Assembly: GCF_002104995.1 (NCBI RefSeq)
Contig: NW_024468302.1
Location: forward strand, 1-54,146
Direction: 5' to 3'
DNA length: 54,146 bases
Source: Linderina pennispora
Taxonomy: Eukaryota > Kickxellomycota > Kickxellomycetes > Kickxellales > Kickxellaceae
Shown: positions 1-54,146 of the stretch, piece by piece
Layout: every line of letters starts with the position of its first letter
Position numbering within the stretch: the stretch's first letter is position 1
Translations under genes and position numbers: made by a program
Notes under the pieces: generated by a model
Seen by the model: only the letters and a program-made list of their open reading frames with translations
What the model was told of the DNA's origin: nothing
The model's database searches: none

Positions 1-2547
1 AGTAGGCGATACTGCAGAGCTCGACAGGTGTGCATTCCAGTGGGGTCCTGACAAGTTCACTCTTGCACCAACGACATTGTGTGTCAAGACTGGCGAGTTC
101 GCAGTTGTTGTCGGCAGAGTCGGAAGTGGAAAGTCGTCCCTGTTGTCTGCTATCTGCAGTGAGATGCCGCTGGTTTCAGGCACAGGGTGCACATACGGTC
201 GGATTGGGTATGTCAGTCAGAAGCCATGGATCATGAATGCGACGTTCCGTGAAAATGTGCTGTTCGGTCAAGCGTTTGACGAAAAATTCTACTGGCGCGT
301 TGTCAAGGCGTGTGCACTAGCTGAAGATGTCAAGCTGTTTCCGGCGCAGGATTTGTCAGAGATCGGACCGTGTGGCATCAACCTGTCTGGCGGACAGAAG
401 GTGCGGCTGGCACTGGCCCGTGCTATTTACTCCGCGCAGACATCTATGTTTTGGATGACCTACTGGCGGTGGTTGATGCACATGTCGAGCGGCATCTAAT
501 CGAAAATGTGCTTGTTGGCAGTGGAGTGATCAGTGACAAGACGCGTATTCTGGTCACACACGCCGAGCATGTCGTCCCGCTGGCGGATAAGATCATTGCA
601 CTGACAAACGGCGTAGGAGATATCGTGGAGCAGAATCCTATGGCATTCACTCAGAGCCCATCAGAGTTGTCATCAGAGGATGATGAAGATTCGTCCAAGG
701 ACGGTGATGAAGGATCTGGCCAATTCACCCTTGACCCGGAGATCGGCATCCTGCAGTTTCAGTGGTCGTGCATGTGGCGATATCTGAGGATGAGCGGATT
801 GCATATTGTTGGAGTAACGTTTGCGATCCAAGCAGCTGGTGCCTATGCGACATTCTACGTTGACAGCTTGCGCCTGAACTTGATCATGGACAACAACAGG
901 GAGAGCATGGCCCAGTCGCTGCAAGTGTATCTGCTTATGAACGCCTTGGCCAACATGCTTCAGCTCCAATTAGGTATGGTTGGTGGCTGGATTCAGGAAG
1001 GGTTGTGGTCTGCACGTTTACGGGAGCATACTCGAACTGAGCTGCTTGGCACACTTCTCCACATGCCATTGTCACGGTTTGAGAGCCTCCCGAGTGAAAA
1101 AATCGCCATCCTTTTCAACAAGGATCGAGCCAAGATGTGTGACTTGCTTCCGTATCAGATCTGCCAGCAAGTACTAGGTGCCCTCTACGCCTTGAATGCG
1201 ATTATACATGGTGTTCAGCGGATGCCTGAAATATTTGTGCTTGTATTGCCTACGATTATAGCAGTGACACTTAGGGATCGGGCGGTTGCCAAAGCAAGGA
1301 AAAGGCTGAATGATGTCTTTTACTCGACCACCAAATACTACCCCTGGACTTCATTCAGCGTACTTTTTGGTGGCCAGGATGTAATGCGTATCCACGGAGT
1401 CCTTGATACACATCTACAAATATGTGTTTCTCGACTTGCAACCTACAGCAATATTGTATTGAGTACCAATTTTCTTTACCAGACCGATCAAATCCTAGAT
1501 AAGCTGTCCTTCATCCTCTTCAAATCTGCATTGCTGTTTTGCCTTGCTTGGAAATCATCTACTTCGGGAATACTATCAGCACCGGGCGAGTTCGAGATGA
1601 TAATGCGGCTTTCTGAGATAATAATGCCTGGTATTAGGAGGATTTCCAATGCTGGAAACAATCTTATGCAAGATCTGCCTTCACTTTCAAAATACTTCGT
1701 CTACACCGGGTTTCCGCACGAGAGATCTAGGACCATTGAGGAATCGCAGTCACTCTGGAGCTGGCCAACCGATGGTGCTGTTGAGTTCAGGAATTTCAGC
1801 ATGAGGTATCGCGAGAATCTGGACACTGTTCTGAACGACATTTCGTTTTCAGTTAGCTGCAAGGAGAAAGTTGGTATCGTTGGACGCACTGGTGCTGGCA
1901 AGTCGTCGCTGACATACGCACTACTGCGCCTAATCGAGCCAGCAGGTGGCTCTATCTTCATCGACGGTGTGGACATCTCAACAGTTGGTCTCCAGGAACT
2001 TCGTTCCAAGATCAGCATCATTCCACAGGATCCGGCTCTATTTGTTGGCACCATCCGCGAGAATCTGGACCCGCTGGAGGAGTTCACCGACGACCAAGTC
2101 TGGGAAGCAGTTTGCATGGCCCATATCGAAAATCTTGTCAAGAAACCAACACAGACTTGGGATATTGATGACGATAAGAGTGGCCCGTGGGTCGAAGGAA
2201 CAGGTCTGGACAAATGGGTGGAGGATGACGGGAAGAACTTTAGCGTCGGACAGCGCCAGCTCGTTAGTTTGTGTCGCGCACTGCTCTGGAAGCGCAAAAT
2301 CTTGGTTCTTGATGAGGCGACGGCAAATGTCGATACAAAGACGGACCAAATCATACAGCGGGTTATCCGTGAGGAATTCAAGGACTGCACAATCTTGATC
2401 ATTGCGCACCGGCTCAGGACCGTCATGGACAGCGACCGGATACTAGTCATGGATCAGGGCAGGGTCGCCGAGTTTGACACTCCATCCAACCTGTTGGCAC
2501 AGGACTCGCTGTTTAAAGACCTTGTTGAGAGTATGGAACTAAAGTGA
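1..2547 (+). CDS. MRP/ABCC-type ABC transporter, 5'-partial, with a frameshift
   Basis: This is the 3' part of a full-length ABCC (multidrug-resistance-protein type) exporter, which would move conjugates or other amphipathic substrates across the vacuolar or plasma membrane using ATP. Frame 2 is open from base 2 and enters NBD1: Walker A GRVGSGKSS, Q-loop YVSQKPWIM, signature NLSGGQK. The frame then breaks at about 431-433. Against the paralogue at 7544-11728, one base is missing just before the Walker B stretch VLDDLLA. Reading resumes in frame 1 through the linker, TMD2 (roughly 750-1700) and NBD2, with Walker A GRTGAGKSS, Q-loop IIPQDPALF, signature NFSVGQRQ, Walker B ILVLDEATANVD and H-loop IIAHRLRTV. 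NBD1 has Asp where the catalytic Glu would be, which is normal for ABCC proteins. Everything after the break is well conserved, so this is either a very recent null allele or a sequencing error. The start, TMD0 and TMD1 lie outside the window. Confidence 0.88.
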
Positions 2548-4375
2548 ACTGAGGCGTTATACGCAAAGTTTTATAAATATGAAATGAGAAAAAAATACTA
2601 AGCGGCTAAACCGATAAAGAAGAAAGAAAAAGAAAAGTTCTTTCAGAGAGAAACTCAACGTCACATAGTTGGTGGGTTGTCTAGTCAGGATTTTCCTCAC
2701 AGTGACTTGCCGATTTAGGACTAACTGTGTAGTCCATCGACTAGTGTCCAACAGGAACTCAACGAGAGATGCTGAGTTTTCTTCATGGCTACGGCATCAA
2801 AGCTAGGTGACAGCTGTCCTTGCAATCAGCTCAAATATGAAGTATATATGTTTTCTAATCAGACTGATAACTGAAACCGGATAGAATGACAGCGCTCATA
2901 TCACCTTAGGGCGTAGCCAATACCTTTGCTTAAATCTGGTATGAAGAAAAAAAAGTATCAACAACAATATGAGCATCGACAACTACAGTTGGCCTATTAA
3001 CAGCTGCTACTTGTCTTCGGAGGAATCCTGGGTCGACAGCACTCTCAATGACCTATTTTGAAGTCAAGGATTCCATGGCCAGGCAGATTGGTTTTAAGCA
3101 ATGAACCTTCAAGTGATGGCAAGAGCCTTGACAGCCTATGTCCTTTCCTAGTTTTTTGTTCAAGAGTTTGAGCAGTAGACTTGACCAACATATCCTTGTT
3201 AAGGCACGTATCTACAGTCTTCATACCAGCAACTTTGGCACTACAAATCTGTTGGTTTGGAGTGTTCTGGGGTTGAGGAGAAAATTTATTGAAAGGTATA
3301 TAGATAGTGGTGCAGCAGAGATTCGACCTGTCTAGTAAGCTCCCTAAGGAGAAACTTGGGTTATTTACATACTACCCTCTCTGAAAACATTCCTGTTGGA
3401 ATCTAGTACTTCCTAGAAATTGTTAGGCTCGCCAAACCCCGAGACAGTGTCAGTATCTTCGTTGGATGAGACAAAAATGCTTGTGTGCCGTGAGAGCATG
3501 GTATGAATGTATTTCTTGGGTATAGGAGAATTCTGCTGATGAGAGAATAGAGAAAAGAAAGTTGGAGCTAAAGAAGACGGAGATGTGGGAGCTGGAGCGC
3601 AGTATTTTGATATCTTCAGAGCTAATTACCAATATATCTTTTTATACAACCTGTGGCAGTCATACAACTAAGAATAGGGCCTCCCTATCCCTCTCATGGC
3701 CTACAATTCATGCGCACGCCTCAAAGTAAGAGCACAACTGGCCAATATACAGCCCTTTCTTCCCTGATATCACTCGCAACATACAAATTGTCCCCAGTAT
3801 GCCACCGCCTCCTCCTCTATGCCATTCGCCCCTACTTGCCCACCATCCCTTGTCAAGGGCTGCCTGTGTAGCAGAATCTCTCCTCAGCGAACCAGAACCG
3901 CCCGCACAGCGCACCGAACCGCCTACTTCGAACCCTGACGTCTCTTTTCATCAAATGTGGCTCTAAAATGCAGAGGTGTTTGGTGTGCTGCACTCCCGCC
4001 TCTTATACTGGACCCCACCTCTCTACACTGCATCCGGAAGCCCATTTTTCGACTGAGCTGCATATAATAAAGCCAAATAAGGCAACTGTGCGCAAACAGC
4101 AAGCCATTTGTTAAGCCAAGGTGCATCTGGTGCTCTGCGGTTAGCTAGTTAGAAATGCTGGAACGTGTCAATTCTCAGCCTCACCGGTTCCCTGGGATGA
4201 AGTGGCTTTGCCTTGATACCCGCCACCAACACCCGCTGGTTCAAACGACCGTCCAGCCGCCTCCAAAGACAGCTGCGCATCGCTGTTTTCACAAGCATAG
4301 CCACCATATAGCGCCTCGCTTGCTCTCCAAAGAATGCCTGTAGGGTCCACTTATAAACATGAGGAAACAAAAATA
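2548..4375. other. Intergenic region, no gene recognised
   Basis: This 1.8-kb gap separates the convergent 3' ends of the ABC transporter and the LRR-like gene. It holds purine-rich runs (about 2615-2655) and AT-rich stretches. The only reading frames are short, stop-bounded and low in coding character. I see no tRNA, terminal repeats or gene fragment that I can name. Confidence 0.5.
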
Positions 4376-6013
4376 CTAGGACAAGGGCTCAAAGGCAATA
4401 TTGCGGCTGACTTTGAAGACCTGGTGGAGCATGCTCATGATGTGCGGGATCATGTGGTGGTTGACCCTGACCTTGGTGACTCGAGGAAGACACACCACCA
4501 GCTCGCAGAAACCGACCAGGTCGAATGTGCCGCGAACAAAGAGATCCAGTCGCTCGAGACTCTCGCTGACTGGCAGCTGGCTGCTTGGATCCAGGACCTC
4601 GCCGATCTCGTCAAATGTGATCTTCTGGTCCGGGAACTTGGTGACCTTGGCGTCGATCCGGATCATCGAGAAGCAGTCCACGACGAGCGTGTGCAGAAGC
4701 GGCAGCTGTCCCAGCAGGTTGGCAAGCCCATGCTTGTCCGCGATGCTGGCCGCCAGTGTGAGCGAGCGCAGGTCGACCCATGCAATCAGCCCCGGAAGCG
4801 GATAGTCAAGCAGTCCAAGGGTGGCCACCTCAACGCTGGACGGCAGCTGATACAGGCGCTCAACCATATTGACAGAGTACACATCAACAAACGGAGTTCC
4901 AGTAGGGTGCCCAATCTTGAGCATCCTCACTGTCTCGAACGCGTGCTCGTTGATGCGTTCAAAGTTCGTCGGGTCGTCCATAATAGTCAGTCTCTCAAAT
5001 ACCCGGCCCTGGAAATAGGCGTAGATGTCGGTGTAGACGTAGGCGGAGCCAGTGACATGGAGAGTGTTCAGCCTTGGGAAATGCACAGGGTAATTGCAGC
5101 CTGGAAAAGTGGCAGTATTCGCAGTGGCCTGAATGAACTCCACGCGCAGATCCTGGAGGCTGTCAAAGCTCAGCGCGCCATCGGTGGTCTCGAAGAGGTG
5201 CCACGGGATAACAGCCTCGATCTGGAACACCTCGAGGATGCGCAGGCACCGAGTTGGAATAACAGGCAAGTCGCGACGCAGACGTATGTAGCGGATGTTA
5301 ATTGAAAGCGATGTGAAGTTGTCAAAGAGCTTGGGCACGTTCAGGGGGAACGGGATAAGCATCTGGACATGCTCCAGCTGGTGCGCATACTCCTTGAGAG
5401 TGTATTCGTACAAAGGGCATAATTTTCTGTCCGCTCCAAGGATATTAGGTGTCGGGACCCATTTCCTGAATACATGGTATCTTAAATCAGTTGCGCAAGG
5501 AAACAGCTTTCGGATGGACTGAGCAGCAGCCTCAGCTGTTCTAAATTCCTGGATCGAGTCCGCATCTTTTGCTGTACCCGCTGTGAACACCCCTGGTCCA
5601 AGAAACAGAATCGAGCGCACATTCGGCAAAGGCGACTGCAGTTTGTTTTCCATACCCTTCATCACCTTATCAATGTGCATCGGTAGCTCACACTCGTTAA
5701 AGATGACAACCCGGAACTCGGTTACCAGATGTAGCTTGTTGCGCTCGATGAGGAACCCTAGGTTCCACATCCAGTCTCGGTCATGGCTTTTGCTGCACGA
5801 GCACTTTATGCGATCGCACTCGACGAAGCACTCGAGAAGAAGCGTGCCAAACACTGCTTCAGAGAGTTCGTTGACGCGGTGTGGGTTCGAGCTGACAAAA
5901 TTCATGACGTTTGAATATTCCCTAGCGGTCGACGTGCGGGTGAGGGACTTGGCACAGAGGTCGGTGGTGTCGGTGAAAGGGGCTGGCTCCCACCGTCTGT
6001 CCGGCTGTTGCAT
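4376..6013 (-). CDS. F-box/LRR-like protein of a fungal multigene family
   Basis: This is an uninterrupted 545-residue protein. After a polar N-terminus it has repeated leucine/valine-rich segments of the form LxxLxVxxxxxxxxxxxFPxLxxLxV (for example FPRLNTLHVTG and LPLLHTLVVD), suggesting an irregular leucine-rich or RNI-like solenoid over about residues 200-530. No convincing F-box is visible at the N-terminus, and there is no signal peptide or membrane segment. Such proteins form large, fast-evolving families in some early-diverging fungi, often as substrate-recognition parts of SCF ubiquitin ligases; that role is inference here. The start ATG (complement of 6011-6013) is the first in frame. 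A decayed gene at 33495-34796 appears to belong to the same family, sharing the pattern of a helix followed by I-[KR]-[KR]-[IL]-FP. Confidence 0.72.
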   Translation of the reverse strand: MQQPDRRWEPAPFTDTTDLCAKSLTRTSTAREYSNVMNFVSSNPHRVNELSEAVFGTLLLECFVECDRIKCSCSKSHDRDWMWNLGFLIERNKLHLVTEFRVVIFNECELPMHIDKVMKGMENKLQSPLPNVRSILFLGPGVFTAGTAKDADSIQEFRTAEAAAQSIRKLFPCATDLRYHVFRKWVPTPNILGADRKLCPLYEYTLKEYAHQLEHVQMLIPFPLNVPKLFDNFTSLSINIRYIRLRRDLPVIPTRCLRILEVFQIEAVIPWHLFETTDGALSFDSLQDLRVEFIQATANTATFPGCNYPVHFPRLNTLHVTGSAYVYTDIYAYFQGRVFERLTIMDDPTNFERINEHAFETVRMLKIGHPTGTPFVDVYSVNMVERLYQLPSSVEVATLGLLDYPLPGLIAWVDLRSLTLAASIADKHGLANLLGQLPLLHTLVVDCFSMIRIDAKVTKFPDQKITFDEIGEVLDPSSQLPVSESLERLDLFVRGTFDLVGFCELVVCLPRVTKVRVNHHMIPHIMSMLHQVFKVSRNIAFEPLS

Positions 6014-7543
6014 GGCTATGGCGTGTTGACAAACGGAAAATGCTATGGAGTATGCTCAAACGGCGGATAGAAGGCTGCGTGAAATGATAGTGGAAAGGTA
6101 TGTGGAGAAATGGATTTGATGATGGGCTAGCTCCACTGCATCCAGGCTACCGGGTCTATATACTCCTGAGCGCCAATAGATGCAGTGCTTGTCAATTCTT
6201 GACAGCCCTACAATGGACGCGACAAGCATGACGCACCTCGCCGATATGTATGCGTTGACTAGCACACCCTGGTACCCGTATAGACATATTAAATTTTCGG
6301 AAACAGTGCAGGCGTTGCTTCACAGCCAATTGTGGGCAACCAGCATGCAATGTCGAGTGCATCTCGGCTGACAAGGAAAGCTGGCACGGTAGGCTGCAGC
6401 ATGGCAGGGGTCGCATCCCTCAGCAGTGGCTTGCAGCACCACCTGAAGTGGGTGCCAAAGCCCGCACTTTTGCGTTCGCAAATGCACAACGGGTGTCGGC
6501 CCACACCGCGCCTTGGAGCGAACAAAGGAGATTGACCCAATAACCCTAGTTGTGCTCTGCACCGCCACCCGGCTAGGGCTGGGTTCACGAATGAGCACTT
6601 AGTGCACGCAAATCCGCTGCTCCTGGCCATGGCACGGCTGTTCCGTCTGTCTCGAGCGCATTTCTGGGCTGCACGCCTCCAAAATATCTTTTTGCATCGA
6701 TATGAGCCGGCAGCACGATGCTCTAATGTCCAAAATACCCGGAAACCAGGTAGGCAATATGTTTCTGGTATACTACCATACCTGCTCCGAACAGATTGGG
6801 GGTGGATATCCGAGTGCCTTTTGCAACTCCTATCACATACGCAATAGATTATAGACATGTCGAATTGGTAAGGCAATATAGTTGATTTCGCAGGGTAAGA
6901 GACTAATCTAAACAAAATTGTTCATTTGAAGCTAAAATCTGCCTCTGGTAGTGAGCGTTTGGAAATAATATCGTTAAACATATTTCTTTACGTGTTTGTG
7001 CTGTTGACACAACCTATATTTCAATCTGGGATCTGGTTAGTGAAAGGTTTGCGATTTTGAGGTAATCCAGACATACTCATTGCTATGGTGGTGTTAACAG
7101 GATAATGTTTGTTGAAATGATACAACTCTAAAGCATCTCCATGGACATCCAAGTATATGCACGACAGCAATGTCCTGCTGTCTTATAATTTCACTGGCGC
7201 ATGTGCTTCTGACAGCCATTGTAGAGGCATACACACTTCAGCCACTCAGTCACCTTGAATAAAAACACCAGCCAGCAAACTTGCTGCAAAGTGGTCAGCC
7301 CAGTACAACCCACATTGTCTCAAGAGCAGAATAGTGTAGGACGAGTGTGGTTTCCGGATACACCTCCAGTGCTTCCATTGGCCATATGCAAAGGAGATGC
7401 AGCTGCCGCAGCATAGACAACCTAGCCGGAAAATACTCTGGCTTAGCGACTTCACACTGAGATTCATTCTCCAGCACATATGCCAGTTGCTCTGCTCTCT
7501 TCTCCAACTTCCTTTTATTCTTTCTCGCACCACCCTCTCCATC
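6014..7543. other. Intergenic region between divergent genes
   Basis: This holds the upstream regions of the LRR-like gene (minus strand) and of the second ABC transporter (plus strand). A 208-codon minus-strand frame at 6289-6915 has a biased, Cys/Arg-rich composition and no recognisable domain, so I do not annotate it. The last 60 bases before the ABC start are pyrimidine-rich (TTCTCCAACTTCC and similar), as is common just upstream of fungal transcription starts. Confidence 0.5.
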
Positions 7544-10500
7544 ATGGATATTTCGAATCGCTTCACTACCACGTTTCAGCTGTACGTGTCAAAGGTATCG
7601 CAAAATGCCTATCCGACTTGTCCGTAACTCAAGCACTGACTTGCCCATCCTCACCGTTGTAGGGAAGGAGCTGCCATCGCCGATCTTCTGGTTCTCGGAT
7701 TTGTCGGACTGTGGGGACCAGCGGTTAAGGGTGTACATCCGCTGGCAGGGGCTCAGAGACCAGTTATTATTACCCTTTGCGCATCTACCAGTCTGCTGTC
7801 TTGGTATTCGCATGCTGGAACCCAGTTCAACTCAACTCTGGCCATTCTCTGCTCACTGACACTTGCTTTCCGAACAGCTAGCTTGAGGTTCTCCAGCGAC
7901 ATTGCTGCCATGGTGCATGCCCTGTGGTCGCTCCGTCTAGTCCTATTGTCTATCACCAGGGTTCCTGTAGTTCATGTTGCAGGGGCTGTAATCCATTTCC
8001 TTGTGGCATCGCTTCTCCTCAGTCCAGCCACAAGGTGTCATATAAGACGCCATGTACGCGGTCTGCTATTCTTGGATACTATCGCCTTTTTTCGCCTCTG
8101 CACCCAGCGTGAAATTACGATGGAGGATATTTGGGATCCGAGATATTGCACACAGCAACTCGAGTTGACCAAACGTCTCAAATTCGATATCACAAAACGG
8201 TTTTTCGCTTTACGCGCTGTATTGGAGCTATTCTGGCAGCCATTGCTGGTAACAACTGTTGCTAGTGCACTCCTATCCATGGTACCGCTGACAAAGAGCA
8301 TTGTTATGTCACGAATCATCAAAGCCGTTGATTCCAATGCAAACACAGATGACTGCTGTGTCTACAGCCTATTCGCTCTCTGGATGGCATTGTCACTATT
8401 TTCACTTGGTAATGCATATTTGGCCGCATTACAAAGGTTTTGCAAAGATTCCATTATAATGGTTCTGCGTAGCAATATTTTTGCTACCCTCAAGTCGCAA
8501 ACCTCCCTCGAGTATCGACAGATAGATCATTTCAAGATTGTTTGGACTAGTTTGATGAGATTAGTGGATGGGATCGATCGCTCAACGACTCTGTTAAGCA
8601 GCATGCTTGCGAACTCGCTTACAATCAGCGTACTGGTTTCTACAATCGGCTGGCGTACCATCATTCCGCTTCTTACCTCGCTGGTGTATTTGGCGGTATC
8701 GCATTCTCTAACAGCACATCTCGATGTGCTAGAAAAGGCGCATAAGCGGAACAAACAGCCGCATCTAGGCCACAGGGTATTCTCGCTGATACACAACATG
8801 CGTACCATCAAGTTCTACGGCTGGGAAGAGGCATTTAGGCAGGTGGCGGACGATGATCAAGTAGACAAATTCGTGCCGCCTGCCCACCTACGGATCGCAA
8901 GATATGTGACGTCTTTGGTTGGAAGCTCTCTCCCCCAGATCTCAGCAGCATTGACAGTCTCGTCGTTCTTACACACCTCGAACAATATCGAATATGCGGA
9001 TATACTTTTGGTCATGTCATCTGCCGAGTCCCTGACTGGTCTTTTCTCGATGCTCGCTTCGGCCACAAGGATTATGAGTATTTCTGAGACTTCCGAAGAA
9101 CTAGAGATGCTGCTACGTAAGGACGATTACCAGTTTATCGCGCGCCGAAACGATGCTGACGATGTGGCTGTCTTGATGGATTGCTGCAGCTTCCAGTGGA
9201 ACACAGGTGATTTTGCTCTGAAGAACATGGATCTCAGGATCAGCAAGGGCGAATTCGCTGTGGTAGTCGGTCGTGTTGGCAGTGGAAAGTCATCGCTGTT
9301 GTCAGCGATCTGCAGCGAGATGCCAATAACAGATGGCACCGGTCTGGTCTCTGGCAAGATCGGGTACGTCAGCCAGAAGCCTTGGATAATGAACGCAACG
9401 GTTCGCGACAATGTGCTGTTTGGGAGTCCTTTCGACGAAAAGTTCTACCACACGGTTCTCGATGCATGCGCGTTGGCCGAGGACATTAAGCTGTTCCCGG
9501 CCCAGGACCTAACTGAGATAGGTTTTCGTGGGATAAACCTGTCGGGTGGCCAGAAGGCGCGGCTGGCACTCGCTCGGGCAATCTACTCTCGCGCCGATAT
9601 CTTCGTTTTGGATGACCTGCTGGCGGCAGTTGATGCCCATGTGGAACGGCACATTATTGAAAATGTGCTTGTCGGAGAACGCGGGATCATCAGTGGCAGG
9701 ACGCGGATTCTGGTGACTCATGCCGAGCATGTTGTGCCCTTGGCTGACAGAGTTGTCACGCTTGTCTCTGGGTGTGCCACCGTTGCGAAGCAAGTCCCAG
9801 CGCAGCCGAATGCGGGCGTGATACCTTCTGCAAACAGCGGACAAACAGCAGTTTCAGACGACTCGTCTACCGGCTCAGGACAGTTCACATATGACCCAGA
9901 GCGTGGTGTGGACACGCATATTTGGCCAAAGCTGTGGCAGTACATCATGTTTTGTGGGTTCTCTGCTGTTGGTCCGTCGGTGCTGCTACACCTGGTGAGC
10001 ACATATATTGTCTACCGAGTTGAGAGCGCTCGGATGGACTTGCTCTTGGACGAGAATCGAGAAACGATGGTATCATCTCTGCAAAACTACCTTGTCGCCA
10101 GTGCTGTGGTTGGTGTCGCACGGACACAGTTACACATCGTCGGTGAATGGGCACGTAGGGTTCTGTGGTCGCATAGGGTCTACAGGAAGACGCGGGCCGG
10201 TGTCCTGGATTCACTCCTCAGCATGCCTTTGGTTCTATTTGAAAGCCTACCGAGCGAATCGCTCATGTACTTGTGGGGATATGACCGTAGACTAACAGGA
10301 TACTACTTCCCTGAAACCATATGTCAGAAAATGCTGGTAGCCATGGAGTTCATGAGTATCGTTGCGCAAGTATACAGTCGATTCCCTATCCTGCTGCTCT
10401 TTGCTGCTCCTATTGTCCTGGTTTCGTACAAGGTCAAACAGGTGGCAGATATAGCGAGAAGATATGGAGATCAGATTTATGACAACCAGGGGCTTGCTTC

Positions 10501-11728
10501 TCCATATACACTCTACTCGGAGATTAATACTGGCGGATATGTCATGAGGATCCAAGGCGTTCTGGGTACCTTTCTTCACAAGTTCCACGTTGGCCTGGCA
10601 GTTGGAAATAGTCTCTGCATCTGCTATCAAGACATTGCTGATCTACAAAGATGGCTGCGAGACCTCTTCAAGGTTATTGTAAGCGCGACCGCACTGCTGG
10701 TGACAATTCGCCGATGCGTTGCCTCAGAGAGTCATGCGACGCCTGGCTCAGTCGAGATGACTATGCGACTAGTCTCACTCTTCTTGACAGGACTTGGTAA
10801 TATGTTGGAGCTCGGAGAGGATCTCAAATACCCTTTGGGTAGATTTTCGAGATACTCCATCTACACCGGCTTGCCACGAGAGCCAGATAACAGCGATGTC
10901 AGCGTGAATTTGTCCAGCGACTGGCCAACGACGGGCACCATCGAATTCCGCGATTACAGCATGCGGTACCGCGAATCCCAGGACCTGGTTCTCAACGGTG
11001 TTTCATTCTCAGTCCGACAGCAGGAGAAGATCGGGGTAGTTGGGCGTACCGGTGCTGGCAAGTCGTCGCTTACATTCGCACTGATGCGCTTGGTTAGCCC
11101 AGACAGCGGGGCCATCTTCATTGATGGGGTGGACATTTCGAGTATTGAGCACAAGCACTTGCGCTCGAAGATCAGCATCATCCCGCAGGACCCGGCTCTG
11201 TTCAACGGCACTATACGCGAGAACCTGGACCCGCTGAACGAGTTCACTGATGATGAGGTCTGGGGCGCCATTCACAAGGGCTGTATAGATGATATAGTCA
11301 GTACACCCACAGAAACATATTGTGCGGGTAACAACAACAGCGGACCGTGGGTAGAGGGGATTGGGCTGAACAAGTGGATCGAAGATGGCGGCAAGAATTT
11401 TAGCGTCGGACAGCGTCAGCTCGTCAGTCTGTGCCGTGCACTTCTGTGGAAGCGCAAGATCCTGGTCCTCGACGAAGCAACAGCAAATGTTGATACAAAG
11501 ACTGACCAAATCATGCAGCGTGTTATCCACGAGGAGTTCAAGGACTGCACAGTTCTGACCATCGCGCACCGGCTCAGGACCGTCATGGACAGCGACCGGA
11601 TTCTGGTCATGGATCAGGGCAGAGTCGCCGAGTTTGACACTCCAGCCAGCCTTCTGGAACAGGACTCTATGTTCAGGCACTTTGTCGAAAGCATGGAGCT
11701 CAACGAGAAGCCCCAGCATTTCACATAA
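7544..11728 (+). CDS. MRP/ABCC-type ABC transporter, full length, one intron
   Basis: This is a complete ABCC exporter of about 1367 residues. I place the start at ATG 7544. Exon 1 (7544-7581) ends before GTACGT, and the 81-base intron 7582-7662 has a CTGAC branch-like site and ends TTGTAG. Exon 2 then continues in frame as L-EGAAIADLLVLG, giving the N-terminal TMD0-like hydrophobic helices (for example RPVIITLCASTSLLSW) that the long ORF from 7883 lacks. TMD1 follows, then NBD1 (Walker A at about residue 549, GRVGSGKSS; signature NLSGGQKARLALARA; VLDDLLAAVDAH), TMD2, and NBD2 (Walker A at about 1140, GRTGAGKSS; signature NFSVGQRQ; ILVLDEATANVD; IAHRLRTV). NBD1 carries Asp in place of the catalytic Glu, so the ATP sites are asymmetric as in other MRPs. 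It is a tandem paralogue of the gene at 1-2547; near-identical blocks surround the NBD motifs. Substrate unknown; vacuolar or plasma membrane location is inferred from the family. Confidence 0.93.
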
Positions 11729-11809
11729 ACCGTAAATGAAACAAAAACATCTACCAAGCTTTATTTCCCTCTTCGTCCTGAGCTGCACTGCGCCAATGCT
11801 AAAGGGTAA

Positions 11810-12016
11810 TCACGATGGGGTATCGATCTTGTATGTGTTGTCGTTCATGAGCTGGTCGAGCACGCCGCGCACGCGCTCGAGGTGGCTGGAGGTAATGAAC
11901 AAGTGGGTGCTGTCGAGCTCCTCGATAATGAACTTTTCCTTTTGGTTGACCTTCAGCAGGACCTCGCGCGCGGCCGGGTCGCATTCAATCAGCGTGCCTT
12001 TGACTGCCTTGACCAT
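11810..12016 (-). CDS. TFB5: TFIIH subunit Tfb5 (TTDA/GTF2H5)
   Basis: This 68-residue protein begins MVKAVKGTLIECDP and contains KFIIEELDSTHLFI, the strongly conserved core of Tfb5/TTDA. It is the smallest core subunit of transcription and repair factor TFIIH; it binds Tfb2/p52 and stabilises the complex for promoter opening and nucleotide excision repair. The length matches the family (about 70 residues). The frame extends 14 codons upstream, but the family starts at this Met, so I use the ATG complementary to 12014-12016. It is the first of six consecutive minus-strand genes, and its 3' end converges on the ABC transporter 81 bases away. Confidence 0.93.
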   Translation of the reverse strand: MVKAVKGTLIECDPAAREVLLKVNQKEKFIIEELDSTHLFITSSHLERVRGVLDQLMNDNTYKIDTPS

Positions 12017-12275
12017 AGTGTGTTGCAACAAATATAAGGAGAGTGATGCGCCGGACACAGATAGCGGCTATATTTAATATCCCATGTCTGGGGGAAACAA
12101 TTGGTTATGGCAACACTGGACATTAACAAAAAATTCTGGTTTCCGCAGGCCGGAAGCAAAGGGCAGGTAAGAACTCTTCCAGGAAAATGCACGAGGAGAC
12201 ATGGTATACCGGTACCGTATATGTGCGAAATGAAATTCAGATACATGTAATGAGCCAAAGAAACCTCCCCTTTTT

Positions 12276-13451
12276 CTAGATCTGCTTCTGCTCAACGCTC
12301 CCCTCAATACTGCGCAGCTTCAGGAACACGTCACACCCATAGCCTTCCATGGAGACAATATCGAGGGAGCCACCAAAGTAGCCAGCATACAAACGTGCCA
12401 TAGGCAGGCCAAAGCCAAGACCAGCAATCGGCCCGCCAATCCCTTGCTGCATGGCCAGATTAGTCTGCAACGACATGCCGGCAGTGGACGTCTCATCATC
12501 CTGCATGGTCGACCACGAGTACTCAAAGACATTGCGCATGTTGTCCTTGGCGATACCGCCGCCCTGGTCGCGAATGCGCACACCCACGTAGCCCTCACCC
12601 TTGGTAATGGTGATCTGGATAGGCGGATGGGCCAGGCGGTGGCTCTGGCGGCTGAACTCAACCGTGGCGCGGAAGGCGTTCTTCAGCAGCTCGCAGGTGA
12701 TGTACTCGAAATGCGACGGAATGTAGCTGATAGTCTCGTCAACATCGCCGTCCACATAGTACGAGGGCGCGGTGCCGTAGTGCATCTCACACATGTTCTG
12801 CACCAGCTGGGCACACTGGCGCATCATGCTGGCAGGCAGCAACTTCGTATGGATGGCGCCCACCCACACGTCCTCCAGACTCGACCGCTGCTGGTCGCGG
12901 AACTGGTACGACAAGGCCACGTGCTGCTCGCCGATCACACGCAAGCCGATGCGCGACCGAATCAGCTCGTTGATGAACAGCGCTCGCTCCTCCCGTTTCA
13001 TATACTGCTTGCATTCGAGGAATCCCTGGGCGATGGTCGGGATGACGTCGACCAGCAGCTGCGTCTGGCGCTCCAGCGCCCGCGCAAACTCCCACTCGCG
13101 CTCGATCGAGTCGATCGGTGCAAAGGAGTACAGGCGGTCGAAGGCCTCGTAGTATTGGTTGTAGACGCGCGCAATGTGCGGGTTTGTGCCCACGATGAAG
13201 GGCAGGTTATGGAAAGATATTACGCGCTTCGCCAGCCGCACTGGCAGCTCGGATTGCGTGTAGGCGACGCTGTCCAGGATGTTTGCGGGCGTCAAAGGCG
13301 GCTGGCTGTACTTTAAGAGCTGGCCGATACTGACCGGCTTGAGTTGCTGCGAGGCGTACTGGTAGACGATTTTCTCGTCATAGTGCGTCTTGCTGGTGAA
13401 CGCACGGCGGGCACACAGGCGCTGGACCTGCGGAAGCCGGCGGAGAAGCAT
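12276..13451 (-). CDS. Mitochondrial pyruvate/branched-chain ketoacid dehydrogenase kinase
   Basis: This 391-residue protein belongs to the GHKL-fold PDK/BCKDK family, which inactivates the mitochondrial 2-oxoacid dehydrogenase complexes by phosphorylating serines of E1-alpha. An Arg-rich N-terminus (MLLRRLPQVQRLCARRAF) looks like a mitochondrial targeting peptide. The four-helix regulatory domain contains ELPVRLAKRVISFHNLPFIV (about residues 69-88). The ATP-binding domain has the N-box ELLKNAFRATVE (254-265), G1 box DQGGGI (295-300) and G2 box GLGFGLP (344-350). The C-terminal SLDIVSMEGYGCDVFLKLR resembles the BCKDK side of the family, and yeast Pkp2 is the closest named type, but the choice between PDK and BCKDK substrate is not settled by sequence alone. 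Confidence 0.9.
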   Translation of the reverse strand: MLLRRLPQVQRLCARRAFTSKTHYDEKIVYQYASQQLKPVSIGQLLKYSQPPLTPANILDSVAYTQSELPVRLAKRVISFHNLPFIVGTNPHIARVYNQYYEAFDRLYSFAPIDSIEREWEFARALERQTQLLVDVIPTIAQGFLECKQYMKREERALFINELIRSRIGLRVIGEQHVALSYQFRDQQRSSLEDVWVGAIHTKLLPASMMRQCAQLVQNMCEMHYGTAPSYYVDGDVDETISYIPSHFEYITCELLKNAFRATVEFSRQSHRLAHPPIQITITKGEGYVGVRIRDQGGGIAKDNMRNVFEYSWSTMQDDETSTAGMSLQTNLAMQQGIGGPIAGLGFGLPMARLYAGYFGGSLDIVSMEGYGCDVFLKLRSIEGSVEQKQI

Positions 13452-13546
13452 TATTTAAAAGTACAAATTGCAAAAGAGGGTAGGAATTGAGCAACAAAAA
13501 ACACGACAGATAGCGAGGGGGAAAGGAGAATGTATTTTTTCATGCG

Positions 13547-15493
13547 TCACGAGTCGATGCAATGGGCTTTCATCGGAATCGCCAGAGCCTGCTCATCGCC
13601 CACCAGCACCTCGTGCAGGCGGCCATGGAAGCGGTAGCGCACAAACAGCTGCTTGTCCTTGGCAAAGGCCGGGTCGTAGAAGCCGGGCAGGAAGCGCTTG
13701 CTGGCGCCCGCAGCCACCACCAGCTGGTCGTCGTTCACCAGCGCCTGCAGCGCCAATGCCACATCGCAGGCACGCGGCTCGTCGGCTGTAGCCAGAGCGC
13801 GCTGCGACTCTGCCAGAGAATCAAGCAGGGCCTGCACGTGATTCGAATTCTGGCTCGCCACGCCAAACGGCAGATCGCCATACAACGCAGCCTCAATGAC
13901 CAGGCCGCCAGCAGCACGCGCCTGGTCGCGGCGCCTGGTAACGGCATCGGCGATCAGCTGCACGGCCTCCATGGCATGGCGCTTCTGCAGGAACAGCTGG
14001 TGGCGCTGCTCCTCCTTGAGCGCAGCCAGGCGCTCGGCAATCAGGCGGCGGCGGCGCGGGCGCAGCACCAGGTAGTGCAGAGCGGCAGAAACAGCCATAG
14101 GCAGGGCGGCGGCATACAGGATCAGGTCAGGCTCGAGCAGCGGCGAGAGCAGCAGTGGAAGCTCGATCTGGTGGCCCAGCCGCTTCATGTGCAACGTGGC
14201 CTTGACGCCAGACGTCAGGCCAAAGTTGACGCGGTAGCCGACCTTGGTCCACTCGTCCAGCTCGCCTTCCACACCAACGTTGGCCGAGGCCTCACCCAGG
14301 CCCTGTAAGCCAGCATCGAAGTCGTCCAGAGAGTCGCCGAGCCGCTCGATCGGACCGTTGGGCAGGGGCGCGCCCACGCCCACCAGTACCAGACCGGCAG
14401 AGACCGAGAAGTGGCGGTCCAGGCGACGCGTGTAGTTCAGCGACACATGCGACTGCTGGATGCCCGCGGCCACATCCACCACAAATTCGTCGCAATCCAT
14501 GCGCTTGCCTGATAGCCCGATCGACACGCCGCTGGGTTCGCGCGCAACCGGCCGCGCAGCAGCCTTACTGGTCTGCACGCGCGTCGGGCTGCGGTCCCAG
14601 AACGGTCCCAGCGCGTACTGGTTGCCGGTGCGCATGCTCATGTACGCAGTGGTGGTCTGCGTCATCATGCGGCCAGCAGTAACCGACACCGACGGCGGCG
14701 TGACCAGATTGAGCGTGTGCATGGTGGTCTGCGTGGTGACAAAGGTGTCGGATGACGGCTGGTGCGACGACTTGACGGTGGCTACATACGGCGGCAGCGC
14801 CGGTACGCTGACCGACACCCAGGAATTGGGGCCAATTGTGCGCTTCAGCGTACCCACCAGGTTACCAGCGCCGCGGCGGTTACGCGACACCATGTGGCCG
14901 GTCACAGTGGCAGTCACAGCATCGGTCACTGAAGCCGAGAACGAGTGCTTCATGAACAGCTGCTTGACGTTGATCTGCTGGTCCAGCGGCAGGCGGCCGA
15001 CGCCTGCGCGCTCCAGCGCCATATGCACGGCCGGCGACACGGCCTTGGCCAAGTCCAGCTCCACCGTCACATCCGACTTGGACTGCACCCACTGCTCGAC
15101 CTCCTCCAGCCGCCGCCGCCGCGCCTCGCGCTCAAACTTGTCCTGCAGGTCCTTGGCCGACTCTAGCTTGTGGCTCACCGCCAGGCTCGCATGCAGCCCC
15201 TCCTCACCCAGCTGGTCAAAGGCCGCGCGCCGGTACGGGTCAGTCAGGATCTCGTATGCGCGCTGAATCACATGGAACTGCCGCTGGGCCCACTCACGCC
15301 GCTCCGCCTGCCGGTGCCGGTCTGGGTGGAACACACGGCTCAGCCGCTTGTATGCGTCCCGCACGTCGTCTGTGGATGCTGAGCGCGGCAAATTCAGCAC
15401 CGCATAGTAGTCCGTGCTGCCCGGCTGAGCCTCGGCCCATTGCCGCTCCATGTCCCGCAACAGGTCCTCATCGGAGGCGTCGTTGGCGTTCAT
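13547..15493 (-). CDS. DNAJC11-like J-domain protein
   Basis: This 648-residue protein has an N-terminal J-domain at about residues 25-95 with an intact HPD tripeptide (VFHPDRHRQ), then a charged linker and a long beta-rich middle region. It ends in a region matching the DNAJC11/DUF3395 type, with a hydrophobic segment (LILYAAALPMAVSAALHYLV) followed by a charged helix. Animal DNAJC11 is a mitochondrial outer-membrane protein associated with MICOS and cristae organisation; a similar role is inferred. J-domains stimulate Hsp70 ATPase activity through HPD. The frame is open for 62 more codons upstream, but those overlap the kynureninase 3' end, so I start at the ATG complementary to 15491-15493. 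Only 64 bases separate it from the upstream kynureninase stop. Confidence 0.85.
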   Translation of the reverse strand: MNANDASDEDLLRDMERQWAEAQPGSTDYYAVLNLPRSASTDDVRDAYKRLSRVFHPDRHRQAERREWAQRQFHVIQRAYEILTDPYRRAAFDQLGEEGLHASLAVSHKLESAKDLQDKFEREARRRRLEEVEQWVQSKSDVTVELDLAKAVSPAVHMALERAGVGRLPLDQQINVKQLFMKHSFSASVTDAVTATVTGHMVSRNRRGAGNLVGTLKRTIGPNSWVSVSVPALPPYVATVKSSHQPSSDTFVTTQTTMHTLNLVTPPSVSVTAGRMMTQTTTAYMSMRTGNQYALGPFWDRSPTRVQTSKAAARPVAREPSGVSIGLSGKRMDCDEFVVDVAAGIQQSHVSLNYTRRLDRHFSVSAGLVLVGVGAPLPNGPIERLGDSLDDFDAGLQGLGEASANVGVEGELDEWTKVGYRVNFGLTSGVKATLHMKRLGHQIELPLLLSPLLEPDLILYAAALPMAVSAALHYLVLRPRRRRLIAERLAALKEEQRHQLFLQKRHAMEAVQLIADAVTRRRDQARAAGGLVIEAALYGDLPFGVASQNSNHVQALLDSLAESQRALATADEPRACDVALALQALVNDDQLVVAAGASKRFLPGFYDPAFAKDKQLFVRYRFHGRLHEVLVGDEQALAIPMKAHCIDS

Positions 15494-15557
15494 AGTAAGA
15501 AAAGAAAAGAAGAGAAAATGGAGATTCGAATTGGGAAACAAAGCTAGAGAGAGAAGC

Positions 15558-16880
15558 CTATGCCAGAGCCTTGCGCAATACTTCGACGCACACCCAGACA
15601 TCCTCAAAGGTGTTGTACAGCGGCACGGGGGCGAGCCGGATGCAATCGGGCTTACGCTCATCGCAGATAACTCCTGCATCCATCAGCGCGGCAAACGCCT
15701 GGTCAAACAGCTCGGTTCGCACCAGCACCGAAAGCTGCGCGCCGCGATGCTCCTTGGGCGTCATGATCTTGATCTTGTCGCCCAGATGCGTAAGCAGCAG
15801 ATGCTCAAGGTACCCGGTCAGCAGCTCGGACTTTTGCCTGAGCTCCTGGATGCTGGTCTGCTCAAACACCTCCAGCGAGCCTAGCAGCGACGCTGACACC
15901 AGCACCGGCGTACACGAGATCTCGAACCCGGCCGCCCCGGTATTGGGCTCAAACTCGTTGGTCATATCGAACCGGGTCTTCTCGTCGTGCGCCCACCAGC
16001 CGGTGAGCCGGTGCTGGGTCGCGTCCCGCGCGTACCTCTCATGGACAAAGAACCCGGCAATGCCGCCTGGTCCCGAGTTCATGTACTTGTACGTACACCA
16101 GCAGGCAAAGTCCACATTCCAGTCGTGCAGCTGCACCGGCACATTGCCTGCCGCATGGGCCAGATCCCATCCCACCACACAGCCCTTGGCTTGCGCGGCC
16201 TTGGTGATTTTCTCCATCTCAAACACCTGCCCCGTGTAATACTGCACGCCGCTCAGCATCACCACTGCGACCTGCTCTCCCTGCTCCTCGATCAGCTGCA
16301 GGATATCCTCAGTGCGCAGCGTGCGTTCGCCTTCGCGCGGCTTGGCCAGCAGCATCGCCTCCTGTGGCAATTTGTGCCACTGGATCTGCGACTCCACTGC
16401 ATAGTGGTCGGACGGGAACGCCTTGGCCTCGATCAGGATCTTGAACCGCTCCGCGGTCGGCTTGTAGAACGACGCCAGCATCAGATGCACATTGACTGTC
16501 AGCGAGTTCATCACGCCGACTTCCACAGGCTTGGCGCCAAACAGCGGCGCCATTTTCTCCACCACCTGCTGCCGGTACTCCACCCACGGCCGCCCCAGCG
16601 AGTGCCGGTGGTGGCCCACCACCCCGCGGTGCGCCCACTCGTCCAGCTCCTCGGTGATGACGCGACGGGAGCGCCGAGGCAGAAGCCCCAGAGAGTTGCC
16701 GCACAGGTACGTGCAGGGCGAGGAGCCCAGCGACGGGTTCGACGTCACCTGCGCTTTGGTTGGAATTTCGAATTCGCTGCGCAGGTGGGCCAGCGGGTCC
16801 TGCGCGTCCATGGCCTGCGCGAACTCGGGCGAGGTCATGTCAAGGGACTTGGCGGTAGCGACGGCTTGAAGCTTGTCCAT
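15558..16880 (-). CDS. BNA5: Kynureninase
   Basis: This 440-residue PLP enzyme hydrolyses L-kynurenine to anthranilate and 3-hydroxykynurenine to 3-hydroxyanthranilate and alanine, in the kynurenine route from tryptophan to NAD+. Family landmarks include YLCGNSLGLLPR (about 58-69), NSLTVNVHLML, the PLP-ring Asp region VVGWDLAHAAGN (about 235-246) and the Schiff-base Lys265 in CTYKYMNSGPGG. The length is typical (about 440-465). I choose the second Met (MDKLQAV) as start, because the first six codons of the frame (MIFSFT) lie in what looks like the leader. Probably cytosolic: there is no targeting peptide. Confidence 0.96.
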   Translation of the reverse strand: MDKLQAVATAKSLDMTSPEFAQAMDAQDPLAHLRSEFEIPTKAQVTSNPSLGSSPCTYLCGNSLGLLPRRSRRVITEELDEWAHRGVVGHHRHSLGRPWVEYRQQVVEKMAPLFGAKPVEVGVMNSLTVNVHLMLASFYKPTAERFKILIEAKAFPSDHYAVESQIQWHKLPQEAMLLAKPREGERTLRTEDILQLIEEQGEQVAVVMLSGVQYYTGQVFEMEKITKAAQAKGCVVGWDLAHAAGNVPVQLHDWNVDFACWCTYKYMNSGPGGIAGFFVHERYARDATQHRLTGWWAHDEKTRFDMTNEFEPNTGAAGFEISCTPVLVSASLLGSLEVFEQTSIQELRQKSELLTGYLEHLLLTHLGDKIKIMTPKEHRGAQLSVLVRTELFDQAFAALMDAGVICDERKPDCIRLAPVPLYNTFEDVWVCVEVLRKALA

Positions 16881-17112
16881 GGTGAAGGAAAAAATCAAAA
16901 ATTCGACTGCTGCTTTTGGAGTAAGATAGCGAGCCTGCGCTTCCCCTCAGAACCCGCGCTCACTTTATACCTTTGTGAACTCCGTCCGTCTCGCATCCGT
17001 AAAAATCGGATCCTCACACTGGCAAGAGCTTTTTTCTCACAGCCTCCTAGTGATTGTCGTGAGTTCAATACACGTTGCACTGCTTGTTAAAAATTTTTAT
17101 TCACACGGCTCC

Positions 17113-17934
17113 TTACATCACCTTCTGCTTTTTGCGCTGTGGCTCGTCCTCTACCGCCACCACCGCACGCAGCGTTTCGCGCCGCGTATACCCGTGCATC
17201 ACCACAGCCCTGGCATTCGACGTCATCGCTCGCTTCGACAAATCCCCATTGAGCTGCAAGATCCCGCCCAAGTTGACAATATCATACGGCGCCCTCAGCC
17301 CAAACGGCCGCGACGCCGCGCTCGTCCACAGCACGTTCCTGCCCTTGGTGACCCTAACAACACTGGCTGCATTGCTCACCCACTGCCTTCTGCTGGCTGC
17401 ATCCGCCAGCGCCTCGCCATACGAGATCTCCAGCGCGTACTGGTGCTGCATAGCCAGCCCAATGGTCTTGTGCTTGGCAAAGAACCCCCAGCGTGCTGCC
17501 ATGTCCAAAGAGATAATGTCAACAGAGTCCCATGCGCCATTGCACGCCGAGAACAGGATCTTTTCGTTTTCCGGCCGCACCGCCACGATATCGTAGGAGA
17601 GCACCGATGGGTTGCCGTTGCTGGTGAGCGCGTGGCCGTGCGACGCATCGGCGAGCACGTTGGTGAGCCGCCGGAGCACCCGCAGCTTGCCTTTCGCTGC
17701 CGTATTTGCAGTCCATGTGTAGTGGGCGAACGGCACCTCTGGCAGGGTCTCCCAGACCTTCAGGTGGGCGGGCGTCACCTTGCCGCGCACTATCTGGTTG
17801 AGCGCCACTGTCTCGTAGCCAAAGTAAAGCGCCTGCTCGAGCGTCTGCGCGATCTGCGCCCAGTCCTGCGGGCTGATGTGCCCATTGGGCTTTCCGGCCG
17901 AGTCGGGCAGCTGGATGTTGAGATCGTAGAACAT
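17113..17934 (-). CDS. RPP1: RNase P/MRP protein subunit Rpp1 (Rpp30)
   Basis: This 273-residue protein begins MFYDLNIQLPDS, the hallmark N-terminus of Rpp1/Rpp30, and adopts the family's PHP-like TIM barrel. Further conserved segments are TLEQALYFGYETVALNQ, VLSYDIVAVRPENEKILFSAC and the ALEISYGEAL region. It is a subunit shared by RNase P (tRNA 5' processing) and RNase MRP (rRNA processing) in the nucleus and nucleolus, pairing with Pop5. The C-terminus ends in a basic EPQRKKQKVM tail that can serve as a nuclear signal. The frame is open 16 codons further upstream, but family alignment supports the ATG complementary to 17932-17934. Confidence 0.94.
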   Translation of the reverse strand: MFYDLNIQLPDSAGKPNGHISPQDWAQIAQTLEQALYFGYETVALNQIVRGKVTPAHLKVWETLPEVPFAHYTWTANTAAKGKLRVLRRLTNVLADASHGHALTSNGNPSVLSYDIVAVRPENEKILFSACNGAWDSVDIISLDMAARWGFFAKHKTIGLAMQHQYALEISYGEALADAASRRQWVSNAASVVRVTKGRNVLWTSAASRPFGLRAPYDIVNLGGILQLNGDLSKRAMTSNARAVVMHGYTRRETLRAVVAVEDEPQRKKQKVM

Positions 17935-18067
17935 GGAACGTATGTGGAGGCCCCCTCGGCTAAGACAGAAAAATTTACACACGAATCACAAAATGGAAAA
18001 ACAATTCAATATTTGGTTTTGCTTTTATTGGCAGCACTGCGTGTATTGGGGGACGCCTAATTTCAAG

Positions 18068-18616
18068 TCAGTCGTCGTCGTCATCCGCCGGCTCATCCAC
18101 CACCCGATCGTCCGTATGCACCAGCTCGTCCTCCTCCATCATCTCCTCGTCCTCCACATCCTCTTCCCCCTCTTCCTCCTCCTCTTGCTCTGCCATCTCC
18201 GCATCGCCATTCACCGCCGCCTCCTCCTCCTCCCTTGGCAGCTCGCTGGCGATAATCTCCAGCATTGCGTCCAGGTCCTCGGCCTGGAACCGGTCGCCGC
18301 ACTCCTCGATAATCAGATACAGCTCCACCGGCACCCGTGGCCGCAGATTGGCTATCTGCAGAATCTCTGCCTTGGTCAGCTCATACTCGGCCAGCCGCTG
18401 CCGCAGCCCAGATAGCTGCATGCCGTCCTGGCTCGTGCACGACGTGTTGCTGAGGTACTGCAGGGCCTCGAACTTTAGCGTCGTGACGTTTTCTGGGTAC
18501 CGCATCTGCCCGCGCTCCTTGGCCTTGAGGTCCTTGTGCCGCGCATCTTCTTCCTGCAGAACCAACAGCATCTCGTAGTTGGACAGCAGGGCTTCCTGCA
18601 CATTCAAAACTTTCAT
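18068..18616 (-). CDS. RPC17: RNA polymerase III subunit Rpc17 (RPC9/CRCP)
   Basis: This 182-residue protein starts MKVLNVQEALLSNYEMLLVL and contains the HRDC-like helical core of Rpc17: FEALQYLSNTSC, LAEYELTKAEILQIANLRP and VELYLIIEECGDRF. Rpc17 pairs with Rpc25 to form the stalk of RNA polymerase III, which contacts initiation factor TFIIIB. The last 50 residues are an exceptionally acidic tail (runs of E and D, ending DDDDD), longer than in animal CRCP. It is the last of the six minus-strand genes. The Fanzor island lies immediately upstream of its start. Confidence 0.92.
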   Translation of the reverse strand: MKVLNVQEALLSNYEMLLVLQEEDARHKDLKAKERGQMRYPENVTTLKFEALQYLSNTSCTSQDGMQLSGLRQRLAEYELTKAEILQIANLRPRVPVELYLIIEECGDRFQAEDLDAMLEIIASELPREEEEAAVNGDAEMAEQEEEEEGEEDVEDEEMMEEDELVHTDDRVVDEPADDDDD

Positions 18617-19523
18617 ATTTCAATGTATGGGAAAATGGAGGGGAAGGTTAGGACTGGATCCGATACCAAATTCCTCTGCTCCACCTTGCCCCTCCCCTCC
18701 CCAAAAATACACTCGCACAAGCAGCTTATGGCAAAGCACAGGCCATCATGACGTGTTTGTATTTTGAGTAAAAGAATAAACCTGTGGAAACAATCTGTAT
18801 CTCTGTCACATACGGCCTTTTATCTGTGCGTCCTGGGGGTGTGCTTTGTTCCCTCGTGGCTAGTCTCACGTGCCCATACACTACAATCATGGCATCTTTA
18901 TCTTTATCTTTATTTTTACCTATATTTAAGATTTTATAGTCCAAAAAGTGTCCGACCGTCCGCTAGAAATTATTTAATTGGTTAAAAAAAACTCTTAAGC
19001 TTCAACACGGGTTTGAGTGACTTGCTCTGTAAACTCCTTTTGGTCTTGTGCGGCATCTGACCTCATCGGTAAAACCAGGGTGACAGGCTGGTATTGTAGT
19101 GGTCACAGGTCTCCACTAGATATCTCCATTGGTTCAGCGCAAGAGCTGCTCTCATTGTCAGTCGGCCTGATAACTTCTATGGCGTCATCATGGTGGTCAT
19201 CACCGGCTGCGCAACACCCTTAGGATATTTATTTATGAGCATCTATTGAATAAGGCCATGTAGCTCTTCTAACAGTCATGCAATATTTGTGGGTTTATTT
19301 TATAAATTAATTTGTCTTATGAACATGTGTAAGCAGTGGTATTTGGGCCACAATGGACCCAGTCTGTATAGACTGATTCAAGAGACTGTATCAGTGCTAA
19401 GGGCCCCAAGAACCATGCAAGCCAGATCATTTTTAATAAAAAGTTTTTAATGCTATGCATACGCAATAAAGCAAAACTGAACAGCATCATTTCTCTTCTT
19501 ACTTTGCCTATTGAATTTCTCAA
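18617..19523. other. AT-rich upstream flank of the Fanzor gene
   Basis: This 0.9-kb stretch lies between the Rpc17 start and the Fanzor ATG. It is AT-rich and includes a TCTTTA tandem run near 18895-18915 and small hairpins, for example AGTCT-GTAT-AGACT at 19371-19384 and AGAGC-T-GCTCT at 19142-19152. The proximal part presumably holds the RPC17 promoter. If the Fanzor is carried by a Helitron, its left end (A|TC) should be here. Candidates include 19241/19242, but none is marked clearly enough to choose. Confidence 0.4.
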
Positions 19524-22136
19524 ATGAATATTACCCCCAGCACTACTGTTATAAAGACATCGCTTGGTGGTATTGGCTTCCGTGATTCTATGTTGCCCCG
19601 CCTAGAGCAATTTGTACACAGCGTCAATATCATCAAAGAGCATGCATATATGCTTGCACGATGGATATTACTCCATCAACTAGCTGACGATGATGCCTTT
19701 GACCCTGCAATATTTGTGAAAAAGGGATTCTTTCGCTCAATTTATTTATTTATTTATCGCAACCTGAAGGCGAAGACTGTCATATCTGCCGAGGATTTCA
19801 TCAACCGGAAGGACCGGCCAGAACTGTCGAGTGCAGATTTCGGTGATGTAATTAGATACCATATTTATGATTATCTATTGCATAATGGTGATATCGAGCT
19901 ACATGGTGTATGTGAAATGAATCAAGTAGCAACATACGTGGATACCGAGCTGATGACAGCATACAAGAACAACATTGTGTTACACTATGGCACTTGCCTA
20001 CAGCGGATTCTGGCCAAATTGATTGATATTCGCAGCCGCAAAAACACACTGCACAGTACAATGGGCAATGTGTCCAAGGCTGAGTTCAATAACGCATGTA
20101 AAGTGTGTATTTATACACCTGCACAGAAGCTCCGCCAGGCAGTTGCCTCTAGGCACCCTGATCTCAGTGTGCTCACCCCACCGATGCTTGCAATCTACAA
20201 CAAGCTGGCACCAGTCCTTAATGCCTATGATGCCAAGTACAGATTCGCCAAAGACAGCCAATACTATGATGCCAAGGCAAATCCACTTAAGCATCTGCAT
20301 GCATACATTCGCCTATGCCAGCTTATCGAGAATGAGCAGCTTGGCAAGTCTCCCCCCCAATGCTTGCCTCTGCGGACATCATGGATCCTAGGCCATGTGC
20401 GCTTAGACAAGCAAGTAATCAAGCAGGTGTTTATTTCGAAAACACGCGAGCAGGTTACCAAGATCAGCGCAGCAAAGAGGGCAGCAACAGAGGCAAGGAA
20501 AGCAGCAGAAAAAAGTGAAAAATTGGCCAAGAAGGCTGCACGCGAAGCAGCGAAGATGCCATCAGATGAAACAGAGGCCACTGCAGCAACTGCAGCAGTA
20601 GCGGCTGATTCACTTGCTGCTGCATCGGCAGCAGCAGCAGACACTGTTGCAGCACTTAACAATGCATATGCACCAGCACCCCCAGTCTGTGCACATGACC
20701 CGGTCCAAGGGATCACACAACCTGTGTGGGATGTATGGGGCCGGGTCGCAGATCTAACATCAAAGCCATTTAAGGCGCATGGTGATAGAAAATTCCACGG
20801 GATGGCGACAACAGATGGTGTAACGATATGCATTTTGTTACAAGACAAGGTACCTAAGGCTGGTGCTGCAGGAGGCAATGCTGCGGGAGGCAATGCTACA
20901 GGCGATGCTGTGGGAGGCGATGCTACAGGAGGCGATGCTACAGGCGATGCTGTGGGAGGCGATGCTACAGGCGATGCTGTGGGAGGCGATGCTACAGGCG
21001 ATGTTGCAGGAGGTGGTGCTGTGAGAGGCAATACTATAGCTGACTGTCGCTATATCCACCAGATCCCAAAGCCAGAGCTGCAGAATCTGAAAGGCCGCTG
21101 TGTATTCATCGATCCAGGTCGGGGCGATTTGCTATACATGATGCACGAAAATAGCAGCAATGGGAAAGAGGGTGAGAGAATGCTCTACCGCTACACATGG
21201 CAGCAGCGCAATAAGGAGCTCAAGCTGCGCCACTATGACAGGATTCGTCAGGCTACAAAGGATCAAGTCCCAGAAGATGCTGTCCGCAGAGCAGAGGCAG
21301 AGCTTTCCAAGCACTGCTGCCGGACCCTTAGCCCAGCAAAATTCCGTGCCTACGTTGCTGCCCGTGCATCTGTGCGGTGTGTCCTAGCACCGTTTTATGC
21401 CAACACGATGACAGCGCGAAGGCTACTAGAGCAGCAGCCCACTAAGTCAAACAAGCAGCATCAGAGGCGCTGGAAGGTCCATCCAGGTGTCGGGACCAGT
21501 CCCAAGGTGTACCCGCTTCACCGCAAGCTGCGCCTTGATTCATTCATGAACCAGGCCCGTGCAGACCACAGGCTTGCCGCAAAACTCCGGAGCAAGTTCG
21601 GTCCAGATCCAGTGCTAATCATGGGCAATTGGAGTGCGCCAATGGCCCGACACCATGCGCCGATTCGTGGCAAGGGGTGGCGCGACAAGTTCAAGCACCA
21701 TGGCTTTGAAGTCTATCTGATCGAGGAATTCCGGACATCGTCGGTGTGCCCGTTCTGCTGCAAAAAGTCGCTGCAGACATTCCGGCATGTTCCCAACCCG
21801 CGGCCCTACCAGAGATCGAAGAACCCAACTGTGAAGTGCCATGGCCTTCTCCGCTGTACAAGCGAGTCATGTAAGCAGGCCATGGCACAATACAGGCGAG
21901 CCTATTCGTCTCGGCTCTTGAACCGCGACCTCGCAGCAGTTCTAAACTTCAGACTCATTTTCCAGTCACTCTGTGATTCAGGCAGTATTCCTGAACGGTT
22001 CTGTCGTTCTACGGCCATTGCTGCCGATACTTCTGGCACCACCCCTGCAACAAAGAACCCGCACAAGAGGCGTGGACCAGCTGCAGGTGATTCTGCTGCC
22101 AGCAGCAGCGAACCAGCCCTGAAACGTCTGCGCTGA
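19524..22136 (+). CDS. Fanzor RNA-guided nuclease (eukaryotic TnpB homologue)
   Basis: This intronless 870-residue protein has the Fanzor architecture. The N-terminal helical part begins with a TTVIKTSL-type segment as in other fungal Fanzors. RuvC-I is VFIDPGRGD with Asp530. The usual RuvC-II site reads VLIMGNWS, without the canonical Glu. A conserved Glu lies instead in YLIEEFRTSSVCPFC (Glu734/735). The zinc finger is C742-x2-C745 ... C778-x4-C783, and RuvC-III is LLNRDLAAVLNF with Asp802. The C-terminus (HKRR ... ALKRLR) resembles a bipartite nuclear signal. Fanzors cut DNA at sites chosen by a guide RNA encoded at the element's 3' end. Residues about 310-385 are Ala/Lys-rich and 447-503 are a Gly-Asp-Ala repeat, both inserted between the N-terminal part and RuvC. 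The DNA is visibly AT-richer than its neighbours. An intact frame with all catalytic residues suggests a recently active copy. Confidence 0.92.
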   Translation: MNITPSTTVIKTSLGGIGFRDSMLPRLEQFVHSVNIIKEHAYMLARWILLHQLADDDAFDPAIFVKKGFFRSIYLFIYRNLKAKTVISAEDFINRKDRPELSSADFGDVIRYHIYDYLLHNGDIELHGVCEMNQVATYVDTELMTAYKNNIVLHYGTCLQRILAKLIDIRSRKNTLHSTMGNVSKAEFNNACKVCIYTPAQKLRQAVASRHPDLSVLTPPMLAIYNKLAPVLNAYDAKYRFAKDSQYYDAKANPLKHLHAYIRLCQLIENEQLGKSPPQCLPLRTSWILGHVRLDKQVIKQVFISKTREQVTKISAAKRAATEARKAAEKSEKLAKKAAREAAKMPSDETEATAATAAVAADSLAAASAAAADTVAALNNAYAPAPPVCAHDPVQGITQPVWDVWGRVADLTSKPFKAHGDRKFHGMATTDGVTICILLQDKVPKAGAAGGNAAGGNATGDAVGGDATGGDATGDAVGGDATGDAVGGDATGDVAGGGAVRGNTIADCRYIHQIPKPELQNLKGRCVFIDPGRGDLLYMMHENSSNGKEGERMLYRYTWQQRNKELKLRHYDRIRQATKDQVPEDAVRRAEAELSKHCCRTLSPAKFRAYVAARASVRCVLAPFYANTMTARRLLEQQPTKSNKQHQRRWKVHPGVGTSPKVYPLHRKLRLDSFMNQARADHRLAAKLRSKFGPDPVLIMGNWSAPMARHHAPIRGKGWRDKFKHHGFEVYLIEEFRTSSVCPFCCKKSLQTFRHVPNPRPYQRSKNPTVKCHGLLRCTSESCKQAMAQYRRAYSSRLLNRDLAAVLNFRLIFQSLCDSGSIPERFCRSTAIAADTSGTTPATKNPHKRRGPAAGDSAASSSEPALKRLR
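20862..21033 (+). repeat. In-frame minisatellite inside the Fanzor gene
   Basis: Nine-base units of the type GGAGGCGATGCT and ACAGGCGATGCT are arranged in a higher-order repeat of about 27 bases, present about three times between 20931 and 21010 with more divergent units around it. The encoded peptide is a run of GGDATGDAV and GGNA/TGDV units. All copies are multiples of three, so the frame is preserved. The array falls in a linker just before the RuvC-I strand and is probably length-polymorphic. Confidence 0.85.
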
Positions 22137-22288
22137 GCAGGCAATCAAGGTGGGAAATGATCATGATCACCATTGCACCAACAACCATCCGACACGTTCA
22201 AATGACCGGTTCGCCGTGATGCCCTTATCGACGTGTCAACCCATGCTGACTAGCAGCCGAGCTCGCATCGCGAGCAGAGCAATTCTAG
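22093..22288 (+). ncRNA. Candidate Fanzor guide (omega/fRNA) scaffold
   Basis: The last 44 bases of the Fanzor ORF and the 150 bases after the stop contain several perfect inverted repeats: CTGCTG-CCAG-CAGCAG (22093-22108), the 12-base palindrome TGATCATGATCA (22158-22169), GACACGT...ACGTGTC (22191-22197 with 22231-22237) enclosing CGG-TTCG-CCG (22207-22216), and GCTCGC-ATC-GCGAGC (22261-22275). Fanzor and TnpB guide RNAs are typically transcribed from this place, overlapping the 3' end of the nuclease gene and running past the element's right end, where the guide begins. Transcription, exact ends and guide are inferred, not seen. Confidence 0.4.
22261..22288 (+). mobile_element. Possible Helitron-type 3' terminus downstream of Fanzor
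   Basis: A perfect 6-bp hairpin GCTCGC-ATC-GCGAGC (22261-22275) is followed after 9 bases by CTAG (22285-22288) and then T. This matches the classical Helitron 3' end: a short GC-rich hairpin about 10 bases before CTRR, inserted before T. Fanzor genes are known passengers of Helitrons and other transposons. No Rep/helicase gene is present in the window, so the element would be non-autonomous. The left end was not located. Confidence 0.38.
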
Positions 22289-22348
22289 TACATGAATATG
22301 AGTGGAATAAGACGTGTTGGTAAAAGGAAAATGACAATATGAAGGAAC

Positions 22349-22561
22349 TCAGTTTATTTGCAGGTCGTCCCGCTTCGGCACAATGATCGGGTGCAGCTGC
22401 GCCAGGTACGTGATTCCCCACATGAGGTAGCACGACGATAGCGTCAGAATCGTGCACGTCCGCCACAGCGTCGGGTCATTCTTGCCGTTGAACACAAACA
22501 TCGACAGCACGCACAGCCCGACCACGAGAAGCCCAATCCAGAACACCAATGCACCGCCCAT
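22349..22561 (-). CDS. VMA9: V-type ATPase subunit e (Vma9)
   Basis: This 70-residue protein has two predicted transmembrane helices (about residues 3-21 and 30-52) and the family signature CYLMWGITYLAQLHPIIVP, corresponding to the conserved CCYLFWxxxxLAQLNPL of V-ATPase subunit e. Subunit e sits in the Vo membrane sector of the proton pump that acidifies vacuoles and Golgi. The ATG complementary to 22559-22561 gives the family's usual length; the frame extends upstream only through unrelated codons. It is divergent from SPC7, with 240 bases between starts, and the candidate Fanzor element ends 60 bases from its stop. Confidence 0.88.
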   Translation of the reverse strand: MGGALVFWIGLLVVGLCVLSMFVFNGKNDPTLWRTCTILTLSSCYLMWGITYLAQLHPIIVPKRDDLQIN

Positions 22562-22801
22562 CTTTATATTTGTGAATGAAAATTTGAAAAAGAAAAAACA
22601 GGATAAAGCAATACCACACTTGCGAGAAGGCGAAATGGCTTGGATTTCCACCATATAATACAGACGGAGCCAGGCTACCATGCGCTGTGAGCCGAGTCGA
22701 GTTGGTGGTTAAAGTAAACACATTTCAGACTCGGCTCTCCGTCGCTTTTTTGCTGTTGTCTCCACTTGTCCGCACGCGCTGCAATTTCCTTATTCTTACA
22801 A

Positions 22802-25800
22802 ATGAATCCGTCAAGCGACGCAGACGCGATCGACCAGGGGTCGACGCCAAAGCGCCTCAAAACCAATGTACGCAAAATCAATGCCTACTGCGACCTTTTT
22901 AAACTACCATTCAGGCCAACCCGCGCATAGCATCGTTTCCTAATGACTGAAAACGCTGCCTGCAATTTGAATACCTTGTAGGACCACAAAGCAGTACCGG
23001 CCAGTGTTCTCATGGCCAGTCCATCTGAAGCGCACGCCGAGCAGAAGCCGCCAACACCATCGCCCAAAGACCGGCGCAAGGGCCGAAAATCGCTCGGCCG
23101 CCGCGTGAGCTTCGCGCCAACTGCCCATGTCCGCATGTTTGAGATCCAGGAAGAAAAGCAGGCCCAGACACCGCCTGCCAACATGTTTGATATCCCGGAC
23201 CTGTCGTCGCAGGCCGGCACCGGCGGGTTCGACCTCGGCGGCCTGTCGGCGATTGAAGAGACATCTATGGCTAGCAATGAGAGCTTCGATATTTCCGTGC
23301 ACCAATCGGATCTGACGGACTCGAGCCTCGGCGATTCGTCGTTTCTGGCCAACCTGCAGGCGCCTGTGGATAATGCGGCCCAGTACCAGGAAGTTCTGAG
23401 CGACGATGACGAGGATTTGGAGGACGATGATGAGGAGGCACAGACTATGGAGCTTACAGGCACCTTCGATATGGGCGCAATCCAGAATGGCGTGGACAGC
23501 CCTGAGGAGGATGTCGAGGAAGAAGATGGCGTGCAGTCTACGCACTCGCTGGCGTCTGGCCTCGCCACCACCGATGTGTCGAGCTTTCTCAACATGCTTT
23601 TGCAGGGCAATGGCACTTCTGCCACCCCTGCTGGGGCTCTGGCCGCACAAGAGCCGAGCCTGCTCGACAACATCATTTCGCAGTTCGACACTACCCAGCA
23701 GATCAGCGTGCTTACCGGCCAGGGCAACATTACCGACAACGAGACTACCCGTGTGGGCATCGACGAGGGCTCGGCTGACGAGGACACTATCAGGGTACAG
23801 CCTGCCGGAGATAGCAGTGACGAGGACATTGATGATGAGGGCGACGAGGGAGCGGTGACTATGGAGCTAACAGGGATTGTGGGTGACCTGGAGCCCGGAC
23901 AGAATAGCAGTATGATTGTAACTGAGGAGGACTCGGACGCCGAGATGGAGATCGAGGGTGAAACCCCCGCGGTGGACGGTGACGCCGACACCGAGCCAGA
24001 GGATGAAGGTGCAGAACTTGTGGCAGACGACAATGTTGATTCTGGGTCAGAAGAGGTAGAGGATTCTGTCGATGAGGAAATGGCGGAATCTGATGAAGAA
24101 GAAGTGGCAGAACCTACCGCGGAGGCAGTTAATGCTGCTGAGTCCGTAAGTCTCCAGGCTACCGACGCTGCGGAATCCATAGCCAGAGAGACAGCCCCTG
24201 AGCCAGCAGAGGACGCAGCTGGCCCACCCTCACCTAGCCTGAGTGCTTCTCTTCAGGCATCTTCTCCGACATTGCCACCAACTCGGACAAGTCCTAGAAC
24301 TCCTAGAACTCCAAAAACGCCTGAGGTCGCGGCAACGCCAAAGATGCCCATGACCGCAGCGACACCAAGCACCAGGGCTACTCCCAAAGCGGCGACACCA
24401 GCACCGGCTAGTATCTCCAGGTCCTCCAGAAATGGCACATCTGCCATCCCAAAGACCGCAGCCACACTGCCCCGACCTGTTGCTACGCCAAAATTTGGAC
24501 CGCTACCAAAAGGCCCTGCAACTGCCCCTCGGGCAACAGCAGTCGAGCCTCTGTTCCCGCCAAAGTCTGCTGCTCCGCCGACCAACGCTTCGGCAGCTGA
24601 AGCGGCCATGTCTCCGATATTGGGCATGCAGACACCCAGGACCATGGCCACGCCTGGGGCAAATGGAAGCGTGTCTGTTGCAGGAGCCACGTCGCACAGC
24701 CTGTTTGACGCGTCGCCATCGGTCGAGGCATCAAACCGGCGCGACTCGCGGTCACGCAAGAGCCCGAACGAGAAACCCCCCGCACTGCTGTTCGATATAC
24801 ACCAGCAGCAGCCTGAGCCTATGGGCGGTGATGAGACGATCCCTGCACCCAAGGAGCCGACACCGGAGCCCGTGCGCGACCCGATGTTTTCGCTGGACCC
24901 ACTGCCCCCGGTCCCCACCCTGGACGGCACTCCAGAGCTGATAACCAGCAAGGTCTCGCCGGCGCTGGGCGACATTGCCAAGGCTGGCCTGGTGTTTGGT
25001 ATCTTCAACGCATACCAGCGGCAAAACCTGGTTCCCACAGCCCCCGCGCCAGAGCTCGACACGGAGTATCCGCAGAAATACGAGCCACTGTACCGCAAGG
25101 CGAAGTTGAAGGCACGGCTCGACTACTGCCTGTCGCTAAACAACCTGTTTGAGATCGACCGAGAGGTCAGCGAGGTGATCAAGCAGCCGTCAGCCGATGT
25201 GACTCCATTTGCCGAGTTCTTCCAGGAGCAGAACGCGCTTCTGGAAGAGCATCGATCGAATTTGCTGCTAAAACTCTCGCGTCTGAAGCAGAAGCTGTCG
25301 CAGCCAGCGCCCAGCGAGTCGACTGGCAGGCGCGCGGCCGACATCAAGGCTCTGCGGTCGCAGGTCAGTGAGCTGCGCGCAACGCGCACAGCCAAGGCGG
25401 CAGCTGTCGACGAGCTCAATAATGAGATCCAGGCACTGCAGCGCACCAGTCTGGCGCTGGACCGCAAGGCGTCGGAGAAGAAGAACTCGCAGAGCGTCCT
25501 GCTTGCCATCAACGGCCTGCATCTGTCAGATGTGTCAGAGGACAGGTGCGAGTTTGTCTACGACAAGTTTGCGAAGCTCAATGTCGATGCGACCGCCGAG
25601 TTCTCCTCGCTGCATCCAGACATCGACTGGAATGCTGTGGTCAAGGATGCTGTTGGCGGAAAGGAAATGGCGTCCCGCCACTATGTGATCAAGGTCATGA
25701 AAACCAACGCCGTGATCAAGCGGCTGCTCGCCGATGTCAAGGCCATTCGGCGCCAGACGTTGGTGGAACTGCAGTACAGCGAGGGTATCCAGGTCCGCGT

Positions 25801-26035
25801 GCTGTTCTTCTCGCGTGCGCATCGGCGACGCTTCTACCTGCAGATCCCGCTGCCAAAGCTCGATGACTATGTGCATTTGTACGAGGAGTCGAGGTTCGAC
25901 TGGCCAGTCGATGTCACGTATGGCGATGTGGATGCTGCCCGGTTTAGGCAGTGTCTGAAGGCGTGCAAGATCAATCCACAGATGCCGCTGCTGTCGATGT
26001 ATGAGCACATTGAACGGTCAATGGACGGCTTTTGA
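22802..26035 (+). CDS. SPC7: Kinetochore scaffold Spc7/KNL1 (Spc105), one intron
   Basis: This is the outer-kinetochore KMN scaffold that recruits PP1 and the Bub checkpoint proteins. I extend the gene to ATG 22802. Exon 1 (22802-22867) encodes 22 residues ending PKRLKTN, and the 114-base intron 22868-22981 runs from GTACGC to CTTGTAG with a TAATGAC branch-like site. Exon 2 joins in frame (DHKAVPASVLM), giving about 1039 residues. A PP1-docking RVSF lies at about residues 63-66 (GRRVSFAP). Two MELT repeats (TMELTG) lie at about 178 and 316. A long acidic middle, then a Pro/Thr-rich region (TPRTPKTPE), precede the C-terminal Spc7 coiled-coil and RWD-type region (about 690-1039; FGIFNAYQRQNLVP, DLKYSEG-like LQYSEGIQVRVLFFS). 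No clear SILK motif is visible. It is divergent from VMA9. Confidence 0.92.
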
Positions 26036-26168
26036 ATCTACGAGTATTTTAAAAATGTGTGCCCATTTTAATGCGCTGGCAACCAATGTGAATATTCCTG
26101 TAACGTAAAAATCGCGACTGATTGCGGGCGGTAAACTGCACTATTATAGCATTCGTTCCAACATAGAT

Positions 26169-26900
26169 ATGGCTGATCAGCAAGAGGTGCTCCGACAGGG
26201 CGCCGAGGCGGTAAGGCTCAGAAGAAGAAGCACCAGACTGCAAGCGTGCCGACATATGGACTGCTAAGCCAACTGTCTTTTTTTTTTCTGTTAGCGTATC
26301 TACAAAACCGAGTTCGAGGGCAAGCCAGCGATCGCCAAGCAGCGGTTCTCGAAAAAGTACCGGCACCCGGAGCTCGACCACAAGCTCACCAAGGGCCGGC
26401 TCAACCAAGAGGCACGCAGCCTGCAGCGGTGCCGCGACAACGGCATCAAGGTCCCGCGAGTGTACCACACCGACAAGGCGGCGGCGACGCTGACAATCGA
26501 ATTCATCGCTGGGCCGACACTGAAGGAGTGGGTGTTTGCAAACACCGACGACCAGCTGCTGAAGGGCCAGATGGAGGCGCTGGGTCGGATCCTGAACAAG
26601 ATGCATACGCACAATATCATTCATGGCGATCTGACCACGTCCAATGCGATTGTGGACCAGCAGGGCGAGCTGGTGCTTATCGACTTTGGCCTGAGCCAGG
26701 TGTCGCCGAGCGCCGAGGACAAGGCCGTGGATCTGTATGTGCTGGAGCGCGCCTTCATTAGCACCCACCCCAACTCGGAGCTGCTGTTCGGGTCGGTGCT
26801 CGAGGCATACGAAAAGAACGCCGACGAGGCAACCAGCGCGGTGATCAAGAGGCTGGAGGACGTGCGTCTTCGCGGCCGCAAGCGCGACATGACAGGCTAG
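26169..26900 (+). CDS. BUD32: EKC/KEOPS kinase-ATPase Bud32 (PRPK), one intron
   Basis: This is the atypical kinase of the KEOPS complex, which works with Kae1 to install the universal t6A37 modification on tRNAs. Exon 1 (26169-26210) encodes MADQQEVLRQGAEA. The intron 26211-26294 (84 bases) starts GTAAGG and ends in a T-tract plus CTGTTAG. Exon 2 continues RIYKTEFEGKPAIAK, where Lys29 is the ATP-binding lysine. The protein has 215 residues. The catalytic loop is IIHGDLTTSN (Asp126) and the metal site is IDFGLS (Asp144). The compact kinase fold without an activation loop and the basic C-terminus RLRGRKRDM are typical of Bud32. It lies 133 bases after SPC7 and converges on WBP1 with a 51-base gap. 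Confidence 0.95.
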
Positions 26901-26951
26901 AATGGTGTTTAAGGAGATGGAGCAATATATATTCGCAGTATTTCATTTTTG

Positions 26952-28259
26952 TTAGTTGGTCTTGGACTTGGCCTTCTTGGGCTCAGTGTTCCAGAGCCAG
27001 GCAGCAGAGAGGGCCAGGAACCCAAGGACCATGGTCAACGAGCCTACGTAGTACGGGTAGGCGGCGGACAGGAAGCGCGGGTACTCGTCATGGCGCAGCG
27101 GCCAGATGCCAACGGTATCCTGAACAACGACGTTGGAGTACCCGGTGCGCTTGTAGTTGACGCGGAAGGTGAATGTGCCGTAGCGGTCCGGCAGCTTGAT
27201 GTCGCCATGGTACGTGGCATGTGCTGCCTTGGACTCTGTGCGGTTGAGCGTGGTGCGGATATACGGATCAAGCATGATGGCCTCGAACTGCACGTCGCTG
27301 GCCACATACGGATGCCATGCGTCATCATAGTACACCGACAGATCGACCTCATACACGATCTCGTTGTTGACGCGGTAGTGCTCGGGGGTCTCGCCAGTGG
27401 CAGCAAAGTGGTGGCGGTGGGCGGTAGAACGCAGCACGGACTTCTCCTGGAACGCCCACTGCGAGATCTCCTTAACGAACTGCGTGTTTCCCGCAGCCTT
27501 CTGGCCCAGAAGCCTGTTGGAGAACAGATCGGCGCTGCCCGAGAACACGACGCGGGCGTTGGAGCGCGTCTGGAAGGCACTGACCAGGCCGATGGATTTG
27601 CCCGTCAGTACGACATCCGACCGAGCGGCATTGGGCGTGGCCGAGTATGTCGTGCGGGCGCCCGTCAGCAGTGGGACCAGCAGCGGGTTGGCAGCATCGT
27701 ATGCATGCGCAATGCCCTTGAACAGCACGGGCTTTCCGCCCACAACCTTCTTCGACAGCACCGCATCCACCTGGGCAAACTGCTTTGCAGCCACAACTGA
27801 GTGGTCTGACTGATTCCCCGTGGCAGCCAGATGGCTGGTGTGGTCGACCACCCGCGAGCCGCGCTTCTCGAACGTGACGCCAAACTGCAGAGCCAGCTTG
27901 CGATGGATGTCGCTGAGCTCGTGTGACGCGGCCACGATCAGGTTGCCGCCGCTGTCGACAAACGACAGAAAGTCGCTAACGGAAATGCCAGAGCCGAACT
28001 TTTTCGATGACGGCGAGAGGACGATTGCGTGGTCGTACAGGCGGTCGCCCTCGAACTCCAGGGCCACCGAGGTGTTGCTGGCTGCGCGTACCGACACATC
28101 GAACCCGCGAGTGCCCAGAGAGTCGAGGAACTGCGAGTATTCGGAGGCCGCGTCCAGCTTGGGCACAAATACCACCACGCGGTCGCCAGCGGTTGACTTG
28201 GCCTGCACGTGGAACGCACCCAGGCAGAGGCAGGCGGCGAATGTTGTCAAGAACCGCAT
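26952..28259 (-). CDS. WBP1: Oligosaccharyltransferase subunit Wbp1 (OST48/DDOST)
   Basis: This 435-residue type I ER membrane protein has a signal peptide of about 20 residues (MRFLTTFAACLCLGAFHVQA). Conserved blocks of the DDOST/Wbp1 family follow: RVVVFVPKLD, LYDHAIVLSPSSKKFG, FVDSGGNLIVAASHE and the luminal C-terminal part VYEVDLSVYYDDAWHPYVASDVQ. One transmembrane helix (AYPYYVGSLTMVLGFLALSAAW) is followed by a lysine-rich cytosolic tail, NTEPKKAKSKTN, resembling a KKxx-type ER retrieval signal. It is a non-catalytic subunit of the complex that N-glycosylates nascent proteins. It is divergent from EMC1, another ER membrane gene. Confidence 0.95.
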   Translation of the reverse strand: MRFLTTFAACLCLGAFHVQAKSTAGDRVVVFVPKLDAASEYSQFLDSLGTRGFDVSVRAASNTSVALEFEGDRLYDHAIVLSPSSKKFGSGISVSDFLSFVDSGGNLIVAASHELSDIHRKLALQFGVTFEKRGSRVVDHTSHLAATGNQSDHSVVAAKQFAQVDAVLSKKVVGGKPVLFKGIAHAYDAANPLLVPLLTGARTTYSATPNAARSDVVLTGKSIGLVSAFQTRSNARVVFSGSADLFSNRLLGQKAAGNTQFVKEISQWAFQEKSVLRSTAHRHHFAATGETPEHYRVNNEIVYEVDLSVYYDDAWHPYVASDVQFEAIMLDPYIRTTLNRTESKAAHATYHGDIKLPDRYGTFTFRVNYKRTGYSNVVVQDTVGIWPLRHDEYPRFLSAAYPYYVGSLTMVLGFLALSAAWLWNTEPKKAKSKTN

Positions 28260-28537
28260 CTCGGGGAATGTATAAACTGGAAATTGTGTATGCTATGGAA
28301 AGGTCGGAGAGCAGAATACAGCCTGGCGGTTCCTCAATCCGCGCGCTGCCAAGTGACTGGTGCCAGCGTGGCAGGCTGGCGTTGATCAGGCTATGATTAG
28401 CGGCCATCAAATATCAAGGGAGCGCACATGGCCGCTTTAGTAGCACTGGTAACCAAGCGGCGTTTGTTTGCAATTCACGCCTTCTGCCTTTTCTCTTCAG
28501 TTATTCACCCTCCCCCTCCTCTATTCTGCTTACCACT
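28260..28537. promoter_or_regulatory. Bidirectional promoter of WBP1 and EMC1
   Basis: These 278 bases separate the start codons of two divergent ER-membrane biogenesis genes, so both promoters must lie here or overlap the coding ends. A pyrimidine-rich run (CTTTTCTCTTCAG ... CCTCCCCCTCCTC) leads into EMC1. No TATA box is evident for either gene. Confidence 0.6.
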
Positions 28538-31500
28538 ATGTTAGGAGGGCGTTCTCTTATTCACACAGCGCTTGCGCTCACGAGTCTGAGCACTCTGGTC
28601 GCAGGCCTGTTCCCAGATGAGGCTGGGCGCATTGATTGGTACCGGGCGCAGATTGGCGCTCCGACGCAGCTTCTCCCGCACACAAACGCAACGGGCTCAA
28701 CAAACATCTATACGGTCACCGACCGCAACGTGCTAGCTTCGCTCAACCCGCAGACCGGCGACATCGTCTGGCGGCAAGTGCTGGGCGACACCGAGCCGAT
28801 CCAGGCGCTGAAGCTGCGCGGCTCGCAGCTCCTGACGCACTCGGGGCTCAACGCAAGCCACGTGCGCGTGTGGGATGCGCGCTCCGGCAGCCTGCAGTTC
28901 GACTACGCAAAGGAGTCGACTCGCGAGTTCCAGCCAGGCAGCGGTGCTGCCGAGTTCCTGCAGGACAACGCGGGCGTGGTGGCGGTGGTGGGCGATTCGG
29001 TAGTGCGCTTGGACCAGGCCAAGAATGCCCCTGTGTGGCAGACGGCGCTGAACCAGACCGGACGGTATACGCGGATCGTGGTGCAAGACAAATCTGCGTT
29101 TGTGCTGGGCGACGCGCGCCTGACAAAGCGCAAGCAGACCAAGCGTGTGCATGTTGTCGAGGTTGATCTGGAATCAGGACTTGTCAAGCAGCAGTACGAT
29201 GTTGCTGAGGGTCGCGGGCTCGGCAGCAACAACCTGATCGTGCTCGAGTCGCGCGAGTACGGCGCATACATTGTGTGGCGGGAGGAGAAGAACATTGTGT
29301 GGCAGGTGCACCGGATCGGCATGGCAAAGCCTCTGTGGGAGCCGTTCCACGCCAAGGTGGTTCAGGTCGAGCTGATGCCGCCCGAGATGCTGACGTCGAC
29401 CATCACCGAGCTGGATCAGGACCCAGGTGTTGTGCCGGCTACGCCGCGGTTCGTCATGCGCTACACAAAGGACGGCAAGCAGAAGGCAGTCGTGGTCGAG
29501 ATGTTCCGCAAGGGCGACAACCTCGACATGCGCAAGTTTGTCGGCTTCCGCTCCGAGGGTGCTGCAGTGTCGTCTCACTTTAGCAGCGGTGGGAGCGATG
29601 CCCCCAAATACTCTGTGGTTGCAGCACGCTCGCTGGACAACATGTCGTGGCGTGTGTACCAGGACAACAAGAAGCCGACACACACCGGCGAGTTCAAGTA
29701 CGATGCCCAGACATACGGCCCCGTTAAGCGTACGGCGCTGTTCTATGCTGGAGCTGAGCCGCGCGTGCTGGTCCAGACCAAGGGCGGCCTGCTGGCTGCG
29801 TTTGCTCCAGGTAGCGACGAGCCCGTCTGGTTCCGTGACGAGTCCTTGGCGCATGCCAACGACATGGCGTTCCTGGAACTGCAGAGTCCGCCGTCGTCAG
29901 CCGAGAAGGATGCCAAGGCCACCGATCCTGAGATTCTGCCGTCAGCCGTGGCTCGCTACGTGCTGCGCTGGATCCAGACATTTAGCATGCTGATCGACTG
30001 GACCACGTCGGGCTTTGGTCTGTTTGCGTCCTCCAGCGAGCCGATTGTGCTGCCGCCGGCGTCGGTGGCCGAGTCGATTGCACCAGCTGCGCCGCTGGTT
30101 CAGGGCGACCACTTTGGATTCCGCAAGCTCTCAGTGTTTGCCACCTCAACAGGCGTTGTGGCAGCCATCAACACCCAGAGCGGCGCCCGCTCGTGGACGT
30201 TCTTTGTCAGCGATGACGCCGGTGTCCCAGTCAATGTCGAGAAGGTGTTTGTCACCCGCCGCACGCAGCCACTGGCCACCGAGTCCCCGCTGGTGACTGC
30301 AGTAGGTAAATCGGCGTCGGGCAACACTGTAGTTGTGACGCTCGATGCGCTGACTGGTCTGCCAGTCGACAATGCTGCCCAGCGTACCCTGTCGATCCAG
30401 CATGCGAAGGTCCTGGAACTGCCGCACGCCGACCCTGCTTCGGGCCAGCGCCTGCTTGGCCTGGTTGTCGATGGTGAGGAGCCCGAGCTGCACCTGTGGC
30501 CGGCTACTGAGACTGCTGCAAAGGAGTTCTGCAGCGGCACCAAGCCCCTCTACTTTGACCTGGGCGACTCTGCTGGCAGCACGCAGCTGCGCGGGTACCA
30601 CGCCCAGTGCGCCGATGAGTCCCCCTCGGCGGTGGTCAAGGCAGTCCGACAGTTTGCCTTTGATTTGCCTGCCGGCGAGTCGCTGATTAAGGCTGTGGGC
30701 TATGACGGCAAGGAGCGCACGGCACTGATGGGCCGCGTGCTCGGTGACCGCTCGGTGCTGTACAAGTACCTGAACCCGCACCTGATGACCCTGGCCACAC
30801 AGCGCGAGGGCGGCATCGGCATCTACTTGATCGACCGTGTCTCGGGCCGTCTCCTGCACTCGGCTGTGCACGACCAGGCGCAGGTCAGCGCCAGCAAGCC
30901 CTTCCTGGCGCTGCAGACCGAGAGCCGCGTGATCTACCAGTTCTGGCAGGACGGCATTCCCGATAGCCGCGCGCCAGCTGCTGGCTCCAAGCAGGTCAAG
31001 CGCGTCGCCAAGGGATACGTCACTGTGGTTGCCGAGCTGTACGAGAGCGACAAGCCCGACACGCGCGGCACCAGCAAGGACTTCTCGAGCTTCGATGTGC
31101 TGCTGCCACATGTGATCACCTCTGCCTTCACCGCACCCGAGCCCGCATCGGCGCTGGGCGTCACCAGCACCACCAGCCACATCACCACGCGCGACGTGCT
31201 GTTTGGTCTGCAGTCGAGCAAGCTGCTGAGCCTGCCGGACCAGCTGTTCGACCCGCGCCGGCCCAAGAAGGCGCCGACCAAGGACGAAGAAGCCGAGGGC
31301 CTGGTGCCGTATGGCCCAGTTCTGCCGATGGACCCGAAGCGCGTCTTGTCGTACTCGCACAGCGTGGCAGGTATCCGGGCCATCCGCGCTGCGCCAACGC
31401 ACCTCGAGAGCACGTCGCTGGTGGCCGCATATGGCCTGGACCTGTTCTTCACGCGCACCAGCCCGTCGGGCACCTTTGACCAGCTGTCGCCGTCGTTCAG

Positions 31501-31600
31501 CAAGACCAACCTGATTGTGACCATCCTGGCTCTGACCATCGGCTGCGTTGTTGGTGGACCGCTGGTCCGCCGCAAGGTCACCAAGCAAGCGTGGGCGTAG
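28538..31600 (+). CDS. EMC1: ER membrane protein complex subunit 1 (Emc1)
   Basis: This intronless 1020-residue protein has a signal peptide (about 1-23) followed by LFPDEAGRIDWYRAQIG, the conserved Emc1 N-terminus. The luminal PQQ-like beta-propeller includes the typical VLASLNPQTGDIVWRQVL. The C-terminal DUF1620-type region contains DRVSGRLLHSAVHDQAQ and FGLQSSKLLSLPDQLFDPRRP. Near the end are a single transmembrane helix (LIVTILALTIGCVVGGPLV) and a short basic cytosolic tail. Emc1 is the largest luminal subunit of the EMC insertase, which inserts tail-anchored and multipass proteins in the ER. The length matches the family. The 3-kb frame is free of errors. Confidence 0.96.
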   Translation: MLGGRSLIHTALALTSLSTLVAGLFPDEAGRIDWYRAQIGAPTQLLPHTNATGSTNIYTVTDRNVLASLNPQTGDIVWRQVLGDTEPIQALKLRGSQLLTHSGLNASHVRVWDARSGSLQFDYAKESTREFQPGSGAAEFLQDNAGVVAVVGDSVVRLDQAKNAPVWQTALNQTGRYTRIVVQDKSAFVLGDARLTKRKQTKRVHVVEVDLESGLVKQQYDVAEGRGLGSNNLIVLESREYGAYIVWREEKNIVWQVHRIGMAKPLWEPFHAKVVQVELMPPEMLTSTITELDQDPGVVPATPRFVMRYTKDGKQKAVVVEMFRKGDNLDMRKFVGFRSEGAAVSSHFSSGGSDAPKYSVVAARSLDNMSWRVYQDNKKPTHTGEFKYDAQTYGPVKRTALFYAGAEPRVLVQTKGGLLAAFAPGSDEPVWFRDESLAHANDMAFLELQSPPSSAEKDAKATDPEILPSAVARYVLRWIQTFSMLIDWTTSGFGLFASSSEPIVLPPASVAESIAPAAPLVQGDHFGFRKLSVFATSTGVVAAINTQSGARSWTFFVSDDAGVPVNVEKVFVTRRTQPLATESPLVTAVGKSASGNTVVVTLDALTGLPVDNAAQRTLSIQHAKVLELPHADPASGQRLLGLVVDGEEPELHLWPATETAAKEFCSGTKPLYFDLGDSAGSTQLRGYHAQCADESPSAVVKAVRQFAFDLPAGESLIKAVGYDGKERTALMGRVLGDRSVLYKYLNPHLMTLATQREGGIGIYLIDRVSGRLLHSAVHDQAQVSASKPFLALQTESRVIYQFWQDGIPDSRAPAAGSKQVKRVAKGYVTVVAELYESDKPDTRGTSKDFSSFDVLLPHVITSAFTAPEPASALGVTSTTSHITTRDVLFGLQSSKLLSLPDQLFDPRRPKKAPTKDEEAEGLVPYGPVLPMDPKRVLSYSHSVAGIRAIRAAPTHLESTSLVAAYGLDLFFTRTSPSGTFDQLSPSFSKTNLIVTILALTIGCVVGGPLVRRKVTKQAWA

Positions 31601-31648
31601 CACTTCAAAGCATATTTAGATCAATTTTTTCAAAGTTAAACAAAACCC

Positions 31649-33232
31649 TCAGTCCATGTGGATGACGTACTGCGCACGGTCCTTCTTGGACTGTATCCTG
31701 CGGTCCCGCTTCTCGGCAAAGACACTCCGCGTCTCCTTCTTCTGCTCGCGCCGATCGCGCTTGGCATCCTTGAGTTGCTGCTTGCGCAGCCGCTTCTCCT
31801 CCTTTGTCTCGCCCTTGGAGCGGGCCTCGCCCATGTTCTTGCGGTCCTCCTCCTCAACCGCCTCTTCCTTCTCCTCGTCAGGGTTCTCGACCATGGGGAA
31901 GCCAGTCTTGCGCGACACCTTGATTCTGGGCGCCCGCTTCTCGTAGATCGTCGATGGATGGTTGTCCAGTGTCGAGTACGTCGTCAGGATCGTCTGGCAG
32001 TCCCACGGCACGCGCTGCTTCTCCTGGAACTGCTCGTCCAGATCCGCATAGTCGTCGTTGGCTGCACGCTCGTTTGCCTCGTCGATCATCTTCAGGCCCT
32101 TCTCCAGCAGCTCCTTGCGGCTCGCATCGGCGTCCTGGCCCTCCTTGAGCATCGCATTGCGCACCGTCGACAGCTTGCCAGCCCCATCACCGCCCTCGAG
32201 CTTCACCTGCAGGCGCTTGCCTGTCAGCTCGAACTCGCTGAGGAACTCGTCCATCACGTGCTGGAAGTCAGGCCGCGTCGAGATGCTCTTGGCGTTGCCA
32301 TCCGAGTCGTACTCGACGATGCCATGCCCGTCCTCGTCGTACCGCTCATCCTCGCTGTCCGTCTCCTCACGCTCGTACATCGCCTCCACTGCGTCGAACT
32401 GGTCGTCCAGCAGCGTCAGCTTGTCGTTTCGGAACATGGCCGACGAGGACATCGAAAAGTCCGACGCCGCCTCAGGCATATCGTCCGAGAACCCACACTC
32501 GCTGTCCGAGTCGTACTTGCGCTGCGCCTTCATGCGCCGCACGTGCGCGAACACATCCTCGGGATCAAAGTCCTCGTCGTCCTGGAACTCGTCGTACTCA
32601 TCCGACATCTCGGCTCCCTCGGGCGCCTGGTCTGCATTCAGCTGGTCGAGGAAGTCGTCGTCAAACTCCTCAACACCATCGTCTTCAAGGGCCTCCAGTG
32701 CCTCGCGCAGATCCGAGTTCATGTGCGGCTGCGGACCTGTCGGAAATGCCTCTGCCCGGATGTCCATGTGGTGCTGCGACGGCAGCAGCTCCGCCGGCAT
32801 CGCAAACTTGCTCGGCCCCGCCGCCGCCTCCTCCTCCTCCTCCTCAGTGAACTGGATTCCTGCCGCCCGCTCCTTCTTCGCACCAGACGCCTCCAGCATC
32901 ACACCGCCACCGCTGCCCACCACCCGCAGGTGCTTTGTGTAGTCGTACTCCCGGTCATCCAGATACACGCCGTACAATGCAGCCTTGCCGGCATCCCGCG
33001 GTCCATCCAGGTCCTCCTCAGGGATATCGTCAAGTGCAAGGTCCCGCAGGCTCTGCTCCACCGTCTGGTCCGGATCAATCATCTTGCCCTTGTTCTTGGG
33101 CTGCCCGGACTTGCCGACCTCGACGAACACGCGATCCGAGGCACCCTCCTCGAACGCCAGCGGATCGTCTTGCGACCGATACACGAGCTTGTATGTGGTG
33201 GCCTTCTTTTTGTCAATAAACTTCTTTGGCAT
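31649..33232 (-). CDS. LTV1: 40S ribosome biogenesis factor Ltv1
   Basis: This 527-residue protein begins MPKKFIDKKKATTYKLVYRSQDDPLAFEE, the strongly conserved Ltv1 N-terminus. It carries long acidic, probably disordered stretches (for example VEEFDDDFLDQL and EYDEFQDDEDFDPEDVF) and ends in the conserved TGFPMVENP block and a Lys/Arg-rich C-terminal helix. Ltv1 is a late pre-40S assembly factor placed at the head of the subunit near uS3 (Rps3); its phosphorylation and release allow cytoplasmic maturation, and it supports nuclear export. It converges on EMC1 with a 48-base gap. Confidence 0.94.
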   Translation of the reverse strand: MPKKFIDKKKATTYKLVYRSQDDPLAFEEGASDRVFVEVGKSGQPKNKGKMIDPDQTVEQSLRDLALDDIPEEDLDGPRDAGKAALYGVYLDDREYDYTKHLRVVGSGGGVMLEASGAKKERAAGIQFTEEEEEEAAAGPSKFAMPAELLPSQHHMDIRAEAFPTGPQPHMNSDLREALEALEDDGVEEFDDDFLDQLNADQAPEGAEMSDEYDEFQDDEDFDPEDVFAHVRRMKAQRKYDSDSECGFSDDMPEAASDFSMSSSAMFRNDKLTLLDDQFDAVEAMYEREETDSEDERYDEDGHGIVEYDSDGNAKSISTRPDFQHVMDEFLSEFELTGKRLQVKLEGGDGAGKLSTVRNAMLKEGQDADASRKELLEKGLKMIDEANERAANDDYADLDEQFQEKQRVPWDCQTILTTYSTLDNHPSTIYEKRAPRIKVSRKTGFPMVENPDEEKEEAVEEEDRKNMGEARSKGETKEEKRLRKQQLKDAKRDRREQKKETRSVFAEKRDRRIQSKKDRAQYVIHMD

Positions 33233-33379
33233 TTTTGGCTAGTATAATTGAAGGTACAAAAAACGAGTAGAACAAGAGCTGAACCAAAGCTTAGAAAAAA
33301 CTAGTTCAAGGCACTTGCATAAAAATGCAAAAAAAAAACTGGTGATCACCTGCTTAATTAGTCAGGAGCGATCAAGGGT

Positions 33380-33385
33380 TATATA
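33380..33385 (+). promoter_or_regulatory. TATA-like element upstream of the decayed LRR-like gene
   Basis: TATATA within GGGTTATATACATGCC lies about 110 bases before the ATG at 33495, with a pyrimidine-rich leader between (CCTCTACATTCTCCAC and similar). The spacing matches that of the other TATA boxes in this window (about 85-140 bases before the ATG), so the promoter remains recognisable although the gene is broken. Confidence 0.4.
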
Positions 33386-33494
33386 CATGCCTCTCATGAC
33401 CGCATTCTGACATTCCTCTACATTCTCCACTTACACACTCAGCACTGCTTTTTCTCTCGCCATATTCTACTTTGCGCCTCGATTTTCTATAATC

Positions 33495-34796
33495 ATGTCG
33501 CCTGCGCAGATCCTACCAGTCCCAACACTGGAGGCTATCATTGCAATTATAATGCTTGGCTTGCTACCTCGGCCAGAGCCGTGTGCACTATTTCCACCAC
33601 CAAAGCCACCATTTTCGAACAACAGACTACCATTCGGCGACATTTGTAAGGGTTAGCGTTCTACCACACATAATGCGATGTTCCAGAACTTGGACCTCTG
33701 TCTTGACAATAGCCATGGTCACTGTATGAGTGGACCCCCTGCAAATGGCTACGCTACATCCATTAGCCAGCTCAGTATCCGCAAAGCGCTCAGCTGTGAC
33801 AGAACTGCAACATTACATATTCGTCGCTACATGATTGCGGCTGGGTACGCAGCACAGCTATCGATTATCTATTTTCTGCAAACCCCGTACTTCTGTCAGT
33901 TACTAGTCTGACAACCGACTCTTCATTTCCATTTAGCTCCGGGCTGGGTCCACCAGATAGGGTCTATGAAGGCGCTAAGATTCTCACTGATGCGCTAAAG
34001 AGAATATTTCCTAACGTAGATGATGTGCTCTTGAAGTACCACATAGATGGAAAGCTTGTGCTTGTCGGTGACACGCTGCTGACAAGCCTCCACAGGCAGA
34101 TAGAATCAACGCCCGCGGCTGGTTTGGCTCAGCAGTCACAGTTGCAAGGTTTGCACCTGTCAGATGATTCAAACCGGGGAAGTTCCTTGGAGATGGTACA
34201 CCGCTATGCGGAAACCATCGAGAACGTGAAACTCCGCAAAATAGCCCTAGTGCTCGAAACGAGAGATGGGTCCCAGCCATTTTCAGAAGCCTCGACTCCT
34301 TCCACACTGCTCATAGACACACGTATTTCAGGAGAGACTCGCCTGGCCTGTCTGGTTCATCAGACATCGTTGTTTTCCCGATCCTACGAAAGTTTATTTG
34401 CAAGGTCAATCGCCCGTCCCATGACAACGTTGTATTCTGTGGCAATTCACGGATATTGGAGCACGTAGATGTCGAGATGGACACAACATTCGCTCATATC
34501 TTTGACTACATTGGGCTTGTGCGGCTCGCCCGACTGGCCTTTTCGGCGGAACATAATGTTGAGCAGGACAAGTTCAGAGTGTCCATGATAAGCTCTCACG
34601 GATTAGGTTGCTATGCCTACTCGCTAAGCAGTAACCTGCAATTTTTAGCCTGGCTAGGGTGGAATGCACATTGAGCGAGACCATAGCTCTGCACAAGATG
34701 CGCAGTCAGCCGACTGATTACGTGCTAGTGTCAAACGGCTCGGAAAAGCCTCCGCTTGCAAAGTCTCGCGGTTTACCGATTGGTGTCGTATCGTGA
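33495..34796 (+). pseudogene. Decayed F-box/LRR-like family gene
   Basis: An ATG at 33495 opens a 54-codon frame, MSPAQILPVPTLEAIIAIIM..., that resembles an F-box-type N-terminus and stops at 33656. Family-like coding then continues in pieces in changing frames. About 33730-33900 encodes YATSISQLSIRKAL... and IRRYMIAAGYAAQL. About 33930-34468 encodes GLGPPDRVYEGAKILTDALK, RIFPNVDDVLLKYHI and so on. About 34456-34674 encodes VEMDTTFAHIFDYIGLVRL, and about 34650-34796 encodes LARVECTLSETIALHKMRSQ then a stop. At least three frame changes plus an in-frame stop are needed, and no splice sites join the pieces convincingly. Part of the break near 33650 could be an intron (GTAAGG). It appears related to the intact gene at 4376-6013. 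Confidence 0.6.
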
Positions 34797-35189
34797 TGTT
34801 TTGGATTCAGTCATTGGCAGACCAATCAACCTTGCAGCACACCGGTTCAGGCCAATGGCCTGACTATTCTTCGTTCTCAACCAGACATGATTACCAGCTG
34901 TTGCAAACACACTGCCGGTCCATCCAACCAGAACTGGAAGCGCTGCTTGCAAGACAACTACTTGTTAGTGATAAGGCCATCCTTTGAATGCTGTGTTGCA
35001 CAAGTTTCCTTCTTTAGATCGTCAACAGCAGCAAAAGGAAGCCTCGGAAATGCTTCTAGCACTCTTGATATTGGCGTTTGCCGCCTTTCCTTTGCGCAGC
35101 CCAGGGCTTAAATTGAGTGGTGTTTCTACATGTTTTTCGTTATCTCCATCTGATTTTCTCTTTATTGCGCCTGATAATTGAAACCAATA
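34797..35189. other. Intergenic region upstream of the first PEBP gene
   Basis: After the decayed LRR-like gene there are about 390 bases with only stop-broken frames, possibly the last remnants of that gene (for example a frame encoding VIGRPINLAAHRF near 34810). The final 80 bases before ATG 35190 are pyrimidine-rich and serve as the leader of the PEBP gene. No clear TATA box is visible. Confidence 0.4.
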
Positions 35190-36059
35190 ATGCGTTCTTC
35201 TGCCGTTCTCACCGCTCTCACCTGCGCCGTTGGTGTCTACGCCGCTGGAGGTGTCAACTATGACTTCGCCTCGCCTCTCATCGGTAATCTGGAGTCGACT
35301 CAGATCATCCCTGACGTGTTCCCAGCTACCTTTGAGCCCAAGATTTACCTTAATGTTACCTACAACGACGACTCCATCAGCACTGGGGAAATCCTAACTC
35401 CAGCTGACACCGCCAAAGAGCCTACTGTCGTGTATGAGGCCGATCCGTCCAAGTTCTACACTCTGGCTTTCCTTGATGCCGGCGACTCAACAATTCCCAA
35501 CCGTTCAAACGACTTGACGCGCAACTGGCTTGTTGTCAACATCCCGGGTAGCGATATTGCCAAGGGCAGTTCGACTGGCACGCCTTACATGGGCACTAAA
35601 AACCCTGATTGTGGAATGACGCGCTATGTCTACGCACTTGCTGAGCAGCCTAAGGAGATCCCTGACCTTACTGTCTCTGCTTCGCGTGACAAGTTCGATC
35701 TGATGGGCTATTTCAACAGCAACAAGATGACACTGGTTGGCGCAAATTTCATTGTAGCTCTCACTGATAGCAACGAACTCTGCCCTGGTGCCAGCCTTCC
35801 GTCACATGCCGACGATTTCTTTGATGAGTCGGCCTCAGAGCTGTCTTCAGAGTCGTCAGTGGAGCTAGGCTCACTCGACTCGCTCGATTTAGTTGATTCG
35901 GCTGAGTCCCCAACCCACTTTGCTTCAACCAGTACCTCGTCGTCTGGTGCCAAGACTACCCAGCCGAACAGTGCCTCTGGCAATAGCCCTAACGGACTTG
36001 CTCTTTCTCTGATTGCCGCCCTTGCCATGGTCGCTGTTGGCTCAGCCAACTACTTTTAG
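35190..36059 (+). CDS. Secreted PEBP-like protein, GPI-type C-terminus
   Basis: This 289-residue protein has a signal peptide (MRSSAVLTALTCAVGVYAAG) followed by a PEBP (phosphatidylethanolamine-binding/Raf-kinase-inhibitor) fold: IIPDVFPATFEPKIYLNVTY, FYTLAFLDAG, NWLVVNIPGSDIAKG, GMTRYVYALAEQPKEIP and MTLVGANFIVAL. A Ser-rich segment (about residues 220-265) and a hydrophobic end (GLALSLIAALAMVAVG) resemble a GPI-anchor signal, so cell-wall or surface location is inferred. Two pocket signatures of PEBPs are altered: DPDxP reads DAGDSTIP, and the pocket His before WLVVNI is Asn. The frame opens with a TTG at 35178; the first ATG is 35190. It is the first of a tandem array of paralogues. Confidence 0.88.
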   Translation: MRSSAVLTALTCAVGVYAAGGVNYDFASPLIGNLESTQIIPDVFPATFEPKIYLNVTYNDDSISTGEILTPADTAKEPTVVYEADPSKFYTLAFLDAGDSTIPNRSNDLTRNWLVVNIPGSDIAKGSSTGTPYMGTKNPDCGMTRYVYALAEQPKEIPDLTVSASRDKFDLMGYFNSNKMTLVGANFIVALTDSNELCPGASLPSHADDFFDESASELSSESSVELGSLDSLDLVDSAESPTHFASTSTSSSGAKTTQPNSASGNSPNGLALSLIAALAMVAVGSANYF

Positions 36060-36672
36060 TATTGCGTTACTTAGATTCTCGAGCAATATGCCATTTCTAT
36101 ACGCATAGAATAAATTGTCCCAAATCTCAATCTAATGGCTGCTACATCCGCACAACACTGTACATACTGAAGGCAGGCTTGGATCCTTGATACTGCCGCA
36201 GGAGCGTGAGTTATGAGTGCGGATAGTGTTTGCACGCAAGATATGCCACTCATTTCTGCAGATTTTCTGGAGAACACAAGCTGAGCGCCGACAGTCTAGT
36301 AGGCTTTTATCCCAAAGTGCAAGCGCAAATCACGATTTCGCCACACTTGCAGCCCAGCAAGTATACCAAACAGCCATGGTGAGGTTTTCAGAAGAGCAGC
36401 TTTGTTTCCACTTTTCGTACACAAATTCGGGTAGATGTCCAATATTTTTTGCGAAATAAACTGCAGTGTTTGTCTTTCAAAAAATTAGATACTAAGTTTC
36501 TGTGCTGTGCATTGTTGAGAGTGCTGCCAGCCCATCCGCTATGCAGCCATTTTCACTGCGGGAAAACACACATACCACTCTGTATGCAAGATATGTCACA
36601 GTGCAGCCATGTCAGCGAGGATTTCTGGAGACCCTATGCTGTTATATGCAACCCGTTACCTGTGTCTATTTA

Positions 36673-36714
36673 TAGGGATTGTTCGATTCCCAACATCTGC
36701 CTGATTTCTTGGAC
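36673..36714 (+). repeat. Duplicated PEBP promoter segment, copy 1
   Basis: This 42-base stretch (TAGGGATT ... CTGATTTCTTGGAC) matches 37790-37831 at 29 of 42 positions without gaps. It lies about 180-220 bases before the start of the truncated PEBP gene. The other copy holds a similar place, about 215-255 bases before the intact PEBP gene, so the tandem duplication included upstream DNA. Confidence 0.65.
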
Positions 36715-36800
36715 CTCAGGGTTCTCCAGGAATAGTACAATGCTTTTCTCTTTAGCATCAATCCTTTATATGGTCTCCATTGAGGCGATTAGCATATAGA

Positions 36801-36808
36801 TATATATA
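36801..36808 (+). promoter_or_regulatory. TATA box of the truncated PEBP gene
   Basis: TATATATA lies about 85 bases before ATG 36893, followed by a CCCAAGCACAATCCCC-like stretch that resembles the sequence after the TATA of the next paralogue (37913-37920). Confidence 0.55.
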
Positions 36809-36892
36809 GCTATACACCCAAGCACAATCCCCACTTTCATCATCTCGCCTCTGAACTTCCCAGCCATACGCATCTTCTACTCTAAACTAAGG

Positions 36893-37280
36893 ATGCGTGC
36901 ACCTACAATATTCGCTGCCTTCACCTGTGCCCTTGGTATCTACGCCGTTAGAGGTGCCAACAACGACTTTACTAAACCGCTCCTTGAAAATTTGGAACAA
37001 TCCGAACTCATCCCTGATGTGTTCCCGCCATCTTTTAAACCCACGGTTTTCCCTAATGTGACGTACAATGGCGAGATGCTCAACAACAGAAACGTCTTCA
37101 GAGCTGGATTCGCTCGACTCTGTCGAATCTACCTCTCACTCTGCATCAGTTAGGAGCTCGTCATCCAGTGCCGAAACTACTCATCCGAACAGTGCCTCTA
37201 CCAGCAGTCCTACCGGAGCTCTTCTCGCCCTGGCTATTGCCTTCGCCGTGGCCGCTCTTGGCTCATCAAGCTACTATTAG
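36893..37280 (+). pseudogene. Internally deleted PEBP paralogue
   Basis: This starts like its neighbours with a signal peptide (MRAPTIFAAFTCALGIYAV) and the block LIPDVFPPSFKPTVFPNVTY. Near 37080-37095 the sequence then jumps from the position equivalent to the strand before residue 80 straight to the Ser-rich tail (SSELDSLDSVESTSHSAS) and GPI-like end (GALLALAIAFAVAALGSSSYY). About 450 bases of the PEBP core are missing. The junction also changes frame, so the protein as read ends after 86 residues with an unrelated tail. Promoter and both ends are retained. It could still make a short secreted peptide, but a broken gene is more likely. Confidence 0.75.
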
Positions 37281-37789
37281 GCTTTGTTGTATCAATATTT
37301 TCGAAATGAAGCAGGGTGAATGTAAAATAATGCAATAAGCAAGAACCTATGAAGTGGTCATTGGTGTTGCCCACAACCCCTTGTAAATCTGTCCATAATT
37401 ATTGTGCACATATCAGTATCCACATGCGTTAGATGTGAATAGGCTTTTGTCACAGTGTAACGACATCATCGGAACACCGTGGAGGGTTCCTTGGGATTCC
37501 TGTCCATATTTCCATTTCCCACCTTTTTGGTTCGCCTTGGCTTTCATGACTTAGTCTTCCAGACCCAGGACGGATCCGGTTCTGCTGTGGTGCACATGCG
37601 GATCTCTAGTATTCCTTGGATTAAATTGTTTAATAAAGAATGGAGCCAGCTCGCCAATTAATTTTGCAGAAGAAATTGGATTCAATGCTATGGAATGCAA
37701 GAAAACAGCATATGGTATAGCTATTGCAATGAAGGCTGTTAGAAACCCCATGCTACTTTGGCACGGAAATCGGCTCTTTCCTCAATCTG

Positions 37790-37831
37790 TAGGGATTATT
37801 TGATCGACAGTGCTGGTCTGATTTCTCGGAC
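37790..37831 (+). repeat. Duplicated PEBP promoter segment, copy 2
   Basis: This is the partner of 36673-36714 (29 of 42 identical, ungapped). The conserved core is CTGATTTCT-GGAC. It may include a shared regulatory site; alternatively it is just residual similarity from the tandem duplication. Confidence 0.65.
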
Positions 37832-37912
37832 TTTGCTCTATTTTAGAAAATAGCGTGAAGCTGCTTTTATACTCTGACAAGCCAGCTCAGAGGATCCTAA
37901 CCGTGAATACCC

Positions 37913-37920
37913 ATATATAT
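37913..37920 (+). promoter_or_regulatory. TATA box of the second intact PEBP gene
   Basis: ATATATAT within CCCATATATATGTAGC lies about 130 bases before ATG 38047. It is followed by CCCCCTAGCACAAC, similar to the truncated paralogue's promoter. Confidence 0.55.
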
Positions 37921-38046
37921 GTAGCTGCGTCCCCCTAGCACAACTTTTTATAAAACTGCTTTCCTCCTACACGCTGTCAACCCTCTTTCCGTCCCCATTC
38001 CTTTTTCAGCCGAACCGCTCCTTAATCCTAAAATCCGAAACCATTC

Positions 38047-38952
38047 ATGCGCTCTTCTACCGTTCTCACAGCTCTCACCTGCGCCGTTGGTGTCTACGCC
38101 GCTGGAGGTGTCAACTATGACTTTGTGTCGCCTCTCCTAGGAAATCTGGAGTCAAACAAAATCATCCCTGACGTGTTCCCCTCTACCTTTGAACCTAAGA
38201 TCTTCCTTAATGTGACCTACAGCCATATGGTCAACAGGGGAAACGTCTTTACGTCGGCTGAAACCGCCAAAGAGCCTACCGTTGTGTATGAAGCCGACTC
38301 GTCCAAGTTTTACACTCTGGCTTTCATTGATGCTGGTGATTTTACGATTCCCAACCGCTCGAAAGACTTGACGCGCAACTGGCTTGTTGTCAACATCCCA
38401 GGTAGCGATATTGCCAAGGGCAGTTCGACTGACACTCCTTATATGGGCGCTAAAGACCCTGATTGCGGTATGGCGCGTTATGTTTATGCACTTGCTGAGC
38501 AGCCCAAGGAGATCCCCGGTCTTGCTGTCTCTGGTTCGCGTGATAAGTTCAACCTGATGAACTATCTTTCTGACAACAAGATGACACTGGTTGGCGCGAA
38601 CTTTTTTGTGGCTGTATCCGATAATGGCGAGCTCTGCCCCGGTGCCATCATTCCGTCAGATACTGAGGATTCTGCTGATGAGCCATCGGAGAAATTATCT
38701 GAGAGGTCGTCTGAGAGGTCGTCTGAGAAGTCGTCTGAGAAGTCGTCGGGGAAATCATCTGCAGAGCTAGGCTCGATTAACCCACTCGGCTCGGCTGAGT
38801 CCTCCGCCCACTCTACTTCAACCAGTAGCTCGTCGTCTGGTGCCAAGACTACCCAGTCAAACGGTGTCTCTGACAGCAGCCCTGCCGGACTTGCTCTCCC
38901 TCTAGCTGTTGCCTTTGCCGTGGCTGCTGTTGGCGCATCGAACTACTTTTAA
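38047..38952 (+). CDS. Secreted PEBP-like protein with expanded Ser-Glu tail
   Basis: This 301-residue protein is a close paralogue of the one at 35190: signal peptide MRSSTVLTALTCAVGVYAAG, PEBP blocks IIPDVFPSTFEPKIFLNVTY, FYTLAFIDAGDFTIPNRS, NWLVVNIPGSDIAKG and MARYVYALAEQPKEIPG, and the GPI-type end GLALPLAVAFAVAAVG. As in its sister, the DPDxP motif and pocket His are lost. The linker contains a four-residue SE[KR]S-type repeat encoded by a 12-base tandem array (38689-38760), absent from the sister genes. Surface or cell-wall location is inferred; function unknown. Confidence 0.88.
   Translation: MRSSTVLTALTCAVGVYAAGGVNYDFVSPLLGNLESNKIIPDVFPSTFEPKIFLNVTYSHMVNRGNVFTSAETAKEPTVVYEADSSKFYTLAFIDAGDFTIPNRSKDLTRNWLVVNIPGSDIAKGSSTDTPYMGAKDPDCGMARYVYALAEQPKEIPGLAVSGSRDKFNLMNYLSDNKMTLVGANFFVAVSDNGELCPGAIIPSDTEDSADEPSEKLSERSSERSSEKSSEKSSGKSSAELGSINPLGSAESSAHSTSTSSSSSGAKTTQSNGVSDSSPAGLALPLAVAFAVAAVGASNYF
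38689..38760 (+). repeat. 12-base tandem repeat in PEBP coding region
   Basis: Six consecutive 12-base units of the type GAGAGGTCGTCT or GAGAAGTCGTCT encode repeats of E-[KR]-S/L-S. Middle units are nearly identical and outer units more diverged, the usual pattern of slippage expansion. The frame is kept. Confidence 0.85.
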
Positions 38953-39908
38953 TGACATTATTCATGTTCCTTTTTGATGGCTCACTTCAATTCATCACTG
39001 TACCGTGAGTTCACATTTACGCCAGTACCTCACTGTTAGGCGGTCTACATGCCAGGACTGATGTTGACCGATATTAATGGCACCACTTCGGATTCTCATG
39101 CAAATATGCTAATCCAGCTCTAGCATGGTGATCAGAGTAGCCTAGAATTCTTTAGCTGTCGTTCTTGGCAATATTTCCTAGACCCCTCTAAATCACCACA
39201 TGCAGCTCCACCTCGTGGCGCTCGCTTGGCTAGACATATTGCGATTGCACGTGTGCGATGCGCTTCCAGCAGCATGTAAATATCCCGCCCTGCCTTGCGC
39301 TTTCTGCATTTAGGGAGCACTGTCTGGGCATTGCTAGTGCTGAGAGCTGTTGCAACATTTCAGAGCAGAAGCTTCTCTGGTAAAAATTCGCCGCTTTTTT
39401 GCAAGGAGAAATGTGTTGTGGTCTTGGCATCCCGGGATATCTCCCCGATCCAATAGAACTAGGTTCCTATGTCCGTGCGGATTGCGAAATCCTAGCGCCA
39501 TAGTGAAGATCTCTAGCTGCCAAGACCTATTGAAGAGGAGTCGTGCGTTCCATTGGATAGATTAGCTTGACCAAAAAACCGGGATGTGTATCGTGCTTCC
39601 GACTGTTTACAGCCGGCAAAACACTGTATGGCGCTCCAGGTGCTAGTGGCATAAACTCCACGAGTGGTTGAAATATTCACCGCACTGCCCTACTCGCATG
39701 TTGGGGTGTTGCAAAGCCGTACTTTCGGGGACTGTACTTGCACCAGTACTGTCGTACGCCGCTAGGCTATAAAAGTCATTTCGCTCTCCCCATGTCTGGT
39801 GCAGTCTCCAGAGCCCTACCTTCCCTTCACATTGAGCAATATCCCCTACCCCTTCTCCCTTCCCTTTGGACCTTCTCGCTTCCGAGCTTTCTTGAAAACA
39901 GACTCACC
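38953..39908. other. Intergenic region upstream of the third PEBP gene
   Basis: This stretch of about 950 bases has no recognisable gene. Its only clear signal is a TATA box at 39768-39775. The 80 bases before the ATG are pyrimidine-rich (CTACCTTCCCTTCAC and similar). Confidence 0.45.
39768..39775 (+). promoter_or_regulatory. TATA box of the third PEBP gene
   Basis: TATAAAAG, a consensus TATA box, lies about 140 bases before ATG 39909. Confidence 0.65.
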
Positions 39909-40619
39909 ATGCGCTTCACTGCTGCCATTACTTCGCTTGCCTGCGCCATGGGCGTCTACGGTGTCTCGACTATTGACGAGGTCAAGCCCGCGCTCCAGGC
40001 TGACGATGTCATCCCTGGTGTCCTGCCCGTCTCCTTCGAGCCCAAGACCCTGCTTAATGTCAAGTGGGGCGAGCATGCTGTCGACTTTGGCAATCTGTTC
40101 AACCCGCCCAACGAGACCGCCCAGGCTCCCACTGTTGCCTGGGATGCCGACCCCGCCAAATTCTACACCCTAGCCCTGGTCGACCCCGACGCTCCGTCGC
40201 GCGCCAACCCGATCCGCGCCCTGATGCGCCACTGGCTGGTTGTCAACATCCCGGGTAGCAATGTTGCTGCTGGCAACTCGACTGGCACTCCCTACTTGAA
40301 CCCGAACCCGTTCCCTGGATGCGGCCGCAAGCGCTTTGTGTGGGTTCTGGCCGAGCAGGCCAAGGAGCTCCCCGAGCTTACTGCCCCCGCAACTCGCCCC
40401 AAGTTCGACCTCGAGGGCTACCTTGCTAGCAATGATATGACCTTGATTGGTGCCAACTACTTCCAGGTCGATGCTCAGCCCGCTGACAGCTGCCAGATCC
40501 CAGGTGCTTCGTCGTCGTCGGCTGCCCCTTCGGCTACCGCCACTCCGACCGAGGAGGTTCCGGCTTCGTCTGCTCCTGAGGCCACCGCCACCCAGCCCTC
40601 CAAGTGCAAGCACCACTGA
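39909..40619 (+). CDS. Secreted PEBP-like protein with conserved ligand-site residues
   Basis: This 236-residue protein has a signal peptide (MRFTAAITSLACAMGVYG) followed by a PEBP domain (about 25-195). Unlike the other two members it keeps the signature DPDAPSR and the pocket His in MRHWLVVNIPG. The second pocket His (in the animal GLHRY motif) is Lys (GRKRFVWVLAEQ). The C-terminus is a Ser/Thr/Pro/Ala-rich linker ending CKHH, without the hydrophobic GPI-type end of its paralogues, so it is probably freely secreted. The ORF opens 57 codons earlier without domain support; ATG 39909 precedes a proper signal peptide and follows a TATA box at the usual distance. GC content is higher than in the other two, suggesting an older or more constrained copy. 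Confidence 0.88.
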   Translation: MRFTAAITSLACAMGVYGVSTIDEVKPALQADDVIPGVLPVSFEPKTLLNVKWGEHAVDFGNLFNPPNETAQAPTVAWDADPAKFYTLALVDPDAPSRANPIRALMRHWLVVNIPGSNVAAGNSTGTPYLNPNPFPGCGRKRFVWVLAEQAKELPELTAPATRPKFDLEGYLASNDMTLIGANYFQVDAQPADSCQIPGASSSSAAPSATATPTEEVPASSAPEATATQPSKCKHH

Positions 40620-40853
40620 GCACATGTTCGTCTTTAACTATCTTTCAGTGGCCACTTGATTTGATCTTTTTGTACTCCTGCATTCCAGAAAGGTTGACAT
40701 TTTGCAGCCATATCTTTCCAATACCGGCCATATGGAATAATTTTGAAATCAGCGACAAACACCACCCATACTGTCAAAATATACCTTTGTGCTTTTAGTA
40801 ATTAGGCCGACGTCACTCGTATCTACAGCTCTGTGTTTTCCGAACTACTTAGC

Positions 40854-42419
40854 ATGCCGAACCACGAGCAGCTAGAAAAATGCACACAGCTGCTGTCGAC
40901 CAAATCCACTGATGACGAAAAGTTTGCTGGACTAATGCTGGTGCCACGCGTTGTGGCTCCTGACGACGCGGAGTCTTTGGAATACATCTTCGATGCCATG
41001 GACGTCAAATTCCTGGAGCGACTCATGCGTACGGGGCTGAAGCAGGCGGACAAATCGGCCATTATGCTTAATATCGCGATCCCTGTCATCGACAGCTTTG
41101 CCTCCCATTCGCAGATTGCGGCCAAGCCGAAGATGCTCGAGCGCATCCCGACCCTGCTGCAGATTGTTGGCCGCCAGGTGCCGCAGGTGTCAAGCGAGGC
41201 TGCCCAGGCAATGTGCAAAATAGTTTCGACCGATAGCGGTGCCGAAGCGGTTCTTGAGTCTCCAGAAGGGCTTGTTGGTGTGGTTGGCAGCCTGGCCTCA
41301 GCCGACTCTGATACCAAAGACCTCATCGGTTTCGTAGACTTTGCGCTTAATCGACTGTCGACATTTGCCAGCAGCAGCCGTGGCCATGGGCTCTTGGGCC
41401 AGTGGGTAGAAATTGTCACCAAAACGTCGGCACTATTCGACAATAACCAGCAGATGCTAAAGTTTGGGCTTATCGGCGTACTGGCCAATGCGCTGGAGCC
41501 AATCGACCGGGATATCGGGGCTGAGGCCGACACACAACGTCCATGCACACAGCTTATCAGCCACGTACTCTCTGGCTGTGTCTCGGTGCTACGCCAAAGG
41601 TCCGAGACGACCCAGTATGCGGACCAGGCGCTGGTTCTCGCCTCGCACCTGGTGAGACTCTGGCCGGATCGTGTGTTCGCGGACAAACGAAAGAGTGACA
41701 AGGATTCCAACGACCAGCGCAAGCAGTCGGACCTGATCCTGCGATTGGCATGTGTCGAGGGTCAGTCGTCGATAGACTCGATGATGATAAGCCCGCCGCT
41801 GGCCAAGGGGAAGCCAGACCAACAGCGGCTGAGGCGCGGATGGAAGCTGCCGTTCTGCACTGAGATCGCAGCTGGCTGGCTCGAGTGGGTGTCCCAGTGG
41901 CTCGACGACCAGGAGCTCGAATCGGACAATGTCGATGAGGAAGCCATTTATTCGGCAATGGGCTCGGTGCAGAAGCTTGCTGATGCTGCGGTTGGGTTCC
42001 TGACTGACTGGAGGGATCGAGTGGACTGCGATCAGGAAGTGCTAGAGGCCAGCCCCACCGTCTGTCTGAGCACTGTGCACCTGCTGACCCAGTGGCTGGC
42101 AACTGACCCGAAGCTTCACAGCAATGCACTGCCCCTCTTGCCCATGTTCACCGAGTGGATTAAAAAGTGTCCTGAGCACAGTGCAACTCTGCGGGGCTAT
42201 CTACGCCCATGCATCTCATTTGCACTCGATACATGCAGAATTGACGAAGAGAAGTTTGTCAAGGACCTGAAGGCACGCGAGCTGACACATGCGCGCGGCG
42301 AGGGACTGGAGTTTTCTTCACCGTGGGTTGGTAGCATCGAGTTCGACGATCTGGCATATGCCGTTTACAGCATTCCCTCGGATGAAGAGATTCTGGCCAA
42401 GCGCCAGAGCCAAAGCTGA
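40854..42419 (+). CDS. Neurochondrin-family protein
   Basis: This 521-residue helical-repeat protein begins LEKCTQLLSTKSTDDEKFAGLMLVPRVV, matching the neurochondrin N-terminal pattern (LxxCLxLLxxxxDDEKFAGLLLVxKxV), and continues with ARM-like helices: FLERLM, MLNIAIPVIDSFASH, MLERIPTLLQIV and WLEWVSQWLDDQ. Animal neurochondrin is a cytoplasmic scaffold linked to SMN complexes and membrane trafficking; fungal members are uncharacterised, so no role is assigned. There is no signal peptide or transmembrane segment. The frame opens at a GTG (40833), so I use the first ATG at 40854. Confidence 0.75.
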   Translation: MPNHEQLEKCTQLLSTKSTDDEKFAGLMLVPRVVAPDDAESLEYIFDAMDVKFLERLMRTGLKQADKSAIMLNIAIPVIDSFASHSQIAAKPKMLERIPTLLQIVGRQVPQVSSEAAQAMCKIVSTDSGAEAVLESPEGLVGVVGSLASADSDTKDLIGFVDFALNRLSTFASSSRGHGLLGQWVEIVTKTSALFDNNQQMLKFGLIGVLANALEPIDRDIGAEADTQRPCTQLISHVLSGCVSVLRQRSETTQYADQALVLASHLVRLWPDRVFADKRKSDKDSNDQRKQSDLILRLACVEGQSSIDSMMISPPLAKGKPDQQRLRRGWKLPFCTEIAAGWLEWVSQWLDDQELESDNVDEEAIYSAMGSVQKLADAAVGFLTDWRDRVDCDQEVLEASPTVCLSTVHLLTQWLATDPKLHSNALPLLPMFTEWIKKCPEHSATLRGYLRPCISFALDTCRIDEEKFVKDLKARELTHARGEGLEFSSPWVGSIEFDDLAYAVYSIPSDEEILAKRQSQS

Positions 42420-42654
42420 ACTGAAAAGTAGGCTTGGTGCTTCTTAGGATAGACAGAGCGCAGCCTTAAAGACCAAGCATGTTTATCACTACATCTGCTT
42501 CAATACATTGGCACCCAATGCCGTGAGTCGCCCTTTTCAAGGCTCTTTTCAAGGTGTTTACTCATCGGTAGACGCGTGCAAGCAGGGCACACGCATATCT
42601 AGTACATGCAAGATAAAACCATGCTACTCTTTGCAGTTGTGTGAAAACATATGT

Positions 42655-42900
42655 CTACTTGTGCTTGTCATGTTCGCGGTGGCCGTAGTAATGTGCCAGG
42701 AAACGCTCGGCGTTCTTTTTGTTCTTGGCCTCAGCCGCCTTCTTTGCGTCGGCCGCCTGCTTCTCCCTAATCTTCTTGCACGCGTCGCACAAGCAAACCT
42801 TCACGTTGTGCGGGTTGTTAGTCACCGTGCACGTAATCTTCCCGTCGGTTATGTCAACCGACCCAGCCTTCGTAAGGTCGCCAAAGTGAAAGTGGTGCAT
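42655..42900 (-). CDS. Small Cys- and Lys-rich hypothetical protein
   Basis: This 81-residue protein is not recognised. The first half (MHHFHFGDLTKAGSVDITDG) is beta-like and leads into a cysteine cluster, VKVCLCDACKKIREK, that could bind a metal. The second half is a Lys/Ala helix (QAADAKKAAEAKNKKNAERF) ending in a His-rich tail (HYYGHREHDKHK). There is no signal peptide. High GC at third codon positions and an ATG just upstream of the domain support a real gene, but its size makes this tentative. It lies between neurochondrin and the CNT transporter. Confidence 0.5.
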   Translation of the reverse strand: MHHFHFGDLTKAGSVDITDGKITCTVTNNPHNVKVCLCDACKKIREKQAADAKKAAEAKNKKNAERFLAHYYGHREHDKHK

Positions 42901-43826
42901 TCTCTGGAATTGCGCGAGCTACCGTAAATTCAAATGTAAAATGGTTGCAGGGTTTTTTGCTGCGAAAGAAGGCGCCTATGTGTCAGCTGTCGGGTGTGCA
43001 GCCGCCTCTCCGGGGAGGAGGGAGCGCGTGGTGTAGTGCGGGATGTGCTGTTCCTTTTGCTGGATTGTCTACGCAGCAGCAAGGGAGTACGTGCAGCGGG
43101 CTGCATTGATATTCCCTCCAGCGGGCTAGCTCGTGCAGATACAGCCATTCAGAATCAGAGTCAGATTCACTGTCAGCGAGACCGAGGGCATATCGATATA
43201 CTCAGCCCACATTATATACTCCACTGTAAGTGTCCACTACACCCAAGCTTTATCTCTGCAGCGCCAGGCTAAATGCGAACAGGGGCCAATGCGTGCCTCA
43301 GCTGGGATTGCCAATCTGTGGCGTGAGAGCCTACAAGAAGCTGGCATTCCCTAAAGCAGATGCTAGAGGGGATATGGTGAAACCCCAGACTCCAGTGCTA
43401 GCGAGTTAGCGCTGCTCTGCCATTCGAATTTGGGGCGTTGTACGAGCAATTTTCTGTGTTCTTATGCTAGCCATCCGCTAGGCGCTCCAGTTGAAAATTT
43501 TTCTTTCACGAGACACTAGTTTATGCGGGCTAAGCGCCTTGACATGGCAATATTGAGTATAAATACCAGATGTGTTGTATGCCAACAGTCTAATCTCTTC
43601 TTCTTTTTCTTTCTTTTCCATTCACTATGAGAATCCCTAGCTCTATTATTACATCACATCCATTATATTCTTGTCCTGTCACCAGCGTCAAGCTCGACAT
43701 CACATAGACCCGATTGCTTCAATACCCCTTTCACCACTCAGCACGTAGCCAGGCAATCTTTCGTGGAAACTTCTTGCCCAATTCCGCAGGCCCAAGCACC
43801 CACACCGCCCTTCCCACTGATTCGAA
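42901..43826. other. Intergenic region upstream of the CNT transporter
   Basis: About 925 bases without a recognised gene. A TATAAAT box (43558-43564, GAGTATAAATACC) lies 263 bases before the CNT start, further than the usual 85-140 bases, so the CNT transcript has a long leader, or a 5' UTR intron. Pyrimidine-rich runs (CTTCTTCTTTTTCTTTC) follow the TATA. Confidence 0.5.
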
Positions 43827-45647
43827 ATGGATCCAGCCAGCACCCACCCGCCGACATCCGAGTCCAAGCAGAGCGAGCTCGACACCAGCGATACTGTATC
43901 TGGATCAACGAGCAAGACCAACAAGCAGCAGCAGCAGCTTCAGGGCCAGGGAGACCACAGGCTAGATGGTGACTGGGCAAAGGGCAGCGCAGACAAGGAG
44001 CTCGGCGCCAAAGGCGGCTATGAGGTCCCCAATGAGGTCCTGTGGCCCAGATCCAGGCTCGATATCTTGGGCAGGATCCGGTATATCTGGCACCACTACA
44101 CCCTCTGGTGCTGCCTGGTGATCTGGGTCCTGATCACGGCGTACTTTATTGTGTCATGCGCGCTCAAGGACAAGACGCAGCTGTCTGATATCCTGCCGTT
44201 CATCTTCCTCTACGTCTTCATCTCGTTCAAGATGCTGTTTGCGTTTGTGCCTACGACAATTGTGTCAAGGCCGATTGAGCACATGTTTAGCAAGATCGTT
44301 GCCGAGCCGGTTTCACGGATCCCCATGTATATCAAGTATACTGTCGGTGTGGTTGTGCTGTTCGCTATCGTCCTCGGCGTTTCTCTGGGTACGAAAGTAT
44401 CAGAGCAGGGCAACAAGCTGCAGCGCATGCAGTCGTTGCTGGGCGTTCTTGTGTACACTGCCATTCTGGCCGCCACATCCAAGCACCCTAAGCATATCCC
44501 GTGGCATACAGTCATCATTGGCTTTCTGGTTCAGTTCTGCATTGGGTGCATTGTGATCAAGACTGGCTGGGGCCACGACCTGTTCAGCTGGCTCGCCCAG
44601 ATGGCTAGCAGCCTGCTCGAGTTTTCGCGGTACGGTGCGATATTCCTGCTCAACAAGCATATTGTTGAATATGGCACATTCGCAGTTTCGGTGTTCCCTG
44701 CGGTCATTTTCTTTGCTGCGTTCGTGCAGATGGTCTACTATCTGGGAGGCATGCAGTGGCTGCTCAAGAAGCTCGGGTGGATCTTCTACACGATCATGGA
44801 CACTTCTGGCGTCGAATCGATTGTCGCCGCTGCCTCGCCATTTATCGGCCAGAACGAGAACGTGCTTTTGGTCAAGGATTACTTTGAGTCGATGACCAAT
44901 TCCGAGATTCACGCGTGCATGACAGCTGGCTTCGCCACCATTTCCGGCTCGACGCTGCAAGGATACATTGCGCTGGGCGTTGATGCCAAGAACATCATCA
45001 CCTCGTGCATCATGTCTATCCCGTGCTCGCTAGCGCTGAGCAAGCTCCGGTATCCCGAGACTGAGGTTCCGCTGACAAAGGGCAAGATGGTCGAGCCGCC
45101 CAAGCGCACAGACGAGGCGAACATCCTGCACGCACTGGCCAATGGCGCAGCGATCGGCGTCAACATCTCGCTCCTGGTGGCAGCCAACCTCATTGCCGTC
45201 GTGTCGATGGTCAAGCTGATCAACTTCTTCCTGACGTGGTTTGGCCAGTTCATCTCCATCCACGCACTAACTCTGGAGCTGATTCTGGGCTACATCTTCT
45301 ACCCGTTCACGTGGCTCCTGGGTGTGCCCGGCCAGGATATCCTGAAGGTGTCGCAGCTCATTGGCCTCAAGGTCATCTCGAACGAGTTTGTTGCTTTCCA
45401 GAAGCTCCAAGGACAGGACGAAAAGGGCGTCTATTACACTGAGGACATGTCTCATCGCGCCACCACTATTGCGCAGTTTGCGCTGTGCGGCTTCGGAAAC
45501 CTCGGCAGTATCGCCATCCAGATTGGCTCCCTCGGAAGCCTGGCGCCATCGCGCAAGGCCGATATCTCGCGCCTGGCCCTCAGTGCGTGCATCACTGGCG
45601 TGTGTGCGACGCTGATGACCTCAGCCATCATTGCCATGGTTATGTAG
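43827..45647 (+). CDS. Concentrative nucleoside transporter (CNT/SLC28 family)
   Basis: This 606-residue membrane protein has a polar, Gln-rich N-terminus (TSKTNKQQQQLQGQ) and ten or more predicted transmembrane helices. Family motifs include the substrate and ion-site loop SPFIGQNENVLLVKDY (usually GQ-[TS]-E-[AS]-P), the gate-like FATISGSTLQGYIALGVDAKNIITS, GVNISLLVAANLIAVVSMV and FYPFTWLLGVPGQD. CNTs import nucleosides by coupling to Na+ or H+ gradients across the plasma membrane. The family is present in only some fungi (for example Candida albicans) and absent from S. cerevisiae. The usual Glu-Ala/Ser-Pro after GQ is Glu-Asn-Val here, a change in the binding loop. Confidence 0.92.
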   Translation: MDPASTHPPTSESKQSELDTSDTVSGSTSKTNKQQQQLQGQGDHRLDGDWAKGSADKELGAKGGYEVPNEVLWPRSRLDILGRIRYIWHHYTLWCCLVIWVLITAYFIVSCALKDKTQLSDILPFIFLYVFISFKMLFAFVPTTIVSRPIEHMFSKIVAEPVSRIPMYIKYTVGVVVLFAIVLGVSLGTKVSEQGNKLQRMQSLLGVLVYTAILAATSKHPKHIPWHTVIIGFLVQFCIGCIVIKTGWGHDLFSWLAQMASSLLEFSRYGAIFLLNKHIVEYGTFAVSVFPAVIFFAAFVQMVYYLGGMQWLLKKLGWIFYTIMDTSGVESIVAAASPFIGQNENVLLVKDYFESMTNSEIHACMTAGFATISGSTLQGYIALGVDAKNIITSCIMSIPCSLALSKLRYPETEVPLTKGKMVEPPKRTDEANILHALANGAAIGVNISLLVAANLIAVVSMVKLINFFLTWFGQFISIHALTLELILGYIFYPFTWLLGVPGQDILKVSQLIGLKVISNEFVAFQKLQGQDEKGVYYTEDMSHRATTIAQFALCGFGNLGSIAIQIGSLGSLAPSRKADISRLALSACITGVCATLMTSAIIAMVM

Positions 45648-46803
45648 ATGCGACATTTTGCTTTGTTATTTCTTTCCAACTATTCTTTTTCTTTTTTTTT
45701 TTTTCAAAATGGCGCGGCGACATACAGAAGTTTTTTCGGTGGATCGGTGGAGGGAAGACGAAACGCTCCCGCTGTGGCAATCATGGACGCGAAAGCAAAT
45801 TATTCGCATGTGCAAAACATTTTTTGCCCTCGGTCGCCGTGCCAGCACTCTAGTGCAAGTAATGAACACGACACTTTTGTAGTCTGCCAATACGCCGCAG
45901 GCACTTCCCGACGGAGCCCAGAAGCATGTCTGTCGGGGGTTGGATCGATAAACAGGCCGCGGAGGAGCATGCCTCCCAGAGACTGCATCTGGATGCAAGA
46001 AGGGGCTACATATCGATATGCTTGATACCATCTAGATTCCAAGGCAGAAAGGTCAATAGTGTCTGTGCTCCCCCGCCTCGCACTGAGTGGCTGCAGTCAG
46101 CAACAGAAGAAGGCTGTCCAGCCTGATAAGGAAGAGAGCACCCCCATCAGACATTTGGATCCCCAGCAATCACGCAATAATCCTATTCATTGCACCAGTC
46201 ATTTCTAATAGAACTGGCTTGCCAGCCGCGTTGCTTGGCCAGAAGGCTGCAGCTTTCGGCAATACCGCTCTGCACCACCAGCCATCTCGGCTCTTCTGGC
46301 GACTGAATCCGAAGCTGCGATTGACCTCAGCATTTTTATTTCTCCAGTTCCAATGAGTAGCGCGGGTTTAGCGCGGCGACTGGTATGGCTGTGGACAAAG
46401 TGTGCCGGGATAAGGCGGAGCTGGCTTGATTTGCAAAGGAGTCCCTTTCTGCGTCTAGGTATGTGCTTTGGGACATGGCCGAGATGAACGGGAAGCGGCG
46501 ACATTTGCCGTGCAAAAAAAAAGGCCAATCCACATTTCCCCTTTTTCGCTTTCGTGGGTCATGATGGCCAGCGCTGCGAGATTCATTCCATACACCCGCC
46601 ATGCCTGTCAGATCGGGCCGAAATGCATTTACCAACCTTTTTCCTGCAGCATTGCAAGCCAGAACGGAATACTGGTCCCCGTTCGCCAGGCAATATAAAA
46701 GCAGCTGGGGGACTGTGGCCCGTCGTTCCATCTCAACTAGAGAGACAGGACACTGCTCTTACCATTTCCTCTTCGCCTTTTTCTGTTCTCATACATATCC
46801 ATC
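45648..46803. other. Intergenic region between CNT and the PQ-loop transporter
   Basis: About 1.15 kb without a recognised gene. A T-tract (about 45688-45705) lies soon after the CNT stop and may mark its 3' end. Short frames downstream lack domain support. The only promoter-like signal is the TATA box at 46694-46700. Confidence 0.5.
46694..46700 (+). promoter_or_regulatory. TATA box of the PQ-loop transporter
   Basis: TATAAAA within CAATATAAAAGCAGC lies 110 bases before ATG 46804. Confidence 0.65.
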
Positions 46804-47667
46804 ATGTGGTTTGCGCAAACGTGTCCAGCACTGGAAGGTCAAAGTGCAATCTGGTGGCTCGACTGCTTCTTCGGTACGTGCACTTACAGCTACACCGATG
46901 CTGCCAGCTCGCTCCTGGGCACCCTGACCATCGGCCTCTGGTTCGTCGCCCTGTTACCGCAGATTTACGAGAACTGGTTGCGCAAGTCGACAGACGGACT
47001 GTCGACGCACTTCATGTTTCTCTGGCTCATTGGCGACTCGATGAACACGCTCGGATGCATTATCCTGAAGCAGCGGCCATTCCAGATCTTCCTGTCCTCG
47101 TACTTTGTCGTCTCCGGCATCATCCTGATCATCCAATACTTTTTGTACCGCGGAAATACCCCGAGGCTGACCGAACCAGCACCAGATGCTACAGAATACA
47201 CCAGCCTTTTGCCTAGCAGCGATGGTGGGCGGAAAATGCCGTGGCAGCGCAAGTCCGTGTGGTTCATGGTGGCGTGGATTGGCGGGGTTGCCCTGCTCTG
47301 GACCGTCGTCAGGCACTGGCATGTTATTGGATCGAGCATCAGCATGCAGGCAGTAGGCATGGCGATGGCATGGGGCAGTACCATGTTTTTCCATATATCG
47401 CGTCTGCCCCAGCTCTGGCTCAACTGGAAGCGGCAGAGCGTCGAGGGCCTGGCAAAATCCATGTTCATGGTCACATTCTCTGCCAACGGCACGTACGCAA
47501 TCTCGCTGATCATCATCATGGCCACGGGCGATGCCGATGTGTTCCGGAGGTCGCTGGCGTTCCTCTACGGAGCCATTGGCTCAATGCTGCTCGACGTCTT
47601 CGTGCTGATGCAGTGCTACATGTTCGATCGCTGTGCCAAACCGACCCACCACCTGATCGAGGCGTAA
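46804..47667 (+). CDS. PQ-loop vacuolar amino-acid transporter (Ypq1/PQLC2 type)
   Basis: This 287-residue protein has seven predicted helices and two PQ-loop motifs: IGLWFVALLPQIYENW (about residues 43-58, followed by RKSTDGLSTHFMFLWLIGD) and MFFHISRLPQLWLNWKRQSVEGLA (about 197-220). This pattern is that of Ypq1/2/3 and human PQLC2 (SLC66A1), which export basic amino acids from vacuole or lysosome. The cytosolic loop contains EYTSLLP, an acidic dileucine signal (ExxxLL) of the kind that sends Ypq1-type proteins to the vacuole through AP-3. Vacuolar location and cationic amino-acid substrate are inferred from family membership. Confidence 0.88.
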   Translation: MWFAQTCPALEGQSAIWWLDCFFGTCTYSYTDAASSLLGTLTIGLWFVALLPQIYENWLRKSTDGLSTHFMFLWLIGDSMNTLGCIILKQRPFQIFLSSYFVVSGIILIIQYFLYRGNTPRLTEPAPDATEYTSLLPSSDGGRKMPWQRKSVWFMVAWIGGVALLWTVVRHWHVIGSSISMQAVGMAMAWGSTMFFHISRLPQLWLNWKRQSVEGLAKSMFMVTFSANGTYAISLIIIMATGDADVFRRSLAFLYGAIGSMLLDVFVLMQCYMFDRCAKPTHHLIEA

Positions 47668-47841
47668 TCCCGTTTCTGATTACTTGACTATTATTATACT
47701 ATTAACGCATCTAGATTATGCTGCGACAGGGCGCGTATTTTGGCTGAGCCTAAAGACAGCGCTTTTTTTACTTTTGCGCTTCTTGCTAATTCGCTCTTTA
47801 CATTTTTCCTGGTCTTTGTACACAATTTAAAAAACAAAAAA

Positions 47842-48153
47842 AGTAAGCGAGCCGCAATGTGGCTAGACGAGCGCAGAGAGCAGGGGGTGGCAGGATCGCT
47901 TAGCACGAGGGTCGCGGTGGCCAGTGGAGGAGGCGCGCATTTACTAATGATAAGGCATGTTATTTATTCGCTTGCTGTAGTGGCCAAGAAGGCAAAGTCG
48001 AGAAACATCCTGGTCCGCCTTATCAGCACAGCAGGCACAGGGTTCACGTATGTCAAGCAGCGCCCGCGCACAGCCGCATACCGCCTGTCGATGATGAAGT
48101 TCGATCCGCGTGTCAACAAGCACGTCTTGTTCATGGAGCACAAGATGAAGTAA
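47842..48153 (+). CDS. Mitochondrial ribosomal protein bL33m, start codon split by an intron
   Basis: This 57-residue protein, MAKKAKSRNILVRLISTAGTG..., ends FDPRVNKHVLFMEHKMK, a clear bL33m (Mrpl39 type) of the mitochondrial large subunit. No ATG precedes AKKAKSR in the genome. The preceding codon reads GTG, immediately after a 3' splice-like TTGCTGTAG with a TTACTAATG branch-like sequence 33 bases before. A 5' site A|GTAAGC at 47842/47843 gives a 138-base intron (47843-47980). Joining A (47842) to TG (47981-47982) creates the ATG exactly where the family starts. An alternative is initiation at 47947 (MIRHVIYSLAVV...), which adds 11 residues but removes the intron. It converges on the S6 kinase with a 54-base gap. 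Confidence 0.85.
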   Translation, partial: SKRAAMWLDERREQGVAGSLSTRVAVASGGGAHLLMIRHVIYSLAVVAKKAKSRNILVRLISTAGTGFTYVKQRPRTAAYRLSMMKFDPRVNKHVLFMEHKMK

Positions 48154-48207
48154 AGTTTGTATTTTCACCCCCGGGCATTAAAAAGATATCACAAACCAAG
48201 CGCTTGC

Positions 48208-49854
48208 CTAGTTGACAGTGTGGAGAACAGAGGTGGCGACATAGCTGAATCCCAAAAACGCAGTAGCTGGATCAATATCGTCGGGCTTGTCGTTTTTCTG
48301 ATCGGCGGTGTTGTCGTTCGGCACATCAAGCTTCGCCGGGTCGGGCAGCGGGTCGTTGTCGATCAGGCTGCCGTTGGCGACAGATGGCGGGACATCCTCG
48401 TTGGTGAACTCGGTGTCAAAGTTGCTAAAGTCGCCGTCGTACTGGACCACTGGCACAATGGGCGGGGTGATCTGGTGGTAGTTCTTCTCGAGCGCCTGCC
48501 AGTCGACTTTGCGGAAGAACCGGTGCTTCTTGATGTCCCCCGACCCCTTGCTGCCGTACCCAAGGCGCTGTGCCGGCTTCTTGCGCAGCAGGCGGATCAG
48601 CAGGTCCTTGGCGTCGGGCGTCAGGTAGTTTGGGTAGTTCACCTTCATCTTGGCGATGTTCTTCAGGATCTGCTTCGGCTGCTTGCCCTTGAACGGCACC
48701 GCGCCCGTCAGCATCTCGTACAGCAGAATGCCCAACGACCACCAGTCGACCGAAAACTCATACGACTCGGACGAGTCCAGAACCTCGGGCGCCATGTACG
48801 ACGGCGTGCCGCAGAAGGTGCTCGTGCGGCCATCGGCGCCCAGCGCGGTCTTGGACAGGCCAAAGTCCGTCAGCACCAGATGGCCCGTGTTGCTCAGGAG
48901 GCAGTTCTCGGGCTTGGCGTCGCGGAACACGATCCCCAGCTTGTGCAGATGCGACAGCGCCAGCACCAGCTCCGCCGTGTAGAACACTGCCTGGTCCTCG
49001 GAGAATATGCGCTCCCGCGCCATGTGCGTGAAGAGCTCGCCGCCAGCCACGTACTCCAGGATAAGGTAGAGCTTCGAGTTCGACTGGAACGCGTAGTAGA
49101 GCTTGACGATGAACGGGTGCTGCACCTCGGACAGAATGGAGCGCTCAGTCATGGTGAAGGTTATCTGGCGCCTCTGCAGCAGAATCGACGCCTTGCGCAG
49201 CACCTTCATTGCATAGTGCTTCTGTGTGGTCTTGTGCCGCACCAGGTACACCTTGCCGTATCTAAGACAGGGAGGAGAAATTAGGTAGTAAGCGATCGGT
49301 TACTTTTGGCGACAGCATTCTCTCTTTGTTGTCAACCCTCCTCCCCCCACATGTCGTGCAATGCAGTAGCAAAAGAAATAGCAGGGACGCATGTATGAAC
49401 CGCCATTCTACTGCGCTCCCAAACAGCAATAGCCTATGCATACCCTCCCTTCCCAATCATCGTCAGGACGTCAAAGTCGTTGATAGAGGCCTTGGATGGC
49501 CTCGCTGGCCCCTGCGCCCCTGCCGCCGCCGTCTCCGCGCCGCCGTCCCCGGGCTCTGGCGAATTGGCCCTGCTGTCGTTGACAAAATCCTCATCAATAG
49601 GCACCTCCACCTGCACATGCCCCTCCATATCATACTCGGCATCAACATGCAGACCGTCGAGCTGGCCCTCCAACATGTCTACAACGCCCCTTGGAGACGC
49701 TCTGCTTGCGGTGCAGTGCCGGGGACCCGGGCCGCGACGCCATGCGCGAGCCGGGGCGCGAGGAAAACGCCATGTTTGGTAAGACAATGGGCGACCGCAC
49801 CGACTGCTTGTTGCGCATGGCCGCGCGGTCGTCGAGTTCCATGTCGAAAATCAT
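48208..49854 (-). CDS. AGC protein kinase, S6K (Psk1/p70S6K) type, with an apparent frameshift
   Basis: Exon 2 (48208-49261) and exon 1 (49444-49854) join across a 182-base intron (GTATGC ... CTTAG, 49262-49443) to rebuild the glycine loop IGKGGYGKVYLVR. The N-terminus MIFDMELDD resembles the S6K start. The kinase has MKVL (ATP lysine), catalytic loop FRDAKPENCLL, TDFGLSK, activation loop TSTFCGTPSYMAPE and the AGC tail with hydrophobic motif FLGFSYVATSVL, like S6K FLGFTYVAPSVL. S6 kinases act below TORC1 and PDK1 in growth control. RDA in place of the usual RDL in the catalytic loop is odd but leaves the catalytic Asp. The frame must change at a G-run (49687-49690) to connect HRKQSVSKG to VVDMLEGQLDG; one G too many explains it. 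If real, translation would have to start at the internal MLEGQ. Confidence 0.86.
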
Positions 49855-50867
49855 CGCTGGTGTTTGAGCTGGAGAAGCGTCAGATAGCTAAGCAAGTATG
49901 GTGTGTGCGGGGTGGTGTTTGCTATCCGCGGGTGCTGGTAACTGGATAGAAGGAAATATCGTGGGCGTGATAGTCAATGCGAGAAGGACATTTGGCTTTG
50001 ACGAGTAGAAGCTGGCTGTGTGAAAGAAAGTAAAGAGGTGGGCTTTGCTCTGAAGAGAGGACGGCGCTGTTGTGTTTGGAAAGAGTCCAGAAAATCGGAC
50101 TGCTGAAGCATCCTTTTTTTTTTTTTCCCATCTAAACCCCTCCATTCCCCCTGCCCCAACAGCCTTGCCCAGTGAACACAAGGAAATCTGCCTTTCCAGT
50201 GACCGAGTGCTCGTGATCAGACGAAAGGCGCTGTTGCGGGCAAATCGCAGACAAGGTAATTTGATAAGCTAATACGCAGGAAATCCGGATATTGGCAGCC
50301 TTGCAAGGAAATCAGGGCTGCGCAAAAATAATAGGAGTAACATTGGTCCTTGGCAATGCCTGAAACTGTGTGTCGTCACTGATTCCTGTTTAAGGAAGGC
50401 GGAGAGTATGCTGCCCCGTGTCATGTGGAGAGTGCCTGACTGCTTTTCAGCCTCACAACTAACGGTGACGAGCGTGCATAACAAGTCGGAAGCTTGTATT
50501 GGACAGCCGCAGGGCGGAATCTGAAATGCCAGCTCTTCTTACATCAACTCCGGGACACGGGTGGCCAGCTACGTGCAGAAGGCTGCATAAAGTATACAAT
50601 AAGCAGGTGGGAGACAATTGATGTCAAGGTGAAAGATCCGGAGCTTCAAGCTTCCAGGCACCAACAAAAAGTATTTCATCTAGCAGTTTTCCCCATCCAA
50701 GCGCTAAAGCTGGCCTGGGCCTCTGGCGAGACAAGAGCAAGTATAAAAGGAATACACATGTTTCCCTCCTGGACTCTCTTCACTCTGTTCTTTTCTAAAC
50801 CCCCCCACAGGCGCCTTTACTCGCTTACAGCTTACTCTAGAAACTACCCACCACGAATATACCGATC
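49855..50867. other. Intergenic region between divergent S6K and the small RVxF gene
   Basis: About 1 kb holding two divergent promoters. A 14-base T-tract (about 50114-50128) lies about 260 bases upstream of the kinase start. A TATA box at 50742-50749 serves the plus-strand gene. No further gene is recognised. Confidence 0.5.
50742..50749 (+). promoter_or_regulatory. TATA box of the small RVxF-protein gene
   Basis: TATAAAAG within GCAAGTATAAAAGGAAT lies about 125 bases before ATG 50868, followed by a pyrimidine-rich leader. The strong TATA supports the small frame being a real, probably regulated gene. Confidence 0.65.
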
Positions 50868-51167
50868 ATGCACCACATGAGCACCGACTCCGTCAGGATG
50901 CTAGGTAGCCCGGGTTCCCGGGACTACGCAGTCATGTATAGCCAGATGGCACCGGGTTCTAGCTACAACCCGTACAACACGCTGCTGTCTCACTCGCAAC
51001 ACTACAGCGCCAGCGCACCAGTGACATCAACGAGCAAATCGGCAAAGAAGCGCGTCAGGTTCGCCACGCCCCTGGTCACATATGATATGGAGGCGGTAGA
51101 GTTCCACGACTACGACCCGCGATTCGCAATGTCCATGGAATACCTGCCCCTCCACGGGCGCACATAG
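50868..51167 (+). CDS. Small protein with a PP1-docking-like RVxF motif
   Basis: This 99-residue protein is not recognised. The N-terminal half is Ser/Tyr/Met-rich and probably disordered (YAVMYSQMAPGSSYNPYNTL). A conserved-looking segment follows, KKRVRFATPLVTYDMEAVEF, then HDYDPRFAMSMEYLP. KKRVRF fits the RVxF docking motif for protein phosphatase 1 (basic residues, then R-V-x-F), and the acidic/hydrophobic continuation is typical of small PP1 inhibitors and targeting subunits. PP1 binding is inference. There is no signal peptide or transmembrane segment. A consensus TATA box 125 bases upstream supports expression. Confidence 0.65.
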   Translation: MHHMSTDSVRMLGSPGSRDYAVMYSQMAPGSSYNPYNTLLSHSQHYSASAPVTSTSKSAKKRVRFATPLVTYDMEAVEFHDYDPRFAMSMEYLPLHGRT

Positions 51168-51223
51168 CACGGGGCGGAAGCATCAAGCGCACGTGTGCGA
51201 AAAGAAAATGTGAACTAGAATAT

Positions 51224-53280
51224 TTATAGCTCTTCAAAAGCGTCATCATCTGTCCATTCAATATCATCCATCAACTCCTCAGTCTCACGATGCAGCTGCG
51301 CCAATCCCGTCAGCGTCTCAAGGTAGCTGTAGCCGGCAGGCGGGGTCGCTTCAACCTCGCGATGGAGATCGTCCTCACTCACACAGGCGTTGTTGAACAC
51401 GCGCTCGAGAAAGGCATAGCCGTGCTCGCGATAGGCGCTCAGCACCGAGTCCGAGCACGCGGTGCACTTATCGTAGGCATGGCCGACCGATTGTGTGCTG
51501 GCGGAACCCGCCCCAGATATCCGCGGATCTGGTGCGGTGGGGCGCCAAAGACACCCGGCGTCCGGCGTCGGCAGCGGCAGCTTTGCCCAGCGGGTGCTGC
51601 AGGATGGTGGAGACGAGCTCGACACCCATCCCCGACGCAATAGGCGCCAGGCCAGGGCGCGTCACCGTGCATTGCTGGTCAAGCGTGCGGTCAGTCAGAG
51701 AGTCGGTCGGCGCGACCACATCGCTGCAGAAATAGCAGCCCAGACGCCCGCTGCCCTGCGACCGCACGCCATGCCGCATGGCCCACAAACCGAGTCGAAG
51801 CCCAAGGCAATGCACACCACCAGCTTGTCATGCAATGCCCCCAGCACCGGTCGCCAGCCAGCGGCTCTCGCGGCTATCAGTCAATAGGAAACACCACATC
51901 GTGGCTTTCCACCAGCTGCTCCAGCCGCCCCACCGCCTGCCTAGTCGCCTCCCGCTCGCTCTCGGGGACCGGATGCCCGCGGCATGGGAATGCTCAGCTG
52001 CTCCCCCTGCGCATCGACATTGGGGAAAATCCGCCTCAAGGCACTGGCTGCCGCCACAGCCTTGGGCTTGCCCTCAATGCTATCGGCAAACTCGTACAAT
52101 GGCTGCCGGGCCGGGTTCGAAAACGACACCTTGCCATTGTCCACAAAGGTGATTTTGCGCACCCCCCACGCCAGTAGCGCCCGCGCAGCATACGAACCCA
52201 GCGTCCCGGCGCCCAGCAGCAGCGCCCGGGTGGCCGAGACCTCCCGAGATCAATCTCTGGCACCAGCCGCCACCGCATCAGCTGCAGATTCAGATCCAGC
52301 GCCGACTCGGCCAGCCGGGACGGATCCATGGATGCCGACAGATTGGCCATGCGCGGCACCAGCCGCCCGGCCTCGTTGCGCTCCCACCCGCTGACCTGCC
52401 CCTGGGCCTTCAAGTCTCCAGCCCTGGTCACGTTGATGTCCAGCACTATGCTCTCCGGGGGCACTGCGCTGGTCTGCATCAGCGCATCGCGGAAGCACAG
52501 CACCTGGATCTGCGTCTGCTCCGGGTGCGCATGTCGCAGCCATGCCAGCAGATTGCGCAACGGCCATCCCGGCCGCGTCGCATGGCTGCTGGGGTCAACA
52601 AACCCAAGCATGACGCCGTCGCCAAAGAACCCCTGCCAGTCGCTCAGCCTCCCCACCTGCCACTGCCCCATCGAGTACTTGGCCAGAAACGCTCCCCCGA
52701 CTGTCGCCACGCGCGCCAGGTCCCGCACCCTGTCCTCGTCGCCGCCCACGTACTCCAGCAGCGTCTGCTCCTTGGCTACTGTATCCGGCGGGTCGGCCGT
52801 GATGGCTGGGAACGCAAACCAGTGGTAGAACCGGTACTTCTTCAGGTCAGAGAACGCCAGAACCACAAATGGCCACAGGACTCGGGCGTCGCTGTCGCTT
52901 TGCCTGACTGGATTCGTCCAGAATCCCCTGCCCGGCAGTCCGCAGAAGCTCGCCCTTGTCGGCCGCCTTGAACTCCTCGATTGTGTTGGTGTTGAACAGC
53001 GTGCCAGTCACGTGACCACATGCCCTGCTGCCGCTGCAGCGCTCTCGCCGGTGCTCCACGCCCGCTTAATGGCCCGCATGCGCGCAGGCGTGGCTATGCG
53101 CTGCTGTGAGCTGCCTGTCTGGCCGCGCACTGCATGACGCCGCCCGCTGACAAACTCGCCCTCGATATCCGTGCGTGCTGTGTCCAGCTGCGCCGAATGC
53201 AGCTTGTGATGCGCAAGCCCGGCCCAGAATTCGGGCTCCACCACCGAGCTGAACGCCTCAAACCGAAGAATATTGCTCAT
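51224..53280 (-). pseudogene. ATG7: ATG7 (autophagy E1-like enzyme) with multiple frameshifts
   Basis: This is the E1-like enzyme that activates Atg8 and Atg12. It reads from MSNILRFEAFSSVVEPEFWAG (ATG complementary to 53278-53280) to EWTDDDAFEEL. Recognisable blocks in order: [64 protein letters not shown], the ATP site GAGTLGS...[31 protein letters not shown] then [30 protein letters not shown], catalytic-Cys loop QCTVTRPG and [13 protein letters not shown]. These lie in different frames; about ten single-base shifts are needed (near 53020, 52925, 52240, 51980, 51890, 51855, 51790, 51785, 51550, 51510, 51485). The total span fits a normal ATG7 of about 685 residues, with no in-frame damage between shifts. 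Sequencing error is more likely than decay. Confidence 0.88.
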
Positions 53281-53534
53281 TCGAACTGCTGAATTGCTAA
53301 CAAGATAAAAAATACTAAAAAAAAAATGGTAAGCGCTGCAAAAGAAGACGGAGAAAAATTGCTGCCATCGCTTGCACAAGCCATTCATTTTGTTTGTGTT
53401 GATCACACCAACACAGGTGGCTATGTCACTTGCCAACATGCCGCGAGACCAACGTGTCCAGAGATGGCATCTTATTTTATTTTTAATAAATGGAAGGGAA
53501 GAAAATGTAGAACAGCAGAAAGGAATGTGGATGT

Positions 53535-54146
53535 TTACTTGTCGCTCTCGTCCTCGACATAGTCGGGGTTCTTTTGCAGAACAACAAATCCCTCGAGCAC
53601 ATTGGTCAGCGGCTTGTACTGCTCCGTAGCCAGCTCTGCTCTCTCGAGTGCGCAAGCAGCACCGGTGTATCGTGTGTCTGGAACCCAGTGATGGTCTTTG
53701 GCCCCCCACCTGGCCAACGCATCCACTGCCTGCCCCACGCGCACGCTGGTAGTCACTGGCTCCAGGTTCTCGTCGAACGTGATTAGGAACCGCGGGTACA
53801 TGGCGCGCACCAGGAAGTAGAGCATAAAGTGCGATTCGCTCATGATCAGCTTCTCGGCGTTGGTCATGGCCACAATGGGAATCAGCAGCCCAGCCAGCGC
53901 TGTGTGCGACAGCAGCGAGCGGTCGTGGTGGTACGGGTTGACTGTCATCGTGCCCTTGCCCATGTGCAGCAGGCCCTGCGCAATCCGCACAATGAACAGC
54001 GTATCCGCATCCTTGTGGTAGTATGTCGCAAGCTGCCGCAGGCAGCTGTGCCAGCCGAGCATTGTTGGTGCCAGCTCCAACAACTCCCATAGCAAAGATC
54101 GCGTTAGCCGCCACCAGCTTGTCGTTGTCGTGCGACTGCTTGCTCA
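53535..54146 (-). CDS. RPN1: 26S proteasome subunit Rpn1 (PSMD2), 3' part, one frameshift
   Basis: This is the C-terminal part of the largest base subunit of the 19S regulatory particle, a docking site for ubiquitin-like shuttles and Ubp6. Landmarks are VAANAIFAMGVVGAGTNNAR, LRQLATYYHKDADTLF, VRIAQGLLHMGKGTMTVNP, RVGQAVDALA, AELATEQYKPLTNVLEGFV and VLQKNPDYV. The frame breaks at 54041-54042, where a doubled base (CTGCCTGCGG on the coding strand) should be single to keep ARLAQLLRQL in frame. Rpn1 is essential in yeasts, so an error in the sequence is the likely explanation. The start lies beyond the window edge. Confidence 0.93.

Follow-up and report, generated by a model that had tools for sequence, protein, structure and literature searches.

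In the IS200/IS605 TnpA-TnpB systems, an HUH enzyme is paired with an RNA-guided nuclease, and the TAM of the nuclease is the target of the transposase. Among Helitrons, autonomous elements code for a Rep and a PIF1-type helicase, canonical elements insert exactly between A and T with no target-site duplication (TSD), and Helitron2 elements have asymmetric terminal inverted repeats (ATIRs), with hairpins at both ends. Fanzor1 genes have been reported within non-autonomous Helitron2 elements of Chlamydomonas reinhardtii (Bao and Jurka 2013, PMC3627910). As far as that account describes them, these elements (CRe-1/2/3) share their ends with Helitrons verified in that genome, have right ends in excess of left ends, carry ATIRs, insert after TTTT, often show TSDs and contain multi-exon genes. 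The SPu-1 element of Spizellomyces punctatus, source of SpuFz1, is a single-ORF Fanzor1 present in many copies, among which gene-less ghosts are in surplus, and is described with 33-bp TIRs, putative TA TSDs and no transposase found between its ends (PMC10432273, PMC3627910). PpFz1 of Parasitella parasitica, with a TAM given as ATN (PMC11423790), is by sequence the closest solved structure to the protein studied here. The biological role of Fanzor nucleases has been called unknown (PMC10432273).

The window analyzed in this work, a whole stretch of 54,146 nucleotides from Linderina pennispora, holds a locus that resembles CRe-1/2/3 in that a Fanzor1 gene most likely rides in a non-autonomous Helitron with ends common to other Helitrons of the genome. 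As opposed to CRe-1/2/3, the family has TC/CTAG ends, A-TA sites, no TSD and a single ORF, and the genome contains Fanzor units lying directly behind a Rep unit in one composite. The residence of Fanzor1 in non-autonomous Helitrons was hence known, whereas a composite that links it to a Rep-coding Helitron is apparently new: neither such a composite nor TC/CTAG ends were found in the accessible literature on Fanzor and Helitron, in which few subscription papers and bioRxiv preprints were covered. The gene and the parts of its product are arranged as follows.

19524..22136, + strand: Fanzor1 coding sequence, 870 aa, single ORF
20841..21038, + strand: low-complexity GGDATGDAV-type minisatellite within the gene (tandem repeat finder and locus comparison)
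21111..21119, + strand: RuvC-I, D530-P531-G532 (DPG), with D530 in 36/36 aligned sequences
21726..21728, + strand: RuvC-II E735, the alternative glutamate immediately ahead of the zinc finger, E in 36/36
21747..21872, + strand: zinc finger C742, C745, C778, C783 (alignment of 36)
21927..21929, + strand: RuvC-III D802 in N-R-D (N800-R801-D802), D in 30/36 and N in 6/36

All sequence tests against known Fanzors identify the 870-residue frame as a complete, intact Fanzor1. Its best solved relatives by phmmer are PpFz1 (1.1e-81) and SpuFz1 (7.3e-37), and a family profile from 36 aligned sequences (34 region-search relatives, P0002 and the query) hits PpFz1 at 5e-218 over positions 4-679 of 708, SpuFz1 at 9.8e-111 and GtFz1 at 9.4e-35. 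The region search for relatives, which gave 98 among 3246 candidates, returned named relatives in Coemansia, Dichotomocladium, Rhizopus, Mucor and Thamnidium. The match to PpFz1 is whole-length; PpFz1 has about 75 extra residues between query positions 639 and 666, whereas the window protein has inserts of its own at about 304-401 and 442-506. At D530-P531-G532 and E735 the protein carries the Fanzor fingerprint of DPG in RuvC-I and an alternative Glu before the zinc finger (PMC10711439), together with the C4 zinc finger followed by RD given as the Fanzor1 motif (PMC3627910). Conservation of the finger cysteines is complete for C742 and C745 (36/36) and stands at 35/36 for C778, 31/36 for C783 and 28/36 for C772. 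The third catalytic Asp is replaced by Asn in six Coemansia relatives (P0002, P0004, P0006, P0043, P0051, P0067), a substitution described likewise for GtFz1 (PMC11423790). Pfam and NCBIfam gave the window protein only matches below cut-off (Cas12f1-like_TNB, 12.9 bits against 26.3; guided_TnpB, 9.5 against 100), which taken by themselves would imply no relationship to TnpB, a notion rejected on the phmmer and profile matches to Fanzors. Within the ORF, Rfam placed a bacterial sRNA on the minus strand at 24.9 bits, below the threshold of 100 (E 0.00067), a match taken as chance.

The original prediction, made from the letters alone, had called an uninterrupted 870-codon frame an intact Fanzor, and both frame and identity hold, with the catalytic and zinc residues all present. 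It had placed RuvC-I at Asp530, the TS-C...C zinc finger (C742, C745) and the NRD with Asp802 correctly, and the profile search against Fanzors and the genome copy count that it had suggested as checks gave the profile values above and the locus count below. The catalytic Glu, E735, was absent from it, as were the Helitron vehicle and the multicopy nature of the gene. The lack of introns, from which it had argued for recent mobility or selection, is real, the gene being a single ORF; it is not telling alone, because SpuFz1 is described as a single ORF as well (PMC3627910, PMC10432273).

At least 61 Fanzor loci were identified in the 26-Mb genome through two six-frame searches with grouped matches, the first giving 76 matching stretches (52 scored among 566 candidates) and the second, with a Coemansia Fanzor as query, 49 scored among 445 candidates; the count is a lower bound for the assembly, and some sites may be counted as two loci because two versions of them are present. 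Several small contigs (C173, C53, C162, C169, C175, C203, C5) have flanks or longer stretches in common with large contigs and may be haplotigs, and some sites common to small and large contigs hold, by their end coordinates, elements of unequal length. Residues 1-870 are covered by at least ten search rows, nine of them without a stop, among the 52 scored of 566 candidates. Purifying selection acted in the history of the Fanzor family. For nine copies (L014 and L018 partial; L015 and L016 excluded by a motif filter), pN/pS is 0.34 when pooled and 0.27 outside the low-complexity parts, with pairwise values of 0.18-0.51, and variable sites outside those parts number 64, 56 and 109 at codon positions 1, 2 and 3. 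Selection for function, as originally proposed, is thus seen at the level of the family. Elements of about 2.0-2.2 kb, judged by end coordinates, lie at C169:4625, C3:18791, C2:47057, C113:168070, C124:54972 and C19:1768, and these six suggest an amplified internal-deletion derivative.

Comparison of the window with 20 other loci by blastn, together with empty sites, delimits the following unit.

18895..22288, + strand: mobile unit, most likely a non-autonomous Helitron, 5' TC...CTAG 3'
18894..18918, + strand: short ATCTTT array at the left end (tandem repeat finder), with 1 to 8 units in other copies
18895..18991, + strand: left end common to the Rep/helicase Helitron, 96% identity over 99 positions (window 18894-18991 against L035rc)

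The unit is flanked by a host A (18894) and by TA (22289-22290). Its left end was recovered in 19 of the 20 loci, L013 being interrupted there, and its right end in all 20, at 22290 or at most 9 bp away. No inverted repeats were seen in the Fanzor unit of the window and the 20 loci, and no target duplication around it; a possible ATCTT/AAGAT hairpin can be made out by eye at the 5' end, with no matching repeat near the 3' end. Canonical Helitrons (Helitron1) are described as having 5' TC, 3' CTRR and a short hairpin some 10-12 nt before the 3' end (PMC5148889), and the unit shows TC...CTAG and a hairpin whose end lies 13 nt from the terminus and 9 nt from CTAG. CTGG stands in place of CTAG at 4 of 43 right ends, TA follows 42 of the 43, and A precedes TC in 20 of 26 single-unit left ends (three of the other six are tandem junctions after CTAG), these counts including some sites that duplicate one another. 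Arrays or irregular structure obscure the host base at 19 of 45 left ends, which weighs against the reading we favor. Across the genome, the right-end pattern has 202 matches with at most 3 mismatches and the left-end pattern 114, Rep units included, with no match for the reversed-pattern control of the former or the control of the latter. The excess of right ends is suggestive, the two patterns being unequally sensitive, and many copies seem to be without a Fanzor gene, given 202 right ends against 61 loci in searches that are both incomplete. A retroelement reading, prompted by an AAAGAT tail on the minus strand and a partial duplication in L017, was rejected on the lack of visible TSDs and was dropped because Rep/helicase composites explain the ends.

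A genome search located the Helitron_like_N domain (PF14214) at 13 places in seven groups. The Rep partner carries this domain and a PIF1 helicase (PF05970), the latter scanned in L035 and L037, whereas the window unit itself codes for Fanzor only, with no Rep or helicase. Two composites, L035 (C157) and L036 (C112), have the order left end, Rep/PIF1 helicase, right end, left end, Fanzor, right end. In them the Rep unit ends with the hairpin GCTTGC-ATC-GCAAGC plus CTAG and the Fanzor unit with GCTCGC-ATC-GCGAGC plus CTAG or CTGG, so that both right ends share GCTYGC-ATC-GCRAGC plus CTAG and their hairpins differ by one compensated pair. A third, L037 (C171), has Rep/helicase, the Rep-unit right end and then the start of a Fanzor unit that runs off the contig. 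All eight Rep-unit right ends of the genome have the shared left end directly behind them, and in seven the 5' part of the Fanzor unit lies there; the eighth, at C2:649689 (L078), has the same left end followed by other DNA, which recurs behind the right end of L051. No Fanzor was found at C2:645-650 kb or below C23:2840 with the Coemansia query (49 scored among 445 candidates). This other DNA is 96% alike over 245 bp between L078 (C2:649300-649730) and L051 (C23:2840-3115), and by eye partially resembles the Fanzor 5' region. Left-end matches also occur upstream of six Rep groups (C2:655267, C112:891853, C157:19908, C157:1120561, C171:12047, C212:570568).

It could be argued that the Fanzor units form a separate, unrelated transposon that happened to insert beside Helitrons, as independent insertion can yield head-to-tail neighbors and the Fanzor right ends of L042 and L051 directly precede left-end sequence. 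We regard this as improbable: the left end is 96% common to the Rep unit, the right ends have hairpin and CTAG in common, and the outer flanks of L035 and L036 differ on both sides, so that the composites moved as units. Because the composites have the same left end and a related right end, the Fanzor-only copies are most likely non-autonomous Helitrons. On the other hand, a clean Rep/helicase and a clean Fanzor occur together in none of the composites examined, a point against this Helitron reading. L035 has a disrupted Fanzor frame and L036 an internal deletion in it; the Rep domain is spread over split frames, with a stop in three of the seven best matches, a figure that takes introns and damage together. 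Open Fanzor frames do occur behind Rep units with inserts between, at C212:589956 and C157:1107727. At L042 (C2:450260-450540) a Fanzor right end directly precedes a left end that is truncated, behind which a further left end lies in inverted orientation, and a divergent Helitron Rep match lies at C68:198243-198650 within a 1989-residue open frame.

The insertion and its surroundings were examined through the following features.

18068-18616, - strand: gene for an Rpb4-domain protein, nearest neighbor (domain scan)
18751..18885, strand unassigned: MITE-like insert of 135 bp bordered by ATCATG, outside the Fanzor element and not in the empty site L082 (C112)
22289..22290, + strand: near-invariant TA after CTAG
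22349-22558, - strand: gene for an ATP_synt_H (V-ATPase small subunit) protein, nearest neighbor (domain scan)

The ordinary minus-strand neighbors initially noted on both sides are the Rpb4-domain and ATP_synt_H genes. The EMC1 protein encoded in the window matches a partial Linderina pennispora entry at 99% identity across 76% of its length and L. macrospora at 88% across its full length, which points to a Linderina-like fungus as host. The last 90-odd bp of the MITE-like insert are matched at 11 other places in the genome. A genome search with the flanks of 14 occupied sites, joined in each case, gave bridging empty-site matches for L018, L026 and L028, and for L024 as a repeat family; the window's match takes in its right flank together with 8 nt of its left flank. 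Each of L012, L017, L020 and L027 has its two flanks repeated on one further contig, spaced too widely for an empty site, and this search gave no second full site for L009, L011, L016, L019 and L021. At the five sites with an empty version, the occupied sequence reads A, then TC...CTAG (CTGG in L018), then TA. The A is present in the empty site at all five independent places, L084 being taken for L024, and the TA at four of the five, the window's having AA; the TA after CTAG hence probably belongs to the host. No TSD is seen at these five sites. Their occupied versions lack between 0 and about 11 bp of the target, a departure from exact Helitron insertion between A and T that counts against the Helitron reading.

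Window positions 24001-25800 match C112:1279878-1281677 at 98%, and no other place in the genome, collinearly with the empty site at C112:1278153, where both the Fanzor unit and the neighboring MITE-like insert are lacking. Given this collinear match, C112 and the contig of the window seem to carry one locus in two versions, either alleles or a recent duplication. The recent mobility surmised at the outset is supported by the missing insertion, which also bears on the idea that the window copy has been domesticated as a chromosomal host gene. An intact frame amid housekeeping genes might invite that view; with the insertion missing from a contig collinear at 98% and 60 other loci found, it has hardly any likelihood.

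The region downstream of the Fanzor stop contains the elements on which a guide RNA prediction can be built.

22191..22237, + strand: stem of 8 bp lying upstream of the right end and proposed to belong to the omegaRNA scaffold; 97.8% paired cells over 23 copies
22249..22289, + strand: right-end structure; 100% of cells paired in 23 copies
22249-22253 with 22285-22289, + strand: basal stem ACTAG/CTAGT, 5 bp, enclosing the hairpin
22261-22275, + strand: hairpin GCTCGC-ATC-GCGAGC, 6 bp, inside the basal stem
22291..22310, + strand: predicted guide region in the host flank, from SpuFz1/TnpB anatomy

Pairing weakly supports a conserved right-end RNA structure. Over the last 100 bp of 23 copies, every change in the basal stem and hairpin is a G-U wobble; the right-end stems of these copies show no double-sided covariation and do not exceed the shuffle control, and this lack weighs against the reading we favor. 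A pseudoknot interpretation of ACTAG/CTAGT was dropped, the pairing being also a plain basal stem. For SpuFz1, the RNA is described as coming from the right end with a 14-15-nt guide from the flank, and the TAM as CATA, with a conserved CA to the left of its element (PMC10432273). We read this CATA as possibly composed of the conserved CA and the TA target and, by the same reasoning, predict here a guide RNA from the right end, a guide beginning at 22291 and a TAM of A-T-A derived from the Helitron target.

The right-end structure could, however, serve only as a Helitron terminator, with Fanzor1 taking no guide there or being passive cargo. The right end of the Rep unit, a unit without Fanzor, also folds into a CTAG-closed stem with a hairpin, and the surplus of right ends over gene loci described above points in the same direction. 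Passive cargo is harder to reconcile with a protein under purifying selection and a whole frame free of stops in nine rows, and the RNA of SpuFz1 is reported to come from the right end of an element that likewise has gene-less ghost copies (PMC10432273). This explanation seems unlikely, if by some way the most serious of the competing ones.

Empty sites offer a comparison with the predicted guide and TAM. The window guide is identical to the C112 empty site at 20/20 positions, and the guides of the other four sites have 2, 3, 2 and 2 mismatches to theirs. Directly ahead of the guide start stands ATA at three of the five independent empty sites, AAA at the window's own and GTA at L084, while four relatives of the L024 site divide into two ATA and two GTA. 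That the window and L084 depart from ATA speaks against the proposed TAM. The unoccupied sites are nonetheless each off-TAM or guide-mismatched, which fits survival from cutting; five post hoc cases cannot show it, and the non-window empty sites are several percent diverged anyway.

Our preferred reading, to which we assign a probability of about 0.72, is that the Fanzor1 of the window is cargo of a non-autonomous Helitron, that Rep moves such units in trans, and that the nuclease would use an omegaRNA with a guide from the flank and a TAM of A-T-A. The Rep/helicase of composite-type Helitrons would mobilize Fanzor-only units through rolling-circle transposition. The region 3' of the Fanzor stop would yield an omegaRNA whose scaffold ends in ...CUAGUA and whose guide is host flank, and the TAM would be composed of the A and the TA at the Helitron target. 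Insertion would replace the A at -3 by the G of CTAG, and the occupied site would hence escape cutting. An unoccupied allele might then be cut, with the occupied allele as template for its repair, in a TnpB-like cut-and-copy process whose homing step is taken from the TnpB literature. The proposal resembles IS200/IS605 TnpA-TnpB in joining an HUH enzyme to an RNA-guided nuclease with a TAM that is the transposase target (PMC10432273), and differs from it in involving a eukaryotic Rep/helicase and Fanzor1. More tentatively, and with the balance leaning against it, the fungal Helitron and Fanzor1 might be a linked eukaryotic counterpart of TnpA-TnpB, in which A-TA sites give the TAM, insertion destroys it, the nuclease cuts empty alleles and repair copies the element, and in which persisting empty sites would be those with a changed TAM (AAA in the window) or guide mismatches (the other four).

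A single genome thus brings together nine copies with the whole frame and others that are shortened, a Helitron enzyme in linkage with the nuclease, and sites present in both occupied and unoccupied form. With a definite prediction for TAM and guide, the question of whether Fanzor helps its transposon becomes directly testable, and the window copy, present in one and absent from the other of two assembled versions of its site, could help show cooperation between enzyme and transposon.
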